Shown here piece by piece: positions 1 to 64,000 of a stretch of 64,000 bases of DNA (the stretch's first letter is position 1; every line of letters starts with the position of its first letter). The stretch covers positions 1-64,000 of the forward strand of contig NZ_QPMK01000010.1 in assembly GCF_003344785.1 (NCBI RefSeq), in the 5' to 3' direction. The stretch is from Thalassococcus profundi (GTDB taxonomy: Bacteria; Pseudomonadota; Alphaproteobacteria; Rhodobacterales; Rhodobacteraceae). The notes under the pieces were generated by a model. It was not told the DNA's origin. It saw only the letters and a list, made by a program, of their open reading frames with translations, and did not search any database. Position numbers and translations under genes: made by a program.

Positions 1-1338
1 CTGGCGCGCCTCGGCGATGCGGGCCTCGGCGGCGGCGGCTTCGAGCTCCAGGTCGGCGCTGTCGAGCCGGGCCAGCAGCTCGCCCGCGGTGACCTCCTGC
101 CCGGCGCGCGCCGGGGCCTCGGCAAGGAAGCCGTCGACCGGGGCGACGGCGGCCTGCTGCAAGGCGCCCTCGACCGTGGCGTCGGCCCGCACGCGCAGGT
201 CGGTGGGAATGACGAAGGGCAGCGCCAGCGCGACGGCAAGGGCCAGAGCGCCGAGGGCGATGGCCGGGCGGCGGCCGAAAACGGCGGTCAGCCCGCGGCC
301 GGTCCAGTCGCGCAGCCGCCCCGACACCAGGCGGCGCGCGTCGTGCTTGGCCTTGAGCAGTGGCGCCAGGGCGGCCGCGATCAGCCGCAGGTCGTCCAGC
401 GTGTCGGCGGCCAGCGTCACCCCCGCATCGCCGCTGCGCGCCCGCTCCAGCAGCAGCACGCCTTCGGGCCTGCCGCGCACAAGCAGCGGCGTCGACACCA
501 GCGCCCCGGCCCCCAGTTCCTGTGCAAGGCTGCGGTGGGCCGCGTCGATCATCTGGCGCCCGTCGGGCCGCGCAGGCCAGGCAACCGTGTCGCCCTGGGC
601 CAGCGCCTCGTCCATCGCCGCCTCGTAGGCGCCGACGCGTTCGGTCTTGCCGCCAAAGGCCGCGACCCGGCTCAGCGCCTCCAGCCGGACGCGGCCCCGG
701 CGAAGCATGCCGATGGCGGCGATGTCGAAGCCGGTGAGGTCGGGGATGGCGTTCACCAGCGCCAGCGCCGCGCCGTCGAACCGCTCGTGCGCCTCGCAGG
801 CCGCCAGCAGTTCGGTCAGCAGCTGCGCGCGGCCCGCCTGCTTGCGCCCCAGCGCCGCCTCGCCCTGCTTGAGCCGCGCCTCGATCCAGCCGCAGGACCA
901 GTGCAACTCGCGCATCATGCCGCGCATGGCCGGGCCGTTGGGATGCCGCGCGAGGGACAGCACGAGGATGCCTTGCACCGCCCCGCCGCTGTCGATGGGA
1001 TAGCCCAGCAGCGTGTCGCTTTCGCCGCGCTGGAGCAGGGGTTCGGGATTGCGCAGCACCGCCTCGGCCAGGGTCACGAAGCGGTCGGTGTCCTCTGCGC
1101 CGAGATGCCAGAGCGCCGCGATCCCCAGCCGCCCGGCATCGCCGCGCAGGAACAGCACCCCGGCCTGCGCCGAGGCGATCCGGTCCCCGGCGATGGCGAG
1201 CCAGCCGGCAAGGAAGGCCGACCCGTCATCGGGATCCAGAAACGCACGCCATGGATCGGCTGTGGTCCGGACGGCCGGCGTCTCCGTCCGCTCATCCGCG
1301 GCCGCGGTGCTGTCCTGCGATGTGGTCCGTCCGTCCAA
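1..1338 (-). CDS. GAF-domain HlyD-family membrane-fusion/adaptor protein (3' end beyond the window)
   Basis: The visible 446 codons start at a TTG at 1338 and run off the left edge. Residues about 25-140 and 175-325 look like two GAF-type alpha/beta segments. A transmembrane helix follows at about 352-372 (RPAIALGALALAVALALPF). After it comes a biotinyl-lipoyl/HlyD segment (VEGALQQAAVAPVDGFLAEA, then GQEVTAGELLARLD) and the start of an Ala/Glu-rich hairpin. The missing part should hold the rest of the hairpin and the beta-barrel. The start is inferred: the in-frame stop of the preceding gene is only 9 bases upstream, no ATG or GTG lies nearer, and GAAGGA sits at suitable distance. It is the third gene of the minus-strand operon after the giant protein and the DUF3467 gene, so it probably takes part in export of the giant protein, perhaps with a cytoplasmic sensory role for the GAF part. 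The family call is firm; the role is inferred. Confidence 0.8.
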   Translation of the reverse strand, partial: MDGRTTSQDSTAAADERTETPAVRTTADPWRAFLDPDDGSAFLAGWLAIAGDRIASAQAGVLFLRGDAGRLGIAALWHLGAEDTDRFVTLAEAVLRNPEPLLQRGESDTLLGYPIDSGGAVQGILVLSLARHPNGPAMRGMMRELHWSCGWIEARLKQGEAALGRKQAGRAQLLTELLAACEAHERFDGAALALVNAIPDLTGFDIAAIGMLRRGRVRLEALSRVAAFGGKTERVGAYEAAMDEALAQGDTVAWPARPDGRQMIDAAHRSLAQELGAGALVSTPLLVRGRPEGVLLLERARSGDAGVTLAADTLDDLRLIAAALAPLLKAKHDARRLVSGRLRDWTGRGLTAVFGRRPAIALGALALAVALALPFVIPTDLRVRADATVEGALQQAAVAPVDGFLAEAPARAGQEVTAGELLARLDSADLELEAAAAEARIAEARQ

Positions 1339-1344
1339 ACGGCA

Positions 1345-1665
1345 TCAGTCCTTCAGCGGGCCGTGGCGCGCTTCGTAGGTTTCGATCAGCTCGTCGAGCA
1401 CCTCGCGCAGCTTAGCGGCGGCATGGGGGCTCATGATCACGCGGTGCTGGATCTCGATCTCGAGGTCGCCATCGCTGCGGTCCCAGCTCTGGTTGAGGCC
1501 GAAGTTGATCACCACCTCCTCGCGCGTGCTGGTGGCGTTGCAGACGTTGCAATAGGAGCTTTTCATCTGCCGGGTGTCGAGCTTGACCCGCCGTTCCTGC
1601 TGCGGGGGCGTGGCCGGCTCTGCCAAGGGCGACGCGGCTTTCCTGCGTCCGTTCTTTTCGGTCAT
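1345..1665 (-). CDS. DUF3467-domain small protein
   Basis: A 106-residue soluble protein. The N-terminal 30 residues are basic and Pro/Ala-rich and probably disordered. The rest matches the DUF3467 pattern: a beta-rich stretch (EEVVINFGLNQSWDRSDGDL), then a segment resembling RVIMSPHAAAKLREVLDE and a closing YEARHGPLKD. Two cysteines lie close together (SYCNVCNA). The ATG directly abuts the stop of the giant gene (TGA then ATG), and its own stop is 6 bases before the TTG of the HlyD-like gene, so the three genes should be translationally coupled. DUF3467 has no well-established biochemical function. Its place between a giant secreted protein and its presumed adaptor suggests a chaperone or secretion-accessory role, which is inference only. 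Confidence 0.8.
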   Translation of the reverse strand: MTEKNGRRKAASPLAEPATPPQQERRVKLDTRQMKSSYCNVCNATSTREEVVINFGLNQSWDRSDGDLEIEIQHRVIMSPHAAAKLREVLDELIETYEARHGPLKD

Positions 1666-2450
1666 TCAGAAGTCCTGTCCCGATTCGGTCATGTCCGACA
1701 GCAGGATAGCACGGCGCGCGCCTTTCGATCCCGTACCGCCGCGTCGGTCGGCGGCACGGGCGGGCACGGCGGCGCTCAACAGGGCCAGCGCCGTGAAGGG
1801 CGACATGGACGGGCCGGTCTCCGGCGCGAACTGCAGAGCTGCACCATCGTTTTCGCGGGCGCCGGTTGCGGCGTCTTCCGGCGAGTCGAAGGCGTCCGCT
1901 TCGACCGGTTCGAAGCACATCCGGTGCTGCATCGGCAGATTGCCGGCGGCGGCGGCCTCGACCTCGATCCCCTTGGGCAGCGGCGTCATGCGGAAAATGT
2001 CGCCTTCCTCCGCGCCGTCCGGCAGCGCGCCGTCGACGCAGACCGGGCCGTCCTCCGCGGACGCGGTCTCGCCGGCCTCGGCGGGCGAGACGGCGGCGAT
2101 GCCGCTCAGGCGCCAGAGCTGATCGGGGTCGGAGAGATCCGCGGGCAACCCGTCGAAGCAGAGCCCGGCGCGGGCCGCCTGTGTCAGGGTCGTCCGGTCG
2201 TCCGCGGCGCCCTCGGGCACGAGGCAGAGCGGCACGGGAGTGCTGTAATGCAGGTACAGAAGCCGGTCGCTGCGGCCGCTGTCCTCGATGGGCTGCGCGG
2301 CGTCTATCAGCGACCGCGCGCCAAGGCCGCCGATCACGGCGCTGCCACGGAAGGCGGCCTGACCGAAGCCTTCGGCACTCGCGCCGATCCGGCGCGCGCC
2401 GCCGCCCGCTTCACCGCCAACCGGCGGCGCGGGATCGGGCGGCAGGGGGC
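1666..2450 (-). other. C-terminal tail of the giant protein with four cysteines
   Basis: The last 260 residues contain Cys11611, Cys11633, Cys11673 and Cys11714. I noticed no cysteine elsewhere in the protein on reading it through. A short hydrophobic stretch (SPFTALALLSAAVPARA) and an arginine cluster follow about 45 residues from the end. The tail could hold a secretion or retention signal, but I recognise no known sorting family. Confidence 0.6.
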
Positions 2451-5400
2451 GCAGCAAGTTGGGGTCGATGAAGGACCAGGCATCGAGGCCGATCAGCGCA
2501 GTCCTCGGGATCTCGGCGAATCGCGCCAGATCCGACTGCGTCGTGACACCATCGCCGTCGGCATCGCCCCGGCGCGCCACCAGCGTCAGGCCGCGGGCCT
2601 CGGGCGCGGCGGTGGCGCTGGAAAAGGCCACCGAGCCGACCGCGGCAAGGCGGCCTGCCGAGACAATGTTTCCGTCCGCTGCGCCGAAGGGCTGTACCCC
2701 CTGCGCGACGCCGTTGATCTCGATCACCTGCACCCGCAGCGGCGTGCCCGAGCTGCCATAGGCGGCGTCGGCGTGCATTTGCCCCATAAGCCGGCCCAGT
2801 TCCAGCATGCCCGCGGCGGGCGGGGTGGCAAAGGCGATGCGATAGGTCGCCTGGCCCGGGAACAGGCCCGGATCGGTGCGCGTGACCGAGACGCCCGGCA
2901 GCGACGACAGCAGGCCTGTGACCGACATCATGTCGGCGTCCCAGCTCACCTGCACGCGCAGGCTGCGCAGCCCGCCGGACTGGTTCATGCCGATGGCAAG
3001 GCCGTCGCCGCGGTTCCCCAGCGCCTCGCCGGGGGTCTGCACCGCGTCCTGAAGCGCCAGCCGGACGGGCGCGTCCTGAATGGTAATCACACGCTCTTCG
3101 TAGCCCTGCGGGCCGGCCTCGAGCAGGTCCCAGCGGCTGCGCCATCCCAGGTCGTCCGAAACCAGCCGCAGCCGGTATTCGCCCGGCGGCAGGGCGTCGG
3201 CGCTGACCAGGAAGGTGAAGCCCTGCCCGTCCGCATCCGGCACCAGCGAGCCGCGCACCGGCTTGCCTTTTGCATCCAGCAGCATGACGTCCACGGGTTC
3301 GCCGGCACGCGACGCCAGCCGGTAGGGGTTCGGCAGGCCGGTATCCACCGGGACGTTGAAGCGCACGTTGACGCCCCAGTCGCCCGAGGTGACCTGCGTC
3401 ACCCGCAGGCCCGGAGAGACGACCTCGACCAGTTTGCGGGTGATCGCTTCGGCCCCATCCTTGTCCGTCGCGCGCAGCGAGACCGAGAACTGGCCCAGCC
3501 GGTCGTAGCTGTGCGACGCCGTCGCCGTGCCCGGCGCCAGCTGCTCCTGCGTGCCGTCGCCCCAGTCAATGGAGAAGGGACCGACGGCGTCGCCACCGGG
3601 ATCCAGCGCCGCAATGCTCACGACGAGCGGCGTTTCGACGACGTTGATGCCGGGCGCGTCCAGGGTCAGACGCGGGGCGGCGTTCTCGATACGCACGGTC
3701 AGCGTCTGTCGCGCGGTGCCGCCCTGCCCGTCCTCGGCGAGGATGCGGAAGATGCGGTCCACCGGGCCGTCCACGGCGGCGGTCCAGCGCAGCAAGCCGT
3801 CGCTGTCGATCGTGGCGCCGGGGGCACCGCTTTCGATGCTCCAGGTGATCGGGTCGCGTTCGGGGTCCACCGCGGTCAGTTGCAGGACCAGCCGGTCGCC
3901 TTCGCGCACCGTTGCGCTGCCCGTGGCGGCCAGCACCGGCGCGTCGTTCACCGGGGTCACGATCAGCGCGAGCTCCACCGGCAGGGCCCGCAGGTCGCCG
4001 TCGCTGGCGGTAAAGCGCAAGGAGTCGCGGCCCGAGAAATCCGGCCCCGGCGTATAGCGCCAGACGCCCGGTTCGACCGCGACGAGCGTACCCTGCTGCG
4101 GCTCGGCGGTGATCTCGTAGACCAGCGGATCGCCTTCGGCATCGGTGGCCAGCCCGCGCAGGTCGACCAGCGCCGAGGTATCCTCGTCGAGCGTCACCGA
4201 TGCGCCGCTGGTCAGGACCGGCGCGGTGTTGACCGGCTCCACGGTCACGGGGCGCACGATCAGGTCCAGCGTCACCGGATCGGGACGGGAGGTGCCGTCG
4301 CTGGCGGTGAAGCGAAGCTGGTCATTGCCCGTGAAATCCGCATTCGGCGTGTAGCGCCAGACCCCCGGCTCGACCGCCACCAGCGTCCCCTGATCGGGCT
4401 GCACGGTGATCTCGAAATCCAGCGGGTCGCCTTCGGCATCCGACACCAGACCGCGCAGGTCGACCAGCGCCGAGGTGTTGGCGTCCAGGGTCACGGAGGC
4501 TTCGCCGGTGAGCACCGGCGCATCGTTGACCGGTTCCACCACGAGGGTCAGCCCGACCGGCTGCGGGCGGAACACGCCGTCGCTGGCGGTGAAGCGCAGC
4601 CCGTCCGTGCCCGAGAATTCCGCATCCGGCGTGTAGCGCCACACGCCCGGTTCGACCGCGACCAGCGTTCCGTGCAGCGGCGGCACCGCGATCTCGTAGG
4701 TCAGCGGCCCGCCTTCGGCATCGCTGACCAGCCCGCGCAGATCGACCAGGGTCGAGGTGTCTTCGGTCAGCGTCAGCGTCGTGCCATCGGTCAGCACCGG
4801 CGGCGTGTTGTTCAGGGTCGAGGGCACGTCGAACTTGAGCTCGGTGACCTGCACCGACGACAGCTGCTCTCCGAACCCGACGAGGTCGAGCGACAGCGCC
4901 AGCCGCGCAGGATCGCCGATCGCCGCAAGGTCGACGGTGATCAGCCGCGTCGCCCGCCCCGCATCGTCGATCGTCACCGGCCCGGCGGTGACACCTGGCG
5001 CAAGGCGCAGCCGCCCGTCGGGCTGCAGGTTCAGCGCCGCATCGGTGCCCGCCAGCCCGGCGATCCGGGTCAGGGCGGCGCCGTTGGCGTCCAGCAGCGC
5101 CATCTCGAAGGCGTCGGGCGGCGCGAAATCGGTCACCGGCAGCGTGGTACGCAGGGTAAAGCTCAGTGTGGATGCGTTGGCCGGAACCAGCAGGGCGCGG
5201 TAGGCCGAGGTGCGGCTGACGCCGGTTTCGACGAAGTTCAGTCCGTTGCCGTCGCTGGTCTGCACATCCCCGAGGATCTGCCAGCCGGTGTCGAGCAGCG
5301 GCCGGGCGCCGACCGGCGGCGCGAAGAGATAATCGCGGCCACCCTCGTCGTCATCGCCCAGCACATTCGCGGCCCGCGCGGTGCGCAGCATCTCGTAGAT

Positions 5401-8400
5401 CGCGGACAGATCCGCGGCGCGGGTCGCTTCGGGGTTGTCCGAGGCGAAGGCGATCACCCCCTTCAGCGCGTCGGTCAGGGTGAAGTCGTTGCGTTCGCCC
5501 ATCAGACCCGCGCCGGGCAGGGCCGCGCCGGTCTCGAAGTCGTAGAGATCGGGTAGGCCCAACGTGTGGGCGATCTCGTGCGCATAGGTCCAGGACAGCA
5601 CCTCGGCCAGGGCCGCTGCGGCGTCGAAATCGTCGCCGCGCGATCCCGCGCGCAGCGTCTCGAACAGGGTCGGCACGTCGATGACCACCCGGTCGCCACG
5701 ATGCGTGGTGTTGAAGAGCGCGTCGAGCCGGAATCGCTGCTGCGCTTCGGTCAGCAGGATGTCGACATCGTCGCCCAGCAGCTTCTGCAGCTCTGCCGAC
5801 GGCGTCCCCTCGACACCGGAGCCGGCGAAATCGAAGCTGGCGAAACCGGGCCGCGTGCCGGCGGTGATCTCGGCCACTTCACGGATGATCTCTTCGAGCT
5901 GTTCTGCGCTGTCCTCCTCGACCTCTTCGACTTTTTCCAGCGTCATGGCGGCCGCTTCGTCGGCGCGGGCGGTGGTGTCCGCCAGTTCGGCCTTGAGCGC
6001 TTCGGCACCCGCCGTGTCGCCGGGTTCCAGCGCCGCGATCCGCTCCAGGATCCCGCGCATGTCTCCGAGCAGGCCCGAGAGCGCCTCGCCCTGCGCCGCC
6101 AGCTCTCCGAGATTGGTGGTCAGGATGCCGTCCAGCGCCGACAGCGCGCCGGCGGCCCCGGCACCAGCGGCATCCGCAGCATCGCGCACGCCCATGAGAC
6201 GCTGTTCGTTTAGCGTGAGCTGCGCCTCTGACCGGCCCCAGGCCGCATCGACGGCGACGAACTTGCCCGAGAGGGTGCGCAGGCCGCGCGGGTCGGGCTC
6301 CCGTCCCGCGGCCAGCCGATCGAGCATGCCGGCGCCGCCGGTGTTGATGTCCCGGAAGATGTCGCCCAGGCCGGCCAACGGCGTTTTCGACTCGCCGAAC
6401 AGCTCGGAAATCTTGCCGGAGACGGATTGAAGCGCAGTGGGCGCGCCGCCGTCGGCTTTGGGATAGAGGGCTTTCAGAATTGTGTTCAGGTTCACGCCCA
6501 GAGCGCCGCCAATACCGCCGCCACCGCCGCCGCCCGTGGTCTGTAGCGGTGTGCCGATCACTTCGGCGGTGTCCGAGAACCATGTGCGGCCCGCTTCGGC
6601 GTCGGTCTTTGTGGCGCCGAGCGCCTCGAGGAAATCCGCTGTCAGCAGGCCGCCCGTCCCATGTGCCTCTCCGCCCTGCAACTTGCCGAGAAGATCGCCC
6701 ACCGCCACGGTCAGCTTGCCGGTGATCCCCTGGATTTCCGACAGGCCTTTGGAGAACGGGTTCGTCGCGTCGGGTGTGCCGCCGACGGCCTTTTCGATCA
6801 ACTCGCCGATATTGCCGAGCAGATGCCCGCTCTTGCCCAGAAGACCGCCCAACAGACCCCCGGTGGGTGTCTTGTCACCACCCAGCGCCTTTTTTACCGC
6901 ATTGGAGAACTCTGCCGTGATGATGCCGCCGCCGCCGGCGGTGTCGGTCAGCAGAAGGCTCTGGCCGACATTGCCCAAAAGACCCTGCACCTGGCTGAGA
7001 ATGCCGCCGAGCCCCGACGGATCGCCTGCGGCCATCTTGGCTTGATCGGTCAGGGTTTTGCTCGCATTCCCCAGCGATGAGGTCAATGGCGACAACAGAT
7101 CGCCGATGTTATTGAAGATCTCCCCAAGCGATTGCGGGCTGGCGGATGCGCCGTCTTCGCCAAGACCGGCATCGTTCAGCACACCGCCGATTTCCTTGTC
7201 AAACGTGCCTTCGGGAAGATCGGCAAAGAGCTTCAGGATCTGACCCGACCCGGTGAAGAGGTTAGGAACCTTCTTGACCTCCTCCACTTGTCCGCGGCTT
7301 TCCTCGATTGCTTTCAGCGCCGCCGACGAAAAGGACGACGCGCCCTTTTCATCGAGAGATTTTTTCGCGAACCCCGACAACGTCGCATGAGTTGCCTCGA
7401 ACGCGGACAGATCCTGTTCCAGCAGACCCGCCCTGCCTTGCAGGATGTCGCCCGCAGTGAACGCACGCGCGCTCAACACGTCGAGCGCCCCGGACGCCTT
7501 GGTCGTCACCCCGTATACGTCGATCAGATGCTCCGTGAGCGATTCGAGCTGCGCCGCGTTTTGTTCTGCGACACTCATTGTACTCATGGTGGCCGCCTGC
7601 GCGCTGTCGAAGGCAGTTCGGTTTTCGCCGTTCAGGAGGTCGCCGAAGATGGCGGTGAGGCCGCCCACGCTCGCGAACACGTCGCCGAGTTTCGTGTGCA
7701 ACTGCTCTAACGAACCGCTTTGTTCACCGAGGAGTCCGGTCAAACCGTTATAAGCGTCGTCACCGGCCTGCGTGCCCGCAAACTGCTTGGCGATCCCCGA
7801 AAGCGCGCCGCCGATCCCGCTACTCGGGGGGCGAGAGAGCGCGTTGGAGATATCGACGACGAGACTGAGCGGCAGGCCACTGATTGTTCCCGCTCCGCCA
7901 ACTCGCGCATTTGGCCCGAAACCGGTGTTACTGAACCCCTGCGATACCCTATTTCCGGCTTCGCGCACGTCGCTCGAGGCCTTCATGAATCGGTTTGTGG
8001 CCTGAATCTGCGCGGGCGTTTGCGCGATTTCAGACAATCGCGCCATCAGACCGACATGCGCATCCAGCATGTCGGTCAGGGTGAACTCATGCTGGACGGC
8101 GCCATCGTTCATCATTCTGAAACCCTGCGCCGCGGGTTCAGCGATCCTAGAGAACGCGGTCACATCTCCATCGAGCGCACCCAAGATGGCACCGAGTCTC
8201 TCGCCCTCGCGCACTGCGTCCTCGCGCAGCGACGTGGCGGTCGTTGTGGCACTCGCGCTGGAGGTCTCGAATTCGGTCAGAAGCGCCTCGATCTGCGCGC
8301 GGTCGTCCGGATCGGCGGTGAAGATGCCCGCAAGCAGGTCGGCGGCCTCGTCGAAGTCCTTTTTCGGCTCGTCCACGCGCGCGGCGGCTTCGTCGAGCGC

Positions 8401-11400
8401 CTCGTCCAACGACTCCTGGCTGTCCTCGGCGGCCTCTTCGGCTTCTGGCGGCTCGACCGGCAGGCTGCTGCCCTCGCCCTCCTGCGTGAACACGTACGTG
8501 AGCCCGCCCTCGGCGTCGCGGGTGATCGTGAAGGCGCCCTCGCCCGCGGCGCCGAGCAGGGTCGTCACCTGCGCCTCGACCGCTTTGACAAGGTCGTCCC
8601 AGCCCGCCTCGGTCAGGTCGGCAAAGAGCGCGGCAAAGCTGTCCTCCTCGGCGATCTCGTCCTCGGCTTCCTGCTCCAGCAGCGTGGTAATGCGGGTGCG
8701 CAGCGCCTCCCGCAGGGCCTCGGCGTCGAGGTTGACCTCCTGCTTGGCGGTGCCGCGGCCCGACAGCGTCCAGTCGCCCAGCGGATTGCCCTGGAAGCTG
8801 AGCCGCAGCACGCCCTCGGCATCGAGGATCGGTTGCTGGCCGTCGACCGCCGTCACACGCGTCGGCGCAAAGCCGACGGTGATCGGCTGACCCTCGGCGC
8901 CCGTGACGCGGAACCAGCCCTCGCGGGTGGTGCTGACCAGCCCGGCGGCGATCGCCGCGGAGTCGGCAAAGACGCCGCGCACCGGGATGACGATTTCGCG
9001 CTGCATGCCGGATTGCGTGTCGCCGAAGCCCAGGTCGAGGTCGTTGGCCGTCACGTCGCCGCCGTCCAGCATGTAGAAGAAATTCGCGGTCTTGCTGAAG
9101 GGCCGCGCCGCGCCGCCGGAGCTTTGTTCGTAGTCGATCGTCGCCTGCGCCGTCAGGAGCGCCACGCCGTCGGGGCCCAGCAGATCGTCGAGCATGTCGG
9201 CCCGTGCTTCGGCCGACAGCGCCAGCCGCGCCTGTCCGCCCGCCGCGACCTTGACTTCGAGCACCGTGGTGCGGCCCTGGATGCGCGTGTCGATCAGCCC
9301 GCTCACCGGATCAAAATCCAGATCGGCGCCCGCCGGGCCGGTCCAGGTGCCTTCGACAGGGCTCAATTGCACGAAATCCGTGGCCGGGATCGTGACCTTG
9401 ACCGTCACCTCCTGATCGCCGCGGTTCTGGATCAGGATCTCGTGCCGGTCGGTGCCGGTGCCCGAGGTTTCCGAGGTGATGAGCGCGCCGCGGCCGTCGC
9501 TGTTTTCGACCCCCTGGCCTTCGTCGTCGAAGAAGATGTTCAGATCGCCGCTGTCGTTGTCGGTATCGGTCAGCACCACGGCGCCGTCGAAGCTGATGTT
9601 GTCCAGTACGGCGCTATAGGTTTCCGGCAGGTCGGGCTGCAGGTCGTTCGTGGTGTTGTGGATCACCAGACGCCCGACCTCACCGCGGATCTCGGCGGGC
9701 ACGCGGAACATGACGCGCTGCGGCCCGGGATCGGCGGCACCGTTGCCAACGATGCTGTCGCCCGGAGTGTCCGCCGGCAATTCGGTCAGAACGCCATTGA
9801 TGTCCGCATAGACCTTGAGCGACGCACCGCCGGTCCGGAAATTGCCGGTCCCGGCTTCGAGCAGGCTGCCCGGCACGAAATCCCATCGCACGTCGATGCC
9901 CAGCAGGTCCTTGTCGCCGGGGAATTTCATCGTGTTGTGTATCAGGCTCCGGCCCGGCTGCAGGTCGAAGGCCCATTCGATCAGGTTTTCCTGGATGAAC
10001 TTCAGCATCAGCGGGATGCGCTTGATCAATTCGTCCTTGACGAACCCGCCGACGACCGACCCGGTGCCCGGCGCCAGTTCCTTGACCTTGCCGTTCTCGT
10101 CCGCCAGCCACCGCTTGAGAATCTCTGCGCTTTCGCGCTGTTCCAGCGTGTTGCCGAGGTAATTGACGCCGTCCTTTGTCACCAGGAACGCCGCGCGGTT
10201 CTGGACCGATGCCAGCCAGATATCGCGGAACAGCTTCACCATGCCGCCGTCGAAGACGTAGTCGAACACCTTTTCACCGGACTTCGTGACGAAGTCGCTG
10301 AGTTTGCCGGGGATTTCCGAGATCTTGCCCTTGGCGATGGTGTCGAACAGCGCCTTGCCCTCGTTGAAGGCGAGCGTCTCGTTGATCAGGAAATTCAGCC
10401 CCTGGGCCAGCTGGGTGACGACCGCGACACCGGTATCCGTGCCGCCGATGCCGCCATCTGAGATCGTCACCAGCCGCGGATCCGTCTTGGGCAGAAGCGT
10501 CTTGATCTTGCGTTCGAGCAACGCGGCCGTCACCACCGGTTTGAGCGAGTTGAGCCCGGCAAAGGGGATGCCCTGGAACATCGTGGCCGCATCGACGAAT
10601 TCGGGTCCGGGCGTTCTGTCGCCGGTGCCGCCGATGCCGCCGCCGTGGAAGGACCAGCCGGGGATTTCATAAGCCGAGCGGAACAGCACCGGCACCCGGC
10701 CGTAGAACGGCCGGATCGTGCTTTCGAAGTCGCCGTTGAACACGTCCTCGATGATGTCGCGCTGGCCCGCCTGCTGGGCGTTCTGGACCTTGGCCGGATC
10801 GTTCTGATCGCGCGGGCTTTTCGAGATGCGGTCGCGCAGGCCCGACCCGCCGCCCAGCGACGAATAGAACCAGCCGGTGCCGACGCCCTCCCAGGCGGCG
10901 TCGGAGATCGCGGCGGCCTCGTTGGTGCGCCGTCCGCCGCCTTCGAATTCGCGCGCGATGTACCAGGACTTGAGGTTCTTGTCGAAGCCTTCGCCCTTGG
11001 CGTCGATGATGTTCTGCGGTGTCGGCGCCTTGGGGTCGTTGTAGTAGCGGGCAAGCTTGCCGAAGGTCCACTTGTCGTTCGCCGGCGGGAAGGCGGTCTT
11101 GGTCTCGACGAACCGGTCGGAGAGCTGCCGCCAGATGTTGTCGGGCGTGTCGCCGGCACCGCGGTAGACGTTGGTCTGCAGGTTCGCGGTGCCGGTGTAC
11201 CAGCCTACCGCGCGTGCATTGACCGTCCCTACCCCGGTGCCCAGCTGGGTCACGTTGAAGACGCCAAAGGACACGTCCGGCACGTTGTCGTCTTCGAAGA
11301 ACCCCGGCAGGCCGGTGAGATTGAAGTTCACATCCGCGTCGGTCAGGAAATTGCCGCGCCACGAGAACGAGAACGGGCGCTTGCTGTCCACGACCTGCTG

Positions 11401-14400
11401 GAAATAGTTGTCTGCAAAGCCGACGCCCTTCCAGTTGACGGGCTTGGGATCCTTGAAATCGGTGAAATCGAGCGTCGAGAACCCGAGGAAGGACGTGACC
11501 TTCTGCGCCTTGCCGAGCTTGTCGGCGAAATCGCTGGCCGCCTTGGCATAGCGGAAGGCTGCCACGGTCTGCGGCAGGGTGATCGGCGCGCTTGTCCCGA
11601 GGGACGTGACAGAGGCAGCCCCGTTAACCACACCGTAAGTGAAGAAGCCGACCGCCACGAGTTTCGACATGCTTTCGATCGCGCCGAGGAAGTCGTTTAT
11701 CGGCACTTTCATCTGCGGCTGCGGGTCGGCGTTGGGGTCGATGGTGGTGACGTGGATCTCGCCCAGCTTCTCCTCGCCTTCATTGACCAGAAGGCGTTGC
11801 AGGACCTCGGAGTTCACCACCGCGCCGCGATCCGCGCCGATGAAATGCAGCGGCGAGGCCAGAAGTCCGCTCAGGTGCTTGTTGTCGAGCCTGACCAGCT
11901 CGGCATAGAGCGCATCCGCCGCCGCTTCGGCAAAGCCGGTGTCGTTGACGCTGCTGGCATCGGTCCAGTCCATCACGATGGTGACGGTGGGATCGGTCGC
12001 AGGGTCGCCGCGCAGCACCGCGAAATCTCCCAGGGTGCCGTTGCCGGGCGAATAGAGCAGCAGCGCGCCCCTGGTCTGCTGCGCGATGTTGCGCGCCAGG
12101 TCGAACATGCTGGTCTCGTCCGCCTCGGGGCCTAAGTACGGCACCGAGAAACCATGCGTGACCACGGTGACGCCGGCATAGACCTGGCCATCGACCGGCA
12201 GCGGCGGGTCGATGACCAGGCTCGCGCTCTGCTTGTCGGTCTCATGGTGGTTGGTCGAGGCCTGAAGCACGGTCTCGACGCCCCAGAAATACTGCTGCCC
12301 GGCGGTCAGCACGGTGTCGCCCGGCAGGGTGACGGACATGATGCCGTTCTCGATCCGCTCCTCGATCTCGGCCCTGCTGAACGTGCGGGTGTAGATGCGG
12401 TTCCGGTTGCCGTCCACATCCGGCAGGTCAGGCGCCAGGATCGAGCTTTCGATGTATCCCAGCGCCTTCAGCGCATCCTTGTGATCCTGCGGCGTGTCGG
12501 TTTCGAACAGGCCGTTGCGCGCCCCGGCGACGGCGACGGTAAAGACGACCTCGGAAATCTGGTCGAGCTTGTCGAGCTTGAAATGGAAGGTCGGCTGCGG
12601 GTTGACGGCCCCGTTATAGCGCGGCAGCCGGATCGACCCGGTGCCGGCGGTGACGTCGAGCGGCCCGTCGAAGCCCGTGGGGGCCAGGTCGATGACCGAC
12701 CGTTTTTCGGCGACGCCGTTGGCGAAACCGCCGGTGACGATCGGCGCATAGGAGGACAGGAATCCGGGATAGGAGCCAAGGATGTCCTCTCCGAACGGGC
12801 CGAACCCGCCGATGCGGAAGAACCCGTGGGCGCCGCGCGCGTCGATCTCGCGGTTGAAGTCGTCGCGGAGGCCGCCGCCATAGAGCGCCTCGCCGCTCTG
12901 GTTCATGTCGTCGATCGGGTGATCGTAGAAGGCCGCGTCGCCGTCGGCCGTATCGAACAGGTTTTCGATCGCATCGACGTCATAGGCAAAGAGCAGCCCC
13001 AGCCGGCCGCCCGACATGATCAGGTACTTGCCATCCGGCGACAGGCCGATGTCGGTGCCCCAGCTTTTCGGAATGCCGCGGGTGGCGGCGACGATGCGGG
13101 CCTCGGCCTCGGTGCCCTGCTCGCCCGACACCGGGGACAGCAGGTTCTTGAGGATGGCGACGTTTGTCCCGGCCTGGTTGTTGCGGTAGCGCTCCACACT
13201 GCTGTTGTCGGTGAGGTTCGGGTTGCGGCTCGGGAACCGGACGTCGAAGCGGCGTTGCCCGATGACGAAGGCCGTCCTGCCGTCCTGCGAAAACACGATG
13301 TCGGTCGGATCGGCCACGTTGAACGGGTCGCGCTCGCCGTCGAAGTCGTCTTCCGCCGGGAACAGGAAGGGCACGGTCTTGTCCAGCCGCCAGCTGCCCG
13401 TCGCGTCGCGGGCCAGCACGACGATGCTGCCGGTGTAGTTGCCGGTGCCCAGCTGCGCACCGCTGTCCAGGATGACGGCCTTGGTCTGGTTGTCCTCGGT
13501 GGCGATGCGGGTCTGCACGCTGACCGGCCGCCGCAGCGATGTGTTGCCGCCGATGCTGCCCCCGGCGGTGAAGACCGGCTTGACCTCCCGTTCGGGGTCC
13601 GTGAAGACCGCAAGGTCGTAGACCGCCACCCGGCCCGTCACGTCGTTCCGGCCGGACGCGTTGCGGACCTGGGTCACCACGATCTGTTTGAAATCAGGGG
13701 TGAACGTCGCGCTGGTGATCCCCCACGGCACTTCGAGGGCGCGCGAGGCGACCCATTTGTGATAGGTGGACGGATCGTTCGGGTCGATGCCGATGACGTA
13801 GATCGTCCCGGTCACCGTATCGGTGGCATAGAGGAACTTGTCGGCCCGGTCGATGAACACCTCGCCGATACGTGCGCCTTCGATCTCGATGTAGTTGATG
13901 TTGGGGTCTTCGATCTTTTCGCCCGGCTGTCCGCCGGGTTTGTCGATCAGCTTGGGCACGTCGATCTGACGGTAGAGGACCGTGTCCACGACGGCGATGC
14001 CGCCCACGCCGGACAGCGACACATAGGCGCGGCTGCCATCGCTGGACAGCACGACCTTGTCGGGCCAGGTGCTTTGCGCGCCCTCGACCGGCGCGCCATC
14101 CGCATCCAGCGTGCCGATGGGGATGCGCGCGACCAGCGTCGGGCGGTTGCGATCGGGGATCGGATCGGGCTGATCCAGGACCTCTTCGCGCAGCACGACA
14201 AGCTGGTCGAAGCGCCGTCCGTTGGGATCGATCTCTGCCCCTTCGGGCTGCTCGATGCCCTGGGCGACGGCGACGAAGGTGTCGGTGCTGCGCCCGCGCA
14301 GGATCACCGCGTCCGAGAACCTCCAGTCGACGTCGTTATAGCCGCCCCCGACGGCCGAGCCGGTCGCATGTTTGGTCGGGCTGGGCGCCGCGGCGAAGGA

Positions 14401-17400
14401 CTGGAACTTGGTATCGGGGCGCACGACGCGCACGTCGCGCACCGCCACGTCGCGCGGCACCCGCACGGTGAGGATATCCTCGCCGCCCTCGGTCCGCTGC
14501 TCGGCCCGCACCGCGATGCCGGTCTGCACGGAGGCGCGCAGCACCGTATCCGCCGCCGCGTTGCCGGCCTCGAGCATCTTGGCGCGCAGCTCGTCCTCGT
14601 CGAAGTCGCCGAACACCACCCAGCTGGGCAGCGGATCGGCCCCGTCCGTGGGCGCCGCCAGCCGCAGGCCCCGCACCTCGAGCCGCGGATCGAACGCCCC
14701 CGATCCCTCGCCGCCGACCAGGATGGCATTGGTGGATGTGATCACCGGCTGCGTTCCCGCAATCGCAGCCGCGGCGGCGCTGCCGATCATCTTGACCACG
14801 AAATCGCCGATATCCGACGCCAGCTCGATCACCTTGTCGGCGATGAACTTGAGGTTGTCGGCGTTGAAGACGGTGGTGACCAGGTTGGAGACGCTGCGCG
14901 GCAGGCTGACCAGCATGTTGCCGCCGGCGTTGATCGCTCCCATGATCGTGCCGCCCAGCGGACCCGGCACCAGCGCCGTCGCCTGCACCGCGTCGCCCGC
15001 CGACTTGGCCGAGACCTGAACGCCGAAGCCAGTGGTCTGGACGTTGTCGTCGAGGCCCGCGACCATAAATTCTCCGGCCGCGCGGAACCCGTCCCAGGGC
15101 GGCGAGGTGGTGCGCGCGATGCCGCCGGCGCCGACGACGCCGGTTTCGACCTCCTGATACCCTTTGACCAGGCCCGTTTCCGTCACGAAGTCCGTCACCC
15201 GGTAGAAGGCGACGCGCGTCCCTTCGGAAAGGCCGGTGGGAATTGCCAGCTGCGCGGGGATCCGCATCGGCGCGTCGCCGGTATCGAGCCGGAATGCCGC
15301 CCCGAAGGTATAGCCCGCCTCTTCCGACGGCGGCGGCACGGCCAGGTCGTCGGCGCCGATCGTCTCGATCGTGACCTCGACATCGCGCGGCAGCGCGTCT
15401 TCGGCAATCGCGACCTGGTAACCCTCGGCGTTCTGCACGACGCCGCCTGCGGGGCCCACCGGCACCGCGTCGCCCACGACCGGCGCACGCACCTGCACCG
15501 GCACCAGCAGCTCGGTCGCGCGGTAGATCACCTGCACCACCGTCTCGCCCACGGCCTTGCCGATGATGCGCCCGTCCGGAGTGACCTCGACGATGTCGCC
15601 GTTGAGCACGTATTTGAGGACTTCGGACCCGCGCGTCGCGATCACGTTTTCCTCGAAGGCGTCGAAGAGCAGCAGCTGCCGGTCCGCCCCCGGCGTCACG
15701 ACGACCGCGTCCGGGTAGACGTCGGCGCCGTAGGTCACCAGCGCCTGGTCGTAGTCCGACAGCTTGCCGACCCGCACCACCGTCGCCGCCGTCACCGCGC
15801 CCCGTGCGGCGGTGAGCAGGCTGAACCCGTCGCCGCGTCCCTCGAGCTGTGCACCGCGCAGACCCGCGACCGCCGGATCGGCGAAATCGACGGTCACATA
15901 ACCTTCGGGCAGCGCCGCGGTCCCGCCGTCGGCAAAGGTGCCGGTGATGTCGAAGTCGACCCGCTGCCCGTCGGCGAGGTACGGCGCGCGGGTCGAGAAA
16001 TCGATCGATTCGAGCGCCGCGCCGCTGATGTCGATGGCCAGCGCCGTGCGCGCCGACTGCCGGTAGCCGTCGCTGGCGCGGACGATGACACGGCCCGGTG
16101 CGGTGCGCCCGGCCTCCGGAGTAAAGCGGATCGACCGTCCGTCGGCGGTCAGCGTCGCGGTGCCGCCGACCGCGCCCACGAGGTCGAAGAAGACCGGATC
16201 GCCTTCGCCGTCGCGGGCCATCGGCGCCAGCGGAATGACGATGGCAAGGTCGGTGTAGGTCTTCTGCCGCACCGGCGCGATCTCGGGCGCCTGGTTGGCC
16301 AGCAGGCCGAAGTTCTGCAGGAGCAGCGCCCGGTCGGCGGCATCCGCGTCGCCGTCGCCGTCGATATCGCGTGCGGCGGCATCCTGCGCGGCAAGGTCGG
16401 CGCCGTTCACCGTGCCGTCGCCATCGAGGTCACCGACCGCCGACACAGCGATCCTGTGGGTGGCCGCCGCGCCCGCCGTGACTTCGACGGCGAAGAGGCC
16501 GGCGGTCTCGACGGCGAAAATCGCCGTGGTCACACCTCCGGCGCGCTGCGTGCTCAGGGCCGACATGCCGCTCAGCGTGAGGCCCGCGGGCGCCGGCCCC
16601 TCGACCGTCACGGCGATCAGGACCCGCCCGCCCGCCGAGGCAAGCTCGGAGGCGCGCACCGCCACGGTCGCGGTCTCCGTCGCGCCGTTCGCAAGCGTGA
16701 CCTCGTGCGGCGCGGCTTCGGCCAGCACGCCGAAATCGTGGCGCGCGGACGCCCGGGTAACGCTGCCGTCGGCGGCATAGACATAGCGCGCGCCGCCCGC
16801 CCCGCTGGCGACGAGCAGCCGTCCGGCGCCTGTCGCCTCGTAGGCATAGGTCATGCGGCTGCCCGCGCCGCCGGCAAAGCTCAGCCGCCCGGTGTCGTCG
16901 TAAAGGTAGATGCGCCGCGATCCGTCCGGCAGCGACAGACCGGCGATCCCGCCCATCGGGTTCGTGACCACCTGCACCGTACTGCCGTCGGGGGCGATGA
17001 TGCCGCTGTCGGCGACGATCAGGCGCACGCCGTCGCGTTCGATCCCGGTGACGGAGCCCTGCCCGTCGGTGTGCCATTCGGTGCCGTCGGGCACGGTCAG
17101 CGTGAAGATGTCGCCGCCGCGTCCGAAGGGCGTGTAGGGCAGACCGGTCAGCACTGAATAAAGCCCGCCCTCGGCCTCGGCCAGCAACGGCGCGTGCAGG
17201 TCCAGCATGTAGCCTGCGACGCTGCTGTCGAAGCGCGCGACGGCGCGGTCGAGCCCGGCGATGCGCTGCGTGTCGATGCGCGCGGTAAAGACGACGCGGG
17301 TGCCGTCCGGCGCGGTCAGGTGGACCCGGTCGCCGTCGCGCAGCGCCCGGCCCGGATCGGCGGCGGGACCGGCATCGAGCGCGAGATCGGTCCAGCCGGC

Positions 17401-20400
17401 GCGCCAGCCGCGGCCGAAATCGCCCATGCGCCCGGCTTCGCGGGCGTCGTAGCTGCGGGTGAGGTCCAGGGTGATGCCGCCCAGGCTGACCTGCGCGTCG
17501 ACCTCGGTGCGGCGCAGCGGCGTGGTGGCCGGATCCGGCAGCACCTCGACCCGGCGTTCCAGAACCGAGGAGAGGCCGGCCACGTCCTCGGCCTCGATCC
17601 GCAGCGTGTAGAAGCCCGACGGCACCACCGCTCCGCCCAGCGAGCCCACCGTGCCGCCCGGTGCGACCGGCGCCGTGCCGCGGCCAAGCTCGGTCACCGC
17701 GCCGTCGCCGGCGATCAGCAACGTCCGCCAAGAGGCCAGGCTGGCATCCGCGATGCCCCCGGTCACGGTCCCCGGCGCCAGCACCGCGCCGTCGGCCAGG
17801 CCCAGCGACAGGACCGGCGCCGACCGGTCGGCGGCGTCGCGCACGGCGATCACCCGCTCGGTCCGCCCCACGCGCCCGTCGATATCGGTGACCTGGAGCA
17901 CGGCGGTGACCCGGCCCGGCGCATCGGGGGTGAACCGCGCGCGGTTGAGCGCGTCGAGCGACACCTCCTTGCCGTCGATCAGCAGCCGGTAGCCGGTCAC
18001 CGGCACAAAGCCCGACCCCGCGACCGACAGGGTCACCAGCTGCCCCGGTTCCGCCGGGAAGCGCGGGGTCACGTCGATCACCGCGATGGGCGGCACCGCC
18101 TCGCGGGTGACGCGCAACACCATGGTGCGCGCCTCTGTGTCGGTGCCGTCGAACGCCGTCACCCGCAGCACGCGGTCGCCCAGATCGCCCGGCTCCGGGG
18201 TGAAACGCAGCACGCCCGTCGCCGGATCGAAGCTTGCGGTGTCGGGCAGGTTCTCGACGCCGAGGACCACCGTGTCGTCGGCATCGGGATCGTCGGCGGA
18301 CAGCGTGATCTCGAGCGTTTCGCCCAGCACCACGGCGCGGTTCTGCAAAAGCAGCTCCGGCGCGCGGTTGCGGTTGAGCACGGTCAGGTCGATCTCCTGC
18401 TCGGTCTCGGCCCCGGCCACGTCGCGGGCGAGCACGCGGATCGTGTAGGTCCCCGCCTGGGCGAAACCGGGCGTCCAGCGGAATTCGCCGCTCACCGGGT
18501 CCAGCATGGCGCCGGGCGGCAGCGCCTCGACCGGCTCGAAGACGACGCCGTCGCCGTCCACGTCCCCGGCCAGCAGGCGGAATCCGAATTCCGCGCCCTC
18601 GCGACCGGTCTGCGGCGGGGTCTGCACGAAGACCGGCGCGCGGTTGGTGTTGGTCACCGTCAGGGTAATCGTCTCTTCGGCGCTGGTGTGGCCGTCGCTG
18701 ACGCGGATGGTGATGTCTTCGTAGACGCCCGCCTGGAAACTGTGCGGCGTGAAGCTGACCACGCCGGTCATCGGGTCGATGCGCGCGCCCTGCGGCAGGC
18801 CAGAGGCACTCCAGGTCAGCGGGTCGCCTTCGGGATCGGCCGCCGAGGGGGCGAGGTCGAGCGCGGCCAGTTCGGCCACGGTGACGTCGCCGATCGGTTG
18901 CAGGATCGGCCCGCCATTGGCGGCGCGCACCGTCACCGGCAGCACCAGCGTGTCGCTTTGCGCCGCCGAGGGATCGCCGGCGCCGGTGTCGGTCACGGAG
19001 AGCGTCAGCGTATGCGGTCCGATATCACCCGCGACCGGTGTCCAGCGCAGCACCGCGCGGCCGTATTGCGAGCCGGGCGCGATCACCGCTCCCGTGGGCA
19101 GACCGTCGATGGAAAAGGTCAGCGGATCGCGGTCGGCGTCGGTGGCCGTGAATTCATAGGCCAGCTCCTGCCCCGGCACGGCGACAAGGCCCGCGACCGG
19201 CGACAGGGCCGGGCCGAGGTTGGTCGCTTCGACAGACAGGATGAAGCTGCCCGCATCGCCTTGCGCAGCGGCGGCGCTGCCGTTGCCGTCATCCTCGACC
19301 TCGATGTCGATGCGCCAGTCGCCGCGGTCGATCTCTGCGGGCGACAGCCGCAGTACAGGGTCGCCGTCCTCGTCGAAGACCAGCGCGCCGAAGGGCGACG
19401 AGCCGTCGAGCGGGATCGGCGTCGGGTCGATGTCGATCTGGTCGGCACCCGCGGCGCGCGTGGCGGTCGCGGTAAAGCGCAGCGCGTTGCCGTCCGGGTC
19501 GACCGAGCTCAGCGGGATCTCGAGCGTCTCGCCGCCGGCGACGCTGCGGTTGGGCAGGTCGGGCAGTTCGGGCGGACGGTTGAGATCGTCCACGGTGATC
19601 GTGATGTCGATACTGCGGGTGGCCGCGATGCCGGTGTCGTCGCCGTCGTCGGTGACGGTCAGCCGCATCACGTAGGTGCCCGCATCGGCAAAGTCGGTGG
19701 CCCAGAGGAACACGCCCGTCTCGGCATCGTATTCGGCGCCCTCGGGCAGGCCCGAGAGCATGTAGCCGACCGATGGCCGCTGAGAGACTTCGTAAAACAG
19801 CAGGTCGCCGTTCTCGTCGCGCTCCGGTGGGACGAAATCGGGATTGTCCGGATCGAAGGCGTCGGTGCGGAACCGCAGCACCTGTCCTTCGGTCACGCGC
19901 CAGTCTTCGAGCCCGCCCAGCACCGGCGCACCGTTGGCATTGGCCACGTCGATTGTCAGGATCACGCGCGTGATGTTGACGCCATCGGTCACGTCCACGG
20001 GGATCGTGTACTGCCCCACCTGGGTAAAGCCGGGCGTCCAGGACAGCAGCCCGGTGGCGGGATCGAGCACCGCGCCCGCGGGCAGCACCGGCGCGCGGAA
20101 GCGCAGCGCCGCGCCTTCGGGATCGGTGGCGGTAAGCGGGATGCGCAGCGGATCGCCCTCGCGCGCCTCGATCAGGCGCGGCGCCGACACCACCGGTGCC
20201 GCGTTGCCGGGGCGCACGACGATGTCGAACCGGTGGGTCGTGTGCGCGGCGCCGTCGCTGGCGCCGATGGTGACGCCCTGGTAAAGGCCGCGCTGCCCGG
20301 CCTGCGGCACCCAGACCAGCTCCTGTGTCTCCTGGTCGAGATAGGCGCCCTCCGGCAGATTGTCGGCAAAGAGCAGCAGCAGGTCGAAATCCGGATCGAA

Positions 20401-23400
20401 GGCGAGGATCGGCAGGCGGAATTCCTCGCCCTCGGCCAGTTCGATGAGCGCATTGGGCGCCTCGAGCTCCGGCGCCGCGTTCAGGCCCTCGGCGATGGTG
20501 ATGGTCCAGGTCTCTTCGCCGAAACCGCCGGCGTCGTCGTAGGCGCGCACCACCACCGGCGTCTCGGGCAGGGCGTTGGGTCCGGGCGTCCATTCGATCA
20601 GCCCGGTTTCGGGGTCGAGCGTCATGCCCTCGGGCCCGCTGACCAGCACGAAGCCGATGGCGTCGCCTTCGAGATCCGCTGCGGTCAGCGTATGGGTGTA
20701 GGTCACGCCGACTTCGGCCTCGGTGGGGAAGTCGTTCGCGATCTGCGGCACCGTGTTGCTGCCCGGCAGGATGCGGACGCCGTGCGCGAAGGCGGCGCGC
20801 TGTCCGGCGCTCAGGATCAGCGACACCGCCTGCGCCGTCGCGGTTTCGCCGGGGCTGAGGATGCCGTCCTCGCCCAGATCGTCCGACAGGTCGATCAGCC
20901 AGATATCGCCCGACCGCACCCCGTTGAGCGGCGTGCCGCTGCCCGACGGATCGGAGGTGTCGAGCGTCAGCTGAACCGGCGCGCGCATCGGGCGGTTGCC
21001 GGTGTTGGTGACCACGACCTCGTAGGTGACGGCCCCGGTGGCGCGGTCGAAGCGGGTGTCGCGGTATTCGATCGACACGTTCGCCGTCACATCCTCGAGC
21101 CGGGTGAATTCCACCGTGTAGGACGCGCCCATGGCGACGCCGCGGGCGCTGCGCAGGTCGGCGCTCAGGGACATGGCGTAGACCCCGCGCGGCAGGCTGG
21201 CGAACCGCAGGCTCACCTCGCGGGTGGCGCTGTCATAGTCGATGGCGGTGATCGGCAGGATCTCGCCCTTGCCGTCGACGAAGGCGTAATTGGCGGGGTC
21301 CAGAACCGACCCCGGCCCGGTGGTCGCCATGTCGTCGTCGAAGCGCACCGAGAAGCCCGCGACCGGATCCGAGGTGATCTGCCCGTCGGTCAGGGAACTG
21401 GCGATGACCGCCGGTGCGTAGAGCGGGCGCAGCACGTCGATGCCCTGCCCGTGCGCGACCATGACCCGCCCGTCCGCCAGCGCCGCGATGCCTTCGCCGC
21501 GGATCGGCGCGGCGGCGATGGTGACGATCTGGTGGCTGGCCACGTCCACCGCAAAGAGCCGCGACAGCGCGCCCGTGGCGCCGCCCTCCTGCACGCTGGT
21601 GAGGATGGCCAGGCCGTCGAATTCGCTGCCCGCCGCCCCGAAGGTGATCGAATCCAGCGGCGCCGCGACTTCGGCCACCACCGACGCCCGGCCGCGGTCG
21701 TCGAAGCGCAGCACCCGGCCCCGATCGGGCCAGCTGGTGCCCCAGAGACTGCCGTCGGGCGCGATGGCGAGGTCGTCGACGCGGGTCGCGGAAAACGCGG
21801 TGAGCGCGCCGGTCTCGGGATCGAAGGTGGCGATGCCGTCGCCGGTCGAGACGTAGATCGTGCCGTTCTCCGCCACGGTCACCGACTGGGTGATGCCGTC
21901 GGCGGCGCGATTCAGGACGGCGCCGGTGTCGAGGTCCAGCTCGATCAGCGCGCCGCCGCCCGTGGTCGCCCAGACCCGTCCGTCGGGCCCCTGCGCCAAG
22001 TCGTAGACCGGCACGTCGAGCCGCGCGAAGGGCGCTTCGCCGCCCGCGCCTTGCGCATCGGCACGGTACAGCCAGGCGCGGTCAGGTCCGCCCGACCACA
22101 CCACGGTTCCGTCTGCGAGACCCAGCACGGCCAGTGCGCCGATGCCGCCCTGGCTGCCGGCGATGCTGTCGACGAATGCCTCGAAGGCGAAGGGTGCGAC
22201 CGCCGCCGAATAGGCGCCCGGCCGCAGCGGAGAGATGGTCGCCGGCACGCCTTCGAGCGCCTCGAGGAAGAGCGCGTTCTGCGGGGTCTCGGCCACGCCC
22301 TCGGCCGGCGGCAGCGGCGCCTCTTCGGTGGTCCCGGTCACCACGTCGCCGCCCAGGTCGACGGCCTCCTGGCTCAGGTCGCCCTGCCCGCTCAGCCCCG
22401 GCGGCACGGCGTCGCGGTTGCCCGCCAGGTCGCGCGCCAGCACCAGCACGTCGACCGTGGCACCGGCGGGGGCGGTGTAGACGAATTCGCCGGACGTGTT
22501 GGCGCGGTCGACGATGCGGAAATCGCCGCCGTCGAGCGACACGTAGATGTTGGCGTCGCGCACGCCGGACCCGCCGGCGTCGTCGACAGCCGTCCAGGTG
22601 ACACGGTAATCGTCGGTGCCGGGGATGCGGCGGGCGTCGTAGGTCGTGACCGGCGCGCCCTGGTCCAGACGGTAGCGGAAGGGCACCGTGTCCTCGGGCG
22701 CGGCGACGTCGAGGATCACGCGCGCCTCGGCACTGACAAGCGTGCCGGTCTCGGCCTCGGCACCGGCGTCGACGGTGTAGTGCACGGCACCGGCCTCTCC
22801 GGGCCGCAGCAGGCCCTCGGGGCCGTTGCCTTCGAGCAGTTCGCCCGTTTCGGGGTCGATGGCCTGCACCAGCCAGGTCGCGGTGCGGCTGTCGAGGTCG
22901 ATCCCGGCAGAAACCCGCAGCACGAAGCCGCGCGATCCGGTGAGGTCGATGTCGGTCTGGTAGACCAGCCGACCGTCGGGCACCGCGACACTCAGATCGC
23001 CAAGGGTCAGCCCGCCCAGCCGGAAGCTGCGGGCATCCAGCGCCTCGTCCAGCGTGGTGACGATCCGCAGCTCACGCGCGGGGCGCGGCGCGGCCTCGTC
23101 CAGGGCAAAGCCCACCTCGTGCGGCAGCGACGTGTCCGCCGGCACCCAGTTGTCGTCCCCGGCCCCCAGCGGCCCGCGCAGGTAGGACGTGCCCTCGCCT
23201 TCGGGCACACCGGCGATTTCGCGGAACCTGTCGAGGTCGAGCGCCTGCAGCGCCGGATCGGTGGCGTCCGAGCCGAAGTCCGGCAGGTCGACGGCGCCGA
23301 GGCCAAGCCAGGGCGAATAGACGTTGAAGGCGGTGAAGGTCGTGGGCCGCGTCAGGGCGCGGTCGAATTCCGAAAGCGCGGGCAACTCCGCCACCGGCAC

Positions 23401-26400
23401 GTCGAAGGGCAGCCCGTTCGGCGGCAGTCGGAGATCGTAACGCGCGATCGGCGCCATCTGGCCCGGGGTCGAGCCATACCATTCGCGGACCTTGGCATAG
23501 AAGTCCACGAGGTCGCCGTCGCTGCGGATCTCGTCGCCGGCGGGGCCCAGCAGCAGGCCCTGCGAAAGCTGCGCGATCAGGGAGGTGACGCGCGGCTTTT
23601 CGAAGACCGGCGGCGCGTCGTCTTCGTCGCGCAGCAGCCCGGCCTGTTCCAGCGCGGCGAGGAAGCCGTCGTTCCAGGCCGCGGCATCGGCGGCCAGGGT
23701 CTGTAGCGCAGGCGTGGCGGTTGCGTCGGCGATCACCGCCTGGCGCAGGCGTTCGGCCTCTTCCAGCTGCGCGGCCACGAATTCGGCCCGCGTCATCGGC
23801 GTGGCGGCGGCCACCACGTTGAACTGGAACGGCAGGTACCAGGGCAGATCGTCGTAGACGACCTCGTAGGCCGGGTCGGTGAAGATCTCGTAAAACAGCG
23901 GGTCGATGGCCTCGAGCGCATCGACGCCGCCCGCCAGCGCGTCCTCCTCGGCGAGGTCCGGGAACCGGTCGTAGAGGTAGGTCTTGATGCCCTCGAAGTC
24001 GCGGTCGATCAGCGCCTTGAGGCCCGGGTATGTCTGCACGGCAAAAGTGCTCTCGGCGCGGCCCTCTGCATGCAGGTCGAAGGCATAGCCCGGCGCCAGA
24101 AGCTGGCCGCCCCGGTTCACCGTCGATTGCGCGCCGCTCAGCCCCTCTGCCGGGGTGTCGGACCCGTCGCCGAGGTTGGTGGCGAATTGCAGATAGGGCA
24201 GCGTGTAGGCGAAATCGTTGGTGCCGAGCTCGGGCGCGCCGAAGGTGAAATGCACATAGGGCGTGTCGACGTTGGTCAGGCTGTCGACCACCACCGAATA
24301 GGTCCCCGCCTCGCCCGCCGGCACCACCCGCGGCCCGCCGAGGCCCACGGTCACGTCGCGTTCGATCCGCCGCTCCACCAGGTAGCGGTAGGGCAGGATC
24401 GCCTCCTGCCCGTCGGCATTGGTGACGACGACGTCGTAAAGCCCGTGCGGCGCGCCTTCGAGGTCGAAGGTCGCGATGATCCGCGTCGCATCCACCCGCT
24501 TGACCGAGACCGGAAGGTATTCCGCCACTCCGGGACGGCTGAGCTTGGCGACGGCACCCGGCAGGATGCCCGCCCCGTCGATGGTCATGGTCACGAAGCG
24601 CGCGGAACCGCCCTGGTCCGGCGACACGCCGGTGATCTGGAACGGCAGCACCTCGGCCCGCAGGGTCATGTCTTCGGCAGTGGCGTCGCCGCCGAATCCC
24701 CGCACCAGGATGTAGTAGCTGCCCGCCTCGGTCGATGAGATCACCGCGTCCTGCACTGTGCCGAACACGGTCTTGTGGCTCGCGTCGAAATCCGACTGGC
24801 TGGGCGGCCGGCCGGCCTTGACGAAGATTTCGTTCGGCGACAGCGCATCACCCCCCGAAAGGCGCACGCGCAGCGTCTCTCCGGCGCCCACCTCGACGCG
24901 GAAGAGCCGTTCGGTATCGCCGCTGAGCGTCACGGCGCGGGCGATGCCCAGCGGAATGAGCGGGCTTTCGACGGTGAAGGGCGACTGGCCGGTGGTGTCG
25001 TTGTTGACCTCGAAAGCGCCCTCGTTCACCTCGTCGCGCGCGTCGGTGCGCACGATCACCCGCCAGGCGCCGTCCCCCAGAACCGGCAGGTCGGCGGTGA
25101 GGCTGCCCGCATAGGACGCCCCCGCCGCAAGGCCGCCGTCATGGTTGAAACGCCCGAGGAAGATGTCGCCGATGTCCCAGTCGCCATCGCGCGACAGGTA
25201 GACCGCATCGCTCCACCGGCCCGCGGCCGCGGCATCGGCCTGGTTGGTCACGTCCCAGGTGACGGTGACGCTGTCGCCCGGCGCGCTGCCGCCGGCGATG
25301 GAGACGTTCTCGGCCACCAGGTCGGCGGGCGGCACGTCGTCGATCAGCAGCGGTTGCGCCGCGGCACGCAGGTTCGTCTCCTGCCCGTCCTCGAACACGG
25401 CTCCGGTGGGGCGCTGCGGCGTGACCGGATCGCTGAGGACGAAGACGAAATAGCTGCCGGACAGGCCCTTGGGCAGCTTCGTGACCAGGTCCACCTCGCG
25501 CAGCTCTCCGGCGCCGAGCCCGGTCAGGTGGTCGTGAAAGCCGAGGAAGAAATCGGTGCGCGGATCCAGCGATTCATCGCGGCTGAGATAGACCAGGTCG
25601 CGCCAGCCGCCGCCGGTCGCGCGCACGCCGCTGTTGGTGACCGCATAGCTGACGGTGAGCGGCTGGCCGGTGATCGCGCGTTGCGGCAGGGTGATCGCGC
25701 TGACGGTGAGGTCCGCGGTCTCTGCCGCCTCGACGGTGATCCCGGCGCTGGCCCGGTTGTTGCCCTCGCCCGCGAACTCGGGCACCTCGTCGGGCCGCAG
25801 GCTGAGCCCGCGCAACCCGGTGCGCACCGTCGATTGCGTATAGCTGCCGCCCTCCGCCGAGGTGGCATCGGTCTCCATCAGGATGGTGTAGCTGCCGGCG
25901 ATTCCGAGCGGCAGATCGAGCGTTACCGTCTCGGTGTAGCTTTCGCCGATCCCCAGCGGTGCGCGCCGGATGACTTCGCCCAGCATGTAATCCTGCGGAT
26001 CGAGCGATCCGTCGACCGACAGGAAGAACCGGTCGGCCCAGCGGGATTCCCGTGTCGCGCGGGTGCCCTCGTTGGTGACCCTGTAGGTCACCGTGATCGG
26101 CCCGCCGCTGGTGCCGTCCTCCGGCACCTCGAAGGCGGTGACGCGCAGGTCCGGTTCGGCATAGGCGATGTCCAGGCTGCCGCGCCCGAAATTGCCGGTG
26201 GGGTCCTCGGTCGTCTCGAAGACCGATGTGGCGTAGTAACCGCGCGCGTCGGGGGCGCTTCCGCTCAGCTGTTCGCCGCGTGGCACCGGGATGAACGGGC
26301 CGACGTCGGTCGCGACGTGCAGGAAGTAGTCGCCGTCGGTCCCCGGCGGCAGGATCACCCGCGCGGTTTCGGTATAGCTGCCGCCGGCGGCAAGGCCGTC

Positions 26401-29400
26401 TTCGTTCTGGTGGATCACGCTGGTCAGCAGCGTCGCGCGGCTGCGGTCGAACACCGGGTCGCGGGACAGCCAGACCGCGTCGCGCCAGTATTGCGTCCCC
26501 TCCCACACCGCCGCAGCACCGTCGTTGCGCACGGTCCAGGTCACGTCGAGCGGCTCTCCGGACGTGGCGCCCGGGGCGGCGGCGACCGCGATCACCCGCA
26601 GGTCCGCGGCTGCGGCGGTCGCATCGGCGTCGCCGCTGGCGAGGTTGTTGGTTTCGTCCTCTTCCGCGACAGACGCCCGGCCGCGCACCGAGGCGTCGGT
26701 CACCACATGCACGTAACGGCCCGTGGCCGAGGGCGGCAGGTCGAAGGTCGCGGTACCGAGGTAGCTGTCGCCGACCTCGAGCGCGCCGTCGCGCCGCACG
26801 TCGCCCAGCGTCCAGAGCGTTTCGCCCGGAGCGCCCAATTCCGGGCTGTCGCTCAGGTAGACGCGGTCGATCCAGCTGTCGGGCGTCCCGGTCAAACCGG
26901 TGTTGGTCACGCGCCAGTTGACCGTCAGCTGATCGGTGCCGGCGGCCACGGCGCCGTCGGTCGTGACATCGGAGATTTCGAGGTCGGGCCGGACCGGGGT
27001 GTAGCCCAGGATGTCGATCGCCCGGCCCTTGTAGTTGTTGTTGTCCAGCTCGTTGGGATCGTCGGCGTTGACGTTGACCGCCAGCGTGTCCTCGGCCACC
27101 ACGTCGTAGCTGTCGGACCAGGGAGTGATGAAATACTGCCCTGACGGCAGGTCGGCGGGGATCGTGACCCGCACCGTCATCTCGTAGCTTTCGTCGACCT
27201 CGAGCGTGCCGACATGGGTCACCGTGGCCAGCAGCCGCGCCGAGTTGCCCTTGAGGAAATCCGCGCCGTCCACGTCGGCGAAGGCCGCCGTGTTGGGCCG
27301 CCGCGGATCGCGCGCGATCCAGATCGTGTCGCGCCAGCGGTCTTCCAGGGTGGCGCCCGCCCCGCGGTTGGTGACGGTATAGCGCAGTTCGATCTCGGAG
27401 CCGTAGACCGCCTGCGCCGGAGCCACCACGCTGCCGGTCACGAGGTCCGGCCGCGGGAGGGCCGACACATCGAAGGCCGCCGATCTGCGGTTGTCGTCCT
27501 CGAGCGGGTATTCGTCAAGCTGCGCGCTGCTGTCGGTGGAGACGATGACATATGCGTCGCCGGACCAGCGCAGCGGCACCGTGCCCACGTCCGACACCAT
27601 GGTGTAGCTTTCGCCTGGCTCGAGGCTGATCGGGTTGCCGGTGCGCGAGATCAGGATGTCGTCCGAGGACAGAACGTCGTCCAGAGACAGGTACACGCTG
27701 TCGAGCCAGTTGCCGGTAGCGGCGACGCTGCCCTGGTTGATGATCTCGAACGTGGCCTGCTGCGATCCGCCGGCGCTGACCGAAGGCGACACCGTGACCG
27801 ACGCCACCTGCAGGTTCGGCCGCGGGTTGAGCGTGACCTCGAGCGGCCGGTCGTCGGCCTGGGTGTTGTTGTCGGCGGCGGCGCCCTCTTCGTAAATGCC
27901 GCGGTTGACGTTGGTCACCACTGTCAGGACATAAGCGCCCTCGATCCGTTCGGGCAGGCGGAACCGTTCGGTGCGCTGGTAGCTTTCACCGATCCCCAGC
28001 GCACGGGTGTTGGTGAAGGTGCCGACGGTGATCGACGGCTTCGACGTGTCGGCGGGCACCAGGATGAGCCGGTCGCTCCAGGATCCATCGAGAGGGGCCG
28101 CACCGGCGTTGCTCACCCGCCAGGCGACGTCGATGAATTCGCCCTCGGCGGCGGTCGGCACCGTGGCGATGTCGCTGACCTGCAGGTCCGGCGTGGGCGC
28201 CAGGGTGATCCTGGTACGCGCCGCCGCAGAGGTGTTGTTGCCCTCGAAGACGAACTCGTAGGGCCCGCGTCCCGTCGCCGTCTCGACCGTCGCATAGAGC
28301 CGGCCGCTGATGCCGTCCGGCACACGGATCACCGCGGACCGCACGTAGCTGTCGCCGACCGCCAGCGTGCCGAGATGCTGGTAGGTGACCTGCGCGACGC
28401 GGCCCGAGCCGTCGGGGTTGCGCGACAGGTAGATCCTGTCGTCCCAGGAGGTGCGGTCGGTCACGCCGATGCCGTCGTTGCGCACCGTCCACTGCACCGC
28501 AAGGTCGGTACCGCTCACCCCCGCCGGTGCGGCCTCGATGCCCACGACCTTGAGGTCGGCATAGGGCTTGGGCGCGACATCGACATTGCCGGGAACCAAG
28601 CCACGATTGTTGTCGGTCTTGCCGTCCTCGAAGACCAGCCTCGCCGCATCGGCCACCACGTAGACCTTGAGCCGCTCGCTGAGACCCCCTGCCAGCGAGA
28701 TCGCCTCGCTGCGGACATAGCTTTCGCCCGGCGCCAGCGCCCCGTCGCGCAGGAAGCTGCCGAGCAGGAAATCGTCGCCGTCGCCCAGGATGCTGTCGGT
28801 CGAGGCCCAGACCTGGTCCGTCCAGCCGGTTTCGGCGCCCTGCCCGGTGCCGACGTTCGACACCCGCCAGCCGACGGTGATCGTCGCGGGATCGTCGACG
28901 GTGAGCGGCGGGGCCGTGACCTCGGTCACCGCGAGGTCGGCATGGCTGATGAGGTCGATGAACAGGTCGCGCTCGGCGGCGTTGTTGTCCTCGAACGCCT
29001 GCTCCTCGTTGACGTCGCGGGCATCGGCGACCACCAGAATCTTCCAGTCGCCCCGCGCATCGATGGGCAGCCGCAGGTCGATGCTTTGCGGATCGGACGC
29101 GCCCGCCGCGAGATCGCCGCGCGCGGCGGTTTCGTGCAGGACGATGTCGCTGCCGTCGGCGATGCCGTCCCGCGACAGCAGGATGCGGTCGACGCGCCCG
29201 CCCACGGCATTGCCCGCGCCGGCATTGGTCACGGTCCAGGACACGGTCACGATGTCGTCGGACGTGGCGCGGTCGGGGGCCGACAGGTTGGTGACCTGGA
29301 AATCCGGCACCGCCAGGCCCAGCGGCCTGTCCGCGAGCCCGGCATTGTCGTCGTCACGGCCCGCCTCGAACACGGCGTTGTTGAAGTCGGTCAGGACCAG

Positions 29401-32400
29401 GAACCGCCAGCTTCCCGGCGGCAGCGACGGCAAAGTGGTGTCGAAGGACACGTCGACGCCTTCGCCCGGCGCGATGTTGCCGGTATGCGCATACTGGCCA
29501 AGGTAGCGCGCCCCGGCGGTTGTCCCGGTCGAGGTCAGGTAGACACGGTCGACGAAAGGCGCGCGGGCCACCGCCTCGCCGGTGTTCTCGATCCGCCAGG
29601 TGACGGTGATCGCATCGCCCGGCGATCCGTCGGCCGGCCCGGTCACGTCGCGCACCTCGAGGTCCGCGGCAGGCACCGCCGAGATCGCCAGCGGCTCGAG
29701 CGCCAGACCGGCGTTGTTGTCCTCGGACAGGCCCTCGTCCTGGTCGTCCTCGGCATCGGTCACGACGATGAGCCGCCACGCGCCGGTCAGCCCGTTGGGA
29801 ATCTGCACGTTCGCGGTGCGTGTATAGCTTTGCCCGGCGTTGAGCGCCCCCGTGGGCGCCGCCACTTCGGCCAGCAGGATATCGCCGTCGTCGACCACGC
29901 CGTCGCGGCTGAGGTAGACCCGGTCGGTCCAGCCGGTGTCGGTCGCTTCGTTGCCGTCGTTGCCGACCCGCCAGGTGACCGGCACCGTGGCGCCCCAGGT
30001 CGAGGCGGTCGGACCCGCCACCGCCTCGACCACGAGGTCGGGCGCCGCTCCGGGACGGATGGCCAGGGCCACCGGTCCGGCGCTGTTGTTGGCCTCGCCA
30101 TCGCCTTCGACCACCTCGCCGTCGGCATCGGTCACGACGAAGAGGTTGAAGTCTCCGATCCGGTCGCTCGGCAGCCGGACATTGAGCGACACGGCATCGC
30201 TGCCGCCCGCGGCCAGGGCGGCGCGCGTCACGTCCTGCAGCACGATGTCGTCGGCGTTGCCCAGCGTGTCATCCGCCGACAGGATCAGGCGGTCGGTGCG
30301 CGCGCCCGCGGGGTCGGGGCCTTCGTTGGTCACGGTCCAGTCGACCCGCACCGTCCGGCCCGCGACAGGCGTGCCGGTGACGGCGGGCGCCGACACGGTC
30401 AGATCGGGATAGGTGCGTTCGCGGGAGGTGAAGGTGAACTCGTAGAAGTTGTTGTTCTCGGCATCGCCGTCAGCATTGGCCTCGATCACCGCCGGGCTTG
30501 AGCCGTTGTCGAGATAAAGCCGCAGGCGGATCGTACCGGTGCCGACAGCCCCCTCGGGAAGCTGCAGCGTCAGGCTGCGGTCGCGGCTGGCGCCGGCGGG
30601 CAGAAGAACGCCGCCCGCTTCGGCGAAGTCGATGCGTTCGTTGAAGAAAAGCCGGTTCTCGGTGGTGTTGGCCAGTTGCACGAGGGTGCGGAAGGGCACC
30701 AGAAGATCGGCATTGCCGTCGTTGCGCACGGTCCATGTCAGGGTCACCGTGTCGCCCGCCTGCGGATCGGCGTTGTCGATGGCAAAGCCCTCGGCCACCA
30801 GGTCCGGTGCGTTGATGACGGTCAGCAGCGTGGTGTTGTTGTCCTCGCCGGTGTCGTCGGCATTGTCCTCGGTGATCGTGCCGCCGACATCGGTCGTGAC
30901 CTCGACGCCCATTTCGCCGGTGCCGTCCAGACCCGAGGGCCACGTCAGCACGGCGACCCGCTCCACGGTGCCGCCGGCCGCGATGGCCCCGTCGGCGGCG
31001 GGATCGTAGGGGACGGTCAGCAGCTCCTGCGTGGTATTGCCGAACCGGGACAGATTGCGCAGACGCAACTGGTCGGAGAAGGCAGTGTCGATGAGCACCT
31101 CTCCGGCATTGCGCAGGGTCCAGCGTACCGTCACGCTTTGGCCTGCCGCATATCCGCCGCCCGCAGGTTCGGTGCGGATGTTCTCGACCACGAGATCGGG
31201 AAGCCGGTCGTTGAGCGCGGTGAACGCGATCGTGCCGATGTTGTTCTGCTCGCCCGCCAGCCCGGCATCGGACTCGTTGGCGGCGTTGGTGATGTCGAGT
31301 TCGACCTCGGCCACCAGGTCCCCGGCGCCAACCGCGCCCGACGGCAGGCTCAGCACCGCTTGGCGCGCGGCGGAGGCGCCGATGGCCAGCCCGGCCTGCG
31401 GCGGGGTCACCTGAACGGCGATGATCTCGCCTGTATCGGCACGGCGGATCAGCACCCGGTCGCGGGTGGAGCCTGCCGCGGCGTCGCCGGAATTGGTGGC
31501 GGTCCAGCGGACCGAGACCTGCCCGCCCGCCTGAACGGGGCCCGTGGCGCTTACCGCCAGGGCCGATGGCACCAGATCGGGCGCCGTGCGCGCGGCGCTG
31601 CTGGCGGGAACCGGGGCGCGGCGAGGCGTGTCGATCAGGGTCAACGCGATCTGCTGCGCCTCGGACCGGCCCGCATCGCCTTCGATCAGAAGCGTGTAGG
31701 CGCCGGTGAGCGGCACGTCGATGCGCAGCCCCTCGTCGCGGACCTGGCCAGACACCAGGATTTCGCGCCCGTCCGGTCCGATGACCCGCAGGTCCGCCTG
31801 GAACGTGGCGGCACTCCCCACCGACACCGACACCCGCTGCCCGGCCGTGGCGTTGAACCGGAAGGCCTGGGTGACGTTGCCCGGATCGAGAGTCGTGCGC
31901 AGCGGCGCGCCCAGGACGATCTCGGGCACCGTGTCGAGCCGGAGCAGCGCAAACGGCAGTTCGGTCACCGCATCGTCGGTGCGGGTCAGTTCCAGCCGGT
32001 AATCGCCCGCCGGCAGGAACGCCCGCGAATTCGGGCCGGTATCGCTGCTGAACGCACCGCTTCTCACCACGGCCCCGGAGGCATCGCGGATCGTCCAGCG
32101 TGCCGAGAAATCGCTCAGGTTGCCGTCGAAATAGACCTCGCCCGCGGTGGCCATCGCAAAGGTATAGCTCAGCCGCCCGCCGACTTCGGGAAGGGTGTCG
32201 CGGCGGCGTTCCCCGAAGGCGAGCGGCGAGACCGTATCGGCGAACTCGATGAAGCGGAAACTGTAGTCGATGGTGCCAGTCCGCTCGGTAAAGGGCAGGA
32301 CGATCAGCTGCCAGGTGCCGGTCTGGCTCAGCCGCATCGGCGCGACATCGGTGATGTTGCGGGCCGCGTAGACGCTGCCGTCCGGCGCCACCAGCTGATA

Positions 32401-35400
32401 GGTCGCGCCAAAGGTGCTTTGCGTGATGTCGAGCAGGTCGAAGATCACCCGCTGCCCGGCCGTGCCCTCGAACCGGAAGGCGCGTCGGTCGCTCGCCACC
32501 GGTTCCGACACTTCGATCGTGTCGCCCAGCCCGATCGTGGCGCCGGCGCTCACGTCCAGGAGCCGCATATCGAAGGCATCGACCACCCGGTTGCTGTAGA
32601 AATTCAGCGTGTAGTCGCCCGCGGGTAGGCGGAAAAGACGCGCCGCCACGTTGCTCGGGGCCGCGCCGGCCACCTCTCTGCCCTCTGCGTCGGTGACCGA
32701 CCAGGTGTAGAAATTGGGCGTGAAGCGGGTATCGAACAGCAGGGTCTTGGTGTCGGCGAGGCTGAAGGTGAAGGCGTCGCTCATGTTTGTGCTGGGCAGG
32801 TCGACCGTGGTGAAGGACCCGAGCGTCAGCGGGTCCGGCGCGTTGTCGCGGCGCGTCACGGTCAGGTTGCTGGGCACGGTTTCGTTGGCGTGGCCGTCGA
32901 AGATCAGCAGGTAGCGCCCGGTCTGCGTCGCCGTGAAGGCATAGCCGCGGGTAAAATCGGACTGCGCGATGTTGGTCCCGTCGGGGGCGACGAGATACCA
33001 GCGCTTGTCGTCGCCCGCGTTGATCATGTCGAGCGCGACCGCGTCGCCCTCTGTCGCGTCGAACCGGAACAGGTTCATGCTGTTGGCGGGGGTTGTCAGA
33101 ACCGTTTTCGTCTCGTCCAGCGGCAGGTCGGTGCCCGACCCCGCGTCGAGGAACTGGAATGCATAGGGATTGCCGCCCGCCACCGAGGTACTCACGTCGA
33201 TCTGGTACTGCCCCGGCGGCAGGTCGAGCACCGCGGTATCGGTCAGCCGGTCGGCCCGGTCATAGGGTGTGAAGTGCGATTCATAGATGCGGCGCGGGTT
33301 CAGGATGCCGCCCAGGGCATCGCGCAGCGCAACCGTTACGGTGGACAGGTTCGTCTGCCCGTCCATCACGAGCCTGGTCTGGCTGTCGAGGGTCAAGAGG
33401 TAGCTAACCGTCGTGGCATTGTCGGGCAGCGTGCCGGTGACCACCTCGCCAAGGTCGATCGGCGTGCCGGTCGGCGCGACGGGCGCGATGTCGCCGGTCT
33501 TGCGCATGGCGAAGGCGAATTCGCCGGTGGCCGCCGTATTCGTCGTGTAGCCGTCGACGAACAGGTAATATGTGCCGGTCCGGCGCAGCTCGATCCCGCT
33601 CACGTCGCGGAAGCTGTTGACCTGGAACACCCGACCGCCGTCCTGGTCCATGAGAGCAAGTGCAAAATTCGTGTCGGACAGAAGCGCGTCGAACTCGACG
33701 ATATCGCCCGCCTCGCCCTCCCAGGAGAACACCCGCAACGCATTCGCCGGCGTCACCTCTATCACGCCGGTGGCCACGTTGTCGGCCAGCGGGATCGCAT
33801 CGGCGAAAGGTGCCAGAGCAAAGCCGTAATCGCCCAGCCGTGTGCCCTGCCCTTCGATCACGATGGCATAGTCACCGGGGACAAGGTCAAAATGCGCCGA
33901 TTCCGCGGAATGGCTGTGCATGTCGAGCGGCGGGCTGATCGCGCGGCCGTCACGTTCGACCCACCAGTGGAAGTCCGGGACGTTCGCATGCGTGTCGAAG
34001 AGGAAACGGCCGGCGGCCTCGAGCGTGAAGGTGTGGCGGACCCGGTCGCCGGGGTTTTCGATGGTCCCGGTGACATTCGTTCCCGGCACCATCGGCTCGG
34101 ACACGCGGCGCGGCTGGGTCACGCGGAAGGTCACCTCGCCGCCGTCGGCCCGGTCGACCCTCTCCTCGATCACCAGCGTGTAGCGTCCCGGAAGGGTCGC
34201 GTCGAAGCCCAGATCGTTGCCGATACTCGCGCTGCCCGCGACCTCGCGGCCATAGGGGTCGATGACCACCCAATACCCGTCGCCGGTATGGGCGGTGCGG
34301 TCGACCGTTACCCGCCCCGGCGCGGACACGTCGATATAGTGGACTGTGGCCTCGTTGCCGATGACCTGGGTGACCTCCTCGCCCAGCGTCACCGTCGAAC
34401 CGCCGCTGCCAAGGTCGCGCAGGATGAAGGCATAATCGAAGATGCCGGCCCCGTCCGGGGTGACCTGCAGGCGGTAGTCGCCGGGCGGCAGGGTGAAGGT
34501 CCGCCCGCCGTTGTAGAAGCGGTCGAAATCGGAAATGGGTCCCTGCGCCGGAGCTTCGCCAGTCGCGGTGAACAGGCTCAGCTGCGCCGGAGAGGAGGTG
34601 AGCGCGTTGAAATAGAGCGTCGTCTCTTCAGCCAGGCTGAAGGTGTGAACGTTGCGCGAGAACGGCACGGTGAACGACCCGTCGACGCGCGCGCCCAGCG
34701 TCAGGGCGATTTCGGTCAGCGGCGCGGTGCGGGCGGTAAAGCGGTAGGTGATGGGGTCCGCCTGCCCCGGCGGCGCGTCGAGCGTGATGATGTATCTGCC
34801 GTCGCGCGGCGGATCGAAGAACACGTCCTGACCGGTAAAGCCGATGCTCTGCATCTGCGTGCCGTCCGGAGCGAAGACGCGCAGGCTCAGCGACCCGACC
34901 GTCCGGCCCTCGAACGCGTCGAAATCGAGCGTCACCCGGTCGCCCGCCACCGCATCCAGCGACCAGAGCTTGAGCGCCTGCGGCGTATCGAGCGTGCCCG
35001 CGACCTCCACATCGCGCGTGAGCGGCGTGGCCGATGCATCGGTGCGGAGCGCGATCCGGGCGCTGCCGGTTTCGTCCTCGTAGCCGTAGAACCGCAGCGT
35101 GTAGCGGCCCGGCATCACCTCGCCGCGGAAGAACCGCAGGTCCTGGCCGAGATACTGCGCAAAGACCGTAGTGCCGTCTTCGGCAATCAGCTCGGCGCGC
35201 ATGTTGTTGATGTTGTCTGTCGCCTCGACCACGTCGAAGCTGACGCGTCCGGGCGCCGTCACGTCGATGGCATAGTCGGTCAATTGTCCGGGCGTCGTCA
35301 CCGCGACCGGAAAGACGGTGTTCAGGGCCTGCACCGTTTCAGTGACCGTGCCGCGGTAGATCGTGGCGGTGATCGTCTCCAGCCGTGCATTGTCGTCGCG

Positions 35401-37056: not shown

Positions 37057-37248
37057 CTGTCGGGAGGACGCCCGAAACAGGCGCCAAAGGAAATTACGCG
37101 TCCGCGCATATTATCCCCACGATTTCAAACCCGAAACCGGTTCGCGCAACGCCCAATAATTCCGGACTCAAAATGCTTGCTGGAAACCGATTCCACCCTA
37201 CGTCTTTAATTCTTTGGTCAAGCTAGCATCGTTGCTAAGGTTCGGGCA
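37057..37248. promoter_or_regulatory. Divergent intergenic region between the giant gene and the HlyD-like gene
   Basis: A 192-bp, relatively AT-rich region separates the two divergent starts. On the minus strand GATAAT at 37115-37110 is a fair -10 candidate about 54 bases before the giant gene's GTG, but its -35 is weak. On the plus strand AAGG at 37237-37240 is a possible ribosome-binding site for the 37249 start. The region probably holds both promoters; exact boxes are uncertain. Confidence 0.4.
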
Positions 37249-38097
37249 ATGTTTTGCGACATAATGGACCGAAATTACACAATGCCCCTGACTCTCCATC
37301 ATTTTCGCACAGCTTTGGCGGGAATTGCCATTTCGATACCCGCTTTGGTTGCATCTCAGGAGGTCTCCGAATGCCTCGTACAGGCGAGCGAGGTCGCCCA
37401 GGTCGGCGCCGCCGGGCGGGGCGTGGTGGCGCAGGTCCATGTCGACCGCGCCGACCGCGTGACGCGCGACCAGGTGCTGGTGGAACTCGAAGCGTCCGAG
37501 GAAGACATGCAAGTCGATCTGGCGCGTCTGCGCGTCGGATCGGACGTGGCCGTGCGCCTCGCGCGCGCGCGCGCAGAAACCGCCGAGCTGAACGCCGAGC
37601 GCCTGACGACGCTGGTCCAACGCAAGCTCGTGCCGAAATCGGAACAGGAGGCCGCGGCTCTCGAAGCGCGGTCCGCGCGACTCGAGGAAGAGGATGCGCT
37701 CTACCAGATGGAAGTGGCCGAGGTGCAATTGCAGGCCGCCCTTGCGGCACGGGAGCGCAAGCGGGTGCGCGCACCCTTCGACGGCGTGGTGACGGATCGC
37801 GCGATCTCTGCGGGCGAGCTTTACAATGAACAGGGCACAATCGTCACCGTGGCCCGCATCGACCCGCTGCACGTCGACGCCTATCTGCCCGCCTCCCGCC
37901 GCGCCGAACTGGCCGTCGGTCAGACCGCCACCGTGACGCTTGAAACCGGCGGCACACACGAAGCGGTCGTGCGGGTGATCGACCCGGTGCTCGACGCGGC
38001 CACGGGCACCTTCGGCGTCAGGCTTGACCTGGCCAACCCGGACGGCGCGATCCTTGCGGGGCAAAGCTGTTTTCTCGACCTTGCGGTCGGCAACTAG
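37249..38097 (+). CDS. Small secreted HlyD-like (membrane-fusion) adaptor protein
   Basis: A 282-residue protein. If translated from the internal ATG at 37282 it starts MPLTLHHFRTALAGIAISIP and has a normal Sec signal peptide (cleavage near ALVAS-QE); the ATG at 37249 has an AAGG at 8 bases but adds 11 unlikely residues. The mature part opens with SECLVQASEVAQVGAAGRGV, then a lipoyl half-motif (RVTRDQVLVELEA), a long helical hairpin (residues about 85-175), the second lipoyl half (RAPFDGVVTDRAISAGELY) and a beta-barrel ending at LDLAVGN. It lacks the membrane-proximal domain of RND adaptors. It is divergent from the giant gene and adjacent to it, which suggests it is part of the same export system as the GAF-HlyD protein. 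That is inference; a separate efflux role is possible. Confidence 0.8.
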   Translation: MFCDIMDRNYTMPLTLHHFRTALAGIAISIPALVASQEVSECLVQASEVAQVGAAGRGVVAQVHVDRADRVTRDQVLVELEASEEDMQVDLARLRVGSDVAVRLARARAETAELNAERLTTLVQRKLVPKSEQEAAALEARSARLEEEDALYQMEVAEVQLQAALAARERKRVRAPFDGVVTDRAISAGELYNEQGTIVTVARIDPLHVDAYLPASRRAELAVGQTATVTLETGGTHEAVVRVIDPVLDAATGTFGVRLDLANPDGAILAGQSCFLDLAVGN

Positions 38098-38251
38098 GGT
38101 CTTCCCCAACCGACGTTTTTCCGCCGGTTTGCCAAAGGCGGTGCCGTAAGGCCGCGCGAAGGATCGCCGGCGGAGGCCCGGGCCATGGCATCGGCGCGCC
38201 ATTCGTGGCAGGCAGGCGCGGCACGTCACCTGCAAGGCCGGAGAAAGTTAC

Positions 38252-39739
38252 ATGCGGTTCTGGGTCCTGATCGCCTTGATCACCGTCCTGTCGGCTCTCG
38301 GGCTGACCTACGAGATCGCCGCGGGCCGGGTGCTGGCGCCGTTCTTCGGCACCTCGCTGCTGACCTGGACCGCGGTGATCGCGACGATCCTCGCCGGGTT
38401 CTCCCTGGGCAGCGCCCTGGGCGGGCTGACCGCCGAAAAGGAGCGCCGCGCCGCCGCCGCGACCGTGCGAAAGGCGCTGGTGGCCACGGCGATCCTGATG
38501 GCGCTGTCGCCGTCGGTGCTTGCGATGATCTATTCGATGGGCGCCCGGGGCACGGGCGGGATGCTTCTGGCGGTGTTCGTGGCATTCTTCCCGGCCTCGG
38601 TGCTGGTCAGCTTCCCCTCGCCGTTCCTCGCCAAGCTGGCGGTGGAGGCGCGACCGGGGCGCGAGGGCTCGTCGCTTGGCCTGGTGCTGGCGGCGGGGTC
38701 GCTCGGGGCGATCTTCGGCGCGATCCTCGCCGGCTTCGTCACCCTGCCGCTGGTCGGATCGGTCGCGACCTTCGCCGGATGTGGCGCGGCGGCATTGATC
38801 TGCGTCTTCGGCGTACGGGCGGGACCGGACGGCCGCGCAGAGCTGCGGGACACGAGTCCAGAATTCAAATCCTCGATGGGCGTGGGGGCCGTGGCGGTTG
38901 TAGTCTGTCTGGCGAGCGGATCGGTCTGCCGCTACGAATCCGGACTCTCGTGCATCGACGTCGCGCGGCAGGGCAGCGCCGTCTATCTTTATTCCGACGG
39001 CACCCAGCAGGCAGCCGAGCGCCGCGTCCCCGCCGCCGGAACCGATCAGACGTCGCAACTGCCGATCATGCCTTACACGCGCTGGATCTGGTCGCGGATG
39101 GACCGCGACCTGGGTCCGTCGCCCGAGGTGCTGTTCATCGGCGGCGGCGGCTACACCCTGCCCACCCAGCTTTTACAGTCGCGGCCCACGGCGCGAGCCA
39201 TCGCGGTCGAGATCGACCCGCTGATCACCCGCGTCGTGCGGGAAAACCTGCCGCGGGCCGCGGAGATGATCGACACGACCGGCTTTGCCGCCGAGGTCGC
39301 GGGACCGGGCGCTCCGGACCCCGAAAACAGGCTTGGCATCGTGCATGCGGACGGGCGTGTTTTTCTCAACGAAACCGGTCGCCGTTTCGACGCGGCGGTG
39401 ATGGATGCGTTTTCCTCGGGCTCGGTGCCCGCGCACCTGGCGACGATGGAGACCTACACGCGCCTGCGCGAGATCGTCGACGGGCCGGTCTACGTGAACC
39501 TGATCGACACGCCCGACGGGCCGCTGGCCCGCGGGATTCATGCCATCCTCACCCAGCTTTACCCGCATGTTGAGACCGTGCAGGGCCCGGTCAGTTCGCG
39601 CGGCCGGGCCAACATCCTGATGGCGGCCTCCGACAGGCCGCTGGCGCCGCTCGGGGATTTGCCTGCCGGGTATGGGCCCGTTTCGGTCAGCCCCGCACGG
39701 GCATTTACCGACGACCGTGGCTGGGTCGGTCACCGCTGA
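38252..39739 (+). CDS. Fused membrane / spermidine synthase-like protein
   Basis: A 495-residue protein. The first 195 residues form about six hydrophobic helices (starting MRFWVLIALITVLSALGLTY). The C-terminal 250 residues are a spermidine-synthase-like Rossmann domain: VLFIGGGGYTLP (the family GGGDG glycine loop, here GGGGY), AVEIDPLI (ribose-binding acid) and a later DAFSSGSVP in place of the usual catalytic DxxDP. The altered active-site segments mean polyamine synthesis is not assured; many such fusions have unknown substrates. GGAG at 38240-38243 supports the ATG. It lies 154 bases after the HlyD-like gene on the same strand, so co-transcription is possible but not shown. Confidence 0.8.
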   Translation: MRFWVLIALITVLSALGLTYEIAAGRVLAPFFGTSLLTWTAVIATILAGFSLGSALGGLTAEKERRAAAATVRKALVATAILMALSPSVLAMIYSMGARGTGGMLLAVFVAFFPASVLVSFPSPFLAKLAVEARPGREGSSLGLVLAAGSLGAIFGAILAGFVTLPLVGSVATFAGCGAAALICVFGVRAGPDGRAELRDTSPEFKSSMGVGAVAVVVCLASGSVCRYESGLSCIDVARQGSAVYLYSDGTQQAAERRVPAAGTDQTSQLPIMPYTRWIWSRMDRDLGPSPEVLFIGGGGYTLPTQLLQSRPTARAIAVEIDPLITRVVRENLPRAAEMIDTTGFAAEVAGPGAPDPENRLGIVHADGRVFLNETGRRFDAAVMDAFSSGSVPAHLATMETYTRLREIVDGPVYVNLIDTPDGPLARGIHAILTQLYPHVETVQGPVSSRGRANILMAASDRPLAPLGDLPAGYGPVSVSPARAFTDDRGWVGHR

Positions 39740-39795
39740 GGTCATTTCCCGGGAATTGGCGGCGGGAAACAGTTCTGACGAAAATCTGATCCGGC

Positions 39796-39816
39796 GGAAT
39801 TGACGCGCGTAATTCC
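39796..39816. promoter_or_regulatory. Candidate operator upstream of the RND efflux genes
   Basis: An inverted repeat with arms GGAATT and AATTCC flanks a GC-rich centre (GACGCGCGT), about 120 bases before the adaptor start. Efflux operons are often controlled by a TetR-type repressor at such sites, but no regulator gene is next to it. Tentative. Confidence 0.3.
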
Positions 39817-39934
39817 ATTGAAAACAACACCTTGATTTCCCTCCAATTTGGCTGGGCAATCTTCGACCCGATTGAAAAGTTGATAAACCCGCGGTGCGGC
39901 TACCTTTTCCGGGTGCAATAAGATAAGGTGCGCC

Positions 39935-41023
39935 GTGAGCAGGGTCTTAAAAATCATTCTCGGTCTCGTTGTCGTGGCGGTTTTTGCCATGATTGGCGTC
40001 TTCGGCACGGCGGCTCTGGTCGCGCGCGACGACGGCGGTTCCGGCGAAGAAGGGGGCGAACAACAGCCGACGCGGGTCGGGGTGACATCGCCGCAGACCA
40101 AAACGGTCGAAGAAGCGATCTCAGCCGTCGGCACGCTGCGCCCGATCCGGTCGGTCGAGATCGTGCCGGAATCCGGAGGCCGCGTCACGCAGGTGCCGGT
40201 GGAGTCCGGCGCGGCAGTGGCCGAGGGCGATCTGCTGATCCAGCTCGACGACCGCGCGGCGCGCGCCGCGCTGGCCGAAGCCGAGGCGACGCTGGCCGAG
40301 ACCGAGCAAGAGTACCGCCGCTTCCAGCAGCTCGAGGACAGCAACGCCGCCGCCGAGGCACAGCTGGAAGAGGCGCGCGGCGCGTTCCGCCGGGCCGAAG
40401 CGGCGATCATGATGGCCCGTGCCGATCTCGAGGACCGCAGCGTGACCGCCCCCTTCGCCGGCACGCTGGGCGTGATCGACACCGAACCGGGCGCGGTCCT
40501 GAACGGCAGCGATCCGGTGACGCGCCTGTCCGACCTCACGGCGGTCGAGGTGTCGGTCACCCTGCCAGAGCGCTATTTCCAGCGTGTCGAGGCCGGCCAG
40601 AGGGTCGAGATCACCTTGCCCGCCTATCCCGACACCCGGTTCGAAGGCGCCGTGACCTTCCGCGCGCCGGAAATCGACCTTGGCACCCGCAGTTTCGAGA
40701 TCCGCGCCGAGATCGCCAATGACGACGGCCGGCTGGTGGGCGGCATGTTCGCTAATTCGCGGCTTGTGCTCGACACCTACGAAGGTCTGGCGATCCCCGA
40801 CGACGCGATCATCAGCGAGGGGCTCACCACCTATGTCTACACCGTCGCCGATGGCACCGCGTCCCGCCGCGATATCGTCACGGGCAGTTCGCTCGGACCG
40901 CTGACCGAAGTGCGCGAGGGGCTCGACGGCGACATGCAGGTCGTCGTCAGCGGTTGGGACCAGCTGCGCGACGGCGCCCCGGTCGAGGTGGAAGATGACG
41001 TGGCCACGGAGGCGCTACAATGA
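39935..41023 (+). CDS. RND efflux periplasmic adaptor (membrane-fusion) protein
   Basis: A 362-residue protein starting at GTG with AAGG 6 bases upstream. Residues 5-30 are a membrane anchor (VLKIILGLVVVAVFAMIGVF). Then come an acidic linker, a lipoyl half (GRVTQVPVESGAAVAEGDLL), a short helical hairpin (about 105-165), the second lipoyl half (SVTAPFAGTLGVIDTEPGAVL), a beta-barrel and a membrane-proximal domain ending at VEVEDDVATEALQ. The layout is that of AcrA/MexA-type adaptors, which link an inner-membrane RND pump to an outer-membrane channel. Its stop overlaps the start of the pump gene by four bases (ATGA). No TolC-type gene is in the window. Confidence 0.92.
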   Translation: MSRVLKIILGLVVVAVFAMIGVFGTAALVARDDGGSGEEGGEQQPTRVGVTSPQTKTVEEAISAVGTLRPIRSVEIVPESGGRVTQVPVESGAAVAEGDLLIQLDDRAARAALAEAEATLAETEQEYRRFQQLEDSNAAAEAQLEEARGAFRRAEAAIMMARADLEDRSVTAPFAGTLGVIDTEPGAVLNGSDPVTRLSDLTAVEVSVTLPERYFQRVEAGQRVEITLPAYPDTRFEGAVTFRAPEIDLGTRSFEIRAEIANDDGRLVGGMFANSRLVLDTYEGLAIPDDAIISEGLTTYVYTVADGTASRRDIVTGSSLGPLTEVREGLDGDMQVVVSGWDQLRDGAPVEVEDDVATEALQ

Positions 41024-44000
41024 CGCTTCCCGATCTCTGCACCCGCCGCCCGGTGCTCGCGACCGTGATGTCGATCCTGATCGTTGTGCTGGGCATCGCG
41101 GCGCTGACGCGGATGCCGGTGCGGGAACTGCCCAACACCTCGACCGCGCAGGTCACGGTCAGCGTCGGCTACACCGGCGCGGGGCCGGGCGTGGTCGACA
41201 GCGAACTGGCCAGCGTGATCGAAGGCGCCATTTCCACCGTTGCCGGTATCGACCGGGTATCGACGGAATCCGAGCTGGGCGGCCTGCGCACAGTCATCAC
41301 CTTCCAGCAGGGGCGCGACGTCGACCAGGCCGCGTCGGACGTGCGCGCCGCCGTGCAGGCGGTGACCGGCGACCTGCCCGAAGAGGCGGATGAGCCGCAG
41401 GTGGAGAAGAACGACAGCCAGGGCGATCCGATCATCTGGATGACCATGACCTCGTCCAACATGTCGGCGCCTGAACTCACCGACTATGCCGACCGCTTCG
41501 TGGTCGACCGGCTGGAAACCCTGAGCGGCGTGGCCGCGGCGCAGATCTACGGCGACCGGCCCTATGCAATGCGCGTCTGGCTGCAACCCGAAGAGATGGC
41601 GGCGCGCGGCGTCACCACCACCGAAGTCGCCGAAGCGCTGCGCGGCAATAACCTCGAACTGCCAGCGGGCCAGATCGAAAGCGACTCGCGCACCTACCTG
41701 CTGCGCACCGAAACCCGGCTGTCGAGCGTCGAGGATTTTCGGAACCTCATCGTCACCAACACCGAAGCCGGGCGCATCACCCTGGGCGACGTGGCACGGG
41801 TCGAGATCGGCACCGAATCCGACGACAGCCTGTTCCGCGCCAACGGCGAAACGGCCATCGGCATCGGCATCCTGCGCCAGTCCTCGTCCAACACGCTCAA
41901 CATCTCTGCCGCCGTGAAGGAAGAGTTGGCCGATATCCAGACCGACCTGCCCGGCGGCACGTCGCTCGAGATCACATCGGACGACGCTGATTTCATCCGC
42001 AATTCCATCTTCCAGGTGCTCACGACGCTCGCCATCTCGGTCGCCATCGTGGTGGCTGTGATCTTCGTCTTCCTGACCTCGGTGCGCGCCACCATCGTGC
42101 CCGCGGTCACCATCCCCATCGCGCTGCTGGGGGCCTGCGCCGGGATCGCGCTTGTGGGCTTTTCGATCAACATCCTGACGCTCTTCGCGCTGATCCTCGC
42201 CATTGGTCTGGTGGTCGATGACGCCATCGTCGTGCTCGAGAACATCGAGCGCAAGGTCGAGGACGGCGAGGACCCGAAAGAGGCCGCGCGCACCGGCGCC
42301 AATCAGGTGTTCTTCGCCGTGGTGTCGACCTCGGCGGTGCTGATCTCGGTCTTCGTGCCGTTGTCCTTTCTCGAAGGCGAGATCGGCAAGCTCTTCCAGG
42401 AGTTCGGCATCACGCTCGCCATCGCCGTGGCGCTGTCGACCTTCGTGGCGCTGTCGCTCTGCCCGGTGATCGCGGGGCTGGTGCTCAAGAAGGGCATGAA
42501 CAAGAGCCGCTTTGCCCGGATCGTGCATTCGATCAACGAACGCATGTCACGCGGCTACCGTGCGCTGCTGACGCGGGCGATCCGCGCGCCGCTGCTGGTG
42601 CTCGGCATCGCGGCCGGCCTGACGGGCATGTCCTGGACGCTGTACCAGCAGCTGCCGTCGCAGCTCACTCCGAACGAGGATCGCGGCATCTTCTTCGTTT
42701 CCGTGCAGGCCCCCGCAGGGTCGGCACTGGGGCTGACGGACGTGGCCGTGAAGCAGGTCGAGGAAATGATCGCGCCCTATCAGGAGGACGGCATCGTCGA
42801 GGATGTGATCGGCATCGTCGGGCAATACGGCGAGACCGGGCGGGCCTTCCTCGTCGCCACCATGGCACCCTGGGGCGAGCGGGACATGGGCCCGCGGGAC
42901 GTGCTGGAAGAGTTGCGTCCGCAATTCGCCGGGATCACCCTGGCCAGCGTGCGCAGCTTTGCGCCTTCGGGGCTGGACGCGGGTGGCGGATCGGGGCTCG
43001 AAGTGATCGTGACCGCGCCCAGCTTCGATCAGGCGGCCGAGTATTCCGAACAGCTCGAACAGGCACTGCGTGAAAACGGCGACATCGTCGGTGTGCGCCG
43101 CGCCTATGACGTAAACACGCCGGGCTACGACATCAAGGTCAACCGCGCCATGGCGCGCGAGATCGGCGTCGACGCGCGCGCGATCTCGGACGCGGTGCGA
43201 ACCTTCTTTGCCTCGGCGGAAGTCACCGAGTTCATCTCGCAGGACCGCCAGTACCCGGTGATCCTGCAAGCGCCCGACGAACGCCGAGCCGCCGCCGAAG
43301 ACCTGCGCGGCATCAACGTGCGCGCCGAAAATGGCGAACTGGTGCCGCTGGACGGGCTGGTGACGCTGGAACGCCGCGCCTCGGTCGCCGCCTACAACCG
43401 TTTCAACCGGCAGCCTTCGGTCGAGATTTCGGCTTCGCTCGCCAGCGGCGTCGACCTCGGGTCGGCCATCGCCACGGTCGAACGGCTGGCAGAAGACCTG
43501 CCGCCGCAGATGCAGATCTTCTATTCCGGTCAGGCCGAAAGTTTCCAGGAAACCTCGGGCGGGATCGTCACGACCTTTGCCCTGGCGCTGCTGGTGGTGT
43601 TCCTGGTCCTTGCCGCGCAATTCGAAAGCTTCGTGCAGCCGGTGGTGATCCTGCTGTCGGTGCCTTTGGCCGTGGCCGGCGCCCTGCTGACGCTCTTCGT
43701 GCTGGGCGAGGCGGTGAACATCTACACCCAGGTCGGCATGGTCATGCTGATCGGGCTGATGGCCAAGAACGGCATCCTGATCGTGGAGTTCGCCAACCAG
43801 CTGCGCGACCAGGGCCAGCCCCTGCGCGAGGCGGTGATCGAAGCGGCAACCGTGCGCCTGCGGCCGATCCTGATGACGGTGCTGTCGACGGTGCTGGGCG
43901 CCGTGCCGCTGGTGCTGTCGAGCGGTGCCGGAGCCGAAAGCCGGTTCTCCATCGGTCTTGTGATCATCGGCGGGTTCATGGCGGCCTCGGTGCTGACGCT

Positions 44001-44100
44001 GTTCCTGACGCCGGTGCTCTATGACCTGCTGCAACGGGACCGCGAGCCCGAAAGATCGAAGGATCGCGTGGACGGCGCCGCACCGACCCCGGCGGAATAA
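41020..44100 (+). CDS. RND multidrug-type efflux pump, HAE1/AcrB-like
   Basis: A 1,026-residue inner-membrane pump of normal length for the family. TM1 is at about residues 10-30, followed by the first large periplasmic loop. TM4 carries the proton-relay Asp pair (GLVVDDAIVVLENI), and a second halved repeat begins near residue 510. TM10 carries the relay lysine (GLMAKNGILIVEFANQL). The C terminus has the usual VLSTVLGAVPLVLSSGAG and TLFLTPVLYDLL segments. It is translationally coupled to the adaptor at 39935. The substrate cannot be told from the sequence. Confidence 0.95.
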   Translation: MTLPDLCTRRPVLATVMSILIVVLGIAALTRMPVRELPNTSTAQVTVSVGYTGAGPGVVDSELASVIEGAISTVAGIDRVSTESELGGLRTVITFQQGRDVDQAASDVRAAVQAVTGDLPEEADEPQVEKNDSQGDPIIWMTMTSSNMSAPELTDYADRFVVDRLETLSGVAAAQIYGDRPYAMRVWLQPEEMAARGVTTTEVAEALRGNNLELPAGQIESDSRTYLLRTETRLSSVEDFRNLIVTNTEAGRITLGDVARVEIGTESDDSLFRANGETAIGIGILRQSSSNTLNISAAVKEELADIQTDLPGGTSLEITSDDADFIRNSIFQVLTTLAISVAIVVAVIFVFLTSVRATIVPAVTIPIALLGACAGIALVGFSINILTLFALILAIGLVVDDAIVVLENIERKVEDGEDPKEAARTGANQVFFAVVSTSAVLISVFVPLSFLEGEIGKLFQEFGITLAIAVALSTFVALSLCPVIAGLVLKKGMNKSRFARIVHSINERMSRGYRALLTRAIRAPLLVLGIAAGLTGMSWTLYQQLPSQLTPNEDRGIFFVSVQAPAGSALGLTDVAVKQVEEMIAPYQEDGIVEDVIGIVGQYGETGRAFLVATMAPWGERDMGPRDVLEELRPQFAGITLASVRSFAPSGLDAGGGSGLEVIVTAPSFDQAAEYSEQLEQALRENGDIVGVRRAYDVNTPGYDIKVNRAMAREIGVDARAISDAVRTFFASAEVTEFISQDRQYPVILQAPDERRAAAEDLRGINVRAENGELVPLDGLVTLERRASVAAYNRFNRQPSVEISASLASGVDLGSAIATVERLAEDLPPQMQIFYSGQAESFQETSGGIVTTFALALLVVFLVLAAQFESFVQPVVILLSVPLAVAGALLTLFVLGEAVNIYTQVGMVMLIGLMAKNGILIVEFANQLRDQGQPLREAVIEAATVRLRPILMTVLSTVLGAVPLVLSSGAGAESRFSIGLVIIGGFMAASVLTLFLTPVLYDLLQRDREPERSKDRVDGAAPTPAE

Positions 44101-44103
44101 TGC

Positions 44104-44133
44104 TTGCGATGGCGGCGCCGCCCGCCACCGCAA
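44104..44133. terminator. Hairpin between convergent genes, possible bidirectional terminator
   Basis: A 12-bp stem with one mismatch (arms TTGCGATGGCGG and CCGCCACCGCAA) and a 6-base loop starts 4 bases after the RND pump stop and lies before the convergent acetyltransferase stop. There is no clear T-run, so intrinsic termination is plausible but not certain. Confidence 0.45.
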
Positions 44134-44169
44134 TGACACCCCAAACCGTCGATCCGCCCGTGTGGACCT

Positions 44170-45003
44170 CTACCCCAGTTCCATTGTGGCGATGGCCTTG
44201 AGCGTCGCATCGACTGCCGGCGCCGGACCGCGATACATGCGGGCCGTGGCAAAGCCCTCTTGGAACCCGCGCGCTTCGAGCATCCGGGCAAAGTCCGGCT
44301 GGCCCATAGGTACGTCGATGCTGATGTCGGTCTGGCCCAGCGCCGCCGAGGCCTGACCCGCTAAGGTCATTGCGTCGGTGTCGGAGGGCGCCACGATGGG
44401 GCCGATCTTGCAGACCTCGCGGCACAGGCGCGCGGTGGCAAAACCGGTTACCCGGCCCGCGGTCTCCAACAGAACCGTCTTGCGGGTCGGATGCTCGGCC
44501 ACCCACGCCGCCAGAAAAGCCGCCCGGTCGAACCCATTGGCCGCGCGGTCGAGCGCGCGGACGGTCTCAAGGTCCCGCTCCTGCGCCAGCGCCAGTCGGC
44601 GCGGCTCGCGCGACAGCGATCCGCTCAACCGCCGGGTTCGACCGGCCAGTTCAAACCCCGAGCGCGCATAGTTGTCCTGCTGCGCGGGCACGCCGTCGAG
44701 CCCGATGGTGCGCCCCCCGGCATGGGCGATGGCATGGGTCCAGAGCGCAAAGCCAAGGCCGGTCCCGCGCCAGTCGGGGTGGCAGATGTAGAGCCCGAGA
44801 AAGGCGAAGCTGTCGGAATGGTTCACGACGGAAATCGCCGCGACGGGCGTGCCATCATGGTCGGCCACGAAGAACCCACCGGGATCGGCGGCAAAGAACG
44901 CCTCCGCATCCTCGATCCCCGGGTTCCAGCCCTCGTCCGCCGCCCAGTCGAGGATCCGCGACAGTTCCGGCAGGGTCGCGGTCCGAAAGCTGGCCGCCGT
45001 CAT
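44170..45003 (-). CDS. Tandem-GNAT N-acetyltransferase
   Basis: A 277-residue cytoplasmic protein. Residues 1-140 form a GNAT domain with the acetyl-CoA-binding segment around HPDWRGTGLGFALW and the ending YARSGFELAGRTRRLSG. Residues 145-277 form a second, degenerate GNAT-like half (Acetyltransf_18 type), with AALGQTDISIDVPMG and the closing LEARGFQEGFATARMYRG. The substrate is unknown. Its ATG overlaps the stop of the FCD regulator gene (ATGA), so the two form a small operon. It might act on the compound handled by the adjacent ABC importer, which is a guess from position. Confidence 0.88.
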   Translation of the reverse strand: MTAASFRTATLPELSRILDWAADEGWNPGIEDAEAFFAADPGGFFVADHDGTPVAAISVVNHSDSFAFLGLYICHPDWRGTGLGFALWTHAIAHAGGRTIGLDGVPAQQDNYARSGFELAGRTRRLSGSLSREPRRLALAQERDLETVRALDRAANGFDRAAFLAAWVAEHPTRKTVLLETAGRVTGFATARLCREVCKIGPIVAPSDTDAMTLAGQASAALGQTDISIDVPMGQPDFARMLEARGFQEGFATARMYRGPAPAVDATLKAIATMELG

Positions 45004-45686
45004 CGGTTCAGCGCCTCGCGCAGCGATGCCGGCGGTTGCGCGGTGTTCTGAAGATCGAGCGAGGCGACAAGATCGAGCAGGTGGCTTTTCATCAACTGCT
45101 CGGCCAGCGGCCCGTCGCGATCGGCGAACGCGTCCATCAGCGCGTGATGCGCCTGCGTCTCGCAGAGCGCCGCCCGCCGCCGCCAGTAAAGCGCGATGAT
45201 GAGGGAGGAGCGGGAGATCAGCTCGGAGATGAACGCTTCCACGGTGCTCTGATCCGCGATCCGCGCAATCTCTACATGGAAGCGGCCGGACAGGAACAGT
45301 GCCCGCCCGTTGTCGCCCGCGTCGAGGGCCACGTGTTCGTCGGCGATATTGGTGTGCAGCAGCGCGAGGTCCGCATCGGTCATGCGCTCCGCCGCGGATT
45401 TCGCCGTGCGCGGTTCAAGCAGCGCGCGCGCCTCGAAGACCTCGCGCGCCTCGCGAACCGAGGGCTGCGCGACAAAGGCGCCCCGGTTGCGCCGCAGCGT
45501 GACGAGGTGGCGATGCGACAGCGCCAGAAGCGCCGCGCGCACGAGGGTACGGCTGATGCCATAGGCTTCGCCCAGTTCGTCCTCGCCCAGCTTGGTGCCC
45601 GGCGGCAGCCGGTGTTCGTGGATCGCGCGTTCGAGATCCGCGGTCACGCTTTCGCTGGTCCAGGACTTCAATTCAAACTCGCTCAT
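45000..45686 (-). CDS. GntR-family transcriptional regulator, FCD (FadR/VanR) subfamily
   Basis: A 228-residue repressor-type protein. Residues 10-75 are the winged helix (LPPGTKLGEDELGEAYGISR, TLVRAALLALSHRHLVTLRR, NRGAFVAQ). Residues 85-220 are the all-helical FCD ligand domain with likely metal-binding histidines in RFHVEIARIAD, HHALMDAF and KSHLLDL. It is transcribed divergently from the polyamine-type ABC operon starting at 45940. A perfect GntR-type palindrome lies between them at 45783-45794, so it probably represses that operon and its own gene in response to the imported compound (inference). Confidence 0.92.
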   Translation of the reverse strand: MSEFELKSWTSESVTADLERAIHEHRLPPGTKLGEDELGEAYGISRTLVRAALLALSHRHLVTLRRNRGAFVAQPSVREAREVFEARALLEPRTAKSAAERMTDADLALLHTNIADEHVALDAGDNGRALFLSGRFHVEIARIADQSTVEAFISELISRSSLIIALYWRRRAALCETQAHHALMDAFADRDGPLAEQLMKSHLLDLVASLDLQNTAQPPASLREALNR

Positions 45687-45782
45687 GCCAACCGCACCGA
45701 TCCCAAGGACGCCTGACTATCTGTCTTTCCGATTCTATTGGAAAGGCACAAGCGCCACCTGCCCGGTGTTTTCCGCAGCATT

Positions 45783-45794
45783 ATTGTATACAAT
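45783..45794. promoter_or_regulatory. GntR/FCD operator palindrome ATTGTATACAAT
   Basis: A perfect 12-bp palindrome in the divergent region between the FCD regulator and the ABC importer. It matches the known FCD-type operator pattern TxGTATACxA. It lies about 97 bases before the FCD gene start and about 145 before the ABC start, in a locally AT-rich stretch where promoters are expected. Confidence 0.7.
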
Positions 45795-45939
45795 TTTGTG
45801 CCGAAAATTGCGCACACCGAGGCTGGAAAGGCTGAAAATTGAGGCGATGCGTGTTTCCCGCAAGCGCGCCGCGCGAAATCTCTGCCCCTGAAGCCGGATG
45901 GAACCGCAGGCTCTCGATCAAACGCGATGCGGGGGCGAA

Positions 45940-46914
45940 ATGCGCACGGGATACGATCTGGAACTGGTGCACCTGACCAAGCGCTACGGCGACACGGTGG
46001 CGGTGCGCGACCTCAACCACGTCTTCACACCGGGCAGCTATGTCTGCCTGCTGGGGCCGTCGGGCTGCGGCAAATCCTCGACCCTGCGGATGATCGCCGG
46101 GCACGAGGACGTCAGCGAAGGGTCGATCGTGCTCGACGGGCAGGACGTGTCGACCCTGCCCCCAGCGCAACGCGGTACCGCGATGATGTTCCAGAACTAC
46201 GCGCTGTTCCCGCACCTGTCGGTGCGCGACAACGTGGCGTTTTCGCTGCGGATGAAAGGCGAGGACAAGACCAAGCGCCATGCCCGCGCCAACGAACTGC
46301 TGGAACTGGTGGACATGACCCACCTCGCCGACCGGCTGCCGGCGCAGCTCTCGGGCGGGCAGCAGCAGCGGGTGGCGCTGGCGCGGGCGCTGGTCACGCA
46401 ACCCAAGGTGCTGCTGCTGGACGAGCCGCTGTCGGCGCTCGATCCGTTCCTGCGCATCCGCATGCGGTCCGAGTTGAAGAAACTGCAGCGCGAACTGGGC
46501 ATCACCTTCCTGCACGTCACCCACGGCCAGGACGAGGCGCTTGCGCTGGCGGACGAGATCGTGGTGATGAACGACGCGGTGATCGAACAGGCGGGCCCGG
46601 CGCGCGACGTCTGGGCGGCCCCCCGTACCGAGTTCGTGGCGCGGTTCATCGGCGGGCACAACGTGATCGCCCTGCCCTCGGGCAAGGCGACGGTACGCGC
46701 CGACGCGGTGACGCTTTCGGACGCGGGCACCCCCGCCACGGTGACGGCGGTGGAATACCAGGGCGCCTCGGTCGCAGTGACCGCCACGACCGAGAGCGGC
46801 GAAGAGATCCTGGCGCTGATCCCCGAGGCCGCGTTCTTCGGGTCCCCGAAATCCCCCGGCGACGCCGTCCGGCTGAGCTGGGACGAAGGGCGGCTGCACC
46901 GCCTCACGGCCTGA
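45940..46914 (+). CDS. Polyamine-type ABC importer ATP-binding protein
   Basis: About 324 residues from the ATG at 45940, which has GGGGG at 7 bases; an upstream in-frame ATG at 45898 would add 14 residues without a ribosome-binding site. It has the Walker A (GPSGCGKSST), Q-loop (MFQNYALF), signature (LSGGQQQR), Walker B (VLLLDEPLSALD) and switch His (HVTHGQDEA), then a C-terminal TOBE domain (from about residue 240). It matches the PotA/spermidine-putrescine class. It is the first gene of the importer operon, with the binding protein 51 bases on. It energises uptake from the inner face of the membrane. The substrate is not necessarily a polyamine. Confidence 0.93.
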   Translation: MRTGYDLELVHLTKRYGDTVAVRDLNHVFTPGSYVCLLGPSGCGKSSTLRMIAGHEDVSEGSIVLDGQDVSTLPPAQRGTAMMFQNYALFPHLSVRDNVAFSLRMKGEDKTKRHARANELLELVDMTHLADRLPAQLSGGQQQRVALARALVTQPKVLLLDEPLSALDPFLRIRMRSELKKLQRELGITFLHVTHGQDEALALADEIVVMNDAVIEQAGPARDVWAAPRTEFVARFIGGHNVIALPSGKATVRADAVTLSDAGTPATVTAVEYQGASVAVTATTESGEEILALIPEAAFFGSPKSPGDAVRLSWDEGRLHRLTA

Positions 46915-46965
46915 CCGGGCCATCCGCAAACCAAGAAAAACCACATGACAGAGAGGACTTAGATC

Positions 46966-48237
46966 ATGGCAAAACCCAAGGTCGGCTATTCCCGCCGTTC
47001 ACTGCTCAAGGCCGGTGGCGCCGCCGTCGCCGCTTCCGCCCTGCCCGCTCCGATGCTCTGGGCGCAGGAGACGAAGGACATCGTGCTGCGACAGTTCGGC
47101 ACCGGCGTCAGCAACCTCAACGACGTGGCCAACAAGGTGAAGGAAGACCTGGGCTTCACGCTCGAGATGACGGCGCTCGATTCCGACAGCGTGACCCAGC
47201 GCGCGGCGACCCAGCCCGACAGCTTCGACATCGCCGATATCGAATACTGGATCTGCAAGAAAGTCTGGCCCACCGGCAACCTTCAGGCGATGGATGTGAG
47301 CCGGATCGCCAACTACGACAAGATCGTCGGCATCTTCAAATCCGGCAAGCTGAACGAGGACAGCGAGATCGCGCAAGGAACGGCGCCGCACACCGTGGGC
47401 TTCATCCCCGAACCCGGCGCCACGACCTTCGCCGACGAACAGACCAACTGGATGACGCTGATCCCGACGATCTACAACGCCGACACGCTGGGCATCCGCC
47501 CGGATCTGATCAACCGCCCCATCGAGTCCTGGGCCGAGCTTCTGAACCCCGAATTCCAGGGCAAGGCGTCGATCCTCGATATCTCGTCCATCGGCATCAT
47601 GGACATGGCCATGGTCTGCGAGGCCATGGGCGAGATCCAGTACGGCGACAAGGGCAACATGACCCGTGAGGAGATCGACGCGACGATGGCGATCTTCACC
47701 GAGGCCAAGCAGAACGGCCAGTTCCGCGCCTTCTGGAAGACCTTCGACGAGAGCGTGAACCTCATGGCCTCGGGCGAGGTGGTGATCCAGTCGATGTGGT
47801 CGCCCGCCATCACCGCGGTCAAGTCGCGCGGCATTCCCTGCGTCTACCAGCCGCTCAAGGAAGGCTACCGCTCCTGGGGCGGCGGCATCGGCCTGTCGCA
47901 GTCGCTGTCGGGCATGGAGCTCGATGCGGCCTACGACTACATCAACTGGTACCTCTCGGGCTGGGTCGGCGGCTACCTGATGCGGCAGGGCTATTACTCG
48001 GCCGTGCCCGAGACCTCGAAGGAGTTCATGTCCGAGAACGAATGGGGCTACTGGTTCGAGGGCAAGGAAGCCACGGGCGAGATCACCAGCCCCACCGGCG
48101 ACGTGCTGGCCCAGGCCGGCGAGGTGCGCGACGGAGGGTCGTTCGAAGAGCGCATGGGCGCCGTGGCCTGCTGGAACGCGGTGATGGACGAGAACCAGTA
48201 CATGGTCCGCAAGTGGAACGAGTTCATCGCGGCCTGA
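46966..48237 (+). CDS. Tat-exported ABC substrate-binding protein, polyamine type
   Basis: A 423-residue periplasmic protein. The N terminus has a twin-arginine motif and hydrophobic core (YSRRSLLKAGGAAVAASALP) with cleavage probably near LWAQ-ET. The mature part has the SBP_bac_8-type fold segments (VLRQFGTGVSN at the start, TIYNADTLGI and GEVVIQSMWSPA around the hinge). AGAGGA lies 8 bases before the ATG. Export by Tat suggests folding before transport. A double hairpin follows the stop, which often limits downstream expression relative to the binding protein. The ligand cannot be read from sequence; the racemase at the operon's end hints at a hydantoin, amino-acid or ureide-type compound. 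Confidence 0.9.
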   Translation: MAKPKVGYSRRSLLKAGGAAVAASALPAPMLWAQETKDIVLRQFGTGVSNLNDVANKVKEDLGFTLEMTALDSDSVTQRAATQPDSFDIADIEYWICKKVWPTGNLQAMDVSRIANYDKIVGIFKSGKLNEDSEIAQGTAPHTVGFIPEPGATTFADEQTNWMTLIPTIYNADTLGIRPDLINRPIESWAELLNPEFQGKASILDISSIGIMDMAMVCEAMGEIQYGDKGNMTREEIDATMAIFTEAKQNGQFRAFWKTFDESVNLMASGEVVIQSMWSPAITAVKSRGIPCVYQPLKEGYRSWGGGIGLSQSLSGMELDAAYDYINWYLSGWVGGYLMRQGYYSAVPETSKEFMSENEWGYWFEGKEATGEITSPTGDVLAQAGEVRDGGSFEERMGAVACWNAVMDENQYMVRKWNEFIAA

Positions 48238-48242
48238 TCCGT

Positions 48243-48293
48243 GTCGCCGCGCGTGACGCGCGGCGACCGGCCGGGGGGCGTTCCGCCCCCCGG
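48243..48293 (+). terminator. Double hairpin after the binding-protein gene, likely attenuating or mRNA-stabilising
   Basis: There are two perfect inverted repeats. The first has 11-bp arms (GTCGCCGCGCG, loop TGA) at 48243-48267. The second has 10-bp arms (CCGGGGGGCG, loop TTC) at 48271-48293. They stand between the binding-protein and permease genes of one operon, the usual place for an element that lowers permease relative to binding-protein output. There is no T-run. Confidence 0.6.
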
Positions 48294-48324
48294 ACCCCCC
48301 CGAGAGTTTATTGGCAAGATGAAG
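48271..48324 (+). repeat. C-rich palindromic intergenic element (Rhodobacterales-type)
   Basis: The second hairpin continues into GGACCCCCCCGAGAGTTTAT and ends TTGGCAAGATGAAG. From memory, near-identical elements (a G/C-rich palindrome followed by GGACCCCCC, GAGTATTT and CAAGATGAAG) are scattered between genes in many Rhodobacterales genomes. I saw no second copy in this window. Confidence 0.5.
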
Positions 48325-48364
48325 ACAGGGGCCGGGCGGGACCGGCCAGCACAGAGGTGACGGA

Positions 48365-49222
48365 ATGCGGCTGAAGAACCGGCATGTGCTGGGATGGCTC
48401 GAGGCGGCGCCGCTGGCGCTCGTGCTGCTGGCCTTCCTGATCGCCCCCATCGTGATGATCGTCATCGTGAGCTTCTGGGGCGCCACCGAGTTCTCGATCT
48501 ACCCGGCCTTCCAGTTCGACAATTACGAATTCCTTTTCGGTTCGCCGGTGACCTATCGGGTGTTCTGGGCGACGCTGAAATACGCCTTCATCACCTGGGC
48601 GCTGACGCTCGTCATCGGGTTCACGGCGGCCTATTTCCTGGCCTTCCATGTGCGCAGCCTCGGGATGCAGGTGGCGCTGTTCCTCGTCTGCACGATCCCG
48701 TTCTGGACCTCGAACATCATCCGGATGATTTCCTGGATCCCGTTCCTGGGGCGCAACGGCATCGCCAACCAGACGCTGATCTCCTGGGGGGTGATCGACG
48801 AACCGCTGGAATGGCTGCTCTATTCCGATTTCTCGGTGCTGCTGGCCTTCGTACATCTTTACACGCTGTTCATGGTGGTGCCGATCTTCAACACCATGAT
48901 GCGGATCGACAAGGCGCTGCTCGAGGCGGCGCGGGACAATGGCGCAAGCGGGTTCCAGACGCTGGTGCACGTGATCCTGCCGCTGACCAAGCCCGGCATC
49001 ATGATCGGGACGATCTTCGTGGTGACGCTGGTGATGGGCGATTTCATCACCGTGCGTTTCATGTCCGGAAGCCAGAGCGCCAATGTCGGGCGCCTCATCT
49101 CCAACGACATCGCCTTGCTGCAATACCCTTCGGCGGCGGCCACGGCGGTGGTGCTGCTGGCCACGGTGATGATCGTGATCGCGATCCTCCTGCGCTTCGT
49201 CAACATCCGCAAGGAGCTGTGA
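48365..49222 (+). CDS. ABC importer permease, PotB-like
   Basis: A 285-residue inner-membrane protein with six hydrophobic helices (for example LEAAPLALVLLAFLIAPIVM near the start and AATAVVLLATVMIVIAILL at the end). The EAA cytoplasmic loop reads EAARDNGASGFQTLVHVILP, with the permease Gly. AGAGGTG precedes the ATG at proper distance. It pairs with the permease at 49284 to form the channel for the importer. It sits after the double hairpin, so it is probably expressed less than the binding protein. Confidence 0.93.
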   Translation: MRLKNRHVLGWLEAAPLALVLLAFLIAPIVMIVIVSFWGATEFSIYPAFQFDNYEFLFGSPVTYRVFWATLKYAFITWALTLVIGFTAAYFLAFHVRSLGMQVALFLVCTIPFWTSNIIRMISWIPFLGRNGIANQTLISWGVIDEPLEWLLYSDFSVLLAFVHLYTLFMVVPIFNTMMRIDKALLEAARDNGASGFQTLVHVILPLTKPGIMIGTIFVVTLVMGDFITVRFMSGSQSANVGRLISNDIALLQYPSAAATAVVLLATVMIVIAILLRFVNIRKEL

Positions 49223-49283
49223 GCGATGCGCCCGAACCCTGCCCGAACCATCCCGCAGCCCGTCGCCCCCGAAGGAGCCTGAC

Positions 49284-50117
49284 ATGGAACGACGCCCACG
49301 CAGTTTCTACGTGCTCGCTGCCTTCTTCGGCCTGTTCGTGCTGTTCCTTTACGGCCCGATCCTGACCATCGGCATCCTGAGCTTCCAGGGGCCGCAGGGC
49401 GGTCTGACCTTTCCGATGAACGGCGTGTCGCTGCACTGGTTCCGCGACCTCTTCGAGCAGCAGGCGGTTGGCGACATCTGGGGCGCCTTCCGCCGCAGCC
49501 TGGCGTTGGGGCTGATGGTCATGGTCACCACGGTCGTGGTGTCGGTGATGGCGGGGCTGGCGTTCCGCAAGCGCTTTGCCGGGTCGGCGCTGCTGTTCTA
49601 CGCCGCGATCACGTCGCTGGTGATCCCGTCGATCCTGATCTCGCTGGGCGTCGGGCTGATCTTCAACCAGCTGGGGCTCAAGATCCACTGGGCGACATCG
49701 GGCTTCGGATCGCAGCTGACCTGGACCCTGCCCTTCGGCCTGCTGATCATGTTCGCGGTCTTCAACCGGTTCGACAAGAGCTACGAGGAAGCCGCGCGCG
49801 ACCAGGGCGCGACGTCCTGGCAGACGATCCGCCATGTGGTGCTGCCGATCATCGCGCCGTCGCTGATCGGGGTCGCGCTTTTCGGCTTCACGCTGAGCTA
49901 CGACGAATTCGCCCGAACGCTGCTGACCGCGGGCAGCTACAACACGCTGCCGCTGGAGATCTTCGGGATGACCACCAATGTCACCACGCCGGTGATCTAT
50001 GCGCTCGGCACGCTGACGACGCTATTCTCCTTCGCCATCATCGCGGCCTTCCTGCTGGGCCTCTGGATCATGGGCAAGCGGCGCGCGCGGCTGGGGTCGG
50101 ACGCGGGCAAAGCGTAA
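49284..50117 (+). CDS. ABC importer permease, PotC-like
   Basis: A 277-residue inner-membrane protein with six helices (SFYVLAAFFGLFVLFLYGPI at the N terminus and ALGTLTTLFSFAIIAAFLLG near the C terminus). Its EAA loop reads EAARDQGATSWQTIRHVVLP. AAGGAG lies 7-8 bases before the ATG. It is the second channel subunit of the polyamine-type importer. Its TAA stop shares one base with the ATG of the racemase-like gene (TAATG), so translation of the two is coupled. Confidence 0.93.
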   Translation: MERRPRSFYVLAAFFGLFVLFLYGPILTIGILSFQGPQGGLTFPMNGVSLHWFRDLFEQQAVGDIWGAFRRSLALGLMVMVTTVVVSVMAGLAFRKRFAGSALLFYAAITSLVIPSILISLGVGLIFNQLGLKIHWATSGFGSQLTWTLPFGLLIMFAVFNRFDKSYEEAARDQGATSWQTIRHVVLPIIAPSLIGVALFGFTLSYDEFARTLLTAGSYNTLPLEIFGMTTNVTTPVIYALGTLTTLFSFAIIAAFLLGLWIMGKRRARLGSDAGKA

Positions 50118-50791
50118 TGAAGATCGTCTACATCAACCCCAACGCCACACGGGCGATGACCGACGGGATCGTCGCCACCGCCCGCGCGGCCCTGCCCGGG
50201 GCGGAGATCACCGGGATGACCAACGCGGACGGCCCTGCGGCCATCGAGGGCGCGGCGGATGGTGACGCGGCGGTGCCGGGGATGCTGACGCGGCTCGAGG
50301 CGGCGCAGGCGGCGGGCGCGGATGCGGTGGTGATCGCCTGTTTCGACGACACCGGCCTTGCGGAGGCACAGGCCCGCGCCGCCTGCCCGGTGCTGGGGAT
50401 CGGCCAGGCGTCCTTTGTCATGGCGGCGCTGCTGGGGATGCGGTTCTCGGTCGTGACCTCGCTGCCGGTGTCGATCCCGGTGATCGAGGAGAACATCTCG
50501 CGGCAAGGGTTCGCGCAGAACTGCGCCTCCATCCGGGCGAGCGGTCTGCCGGTGCTGACCATCGACGCGGGCGCGCCCGAGACGCTGGACCGGATTGCCG
50601 CCACCATCGACGCCACGGCAGGCGAGGACGGTGCGGCCTGCGCGGTGCTGGGCTGCGCGGGCATGGCGCCTCTGAAACCGGCGCTGGAGGCGCGGACGCG
50701 GGTGCCGCTGATCGACGGCGTCGCGGCGTCGGCGCTGCTGGCGCGGGCAGCGGTCGAGGCGAAGCGCGGGGTCGGGATGCGGGCGCCTTAG
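50117..50791 (+). CDS. Asp/Glu/hydantoin racemase-family protein
   Basis: A 224-residue cytoplasmic enzyme. It begins MKIVYINPNAT, the usual start of the hydantoin-racemase (HyuE-like) branch. It has one candidate catalytic cysteine in VIACFDDTGLAEA (about residue 75) and the second in AVLGCAGMAPL (about residue 179), matching the two-cysteine cofactor-independent mechanism of the family. Length is normal. It ends the ABC operon, so it probably epimerises the imported compound or its breakdown product. The exact substrate is unknown; allantoin, hydantoins or an amino acid are all possible. Confidence 0.85.
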   Translation: MKIVYINPNATRAMTDGIVATARAALPGAEITGMTNADGPAAIEGAADGDAAVPGMLTRLEAAQAAGADAVVIACFDDTGLAEAQARAACPVLGIGQASFVMAALLGMRFSVVTSLPVSIPVIEENISRQGFAQNCASIRASGLPVLTIDAGAPETLDRIAATIDATAGEDGAACAVLGCAGMAPLKPALEARTRVPLIDGVAASALLARAAVEAKRGVGMRAP

Positions 50792-50836
50792 CGCACCGCC
50801 GTTGCAATCGCACGGCACCACGGCGAATGTCGAATC

Positions 50837-51457
50837 ATGATCACGGTTGTCGAAGACTTCTTCGCCAAGGGATGCGGACGGTGCGCCAGGTTCGACACGC
50901 CGCAGTGCTCCGCGCGGCAATGGGGCGACGGGCTGCGACAGCTGCGCGCGATCTGCCTGTCGGTCGGCTTGCAGGAGACCGTCAAATGGGGTCAGGCTTG
51001 CTACGTGCACGCAGGACGGAATATCGCCATTCTGAGCGCCCAAAGGAGCAGTTTCGTCCTGGGTTTCTTCAACGCCGCGCTGATGAAGGATCCGCAGAGC
51101 GTGCTGGAGAAACCTGGACCCAACACGCAACACGCCAACACCATCCGCTTTACCGCGACCGGCCAGGTCGCCGCGCGGGAAGCGACGGTCGCTGCGTATC
51201 TGCGTGAGGCGATGACCTATGCCGAAAAGGGCGAGAGGCCGCCCAGGACCACCGCCGCACCGGATCTGCCCGACGAACTCGTCGAAGCCCTGGAGGCCGA
51301 TGTCGAACTGGCCGAGGCGTTCCACGCCCTCACGCCCGGGCGCCAGAGAAGTTACGTCATCAATCTGGCGGGCGCGAGGAAGCCGGAAACGCGGATCGCG
51401 CGCATCGCGAAATTCCGGGAGAAGATACTGTCGGGCAAGGGCGCGCAGGAGCGGTGA
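50837..51457 (+). CDS. DUF1801 / YdeI-family protein
   Basis: A 206-residue soluble protein. Residues 25-130 match DUF1801 (WGQACYVHAGRNIAILSAQR, FVLGFFNAALMKDP). Residues 150-206 match the YdeI/OmdA C-terminal helical segment (LAEAFHALTPGRQRSYVINL, RIARIAKFREKILSGKG). This double architecture is common, and its biochemical role is not established. It lies 45 bases after the racemase gene on the same strand but has no obvious link to transport, so it may have its own promoter. Confidence 0.8.
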   Translation: MITVVEDFFAKGCGRCARFDTPQCSARQWGDGLRQLRAICLSVGLQETVKWGQACYVHAGRNIAILSAQRSSFVLGFFNAALMKDPQSVLEKPGPNTQHANTIRFTATGQVAAREATVAAYLREAMTYAEKGERPPRTTAAPDLPDELVEALEADVELAEAFHALTPGRQRSYVINLAGARKPETRIARIAKFREKILSGKGAQER

Positions 51458-51661
51458 TGCGGAGTTTCTGCCGGAGGACCGAACTGTCGCTGTGCGGAGG
51501 GTGGAGGCAACCTCGACGATTGTCCGGGCTGGTTCCGGGCGTTCAAGATCGGACACCCATTAAGCCCCAAGGGGGAATAGACGCGTCTGATCACGCGATT
51601 CTCTCGATAGACGCCAGCCTCGTGCCGATGCCGGAGGAGCGGATCGCCCGCCCGACCCGCC

Positions 51662-52543
51662 TCAGGGCGCGATAACCGTGACCCCCGGCATGCGGCCGAT
51701 CTCGTAGATGTCTTCCTCGTAGAGCTCGCTCAGCATGTCGACATAGGTCTCGTCCCAGCCCGGCAGGTCGAGTTCTTCCTCGATCAGGTCCTCGCGGGCA
51801 TACTTGTCGAGGAAGGCCACCATCACCCGGCGCTTCTGCATCTCGTTGATGTGAGGATGCTCCTTGAGGTAGGTGCGGAAGCGTTTCATCCCCTCGGGTT
51901 CCATGATCTCCTGCAACAGGTCGAAGGACCCCACGATCTTGCGATTGAGCTCGATCCCCGCCATCTCGCGCATGATCTGGCCCCAGATCAGCGGCGTGTC
52001 CTCGTTGCACCAAAGCGTCAGCGGCATGTCGGGATGTTCTCCGCGCAACCGGCGGATGAGGTCGGACCAGCGCAGGTGCATCGGGTCGATCCCGCACATG
52101 AACTCGTCGAAACTGGCATGCGGCGTGGCGGCATAGACCGCCGGAAGAAAGGTCGCCGGGTTGCGCAGCCCCATGAAAAGCTCGATCCCGTCGCCGGCAA
52201 AGAGCTTCTTCATCGCCCAGATCCGCTGTTCGGCCTTTCGGTAGAGCCGTCCGCCGGCCAGCGTCAGCTTGGGCACGGAAAACAGGTTCTCGTGGCTCAG
52301 CACCAGCCTGTCGACCTCGTGCGGATCGACCGACAGAATCGCGTCGAGCAGGATCTCGCGCGCATCGTCGGCGGGGGCGTTGTTGCCCAGCGTGTTGATC
52401 AGTTCGGACAAGAGATTGCGGTAGCGTCCCGGTCCGGGGATCGCCACGCCGTCCTTGCGGAAGGCGTCGGCATTGCGCAGCAGGCCCTTGAGAAGCCTGT
52501 CGTCGTCCGTGCAATGCACACCGGTGTGAAGAATGACCTGCAT
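51662..52543 (-). CDS. Conserved hypothetical protein, weakly sulfotransferase-like
   Basis: A 293-residue soluble protein. The N terminus (MQVILHTGVHCTDDDRLLKG, LLRNADAFRKDGVAIPGPGR) resembles the first strand and phosphosulfate-binding loop of sulfotransferase-like proteins, but the usual lysine-rich P-loop is not intact. RLVLSHENLF and ELFMGLRNPATFLPAVYA could correspond to the second PAPS-binding strand. The rest is charged and helical. There is no clear ribosome-binding site at the ATG. It is divergent from the iron-type permease at 52622; I recall this pairing from Rhodobacteraceae but cannot verify it here. Function unknown. Confidence 0.65.
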   Translation of the reverse strand: MQVILHTGVHCTDDDRLLKGLLRNADAFRKDGVAIPGPGRYRNLLSELINTLGNNAPADDAREILLDAILSVDPHEVDRLVLSHENLFSVPKLTLAGGRLYRKAEQRIWAMKKLFAGDGIELFMGLRNPATFLPAVYAATPHASFDEFMCGIDPMHLRWSDLIRRLRGEHPDMPLTLWCNEDTPLIWGQIMREMAGIELNRKIVGSFDLLQEIMEPEGMKRFRTYLKEHPHINEMQKRRVMVAFLDKYAREDLIEEELDLPGWDETYVDMLSELYEEDIYEIGRMPGVTVIAP

Positions 52544-52621
52544 TGGGGGTCTTTTGGTTGCCTCGACTGCGCACTATAAGCCCTTTTGCGCGCAGCGAAA
52601 CCGGTTTCCGAGAGGCCCGCC

Positions 52622-54280
52622 ATGACCGCAATCGACAGCCCCGGCGCCCAAGGCCGACGCCGCCCCATCCTGCCCAGCCCCTGGTCGCTGGGGGCGGCGG
52701 TGATCGCGGCGCTGGTCGTTGCGCCGATCCTGTCGGTGCTGTGGCTGGCGCTGTTCCCGTCGGACAACATCTGGCCGCACCTGATCTCGACCACCTTGCC
52801 GCGCTACCTGATCAACACGGGCGTGCTGATGGGCGCGGTCGGCCTACTGGCTGCGGTGATCGGAACAAGCTGCGCCTGGATGGTGGCGCGTTACGACTTC
52901 ATCGGGCGGCGCTGGCTGGAATGGCTGTTGCTGCTGCCGCTGGCGATCCCGGCCTACCTCGGCGCCTATGCGCTGGTGGATTTCCTCGAATACGCGGGGC
53001 CGGTGCAGACCTTTCTGCGCGCCACCTTCGGCTGGCAGTCCGCGCGCGACTACCGGTTTCCCGAGATCCGGTCGATGGGCGCGGCGGTGCTGGTGCTGGC
53101 GGCGGCGCTTTATCCTTACGTCTACCTGCTGGCGCGCGCGGCCTTCCGCGAACAGTCGGGCAGCGCCGAAGAGGTGGCCCAGTCGCTGGGCGCGAGCGCG
53201 CTGGGGCGGTTCTGGCGCGTCGGCCTGCCGCTGGCGCGGCCCGCCATTGCCGCCGGAGTGGCTATCGTGATGATGGAGTCGGTCAACGATTTCGGCACCG
53301 TGGATTACTTCGCCGTCCAGACGCTCACCACGGGCATCTTCTCGGTCTGGCTGCAGGCCGGGAACGCCGGAGGCGCGGCGCAGATCGCGTCGGTGGTGCT
53401 GATGCTGGTGATCGTGCTGGTGATGCTGGAAAAGACCAGCCGCCGGAAGATGCGCTTCTTCAACCTGTCCTCGCGGCACCGCCCGGTGACGCGCAAGCCG
53501 CTGACCGGCGCCGCGAGCCTTCTGGCCGGCGCGCTCTGCGCCCTGCCCTTTGCGGCGGGCTTCGTCCTGCCGGTGGCGGTGCTGTCGAGCCATGCCTTCG
53601 ACAGCGGTGCCCGCTGGGCCGATCCGGCGCTGCTGCGGGCGATGCAGAACACCCTGACCGTGGGCGGCATCGCGGCCGTGGCGACAGTGCTGGGCGGTGT
53701 GTTCCTGGTCTACGGCGTTCGGCTGTCGGGGCGCGCCCTGCCGCGGCTTCTGCTGCCCGTGACGACCATCGGCTATGCGGCGCCGGGCGCGGTGCTGGGC
53801 GTCGGCATCCTGATCCCGCTGGCCGCCGCGGACCATGCGCTGGCCGACACGGTCGAGCGGGCCTTCGGCGTCGACATCGGCCTGCTGATGACCGGATCGG
53901 CCTTCGCGCTGGTGCTCGCCTATTGCGTGCGCTTCTTCGCCATCGCGCAAGGGGCCGCGGACGCGGCGATGGGCCGGGTGTCGCCGAACCTCGCGCTGGC
54001 GGCCCGGTCGCTGGGACGCAACCAGGGGCAGACCCTGGGCGCGGTCTACTATCCGCTGATCCGCGCCTCGATCGCCTCGGCCCTGCTGCTGGTGTTCGTC
54101 GACTGCGTGAAGGAACTGCCCGCCACGCTGCTCTTGCGTCCGTTCAATTACGATACGCTGGCCACAAGAGTGCATTCGCAGGCCAGCCTGGAGAACATCG
54201 CGGGCGCCACACCGGCGGCCCTGCTGATCATCCTCGTGGGCCTCTGCGCGGTCGGGCTCCTGGCCCGCGCCAACCGCTGA
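52622..54280 (+). CDS. Fe(III)-type ABC transporter permease (fused two-half, FbpB/SfuB-like)
   Basis: About 552 residues from the ATG at 52622, which has GAGAGG 6 bases upstream; an upstream TTG at 52586 lacks a site and is rejected. Two homologous permease halves of about six helices each are present, with EAA loops EEVAQSLGASALGRFWRVGL in the first half and LALAARSLGRNQGQTLGAVY in the second. This is the fused layout of FbpB/SfuB-type ferric-iron permeases. No binding protein or ATPase gene lies next to it, so partners must be encoded elsewhere. Iron is the likely substrate by family, though thiamine-type relatives share the fold. Confidence 0.87.
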   Translation: MTAIDSPGAQGRRRPILPSPWSLGAAVIAALVVAPILSVLWLALFPSDNIWPHLISTTLPRYLINTGVLMGAVGLLAAVIGTSCAWMVARYDFIGRRWLEWLLLLPLAIPAYLGAYALVDFLEYAGPVQTFLRATFGWQSARDYRFPEIRSMGAAVLVLAAALYPYVYLLARAAFREQSGSAEEVAQSLGASALGRFWRVGLPLARPAIAAGVAIVMMESVNDFGTVDYFAVQTLTTGIFSVWLQAGNAGGAAQIASVVLMLVIVLVMLEKTSRRKMRFFNLSSRHRPVTRKPLTGAASLLAGALCALPFAAGFVLPVAVLSSHAFDSGARWADPALLRAMQNTLTVGGIAAVATVLGGVFLVYGVRLSGRALPRLLLPVTTIGYAAPGAVLGVGILIPLAAADHALADTVERAFGVDIGLLMTGSAFALVLAYCVRFFAIAQGAADAAMGRVSPNLALAARSLGRNQGQTLGAVYYPLIRASIASALLLVFVDCVKELPATLLLRPFNYDTLATRVHSQASLENIAGATPAALLIILVGLCAVGLLARANR

Positions 54281-54287
54281 ATTTCCC

Positions 54288-54316
54288 TTGCGCGCAGATG
54301 CGCGGGCCAGTATTCA
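54288..54316 (+). promoter_or_regulatory. Candidate promoter of the tRNA-Thr gene
   Basis: TTGCGC at 54288-54293 and TATTCA at 54311-54316 are 17 bases apart and end 10 bases before the tRNA, which fits a sigma-70-type promoter with a very short leader. Confidence 0.4.
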
Positions 54317-54326
54317 CCCGCGCAGT

Positions 54327-54402
54327 GCCCCTATAGCTCAGCTGGTAGAGCAACTGATTTGTAATCAGTAGGTCCGCGGTTCGAGTCCGTGTGGGGGCAC
54401 CA
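54327..54402 (+). tRNA. tRNA-Thr (anticodon TGT)
   Basis: A 76-base cloverleaf. The acceptor stem pairs GCCCCTA with TGGGGGC (one G-T pair), the D-arm contains AGCTCAGCTGGTAGAGC, the anticodon stem is ACTGA/TCAGT with loop TTTGTAA giving anticodon TGT, the T-arm contains GGTTCGAGTCC, and the 3' CCA is encoded. The gene stands alone between the permease gene and the FNT gene. Such tRNA 3' ends can serve as integration sites, but no integrase is present. Confidence 0.97.
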
Positions 54403-54455
54403 CTGGCTCTTCCGAAGGAAGATGCCGAAACTCTCGCAACCTTTGTATGCGGCAG

Positions 54456-54472
54456 TCGCTCCGCAGGAGCGA
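54456..54472 (+). terminator. Small hairpin after tRNA-Thr, possible terminator
   Basis: A perfect 7-bp stem (TCGCTCC / GGAGCGA) with a GCA loop lies 54 bases after the tRNA. No T-run follows. The rest of the 54403-54635 stretch shows no gene. Confidence 0.3.
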
Positions 54473-54635
54473 TGAGAGCATTTGGTTCCAGTTCTTTCCG
54501 ATCAGGAGCACCATTTCCCAAAACAGTTACCATTTCCCTAGACAATCAACGGCTGTGTCGCCGTGCCGGACCGGACGCATGCCGAACGGCTCGCAACGCG
54601 CGCGCGTCGCCAGACGGACGGGCCGATCCGGTACA

Positions 54636-55520
54636 TCAGACCCTGTCGCCCTTCGCGACCTCGTATTTGACCTGACCCCAGGCCAGCAGGGTAAAGATGG
54701 CCGTGCCGCCAATGATATTGCCCATCAGAACCGGCAGGAAGAACTCGAAAATCGCCGCAATGGGGCCAAGTTCGCCGAGCCAGAGCAAAAAGCCCATTTC
54801 CACCGAACCCGCGACGATATGCGGGAAATCTCCGGCGGCGATCAGCCAGGTGAAGACGACGATCACCATGAACGCGTTGCTTTGCGCCGAAGGCATCATC
54901 CACACGATTCCCGCGACCAGCACGCCGGCCGGTATCGCCTTGATGAAGCTCGTCCACGGCCCCATGCCGACAGCGTGATGCGACAGCGACGTGAACGCCT
55001 CGAAAAGATCGGCGCTCAGCACGCCGGTTTTCGCAAGAAAGCCCGCAGCAAGGATTGCGCCCACTGTGTTGGCGGCGAGCACGATGGCCCAGAGCCGCAC
55101 CATCGCCCAGAGACAGCTCAGCGACTGGCGCGACACGACCGGCAGAACCGTGGTGATCGTGTTTTCGGTAAACAGCTGCATCCTGCCAAGGATCACAACG
55201 AGAAACCCGAAGGAGTAGCCAAGATTCTCGATCAGGAAGGTGGACCCCTCGCCGAGGTCCAGATGCGACCGCAGAATGGCTTCGCCCAGGATCGACAGGC
55301 TGATCAGAAGACCCGCGGCGAGGCCCGAATAGATCAGCGACACGTTCGGCCGGTCGAGTTCTTCCTCGCCATCGCGACGGATGGCCTCGTAGATCAGCCG
55401 CGCGCTCATGCGCGTGACGCTGCTGACGGTCTCTTCCTCGGATTTCCGCTGGCTGTCGTTGCCATTTCCGGGCTTGCCCACGGGGTCTTGCCGGTTTTCC
55501 TCCTGCGGAGTGTCCGTCAT
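54636..55520 (-). CDS. Formate/nitrite-transporter (FNT) family membrane protein, YfdC-like
   Basis: A 294-residue protein. The first 60 residues are a long polar cytoplasmic tail, followed by six helices: LIYSGLAAGLLISLSILGEA, YSFGFLVVILGRMQLFTENT, VRLWAIVLAANTVGAILAAG, AIPAGVLVAGIVWMMPSAQS, AFMVIVVFTWLIAAGDFPHI and GPIAAIFEFFLPVLMGNIIG. The QLFTENT and SAQSNAF segments correspond to the FNT re-entrant loops, and the mid-channel His (HIVAGSVE) is present. The YfdC-like branch has unsettled substrates. It lies 46 bases downstream of the HdeD-like gene on the same strand and is probably its operon partner. Confidence 0.85.
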   Translation of the reverse strand: MTDTPQEENRQDPVGKPGNGNDSQRKSEEETVSSVTRMSARLIYEAIRRDGEEELDRPNVSLIYSGLAAGLLISLSILGEAILRSHLDLGEGSTFLIENLGYSFGFLVVILGRMQLFTENTITTVLPVVSRQSLSCLWAMVRLWAIVLAANTVGAILAAGFLAKTGVLSADLFEAFTSLSHHAVGMGPWTSFIKAIPAGVLVAGIVWMMPSAQSNAFMVIVVFTWLIAAGDFPHIVAGSVEMGFLLWLGELGPIAAIFEFFLPVLMGNIIGGTAIFTLLAWGQVKYEVAKGDRV

Positions 55521-55566
55521 GCGGACATCCCCGCCGCGAGACGATGGCAGGTGCCGGACATCCCGC

Positions 55567-56214
55567 TCATCCCTCGACCCGGTCGCGCGGTGCGGAACCG
55601 CGCATCAAGGTGTCAGGCCGACGCCCCACGCGGATCGCGGCCGACAGCAGGATCACGCCCCACAACACGAGATCGACACCCAACACCAGCCCGGGCACGA
55701 TCGCGGCGTTGCCGGGCAGGCCGAGAAACAGCAGCACGGCCAACAGCACCGACAAGGCGCCGACGGCGACCATCCAGCCTCCGCCGTCGCTCCACAGCCG
55801 GGCGCCGTAGTAGATGCGCAGAGCGCCCGAGGCTCCGAGGTAGGCGATGATCAAAGTCGTCAGCGCAAGAAGCCCGACCACAGGTTGAAGCAACATCATC
55901 ACGCCCGCGAAAATCGACAGGACAGCCATTGCGAAAGCGGCCGCCATCTCCCAAGCCTGGTGACGTTTGAAGGCCGTCACAAGCCCGACGACCCCGCTCA
56001 CGACCAGCACCCAGCCGACCACGATGGCGGCGGACAGGGAGCCCAGGAACGGCATGACCAGCGCCGCGAGGCCTGCGACGAGGGTGATGATACCGACGAT
56101 CCGCAAAACCCAGCGGTTGCGCATTGCAGTGCGCCCCGCTTCGAAGGAACCTTGATTTGTCGCCGGGTCCGTGACTTCGGAACGCTGGGCGGTGTCCTCG
56201 TAGGTGTCGGCCAT
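55567..56214 (-). CDS. HdeD-like (DUF308) membrane protein
   Basis: A 215-residue protein. A polar N-terminal 32 residues precede six short hydrophobic helices arranged as three pairs: VLRIVGIITLVAGLAALVMP with SAAIVVGWVLVVSGVVGLVT, AAAFAMAVLSIFAGVMMLLQ with LALTTLIIAYLGASGALRIY, and MVAVGALSVLLAVLLFLGLP with LVLGVDLVLWGVILLSAAIR. This is the DUF308/HdeD architecture, linked to acid and general stress in enterics. It is probably the first gene of an operon with the FNT gene. I found no GGAAC/CGTT promoter before it, unlike its neighbours. Confidence 0.85.
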   Translation of the reverse strand: MADTYEDTAQRSEVTDPATNQGSFEAGRTAMRNRWVLRIVGIITLVAGLAALVMPFLGSLSAAIVVGWVLVVSGVVGLVTAFKRHQAWEMAAAFAMAVLSIFAGVMMLLQPVVGLLALTTLIIAYLGASGALRIYYGARLWSDGGGWMVAVGALSVLLAVLLFLGLPGNAAIVPGLVLGVDLVLWGVILLSAAIRVGRRPDTLMRGSAPRDRVEG

Positions 56215-56342
56215 AAAAGTATCCTCGAGCGGTGCAAATCGAAAAAGTCCGCCGCTGAGCGGCTGGGAGTTTGTTCAGGGACGAAAGGTAGCGCGCGTGT
56301 GAAGGAGATTTCCCGACACTTCGCTGCGATTCCTGCGACGGA

Positions 56343-56372
56343 TGCGCGCCGTCCTACTACAGACGGCGCGCA
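56343..56372. terminator. Perfect hairpin after csbD, likely terminator
   Basis: Perfect 11-bp arms (TGCGCGCCGTC and GACGGCGCGCA) with an 8-base loop lie 48-77 bases beyond the stop of the minus-strand CsbD gene and before the HdeD-like gene. There is no T-run, but stem and position fit transcription termination of csbD. Confidence 0.5.
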
Positions 56373-56419
56373 CCAAGTTAGGTGGGCCGTTTGAGCCCGG
56401 TAGGCGGCGGAACCGCTCC

Positions 56420-56620
56420 TTAGGCTTCGGCAGTGCCCCAGTGCGACACTTCGCGCTCCGCTTCTTCGCGGGTCCGGCCGTATTTTTCCTGAATCTTGCC
56501 GACAAGCCGGTCGTGGCTGCCGTCGATTTCGTTGATATCGTCATCGGTGAGCTTGCCCCATTGGCGCTTTGCTTCACCCCTGATCTGCTTCCATTGACCT
56601 TCGAGCTGATCGCGGTTCAT
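56420..56620 (-). CDS. CsbD-family stress protein
   Basis: A 66-residue, highly charged helical protein: MNRDQLEGQWKQIRGEAKRQ, WGKLTDDDINEIDGSHDRLV, GKIQEKYGRTREEAEREVSH, ending WGTAEA. This is the complete CsbD pattern (QxKGxxKxxWGKLTDDDL type). The ATG at 56620 has a strong AAAGGAG 7 bases upstream, so the longer frame starting at 56872 is rejected. A perfect sigma-EcfG promoter sits about 49 bases before the start. CsbD proteins are general-stress markers of unknown molecular role. Confidence 0.93.
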   Translation of the reverse strand: MNRDQLEGQWKQIRGEAKRQWGKLTDDDINEIDGSHDRLVGKIQEKYGRTREEAEREVSHWGTAEA

Positions 56621-56668
56621 GATTGAACTCCTTTCTGCCTGTTTAAAGGCTGTCTGGTTCATTCTCAA

Positions 56669-56694
56669 AACGCCGGCCGCGCCGAAGCGGTTCC
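56669..56694 (-). promoter_or_regulatory. Sigma-EcfG (general stress) promoter of csbD
   Basis: On the minus strand the sequence reads GGAAC, 17 bases, CGTT, an exact match to the alphaproteobacterial EcfG consensus. The -10 end is 49 bases before the csbD ATG. Confidence 0.8.
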
Positions 56695-56809
56695 GAGTAT
56701 CGCGGTGATCGCGGCGGCAGGCTGACGGGTTTCGGGCGCCCGGCGCAGGCACCCGGCGCAAAAATGGTGCCGTCGGGCATGCACTGCACACGCCGTCGCG
56801 ACGGAAACG

Positions 56810-56835
56810 GGAACCGCCCGTCGTCGCAGTTTGTT
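56810..56835 (+). promoter_or_regulatory. Sigma-EcfG-like promoter of exoD
   Basis: The plus strand reads GGAAC, 17 bases, TGTT, one base from the EcfG consensus. Its end lies 26 bases before the exoD ATG. It faces away from the csbD promoter in the same 241-bp divergent region. Confidence 0.65.
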
Positions 56836-56861
56836 GGCTAGACAGATCAAAGGGACAGCGG

Positions 56862-57446
56862 ATGAGCGACAATCAGCATCACATTATCTCGGACGTCGTG
56901 CAGGACGTGCGCAACATCTCGCAGGATCGCGACGAGGTCAGCGTCGGGTCGGTGGTGACCAACCTCGGCCAAGTGTCCCAGGCCGGGCTCATGCTGTTAC
57001 CCGCGCTTATCGCCGCGACACCGCTGAGCGGCATACCGGGGCTCACCTCTGTCTGTGGGCTGATGATCGCGATCATCGCGGGGCAGATGGTCTTCGGCCG
57101 AACCAAGCTGTGGTTGCCGCAATGGATCCTGCGCCGCCACGTCGATGCGGACAACCTGCGGGACGCTCTGGACAAATCCGATGGCGCGATCCGTTTTCTG
57201 GACCGGCACACGCACAGACGGTGGCCCGTCTTCGTGCGTCAACCCGGCAGGACGGTGATCAAGCTTGTCTGCCTCATGTGCGGACTGACCATGCCGTTTC
57301 TCGAACTGCTGCCCTTCACCGGCTCGCTGATGGGCGGTGTCGTGGCGCTCCTGTCGATTTCGCTTCTCACCAAAGACGGCCTGTTCGCAATCCTCGGCCT
57401 GTCTCTTCTGGCAATTGCCGGCGGTGTCATTGTCTATTTCCTCTGA
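56862..57446 (+). CDS. exoD: ExoD-family exopolysaccharide-synthesis membrane protein
   Basis: A 194-residue protein. A polar N-terminal segment (HHIISDVVQDVRNISQDRDE, VSVGSVVTNLG) is followed by helices MLLPALIAATPLSGIPGLTS and VCGLMIAIIAGQMVFGRTKL, a cytoplasmic stretch with WLPQWILRRHVDADNLRDAL and RFLDRHTHRRWP, and C-terminal helices from VIKLVCLMCGLTMPFLELLP on. This is the full ExoD pattern; ExoD affects exopolysaccharide and alkaline tolerance in rhizobia. AAGGGA precedes the ATG. It is preceded by a near-consensus sigma-EcfG promoter and converges with trkA after 21 bases. Confidence 0.9.
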   Translation: MSDNQHHIISDVVQDVRNISQDRDEVSVGSVVTNLGQVSQAGLMLLPALIAATPLSGIPGLTSVCGLMIAIIAGQMVFGRTKLWLPQWILRRHVDADNLRDALDKSDGAIRFLDRHTHRRWPVFVRQPGRTVIKLVCLMCGLTMPFLELLPFTGSLMGGVVALLSISLLTKDGLFAILGLSLLAIAGGVIVYFL

Positions 57447-57467
57447 CGGCGATGGGATGTCGGCGGA

Positions 57468-58121
57468 TCACGCGTCGGCTCCGAACATCTTGTCCAGCTT
57501 GGCGCGGACATCCGGGATCGCGGCGACCAGCAGCCTGTCGCCATGGGCGAGTGTCGTCTCTGCGCCGGTCTGCGCGGTTTCGTCGTCGCGCAGGCGGGCC
57601 ACGGCGCGGGCGCCCCTGGGCAGATCAATGCCGCCAAGCGTTTCCCCGTCGCAGTCTTCGGGCACGATATAACTGCCGAACTCCAGCCCCTCGGCGCTTT
57701 CGATCTGCGCCCAGACGCGGGAATGGCTCTTGATCGAACGGGAAATCGACCGCGCGACCGTAGCATGCGGCGTCACGATCTCGTCGAAGCCCAGTTCCTC
57801 GCAGACGTCCATCAGTTCCGACCGTCCGATCTGCAGGATCACCCGTTCATAGCCGATGGACCGCCCGACAACCGCCGCGAGGATGTTCACATCGTCGTGG
57901 TTCGTCAGGAGGATCAGCGCATCGGCGCTGTCGCCATAGGCGTCGCGCAGGATCTGCGGCAAAGTCCCGTCACCTTCGATGAAACCGCAGTCAAGCCGCT
58001 CCGACACGCTGTCGAGCTTTTCGCGGGACTGGTCCACCAGCACAACGTCGTGCTGATTCTCCAGCATTTCCCTGGCAAGCGCGAGGCCCAAGCCCGAGGC
58101 GCCGACGATCACGATCCGCAT
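57468..58121 (-). CDS. trkA: TrkA-type potassium-uptake regulatory (RCK) protein, single-RCK form
   Basis: A 217-residue cytoplasmic protein. RCK_N covers residues 1-135: the NAD-binding loop IVIVGASGLGLALAREML, the acidic strand end VVLVDQS, GDGTLPQILRDA and LTNHDDVNILAA. RCK_C covers about 140-217 (FGSYIVPEDCDGETLGGIDL, HGDRLLVAAIPD). It is half the length of E. coli TrkA, which has two such units, so it should work as a dimer or tetramer like KtrA. It starts 3 bases after the stop of trkH and is clearly its gating partner, responding to NAD(H) or nucleotides. Confidence 0.9.
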   Translation of the reverse strand: MRIVIVGASGLGLALAREMLENQHDVVLVDQSREKLDSVSERLDCGFIEGDGTLPQILRDAYGDSADALILLTNHDDVNILAAVVGRSIGYERVILQIGRSELMDVCEELGFDEIVTPHATVARSISRSIKSHSRVWAQIESAEGLEFGSYIVPEDCDGETLGGIDLPRGARAVARLRDDETAQTGAETTLAHGDRLLVAAIPDVRAKLDKMFGADA

Positions 58122-58124
58122 GGT

Positions 58125-59561
58125 TTAACTCCTTTTCCACCAGGTTCCGGGCAGGAACAGCATGATCAGGGCGATGAATTCCAGCCGCCCCAACAGCATC
58201 AGCACGATCAGCGTCCCCTTCAGATGGGCGGCCATGTCGGGACCGGTCAGCCCCTGGCTCAGGCCCACGGTCGACAGCGCCGATGTCACCTCGAAGAGCG
58301 CAGGCAGAGCCGGCGCTCCTGAGGCCAGAAAGACGACCCAGCCGATCATCTGCGCCACGAGATAAAGCGCGATCAGCGTGCCGACGGCGATCACGCGGTC
58401 CGCGGCCACCCGTTCGCCGCCGTCGCGCAGGTACGTGACGGCGCTGGGCGGCACCGACAGGCGCACGAAACTCAGCCGCACGATTTGCATCATGATCACC
58501 AGCCGCCCGACCTTGATGCCGCCGCCGGTGGAACCGATGTCGGCACCGATGAACATGGCGACCAAGATCAGCGGCAAAAGCCCGACGTGGCTCGACACCT
58601 CGTTGGTCGAAAATCCCGCGGTGGAAAAGGCGCTCAGAAAGTTCAGGGCGCCGCGGTAGATCTCTCCGGCATCCGACTGGTTGAGGCCGTAGTCGATCGC
58701 GGCAAAGAGCAGCGTGGCGCCAACCATCAGCCCGAGGGTGGCGCGCAGATGGCTCTTCGCCAGCGCTCCGCGCAGCCCGTCGCGCGGGATCTGGACGTAA
58801 GCCATGAGCGACACGGCGGCGAGCACACAGATCCCGAGCACGACCCCTTGCGCCAGCGGCGAATAGCTGGACAGGCTGTCGCCGCGCGGGGTGAACCCGC
58901 CGGTCGACACCGCCGACAGCGCAACGCTCACGGCTTCCCACCAGTTCGGCAGGACCAGGAGGCAGGCAATCACCGCGAGAAGGCTTAGCGCCGCGTAGAC
59001 CCGGAGCACTAGGCGCGCCTGTGCCCGCAACGACACATTGTTGTCCCGTTCTGCAAAGCTGCTGCCGCCAATGGCCAGCGACGCGCCGGGCGATCCGGCA
59101 AAGATCGCAAGCCCGGCAAAGGCGATGGCAAAGCCGCCGCACCACTGGATCCAGCCGCGCAGCAAATGCCCCGCGACCGGCCAATTCTCGGTATCCTCGG
59201 CCACGCTGAGCCCGGTCGACGTGATCCCCGACACCGCTTCGAACAGCGCATGGAGGGGCGTCATGCCAAGCATGACGAAGGGGGGCGTGACAAGCAGGCT
59301 CGCGGCGAGGAAGATCAGCGCAAAGGTGACGAGCGCCTCGATCTGCCGCAAATCGTCTGGGAAATCGCTGTTGCGATGATAGATCATCAGGACCACCAAG
59401 GCCGCAATCTGCGCCACGAAAGACAGACCCAAAGCGTGCTCGCCTGTCGCGAAGGCAACGAAGCATGGCGGCACCACGACGGCCAGGAAGACCGGAGACT
59501 GCTGCGCCAGAGCTTGCAGGACGGCATTCGGACGCGCCAGCAGCGCTGTCGTGGCTGTCAT
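58125..59561 (-). CDS. trkH: TrkH-family potassium uptake channel protein
   Basis: A 478-residue inner-membrane protein. All four selectivity-filter loops are visible: SGITSTGLS, SAVSTGGFT, SAFSTAGFS and SALSTVGLS, each followed by a pore helix, in the four-fold TM-P-TM arrangement of TrkH/KtrB. Near the end LIVLMLLGRLEFIALIMLFL is a typical last helix. It makes the K+ pathway and pairs with the RCK protein 3 bases downstream. A perfect sigma-EcfG promoter lies 36 bases before its start, so potassium uptake here is likely part of the general stress response. Confidence 0.95.
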   Translation of the reverse strand: MTATTALLARPNAVLQALAQQSPVFLAVVVPPCFVAFATGEHALGLSFVAQIAALVVLMIYHRNSDFPDDLRQIEALVTFALIFLAASLLVTPPFVMLGMTPLHALFEAVSGITSTGLSVAEDTENWPVAGHLLRGWIQWCGGFAIAFAGLAIFAGSPGASLAIGGSSFAERDNNVSLRAQARLVLRVYAALSLLAVIACLLVLPNWWEAVSVALSAVSTGGFTPRGDSLSSYSPLAQGVVLGICVLAAVSLMAYVQIPRDGLRGALAKSHLRATLGLMVGATLLFAAIDYGLNQSDAGEIYRGALNFLSAFSTAGFSTNEVSSHVGLLPLILVAMFIGADIGSTGGGIKVGRLVIMMQIVRLSFVRLSVPPSAVTYLRDGGERVAADRVIAVGTLIALYLVAQMIGWVVFLASGAPALPALFEVTSALSTVGLSQGLTGPDMAAHLKGTLIVLMLLGRLEFIALIMLFLPGTWWKRS

Positions 59562-59597
59562 GGCGAGGGCCGTTCAAAGTGGGCACACATGGCTTTT

Positions 59598-59623
59598 AAC
59601 GCAGCGGCAACGGGCGAGGTTCC
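59598..59623 (-). promoter_or_regulatory. Sigma-EcfG (general stress) promoter of trkH-trkA
   Basis: On the minus strand the sequence reads GGAAC, 17 bases, CGTT, an exact EcfG consensus match with the same spacing as the csbD promoter. It ends 36 bases before the trkH ATG. Confidence 0.8.
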
Positions 59624-60017
59624 CGGAGCGGCGGACGCAGCGTGCACCGCCAGACGGGTGGTTCCGCACATGCGCCGCTCTGACGAAAGGACACGCAGCT
59701 GACACTGCGCCCATCTGCAAGGTTTTTTTCGCATCGGCACGCACCGGCGGCGCGGACCGCGGTCCGGCACCCGCGAACGACACATCGCGCGCACCGGGCC
59801 GGACCTTGACCACAAGGGTGCAACGGCGGCCGGCGGGGCCACCAAAGCACTGGCCGCGCACGCCTTTCTACCTTTGCGCGCCACGGCGGCCGCAGGCATT
59901 CCGACCACCCCGCCTGCTTGGGATAAAACCGCGAAACGACCGCCGCCCGCTGTCGGGATCGCCCTGTTCTCCGACCCGATTTCACCGCTGCGACGCGCCT
60001 GCGAAGGAAAGGCCGCA

Positions 60018-60043
60018 GGAACTTCCCGGCGCGGGGGCGCATT
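60018..60043 (+). promoter_or_regulatory. Possible sigma-EcfG-like promoter of the paoABC-like operon
   Basis: GGAAC, 17 bases, CATT, one base from the CGTT consensus, ends 29 bases before the first gene of the operon. The mismatch makes this tentative. Confidence 0.35.
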
Positions 60044-60072
60044 GCCCCGAGAAGGCTTATCGGAGAAATCGC

Positions 60073-60600
60073 ATGATCATCACGCTCACGGTCAACGGAC
60101 GCCGGACAGAGCTGGACCTCGATCCCCGCACCACGTTGCTGGACGCGCTGCGGCATCACCTTGCGCTGACGGGCACCAAGAAGGGCTGCGATCACGGCCA
60201 GTGCGGCGCCTGCACCCTGCTCGTCAACGGACGGCGCATCAATTCCTGCCTGGCCCTGGCCGCGAGCCATGACGGCGACGAGATCACCACGATCGAGGGT
60301 CTGGGCAAGCCGGAGGCGATGTCGGATTTGCAGGCGGCATTCGTCCAGCATGACGGTTACCAGTGCGGCTATTGCACGCCGGGCCAGATCATGTCGGCCG
60401 AGGCGATGCTGGCCGAGGTCGCCGAGGGCTGGCCCTCCTACGTGACCCGCGCGCTCGACGACGACCCGACGCTGACGGACGAGGAAATGGCCGAGCGCAT
60501 GTCGGGCAACCTCTGCCGCTGTTCGGCCTATCCCCGCATCCGCCAGGCGATCGGCGCCGTGCGCGACGCCCGCGCCAGCCGCACGGAGGCCGCGGAATGA
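60073..60600 (+). CDS. paoA: [2Fe-2S] subunit of a molybdenum aldehyde/xanthine oxidoreductase, PaoA-like
   Basis: 175 residues from the ATG at 60073, with GGAG 7 bases before. The N-terminal plant-ferredoxin domain carries [15 protein letters not shown] and, downstream, a further Cys in INSCLALAA (first cluster). The helical domain carries [11 protein letters not shown] and [12 protein letters not shown] (second cluster), all cysteines intact. E. coli PaoA is longer because of a Tat signal; here the protein begins directly at [12 protein letters not shown] and upstream codons show no twin-arginine motif, so this enzyme is probably cytoplasmic. It passes electrons between the Mo and FAD subunits. 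Its stop overlaps the next start (ATGA). Confidence 0.9.
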
Positions 60601-61577
60601 GACCTTTCGATTATTCACGCGCCGATGGCGCACCCGATGCCGCTGCCAAGGCCGCCCAAGGGGCCACGATCCTCGCGGGCGGCACCAACCTTCTGGACCT
60701 GATGAAGCTCGAGGTCATGGCGCCCGAGGCGGTGGTGGACATTTCGCGGCTGGACCTGACCGGGATCACGCCGACCGAGGACGGCGGCCTGCGGATCGGG
60801 GCGTTGGTGACCAATACCGATCTTGCCAACGACAGGACGGTGCGCACGCAGTATCCGGTTCTCAGCCGCGCCTTGCTGTCCGGTGCCACCGTGCAGCTGC
60901 GAAACAAGGCGACGACCGGCGGCAACCTTCTGCAACGCACCCGTTGCCCGTATTTCTATGACACGGGTGCTGCCTGCAACAAACGCGATCCGGGATCGGG
61001 CTGCGCCGCAATGACAGGCTGCAATCGTATACTCGCGGTGCTGGGCGGGTCGGACCACTGCATCGCCACCCACCCCTCCGACATGGCCGTCGCGATGCGG
61101 GCGCTTCGCGCTCGGGTGGCGCTGGAAAGTCCGGAGGGCACGCGCGAGATCGCTCTGGCCGATCTGCACGTTCTGCCCGGCGACACGCCCGAGGTCGAAA
61201 CCGTCCTCCAGCCGGGCGAGGTCATCACATCGGTGATCCTGCCCCCCGCGCCGCCGGGACGCCAAGCCTACGTCAAGATCCGCGACCGTGCGTCCTACGC
61301 CTTCGCGCTGGTCTCGGTCGCCGGGATCGTCGCGATCGAGGACGGTCGCATCACCGAAGCCGCCCTCGCCTTCGGCGGGCTGGCCCCGAAACCCTGGCGC
61401 GACCCCGAGGTCGAAGCGGCCCTGATCGGCCAACCGGCCGGTCCCGCCGCCGCAGAGGCGGCCGCCGACGTGCTTCTCGCGGATGCGAAGGGCCACGGCG
61501 GCAACGATTTCAAGATCCCGCTGGCACGGCGGACACTCAAACGCGCCCTGCGCGAACTCACGGAGGCCACGTCGTGA
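60597..61577 (+). CDS. paoB: FAD-binding subunit with extra Fe-S cysteines, PaoB-like
   Basis: 326 residues from the ATG overlapping the previous stop. The FAD domain of the xanthine-dehydrogenase medium-subunit type has [15 protein letters not shown] near the N terminus and [12 protein letters not shown]. Right after this come Cys117, Cys127, Cys136 and Cys142 ([22 protein letters not shown]) and Cys155 ([10 protein letters not shown]). This cysteine-rich insert is typical of PaoB, which binds a [4Fe-4S] cluster beside FAD, and distinguishes the family from ordinary xanthine dehydrogenases. The C-terminal CODH flavoprotein domain ends near [10 protein letters not shown]. Confidence 0.9.
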
Positions 61578-63805
61578 TGGATGGACAGCCGCAATCGAAA
61601 GACTTTTCCGTGAAATTCACCATGGACGAGGCGCAGCCGCGCGTTCTGGACCGCATGGCTCAGGGCCTTCTGGGCACCGCCATGGACCGGCCCGAAGGGC
61701 GGATGAAAGTCACCGGCACCGCACCCTACGCGGCAGAATATCGGCGCGAGGGTCTCGTGCACGGCATGCTGGTGCGTTCGACGATCACCAGGGGCCGGGT
61801 CACGGGGATCGACACCGAAAAGGTGCAGTCCATGGACGGCGTAATTGCGGTCATGACCGGCGGGCCGCTGGTGCGGAACCCGGCGCAGGGCACCGCCCAC
61901 GAGGCACCCGCGCAGAGCCTGCCGGAGGTGTTCTACGTGGGACAGCCGGTGGCGCTCGTGGTCGCCGAGAGCTTTGAACAGGCACGCCATGCAGCGCAGG
62001 CGCTGACCGTCACCTATGACCGCGCGGACGGCGCGGATGTCGACCCGGCCACCGCGTCGGACACCGAGACGCCCGAGGACGATGTGCTGTCGCAAGGCGA
62101 CATCGACACGGCGATGAAGGAGGCGGCCTTCGCCGTCGACACTCGCTACACCACCCCGCCGCACAGTTCCGCCGCGATGGAGCCGCATGCCTCGGTTGCC
62201 AGTTGGACCGACGGGCGGCTGGAGCTTCACGGTTCCTACCAGATGCTGCGCCACAACGTCGCCGAACTGGCCGATGCGCTGGGGGTCGACGAGGCCGATG
62301 TGCGCATCCATTCGCCCTACGTCGGCGGCGGGTTCGGGGCCAAGCTGGGCATCGCGCCCGAAGCGGTGGCGGCGGCCCATGCGGCGCGCGAGCTGGGGCG
62401 TCCCGTCTCGGTCGTCCTGACCCGCCCGCAGGTCTTCGAGATGACAATGCGGCGATCCGAGACCACACAACGCCTGCGCCTTGGCTCCGACGCCGAGGGG
62501 CGTCTGACGGCGCTTGGTCACGAAGATTGGGTATCGAACCTGCCGGGCGAAGCCTTTGCCGAACCCACCGCTCAGGGCACGCATTTCCTCTATGGCGGCG
62601 ACAACCGCTACTTCGCGCAGACGCTGGCCCGCGTGCACCGCCCCTGTGCCGGATCGGTCCGCGCGCCGGGTGAGGCAGTGGGCATGATCGCGCTGGAATG
62701 CGCCATGGACGAACTGGCCGAGGCCACTGGCATCGACCCCATCGACCTGCGCCTGCGCAACCTGCCCGAGACGCACCCGGAAAACGGCCTGCCCTATTCC
62801 GAGCGCGGGCTTGGGGACTGCTTGCGCGACGGTGCCGCCAAGTTCGGCTGGGACACCCGCAAGCCTGCCGGCACACGGTTGGAAGGCGACTGGTGGGTCG
62901 GCATGGGCGTGGCCTCTGCCGTGCGAGTCAATGCGCTGATGAATTCCACCGCTCGGGTCACGCTGAACCCCGACGGGACGGCGCTTTGCGAAACCGACAT
63001 GACCGACATCGGTACCGGCAGTTACGCGATCCTGACTCAGATCGTGGGCGAGATGCTGGGACTCGACGCGAGCCAAATCGAGGTGCGGCTGGGCGACAGC
63101 GACCTGCCGAAATCCTCGGGCTCGGGCGGATCCTGGGGCGCGCAGTCCTGCGGCTCGGCCGTGTTCCTCGCGGCCCAGGGCATCCGCAAGGCATTGGCGG
63201 AAAAGCTGGGCGTTGCCGCGGACGATCTGACCCTGAAAGACGGCACCGTGACGTCCGGCAACGTGCAGCACGGCTTTGCCGACCTGATCGACTCGCCGCT
63301 GACCTGCGAAGGCACGCTCAATCCGGGCGACACCGCCGATGCGTTTTCCATCGCGGGCTACGGCGCGCATTTCGCCGAGGTCGGCGTGCACCGCGACACC
63401 GGCGAGGTGAGGGTGCGCCGGATGCTCGGCGTCTTTTCCATCGGCCGTGTGCTGAACGAAAAGACCGCCAGCAGCCAGTGCCATGGTGGCATGATCTGGG
63501 GGATCGGCTCTGCCCTGACCGAAGAGATCATGCACGACCCTTCGGATGGGCGGATCGTCAACCACAACCTTGCCGAATATCACCTGCCCGTCAGCCTCGA
63601 CGTGCCGGATCTGGACGTCGTGCTGCTGGAAGACACCCGCGACGACGAGGCCAACCCGATCCAGGCCAAGGGGATCGGAGAGCTGGGCATCGCCGGCGCC
63701 GCCGGGGCCATCGGCAACGCCATCTACAACGCTTGCGGCGTCCGCGTCCGGGATTTCCCGGCCACCCCCGACAAGATCTTTCCGCATCTGCCGGAAACCG
63801 ACTGA
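61574..63805 (+). CDS. paoC: Molybdopterin-binding catalytic subunit, PaoC-like aldehyde oxidoreductase
   Basis: 743 residues from GTG at 61574, with GGAG 8 bases before; an adjacent ATG at 61577 is an equal alternative. Domains: aldehyde-oxidase a/b hammerhead at about 35-145 ([20 protein letters not shown]), then two molybdopterin-binding halves with [11 protein letters not shown] (about 250), [14 protein letters not shown] (about 360) and [15 protein letters not shown]. The catalytic Glu is in [10 protein letters not shown] near residue 703. Length matches E. coli PaoC (about 730). Such enzymes oxidise aromatic and aliphatic aldehydes to acids. Maturation would need a MoCo-cytosine chaperone that is not in this window. 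Confidence 0.92.
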
Positions 63806-63821
63806 ATCAAGGAGACACGTC

Positions 63822-64000
63822 ATGTCCGACAAACCGAAACTCACATCCACTTCTGGTGCGCCCTACCCAAGCAACGCCCATTCCAAAACCGCCGGAACCC
63901 GCGGTCCGTTGCTGATGGAGGATCACCAGCTGCTGGAAAAGCTGGCGCACCAGAACCGCGAACGCATCCCCGAGCGCGTGGTCCATGCCAAGGGCTGGGG
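63822..64000 (+). CDS. katA: Catalase, N-terminal part (cut by the window edge)
   Basis: The first 59 full codons begin [20 protein letters not shown], then [20 protein letters not shown] and [20 protein letters not shown]. The GPLLMED and [16 protein letters not shown] segments are the hallmark N terminus of small-subunit haem catalases. The HAKG His is the distal haem-pocket residue. AAGGAGA lies 7 bases before the ATG, and the gene starts 16 bases after the paoC stop, so it is probably co-transcribed with the aldehyde oxidoreductase and could remove the peroxide that enzyme may release. The rest is outside the window. Confidence 0.93.

Follow-up and report, generated by a model that had tools for sequence, protein, structure and literature searches.

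Within the window, by which is meant the whole 64 kb stretch of DNA analysed here, two adjacent genes on the minus strand appear to encode a potassium uptake system: trkH (58125..59561), whose 478 aa product is a predicted K+ uptake membrane subunit matching PF02386 with an E value of 1.3e-30, and trkA (57468..58121), which begins 3 nt after trkH and encodes the gating subunit, a protein of 217 aa comprising a single N and a single C domain (PF02254 and PF02080). A score of 106.8 bits against PF02386, for which the cut-off is 27, places the first protein within the TrkH family; its nearest solved chains are the TrkH entries 3pjz and 4j9u (E about 4e-21), and four glycine-bearing, filter-like motifs, which would form the filter, are visible in its sequence. 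It does not qualify as an equivalog of the E. coli-type TrkH, since it reaches 90.8 bits against NF008020 where the cut-off is 866; TrkA likewise falls below its NCBIfam cut-off, and the solved chains that match it best are TrkA chains of 458-461 residues. From these similarities we infer that the predicted TrkH-TrkA pair transports K+. Because the genome (4.78 Mb in 94 contigs) contains three other TrkH genes (PF02386), the trkH-trkA operon (termed here trkHA) constitutes an addition to them.

Upstream of this operon lies a predicted sigma-EcfG promoter (59598..59623, minus strand) of the form GGAAC-N17-CGTT; the minus-strand letters are GGAACCTCGCCCGTTGCCGCTGCGTT, and a spacer of 36 nt (59562-59597) separates them from the trkH ATG at 59561. 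For Sphingomonas melonis Fr1 the EcfG motif is given as GGAAC-N17-20-GTT, with boxes concentrated in the 100 bp before the start (PMC6599016). Judged by that description, the site before trkH has both a GGAAC -35 element and a GTT-containing -10 element at the usual spacing, and it lies within the roughly 100 bp upstream of a start over which such boxes are enriched (PMC6599016). The original prediction of an exact sigma-EcfG consensus, set 36 bases ahead of the trkH-trkA operon, was correct as to sequence and spacing, and Pfam confirms the identity of both genes.

This site is one member of a tight cluster. A loose form of the pattern, GGAA[CT]-N16-18-[GA]TT, occurs exactly four times within contig bases 50001-70000, and all four occurrences lie between 56669 and 60043 (that is, within 3.4 kb) and 26-48 nt before start codons, namely those of csbD, exoD, trkH and an oxidoreductase operon. 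On the minus strand, a predicted sigma-EcfG promoter (56669..56694, GGAAC-N17-CGTT) stands 48 nt before the ATG of a gene for a CsbD-like small protein (56420..56620; PF05532, E 4.5e-19), which is followed by genes for an HdeD-like (DUF308) membrane protein (55567..56214; PF03729, below the NF007577 cut-off) and for a formate/nitrite-transporter family protein (FNT; 54636..55520; PF01226, E 2.5e-47), both also on the minus strand; the loose-pattern scan of 50001-70000 found no box belonging to the HdeD-like gene itself. On the plus strand, a second predicted promoter (56810..56835, GGAAC-N17-TGTT) stands 26 nt before the ATG of a gene for an ExoD-like membrane protein (56862..57446; PF06055, E 8.5e-44), and a weaker one (60018..60043, GGAAC-N17-CATT) stands 29 nt before the oxidoreductase operon. 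The latter encodes the coxS-like 2Fe-2S subunit of a molybdenum hydroxylase (60073..60600; PF01799 and PF00111) and, for the same enzyme, the FAD subunit and the molybdopterin subunit (60597-61577 and 61574-63805; PF00941, PF02738 and PF20256). Beginning 16 nt after these genes, again on the plus strand, is a catalase gene (63822..64000), which leaves the window and runs to contig base 65336, its continuation (L035:3-1337) matching PF00199 with an E value of 1.8e-150.

Considered as an isolated match, the box before trkH is not significant. The pattern GGAAC-N15-18-GTT occurs 7 times in the window as compared with a mean of 4.85 in shuffled sequence (at least 7 in 22 of 100 shuffles), and the strict form occurs 84 times genome-wide as compared with 70 for a reversed control pattern; motif counting alone was accordingly rejected as evidence, counts being near control in both window and genome. 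Loose sites number 14 in the whole window. One strict match (49419-49443, minus strand) falls inside an ORF (49284-50117) that resembles a transporter permease, and it is likely due to chance. Scoring with a weight matrix derived from 13 sites at regulator promoters gave the window a p value of 0.023 against random stretches of the retrieved loci; this was set aside as the main test because that null is drawn from loci which themselves hold such boxes. The significance of the box derives instead from its position, from its clustering with three more promoter-placed boxes, from its conservation before related trkHA operons and from the rarity of such boxes before other trkH genes.

The genome encodes EcfG, NepR and PhyR, the regulators of the general stress response (GSR). 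NepR is represented by a single match over the Pfam cut-off (which is below the NCBIfam equivalog cut-off, 19.7 versus 100); the same locus encodes PhyR (NF006623, 351 bits versus a cut-off of 240), an ECF sigma factor, EcfG, directly after nepR (NF009198, 330 bits versus 270) and a PhyK-like kinase with HisKA_2/HWE domains, whose 212.8 bits lie under the equivalog cut-off of 750. The regulators themselves have promoter boxes of this kind: GGAAC-N16-CGTT at 33 nt from phyR, and GGAAC-N18-GTT about 63 nt ahead of nepR. Across eight loci of relatives, a loose box within 300 nt precedes 5 of 5 phyR and 4 of 7 nepR genes, the nepR of three relatives being without a loose box over that distance.

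Related operons were collected by searching for this type of trkH at E 1e-60, which identified 13 positive genomes among 295 of the family, and by an order-level search at the same threshold, in which 17 of 390 genomes carried the type; all 17 bear the label of the same family, and some of them are also in the 295-genome set. With two named loci added, one from a Rhodobacteraceae MAG (72% identity) and one from Roseovarius (63%), the total is 27 trkHA loci including the window; trkA adjoins trkH in all 26 of the others. Start positions of trkH in relatives were estimated from tblastn, and the 200 nt upstream were scanned. Over that distance a strict box was found at 10, a medium box at 16 and a loose box at 18 of the 27 loci, whereas dinucleotide shuffles of the 27 upstream stretches gave means of 0.04, 0.25 and 0.79, with maxima of 1, 2 and 4, respectively. 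On the opposite strand, the same stretches show a strict box at 8, a medium box at 11 and a loose box at 12 of the 27 loci; 7 of these 12 loose boxes face the start of a divergent gene, either FNT (L068, L073, L076 and L077) or exoD (L033, L062 and L074), and look like one half of back-to-back promoters, while the other 5 are unassigned. One related trkH (G537:C22:44983-46398, loci L053 and L078) is preceded by a strict EcfG-like box but contains a single TAG stop in its frame, and is either a decayed copy or affected by a sequencing error.

As a control, the other trkH genes (PF02386, n = 62) were taken from the 25 trkHA genomes and from G067, the one genome of the same genus in the set. A strict box precedes 1, a medium box 1 and a loose box 2 of these 62. 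The check proposed with the original idea, namely whether related genomes also have the motif ahead of trkH, gave a positive outcome, with a loose box before 18 of 27 trkHA operons versus 2 of 62 other trkH genes. The control was assembled in two batches, with a loose box in 0 of 30 genes of the first and in 2 of 32 of the second (one of them strict), and its growth from 0/30 to 2/62 leaves the odds of our reading unchanged. One trkH-like gene outside the studied type (L125; G065:C8, 77717-78895, minus strand) has a strict EcfG-like box ahead of it. By BLASTP, 29 genes of the later batch match the window TrkH at E 1e-3, with about 25-37% identity. In a tree of 40 TrkH sequences that includes 12 of the 62 others, those 12 fall into two groups apart from the studied type; all three multi-member branches of that type have boxes, and a branch consisting of L085 alone does not, the deepest forks being open, such that the type is not established as a single clade. 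A class-level search (385 genomes, E 1e-40) found, besides the window's own locus, one locus outside the order (G613, 35% identity), which was kept apart from the 27 and is without a box. In G067 there was no match to the trkH type at E 1e-60 and no match to exoD at E 1e-10, the latter in a search run without a positive control.

Nine of the 27 loci have no box within 200 nt of trkH. In a wider inspection, undertaken after these misses had been seen, five of the nine were found to have a box before a co-directional upstream gene, and, because some loose sites arise by chance at such range, these count as no more than supporting. At three of the five (L082, L083 and L084) the upstream gene is mscS, for a mechanosensitive channel (MscS by Pfam), which lies directly upstream of trkH-trkA and in the same direction, so that the three genes form an mscS-trkH-trkA string. 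The corresponding coordinates are L082:10899-11798, L083:8298-9197 and L084:10967-11869; in all three, 8 nt separate the end of the box from the first ATG of mscS, a gap that would suggest either that the transcript is leaderless or that translation starts at a later codon. At L071 a PRC-barrel gene has the box at a distance of 38 nt, and at L072 a small ORF with no Pfam match has it at 63 nt. The remaining four loci (L062, L063, L075 and L085) have no assignable box even after the wider upstream inspection. The FNT gene at one of them (L075:893-1677) appears as two adjacent tblastn pieces, a possible frameshift.

The operon is associated with GSR genes both by co-occurrence across genomes and by proximity. 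All 13 family genomes with trkHA are NepR-positive, as compared with 139 of 295 overall (Fisher p 4e-5); conversely, trkHA occurs in only 13 of those 139 NepR-positive genomes, and is therefore optional. Within stretches of 12-20 kb around trkHA, ecfG, nepR or phyR is present at 9 of 26 loci, a count that leans upward because the positions of nepR were known when five of the stretches were chosen; on the assumption of 1.1 nepR per 4.2 Mb, the expectation for these stretches is about 0.13 nepR. The same stretches around the other trkHA operons contain an FNT homologue in 13 of 26 cases and exoD in 9 of 26, and at L032 the gene order is trkH, trkA, exoD, phyR, nepR, ecfG, kinase. Two NepR matches each occur in G022, G037, G046, G047, G221, G253, G277 and further family genomes, one of the two being close to trkHA in G277 (about 1 kb) and in G221 (about 10 kb); such pairs, some of them near trkHA, suggest duplicated GSR modules.

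The further suggestion of the original prediction, that the general stress response includes K+ uptake, is supported by the conserved box, by the regulators encoded in the genome and by their co-location with trkHA. We consider it very probable that the box before trkH, given its observed placement and clustering and its recurrence before this trkH type, is a sigma-EcfG promoter that drives accessory K+ uptake at times of stress, with osmotic stress as the most likely occasion. By analogy with known GSR systems, stress would cause a PhyK-type kinase to phosphorylate PhyR, which in turn would take NepR off EcfG. RNA polymerase carrying EcfG would then transcribe trkH-trkA from a putative start about 30 nt upstream of trkH, presumably after binding the box itself; csbD and exoD would be transcribed by EcfG in the same response, and the cox-like and catalase genes of the island probably would be as well. 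The accessory Trk-type system would thereby raise K+ uptake beside the three other TrkH genes, most likely at an early stage of adapting to osmotic stress, the presumed stimulus. More generally, these sequence patterns suggest that K+ uptake forms part of the GSR in these bacteria, perhaps as a protection against salt shock. A broader proposal, which we regard as somewhat more probable than not, is that the accessory TrkH-TrkA, which is apart from the other TrkH genes, represents a dedicated but optional ionic arm of the GSR, one that travels with FNT, exoD and the regulators, often through back-to-back EcfG promoters, and that in some lineages takes the form of an mscS-trkH-trkA turgor operon.

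An osmotic purpose may be argued best from the three relatives with a box before mscS, and also from the Caulobacter precedent, where sigma-T (an EcfG-type sigma factor) is reported to be important for induction of kdp in osmotic stress (PMC8552747). The same two points tell against the most serious alternative, namely that the EcfG promoter is real but that K+ is taken up to stabilise pH, membrane potential or ion balance in general while cells are stressed and not growing; this alternative nevertheless deserves an appreciable, though less than even, probability. The neighbouring genes are of mixed stress type (catalase, CsbD, HdeD-like and FNT), with no osmolyte genes among them. For R. sphaeroides, PhyR is reported to have a role in membrane stress, with no significant impairment of a phyR mutant under osmotic stress (PMC5830050, 2018). 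In the tests quoted from PMC8552747, growth of a Caulobacter kdpA mutant was affected only when K+ was low, and no phenotype was seen with salt, sucrose, acid or cold.

Returning to the reading of the box as an EcfG promoter, the identity of the sigma factor may also be questioned. GGAAC-like -35 elements are known from several ECF groups. With EcfG as the only query, the genome yielded one close EcfG and, at 28% and 25% identity, two further sigma homologues that are more distant; that another ECF factor with a similar -35, rather than EcfG, reads the box before trkH is improbable, inasmuch as the same kind of box stands at this genome's phyR and nepR promoters and trkHA both co-occurs and co-locates with GSR regulators. 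A chance match in a GC-rich genome, as the near-control motif counts taken alone would allow, is scarcely credible in view of the position of the box, the four-box cluster and the contrast between trkHA operons and other trkH genes.

If the EcfG reading is correct, ion uptake would stand alongside chemical and structural protection in the stress programme of Alphaproteobacteria, and would offer a clear reporter promoter and phenotype in a group for which PMC5830050, published in 2018, states that no earlier study had examined PhyR in any of the Rhodobacterales. The analysis also illustrates that, in a GC-rich genome, comparison between genomes identifies EcfG targets better than do motif counts. 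Within the open-licence literature on EcfG, PhyR or the GSR in connection with Trk or potassium, no Trk operon under EcfG-type control was found. The main text of the S. melonis study (PMC6599016) mentions neither Trk nor potassium, and the same is true of the main text of a Bradyrhizobium study that attributes osmotolerance to EcfG-controlled trehalose synthesis (PMC8092242).

Compared with known systems, the locus resembles the PhyR-NepR-EcfG regulons of other Alphaproteobacteria in having a GGAAC...GTT box within 100 bp of a start and, in the same genome, the regulators together with boxed phyR and nepR promoters; it differs in that a Trk operon lies inside the island. In S. melonis Fr1, the list of top EcfG-dependent genes contains homologues of coxL/M/S (PMC6599016); here the cox-like genes have the weaker box. 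With regard to the TrkH-TrkA and KtrB-KtrA systems, the transporter belongs to the TrkH family and its best solved matches are TrkH and TrkA chains, but its TrkA, at 217 aa, is KtrA-sized rather than the length of those best-matching chains. A functional parallel is Caulobacter, in which an EcfG-type sigma factor is reported to switch on K+ uptake genes, the kdp operon, under osmotic stress (PMC8552747); Kdp, however, is a high-affinity ATPase, whereas here the predicted target is an accessory TrkH-TrkA in another bacterial group. Control of K+ uptake genes by an EcfG-type factor therefore has a precedent in Caulobacter kdp; for the Trk operon predicted here in such a role, none was found among the open-licence papers searched.
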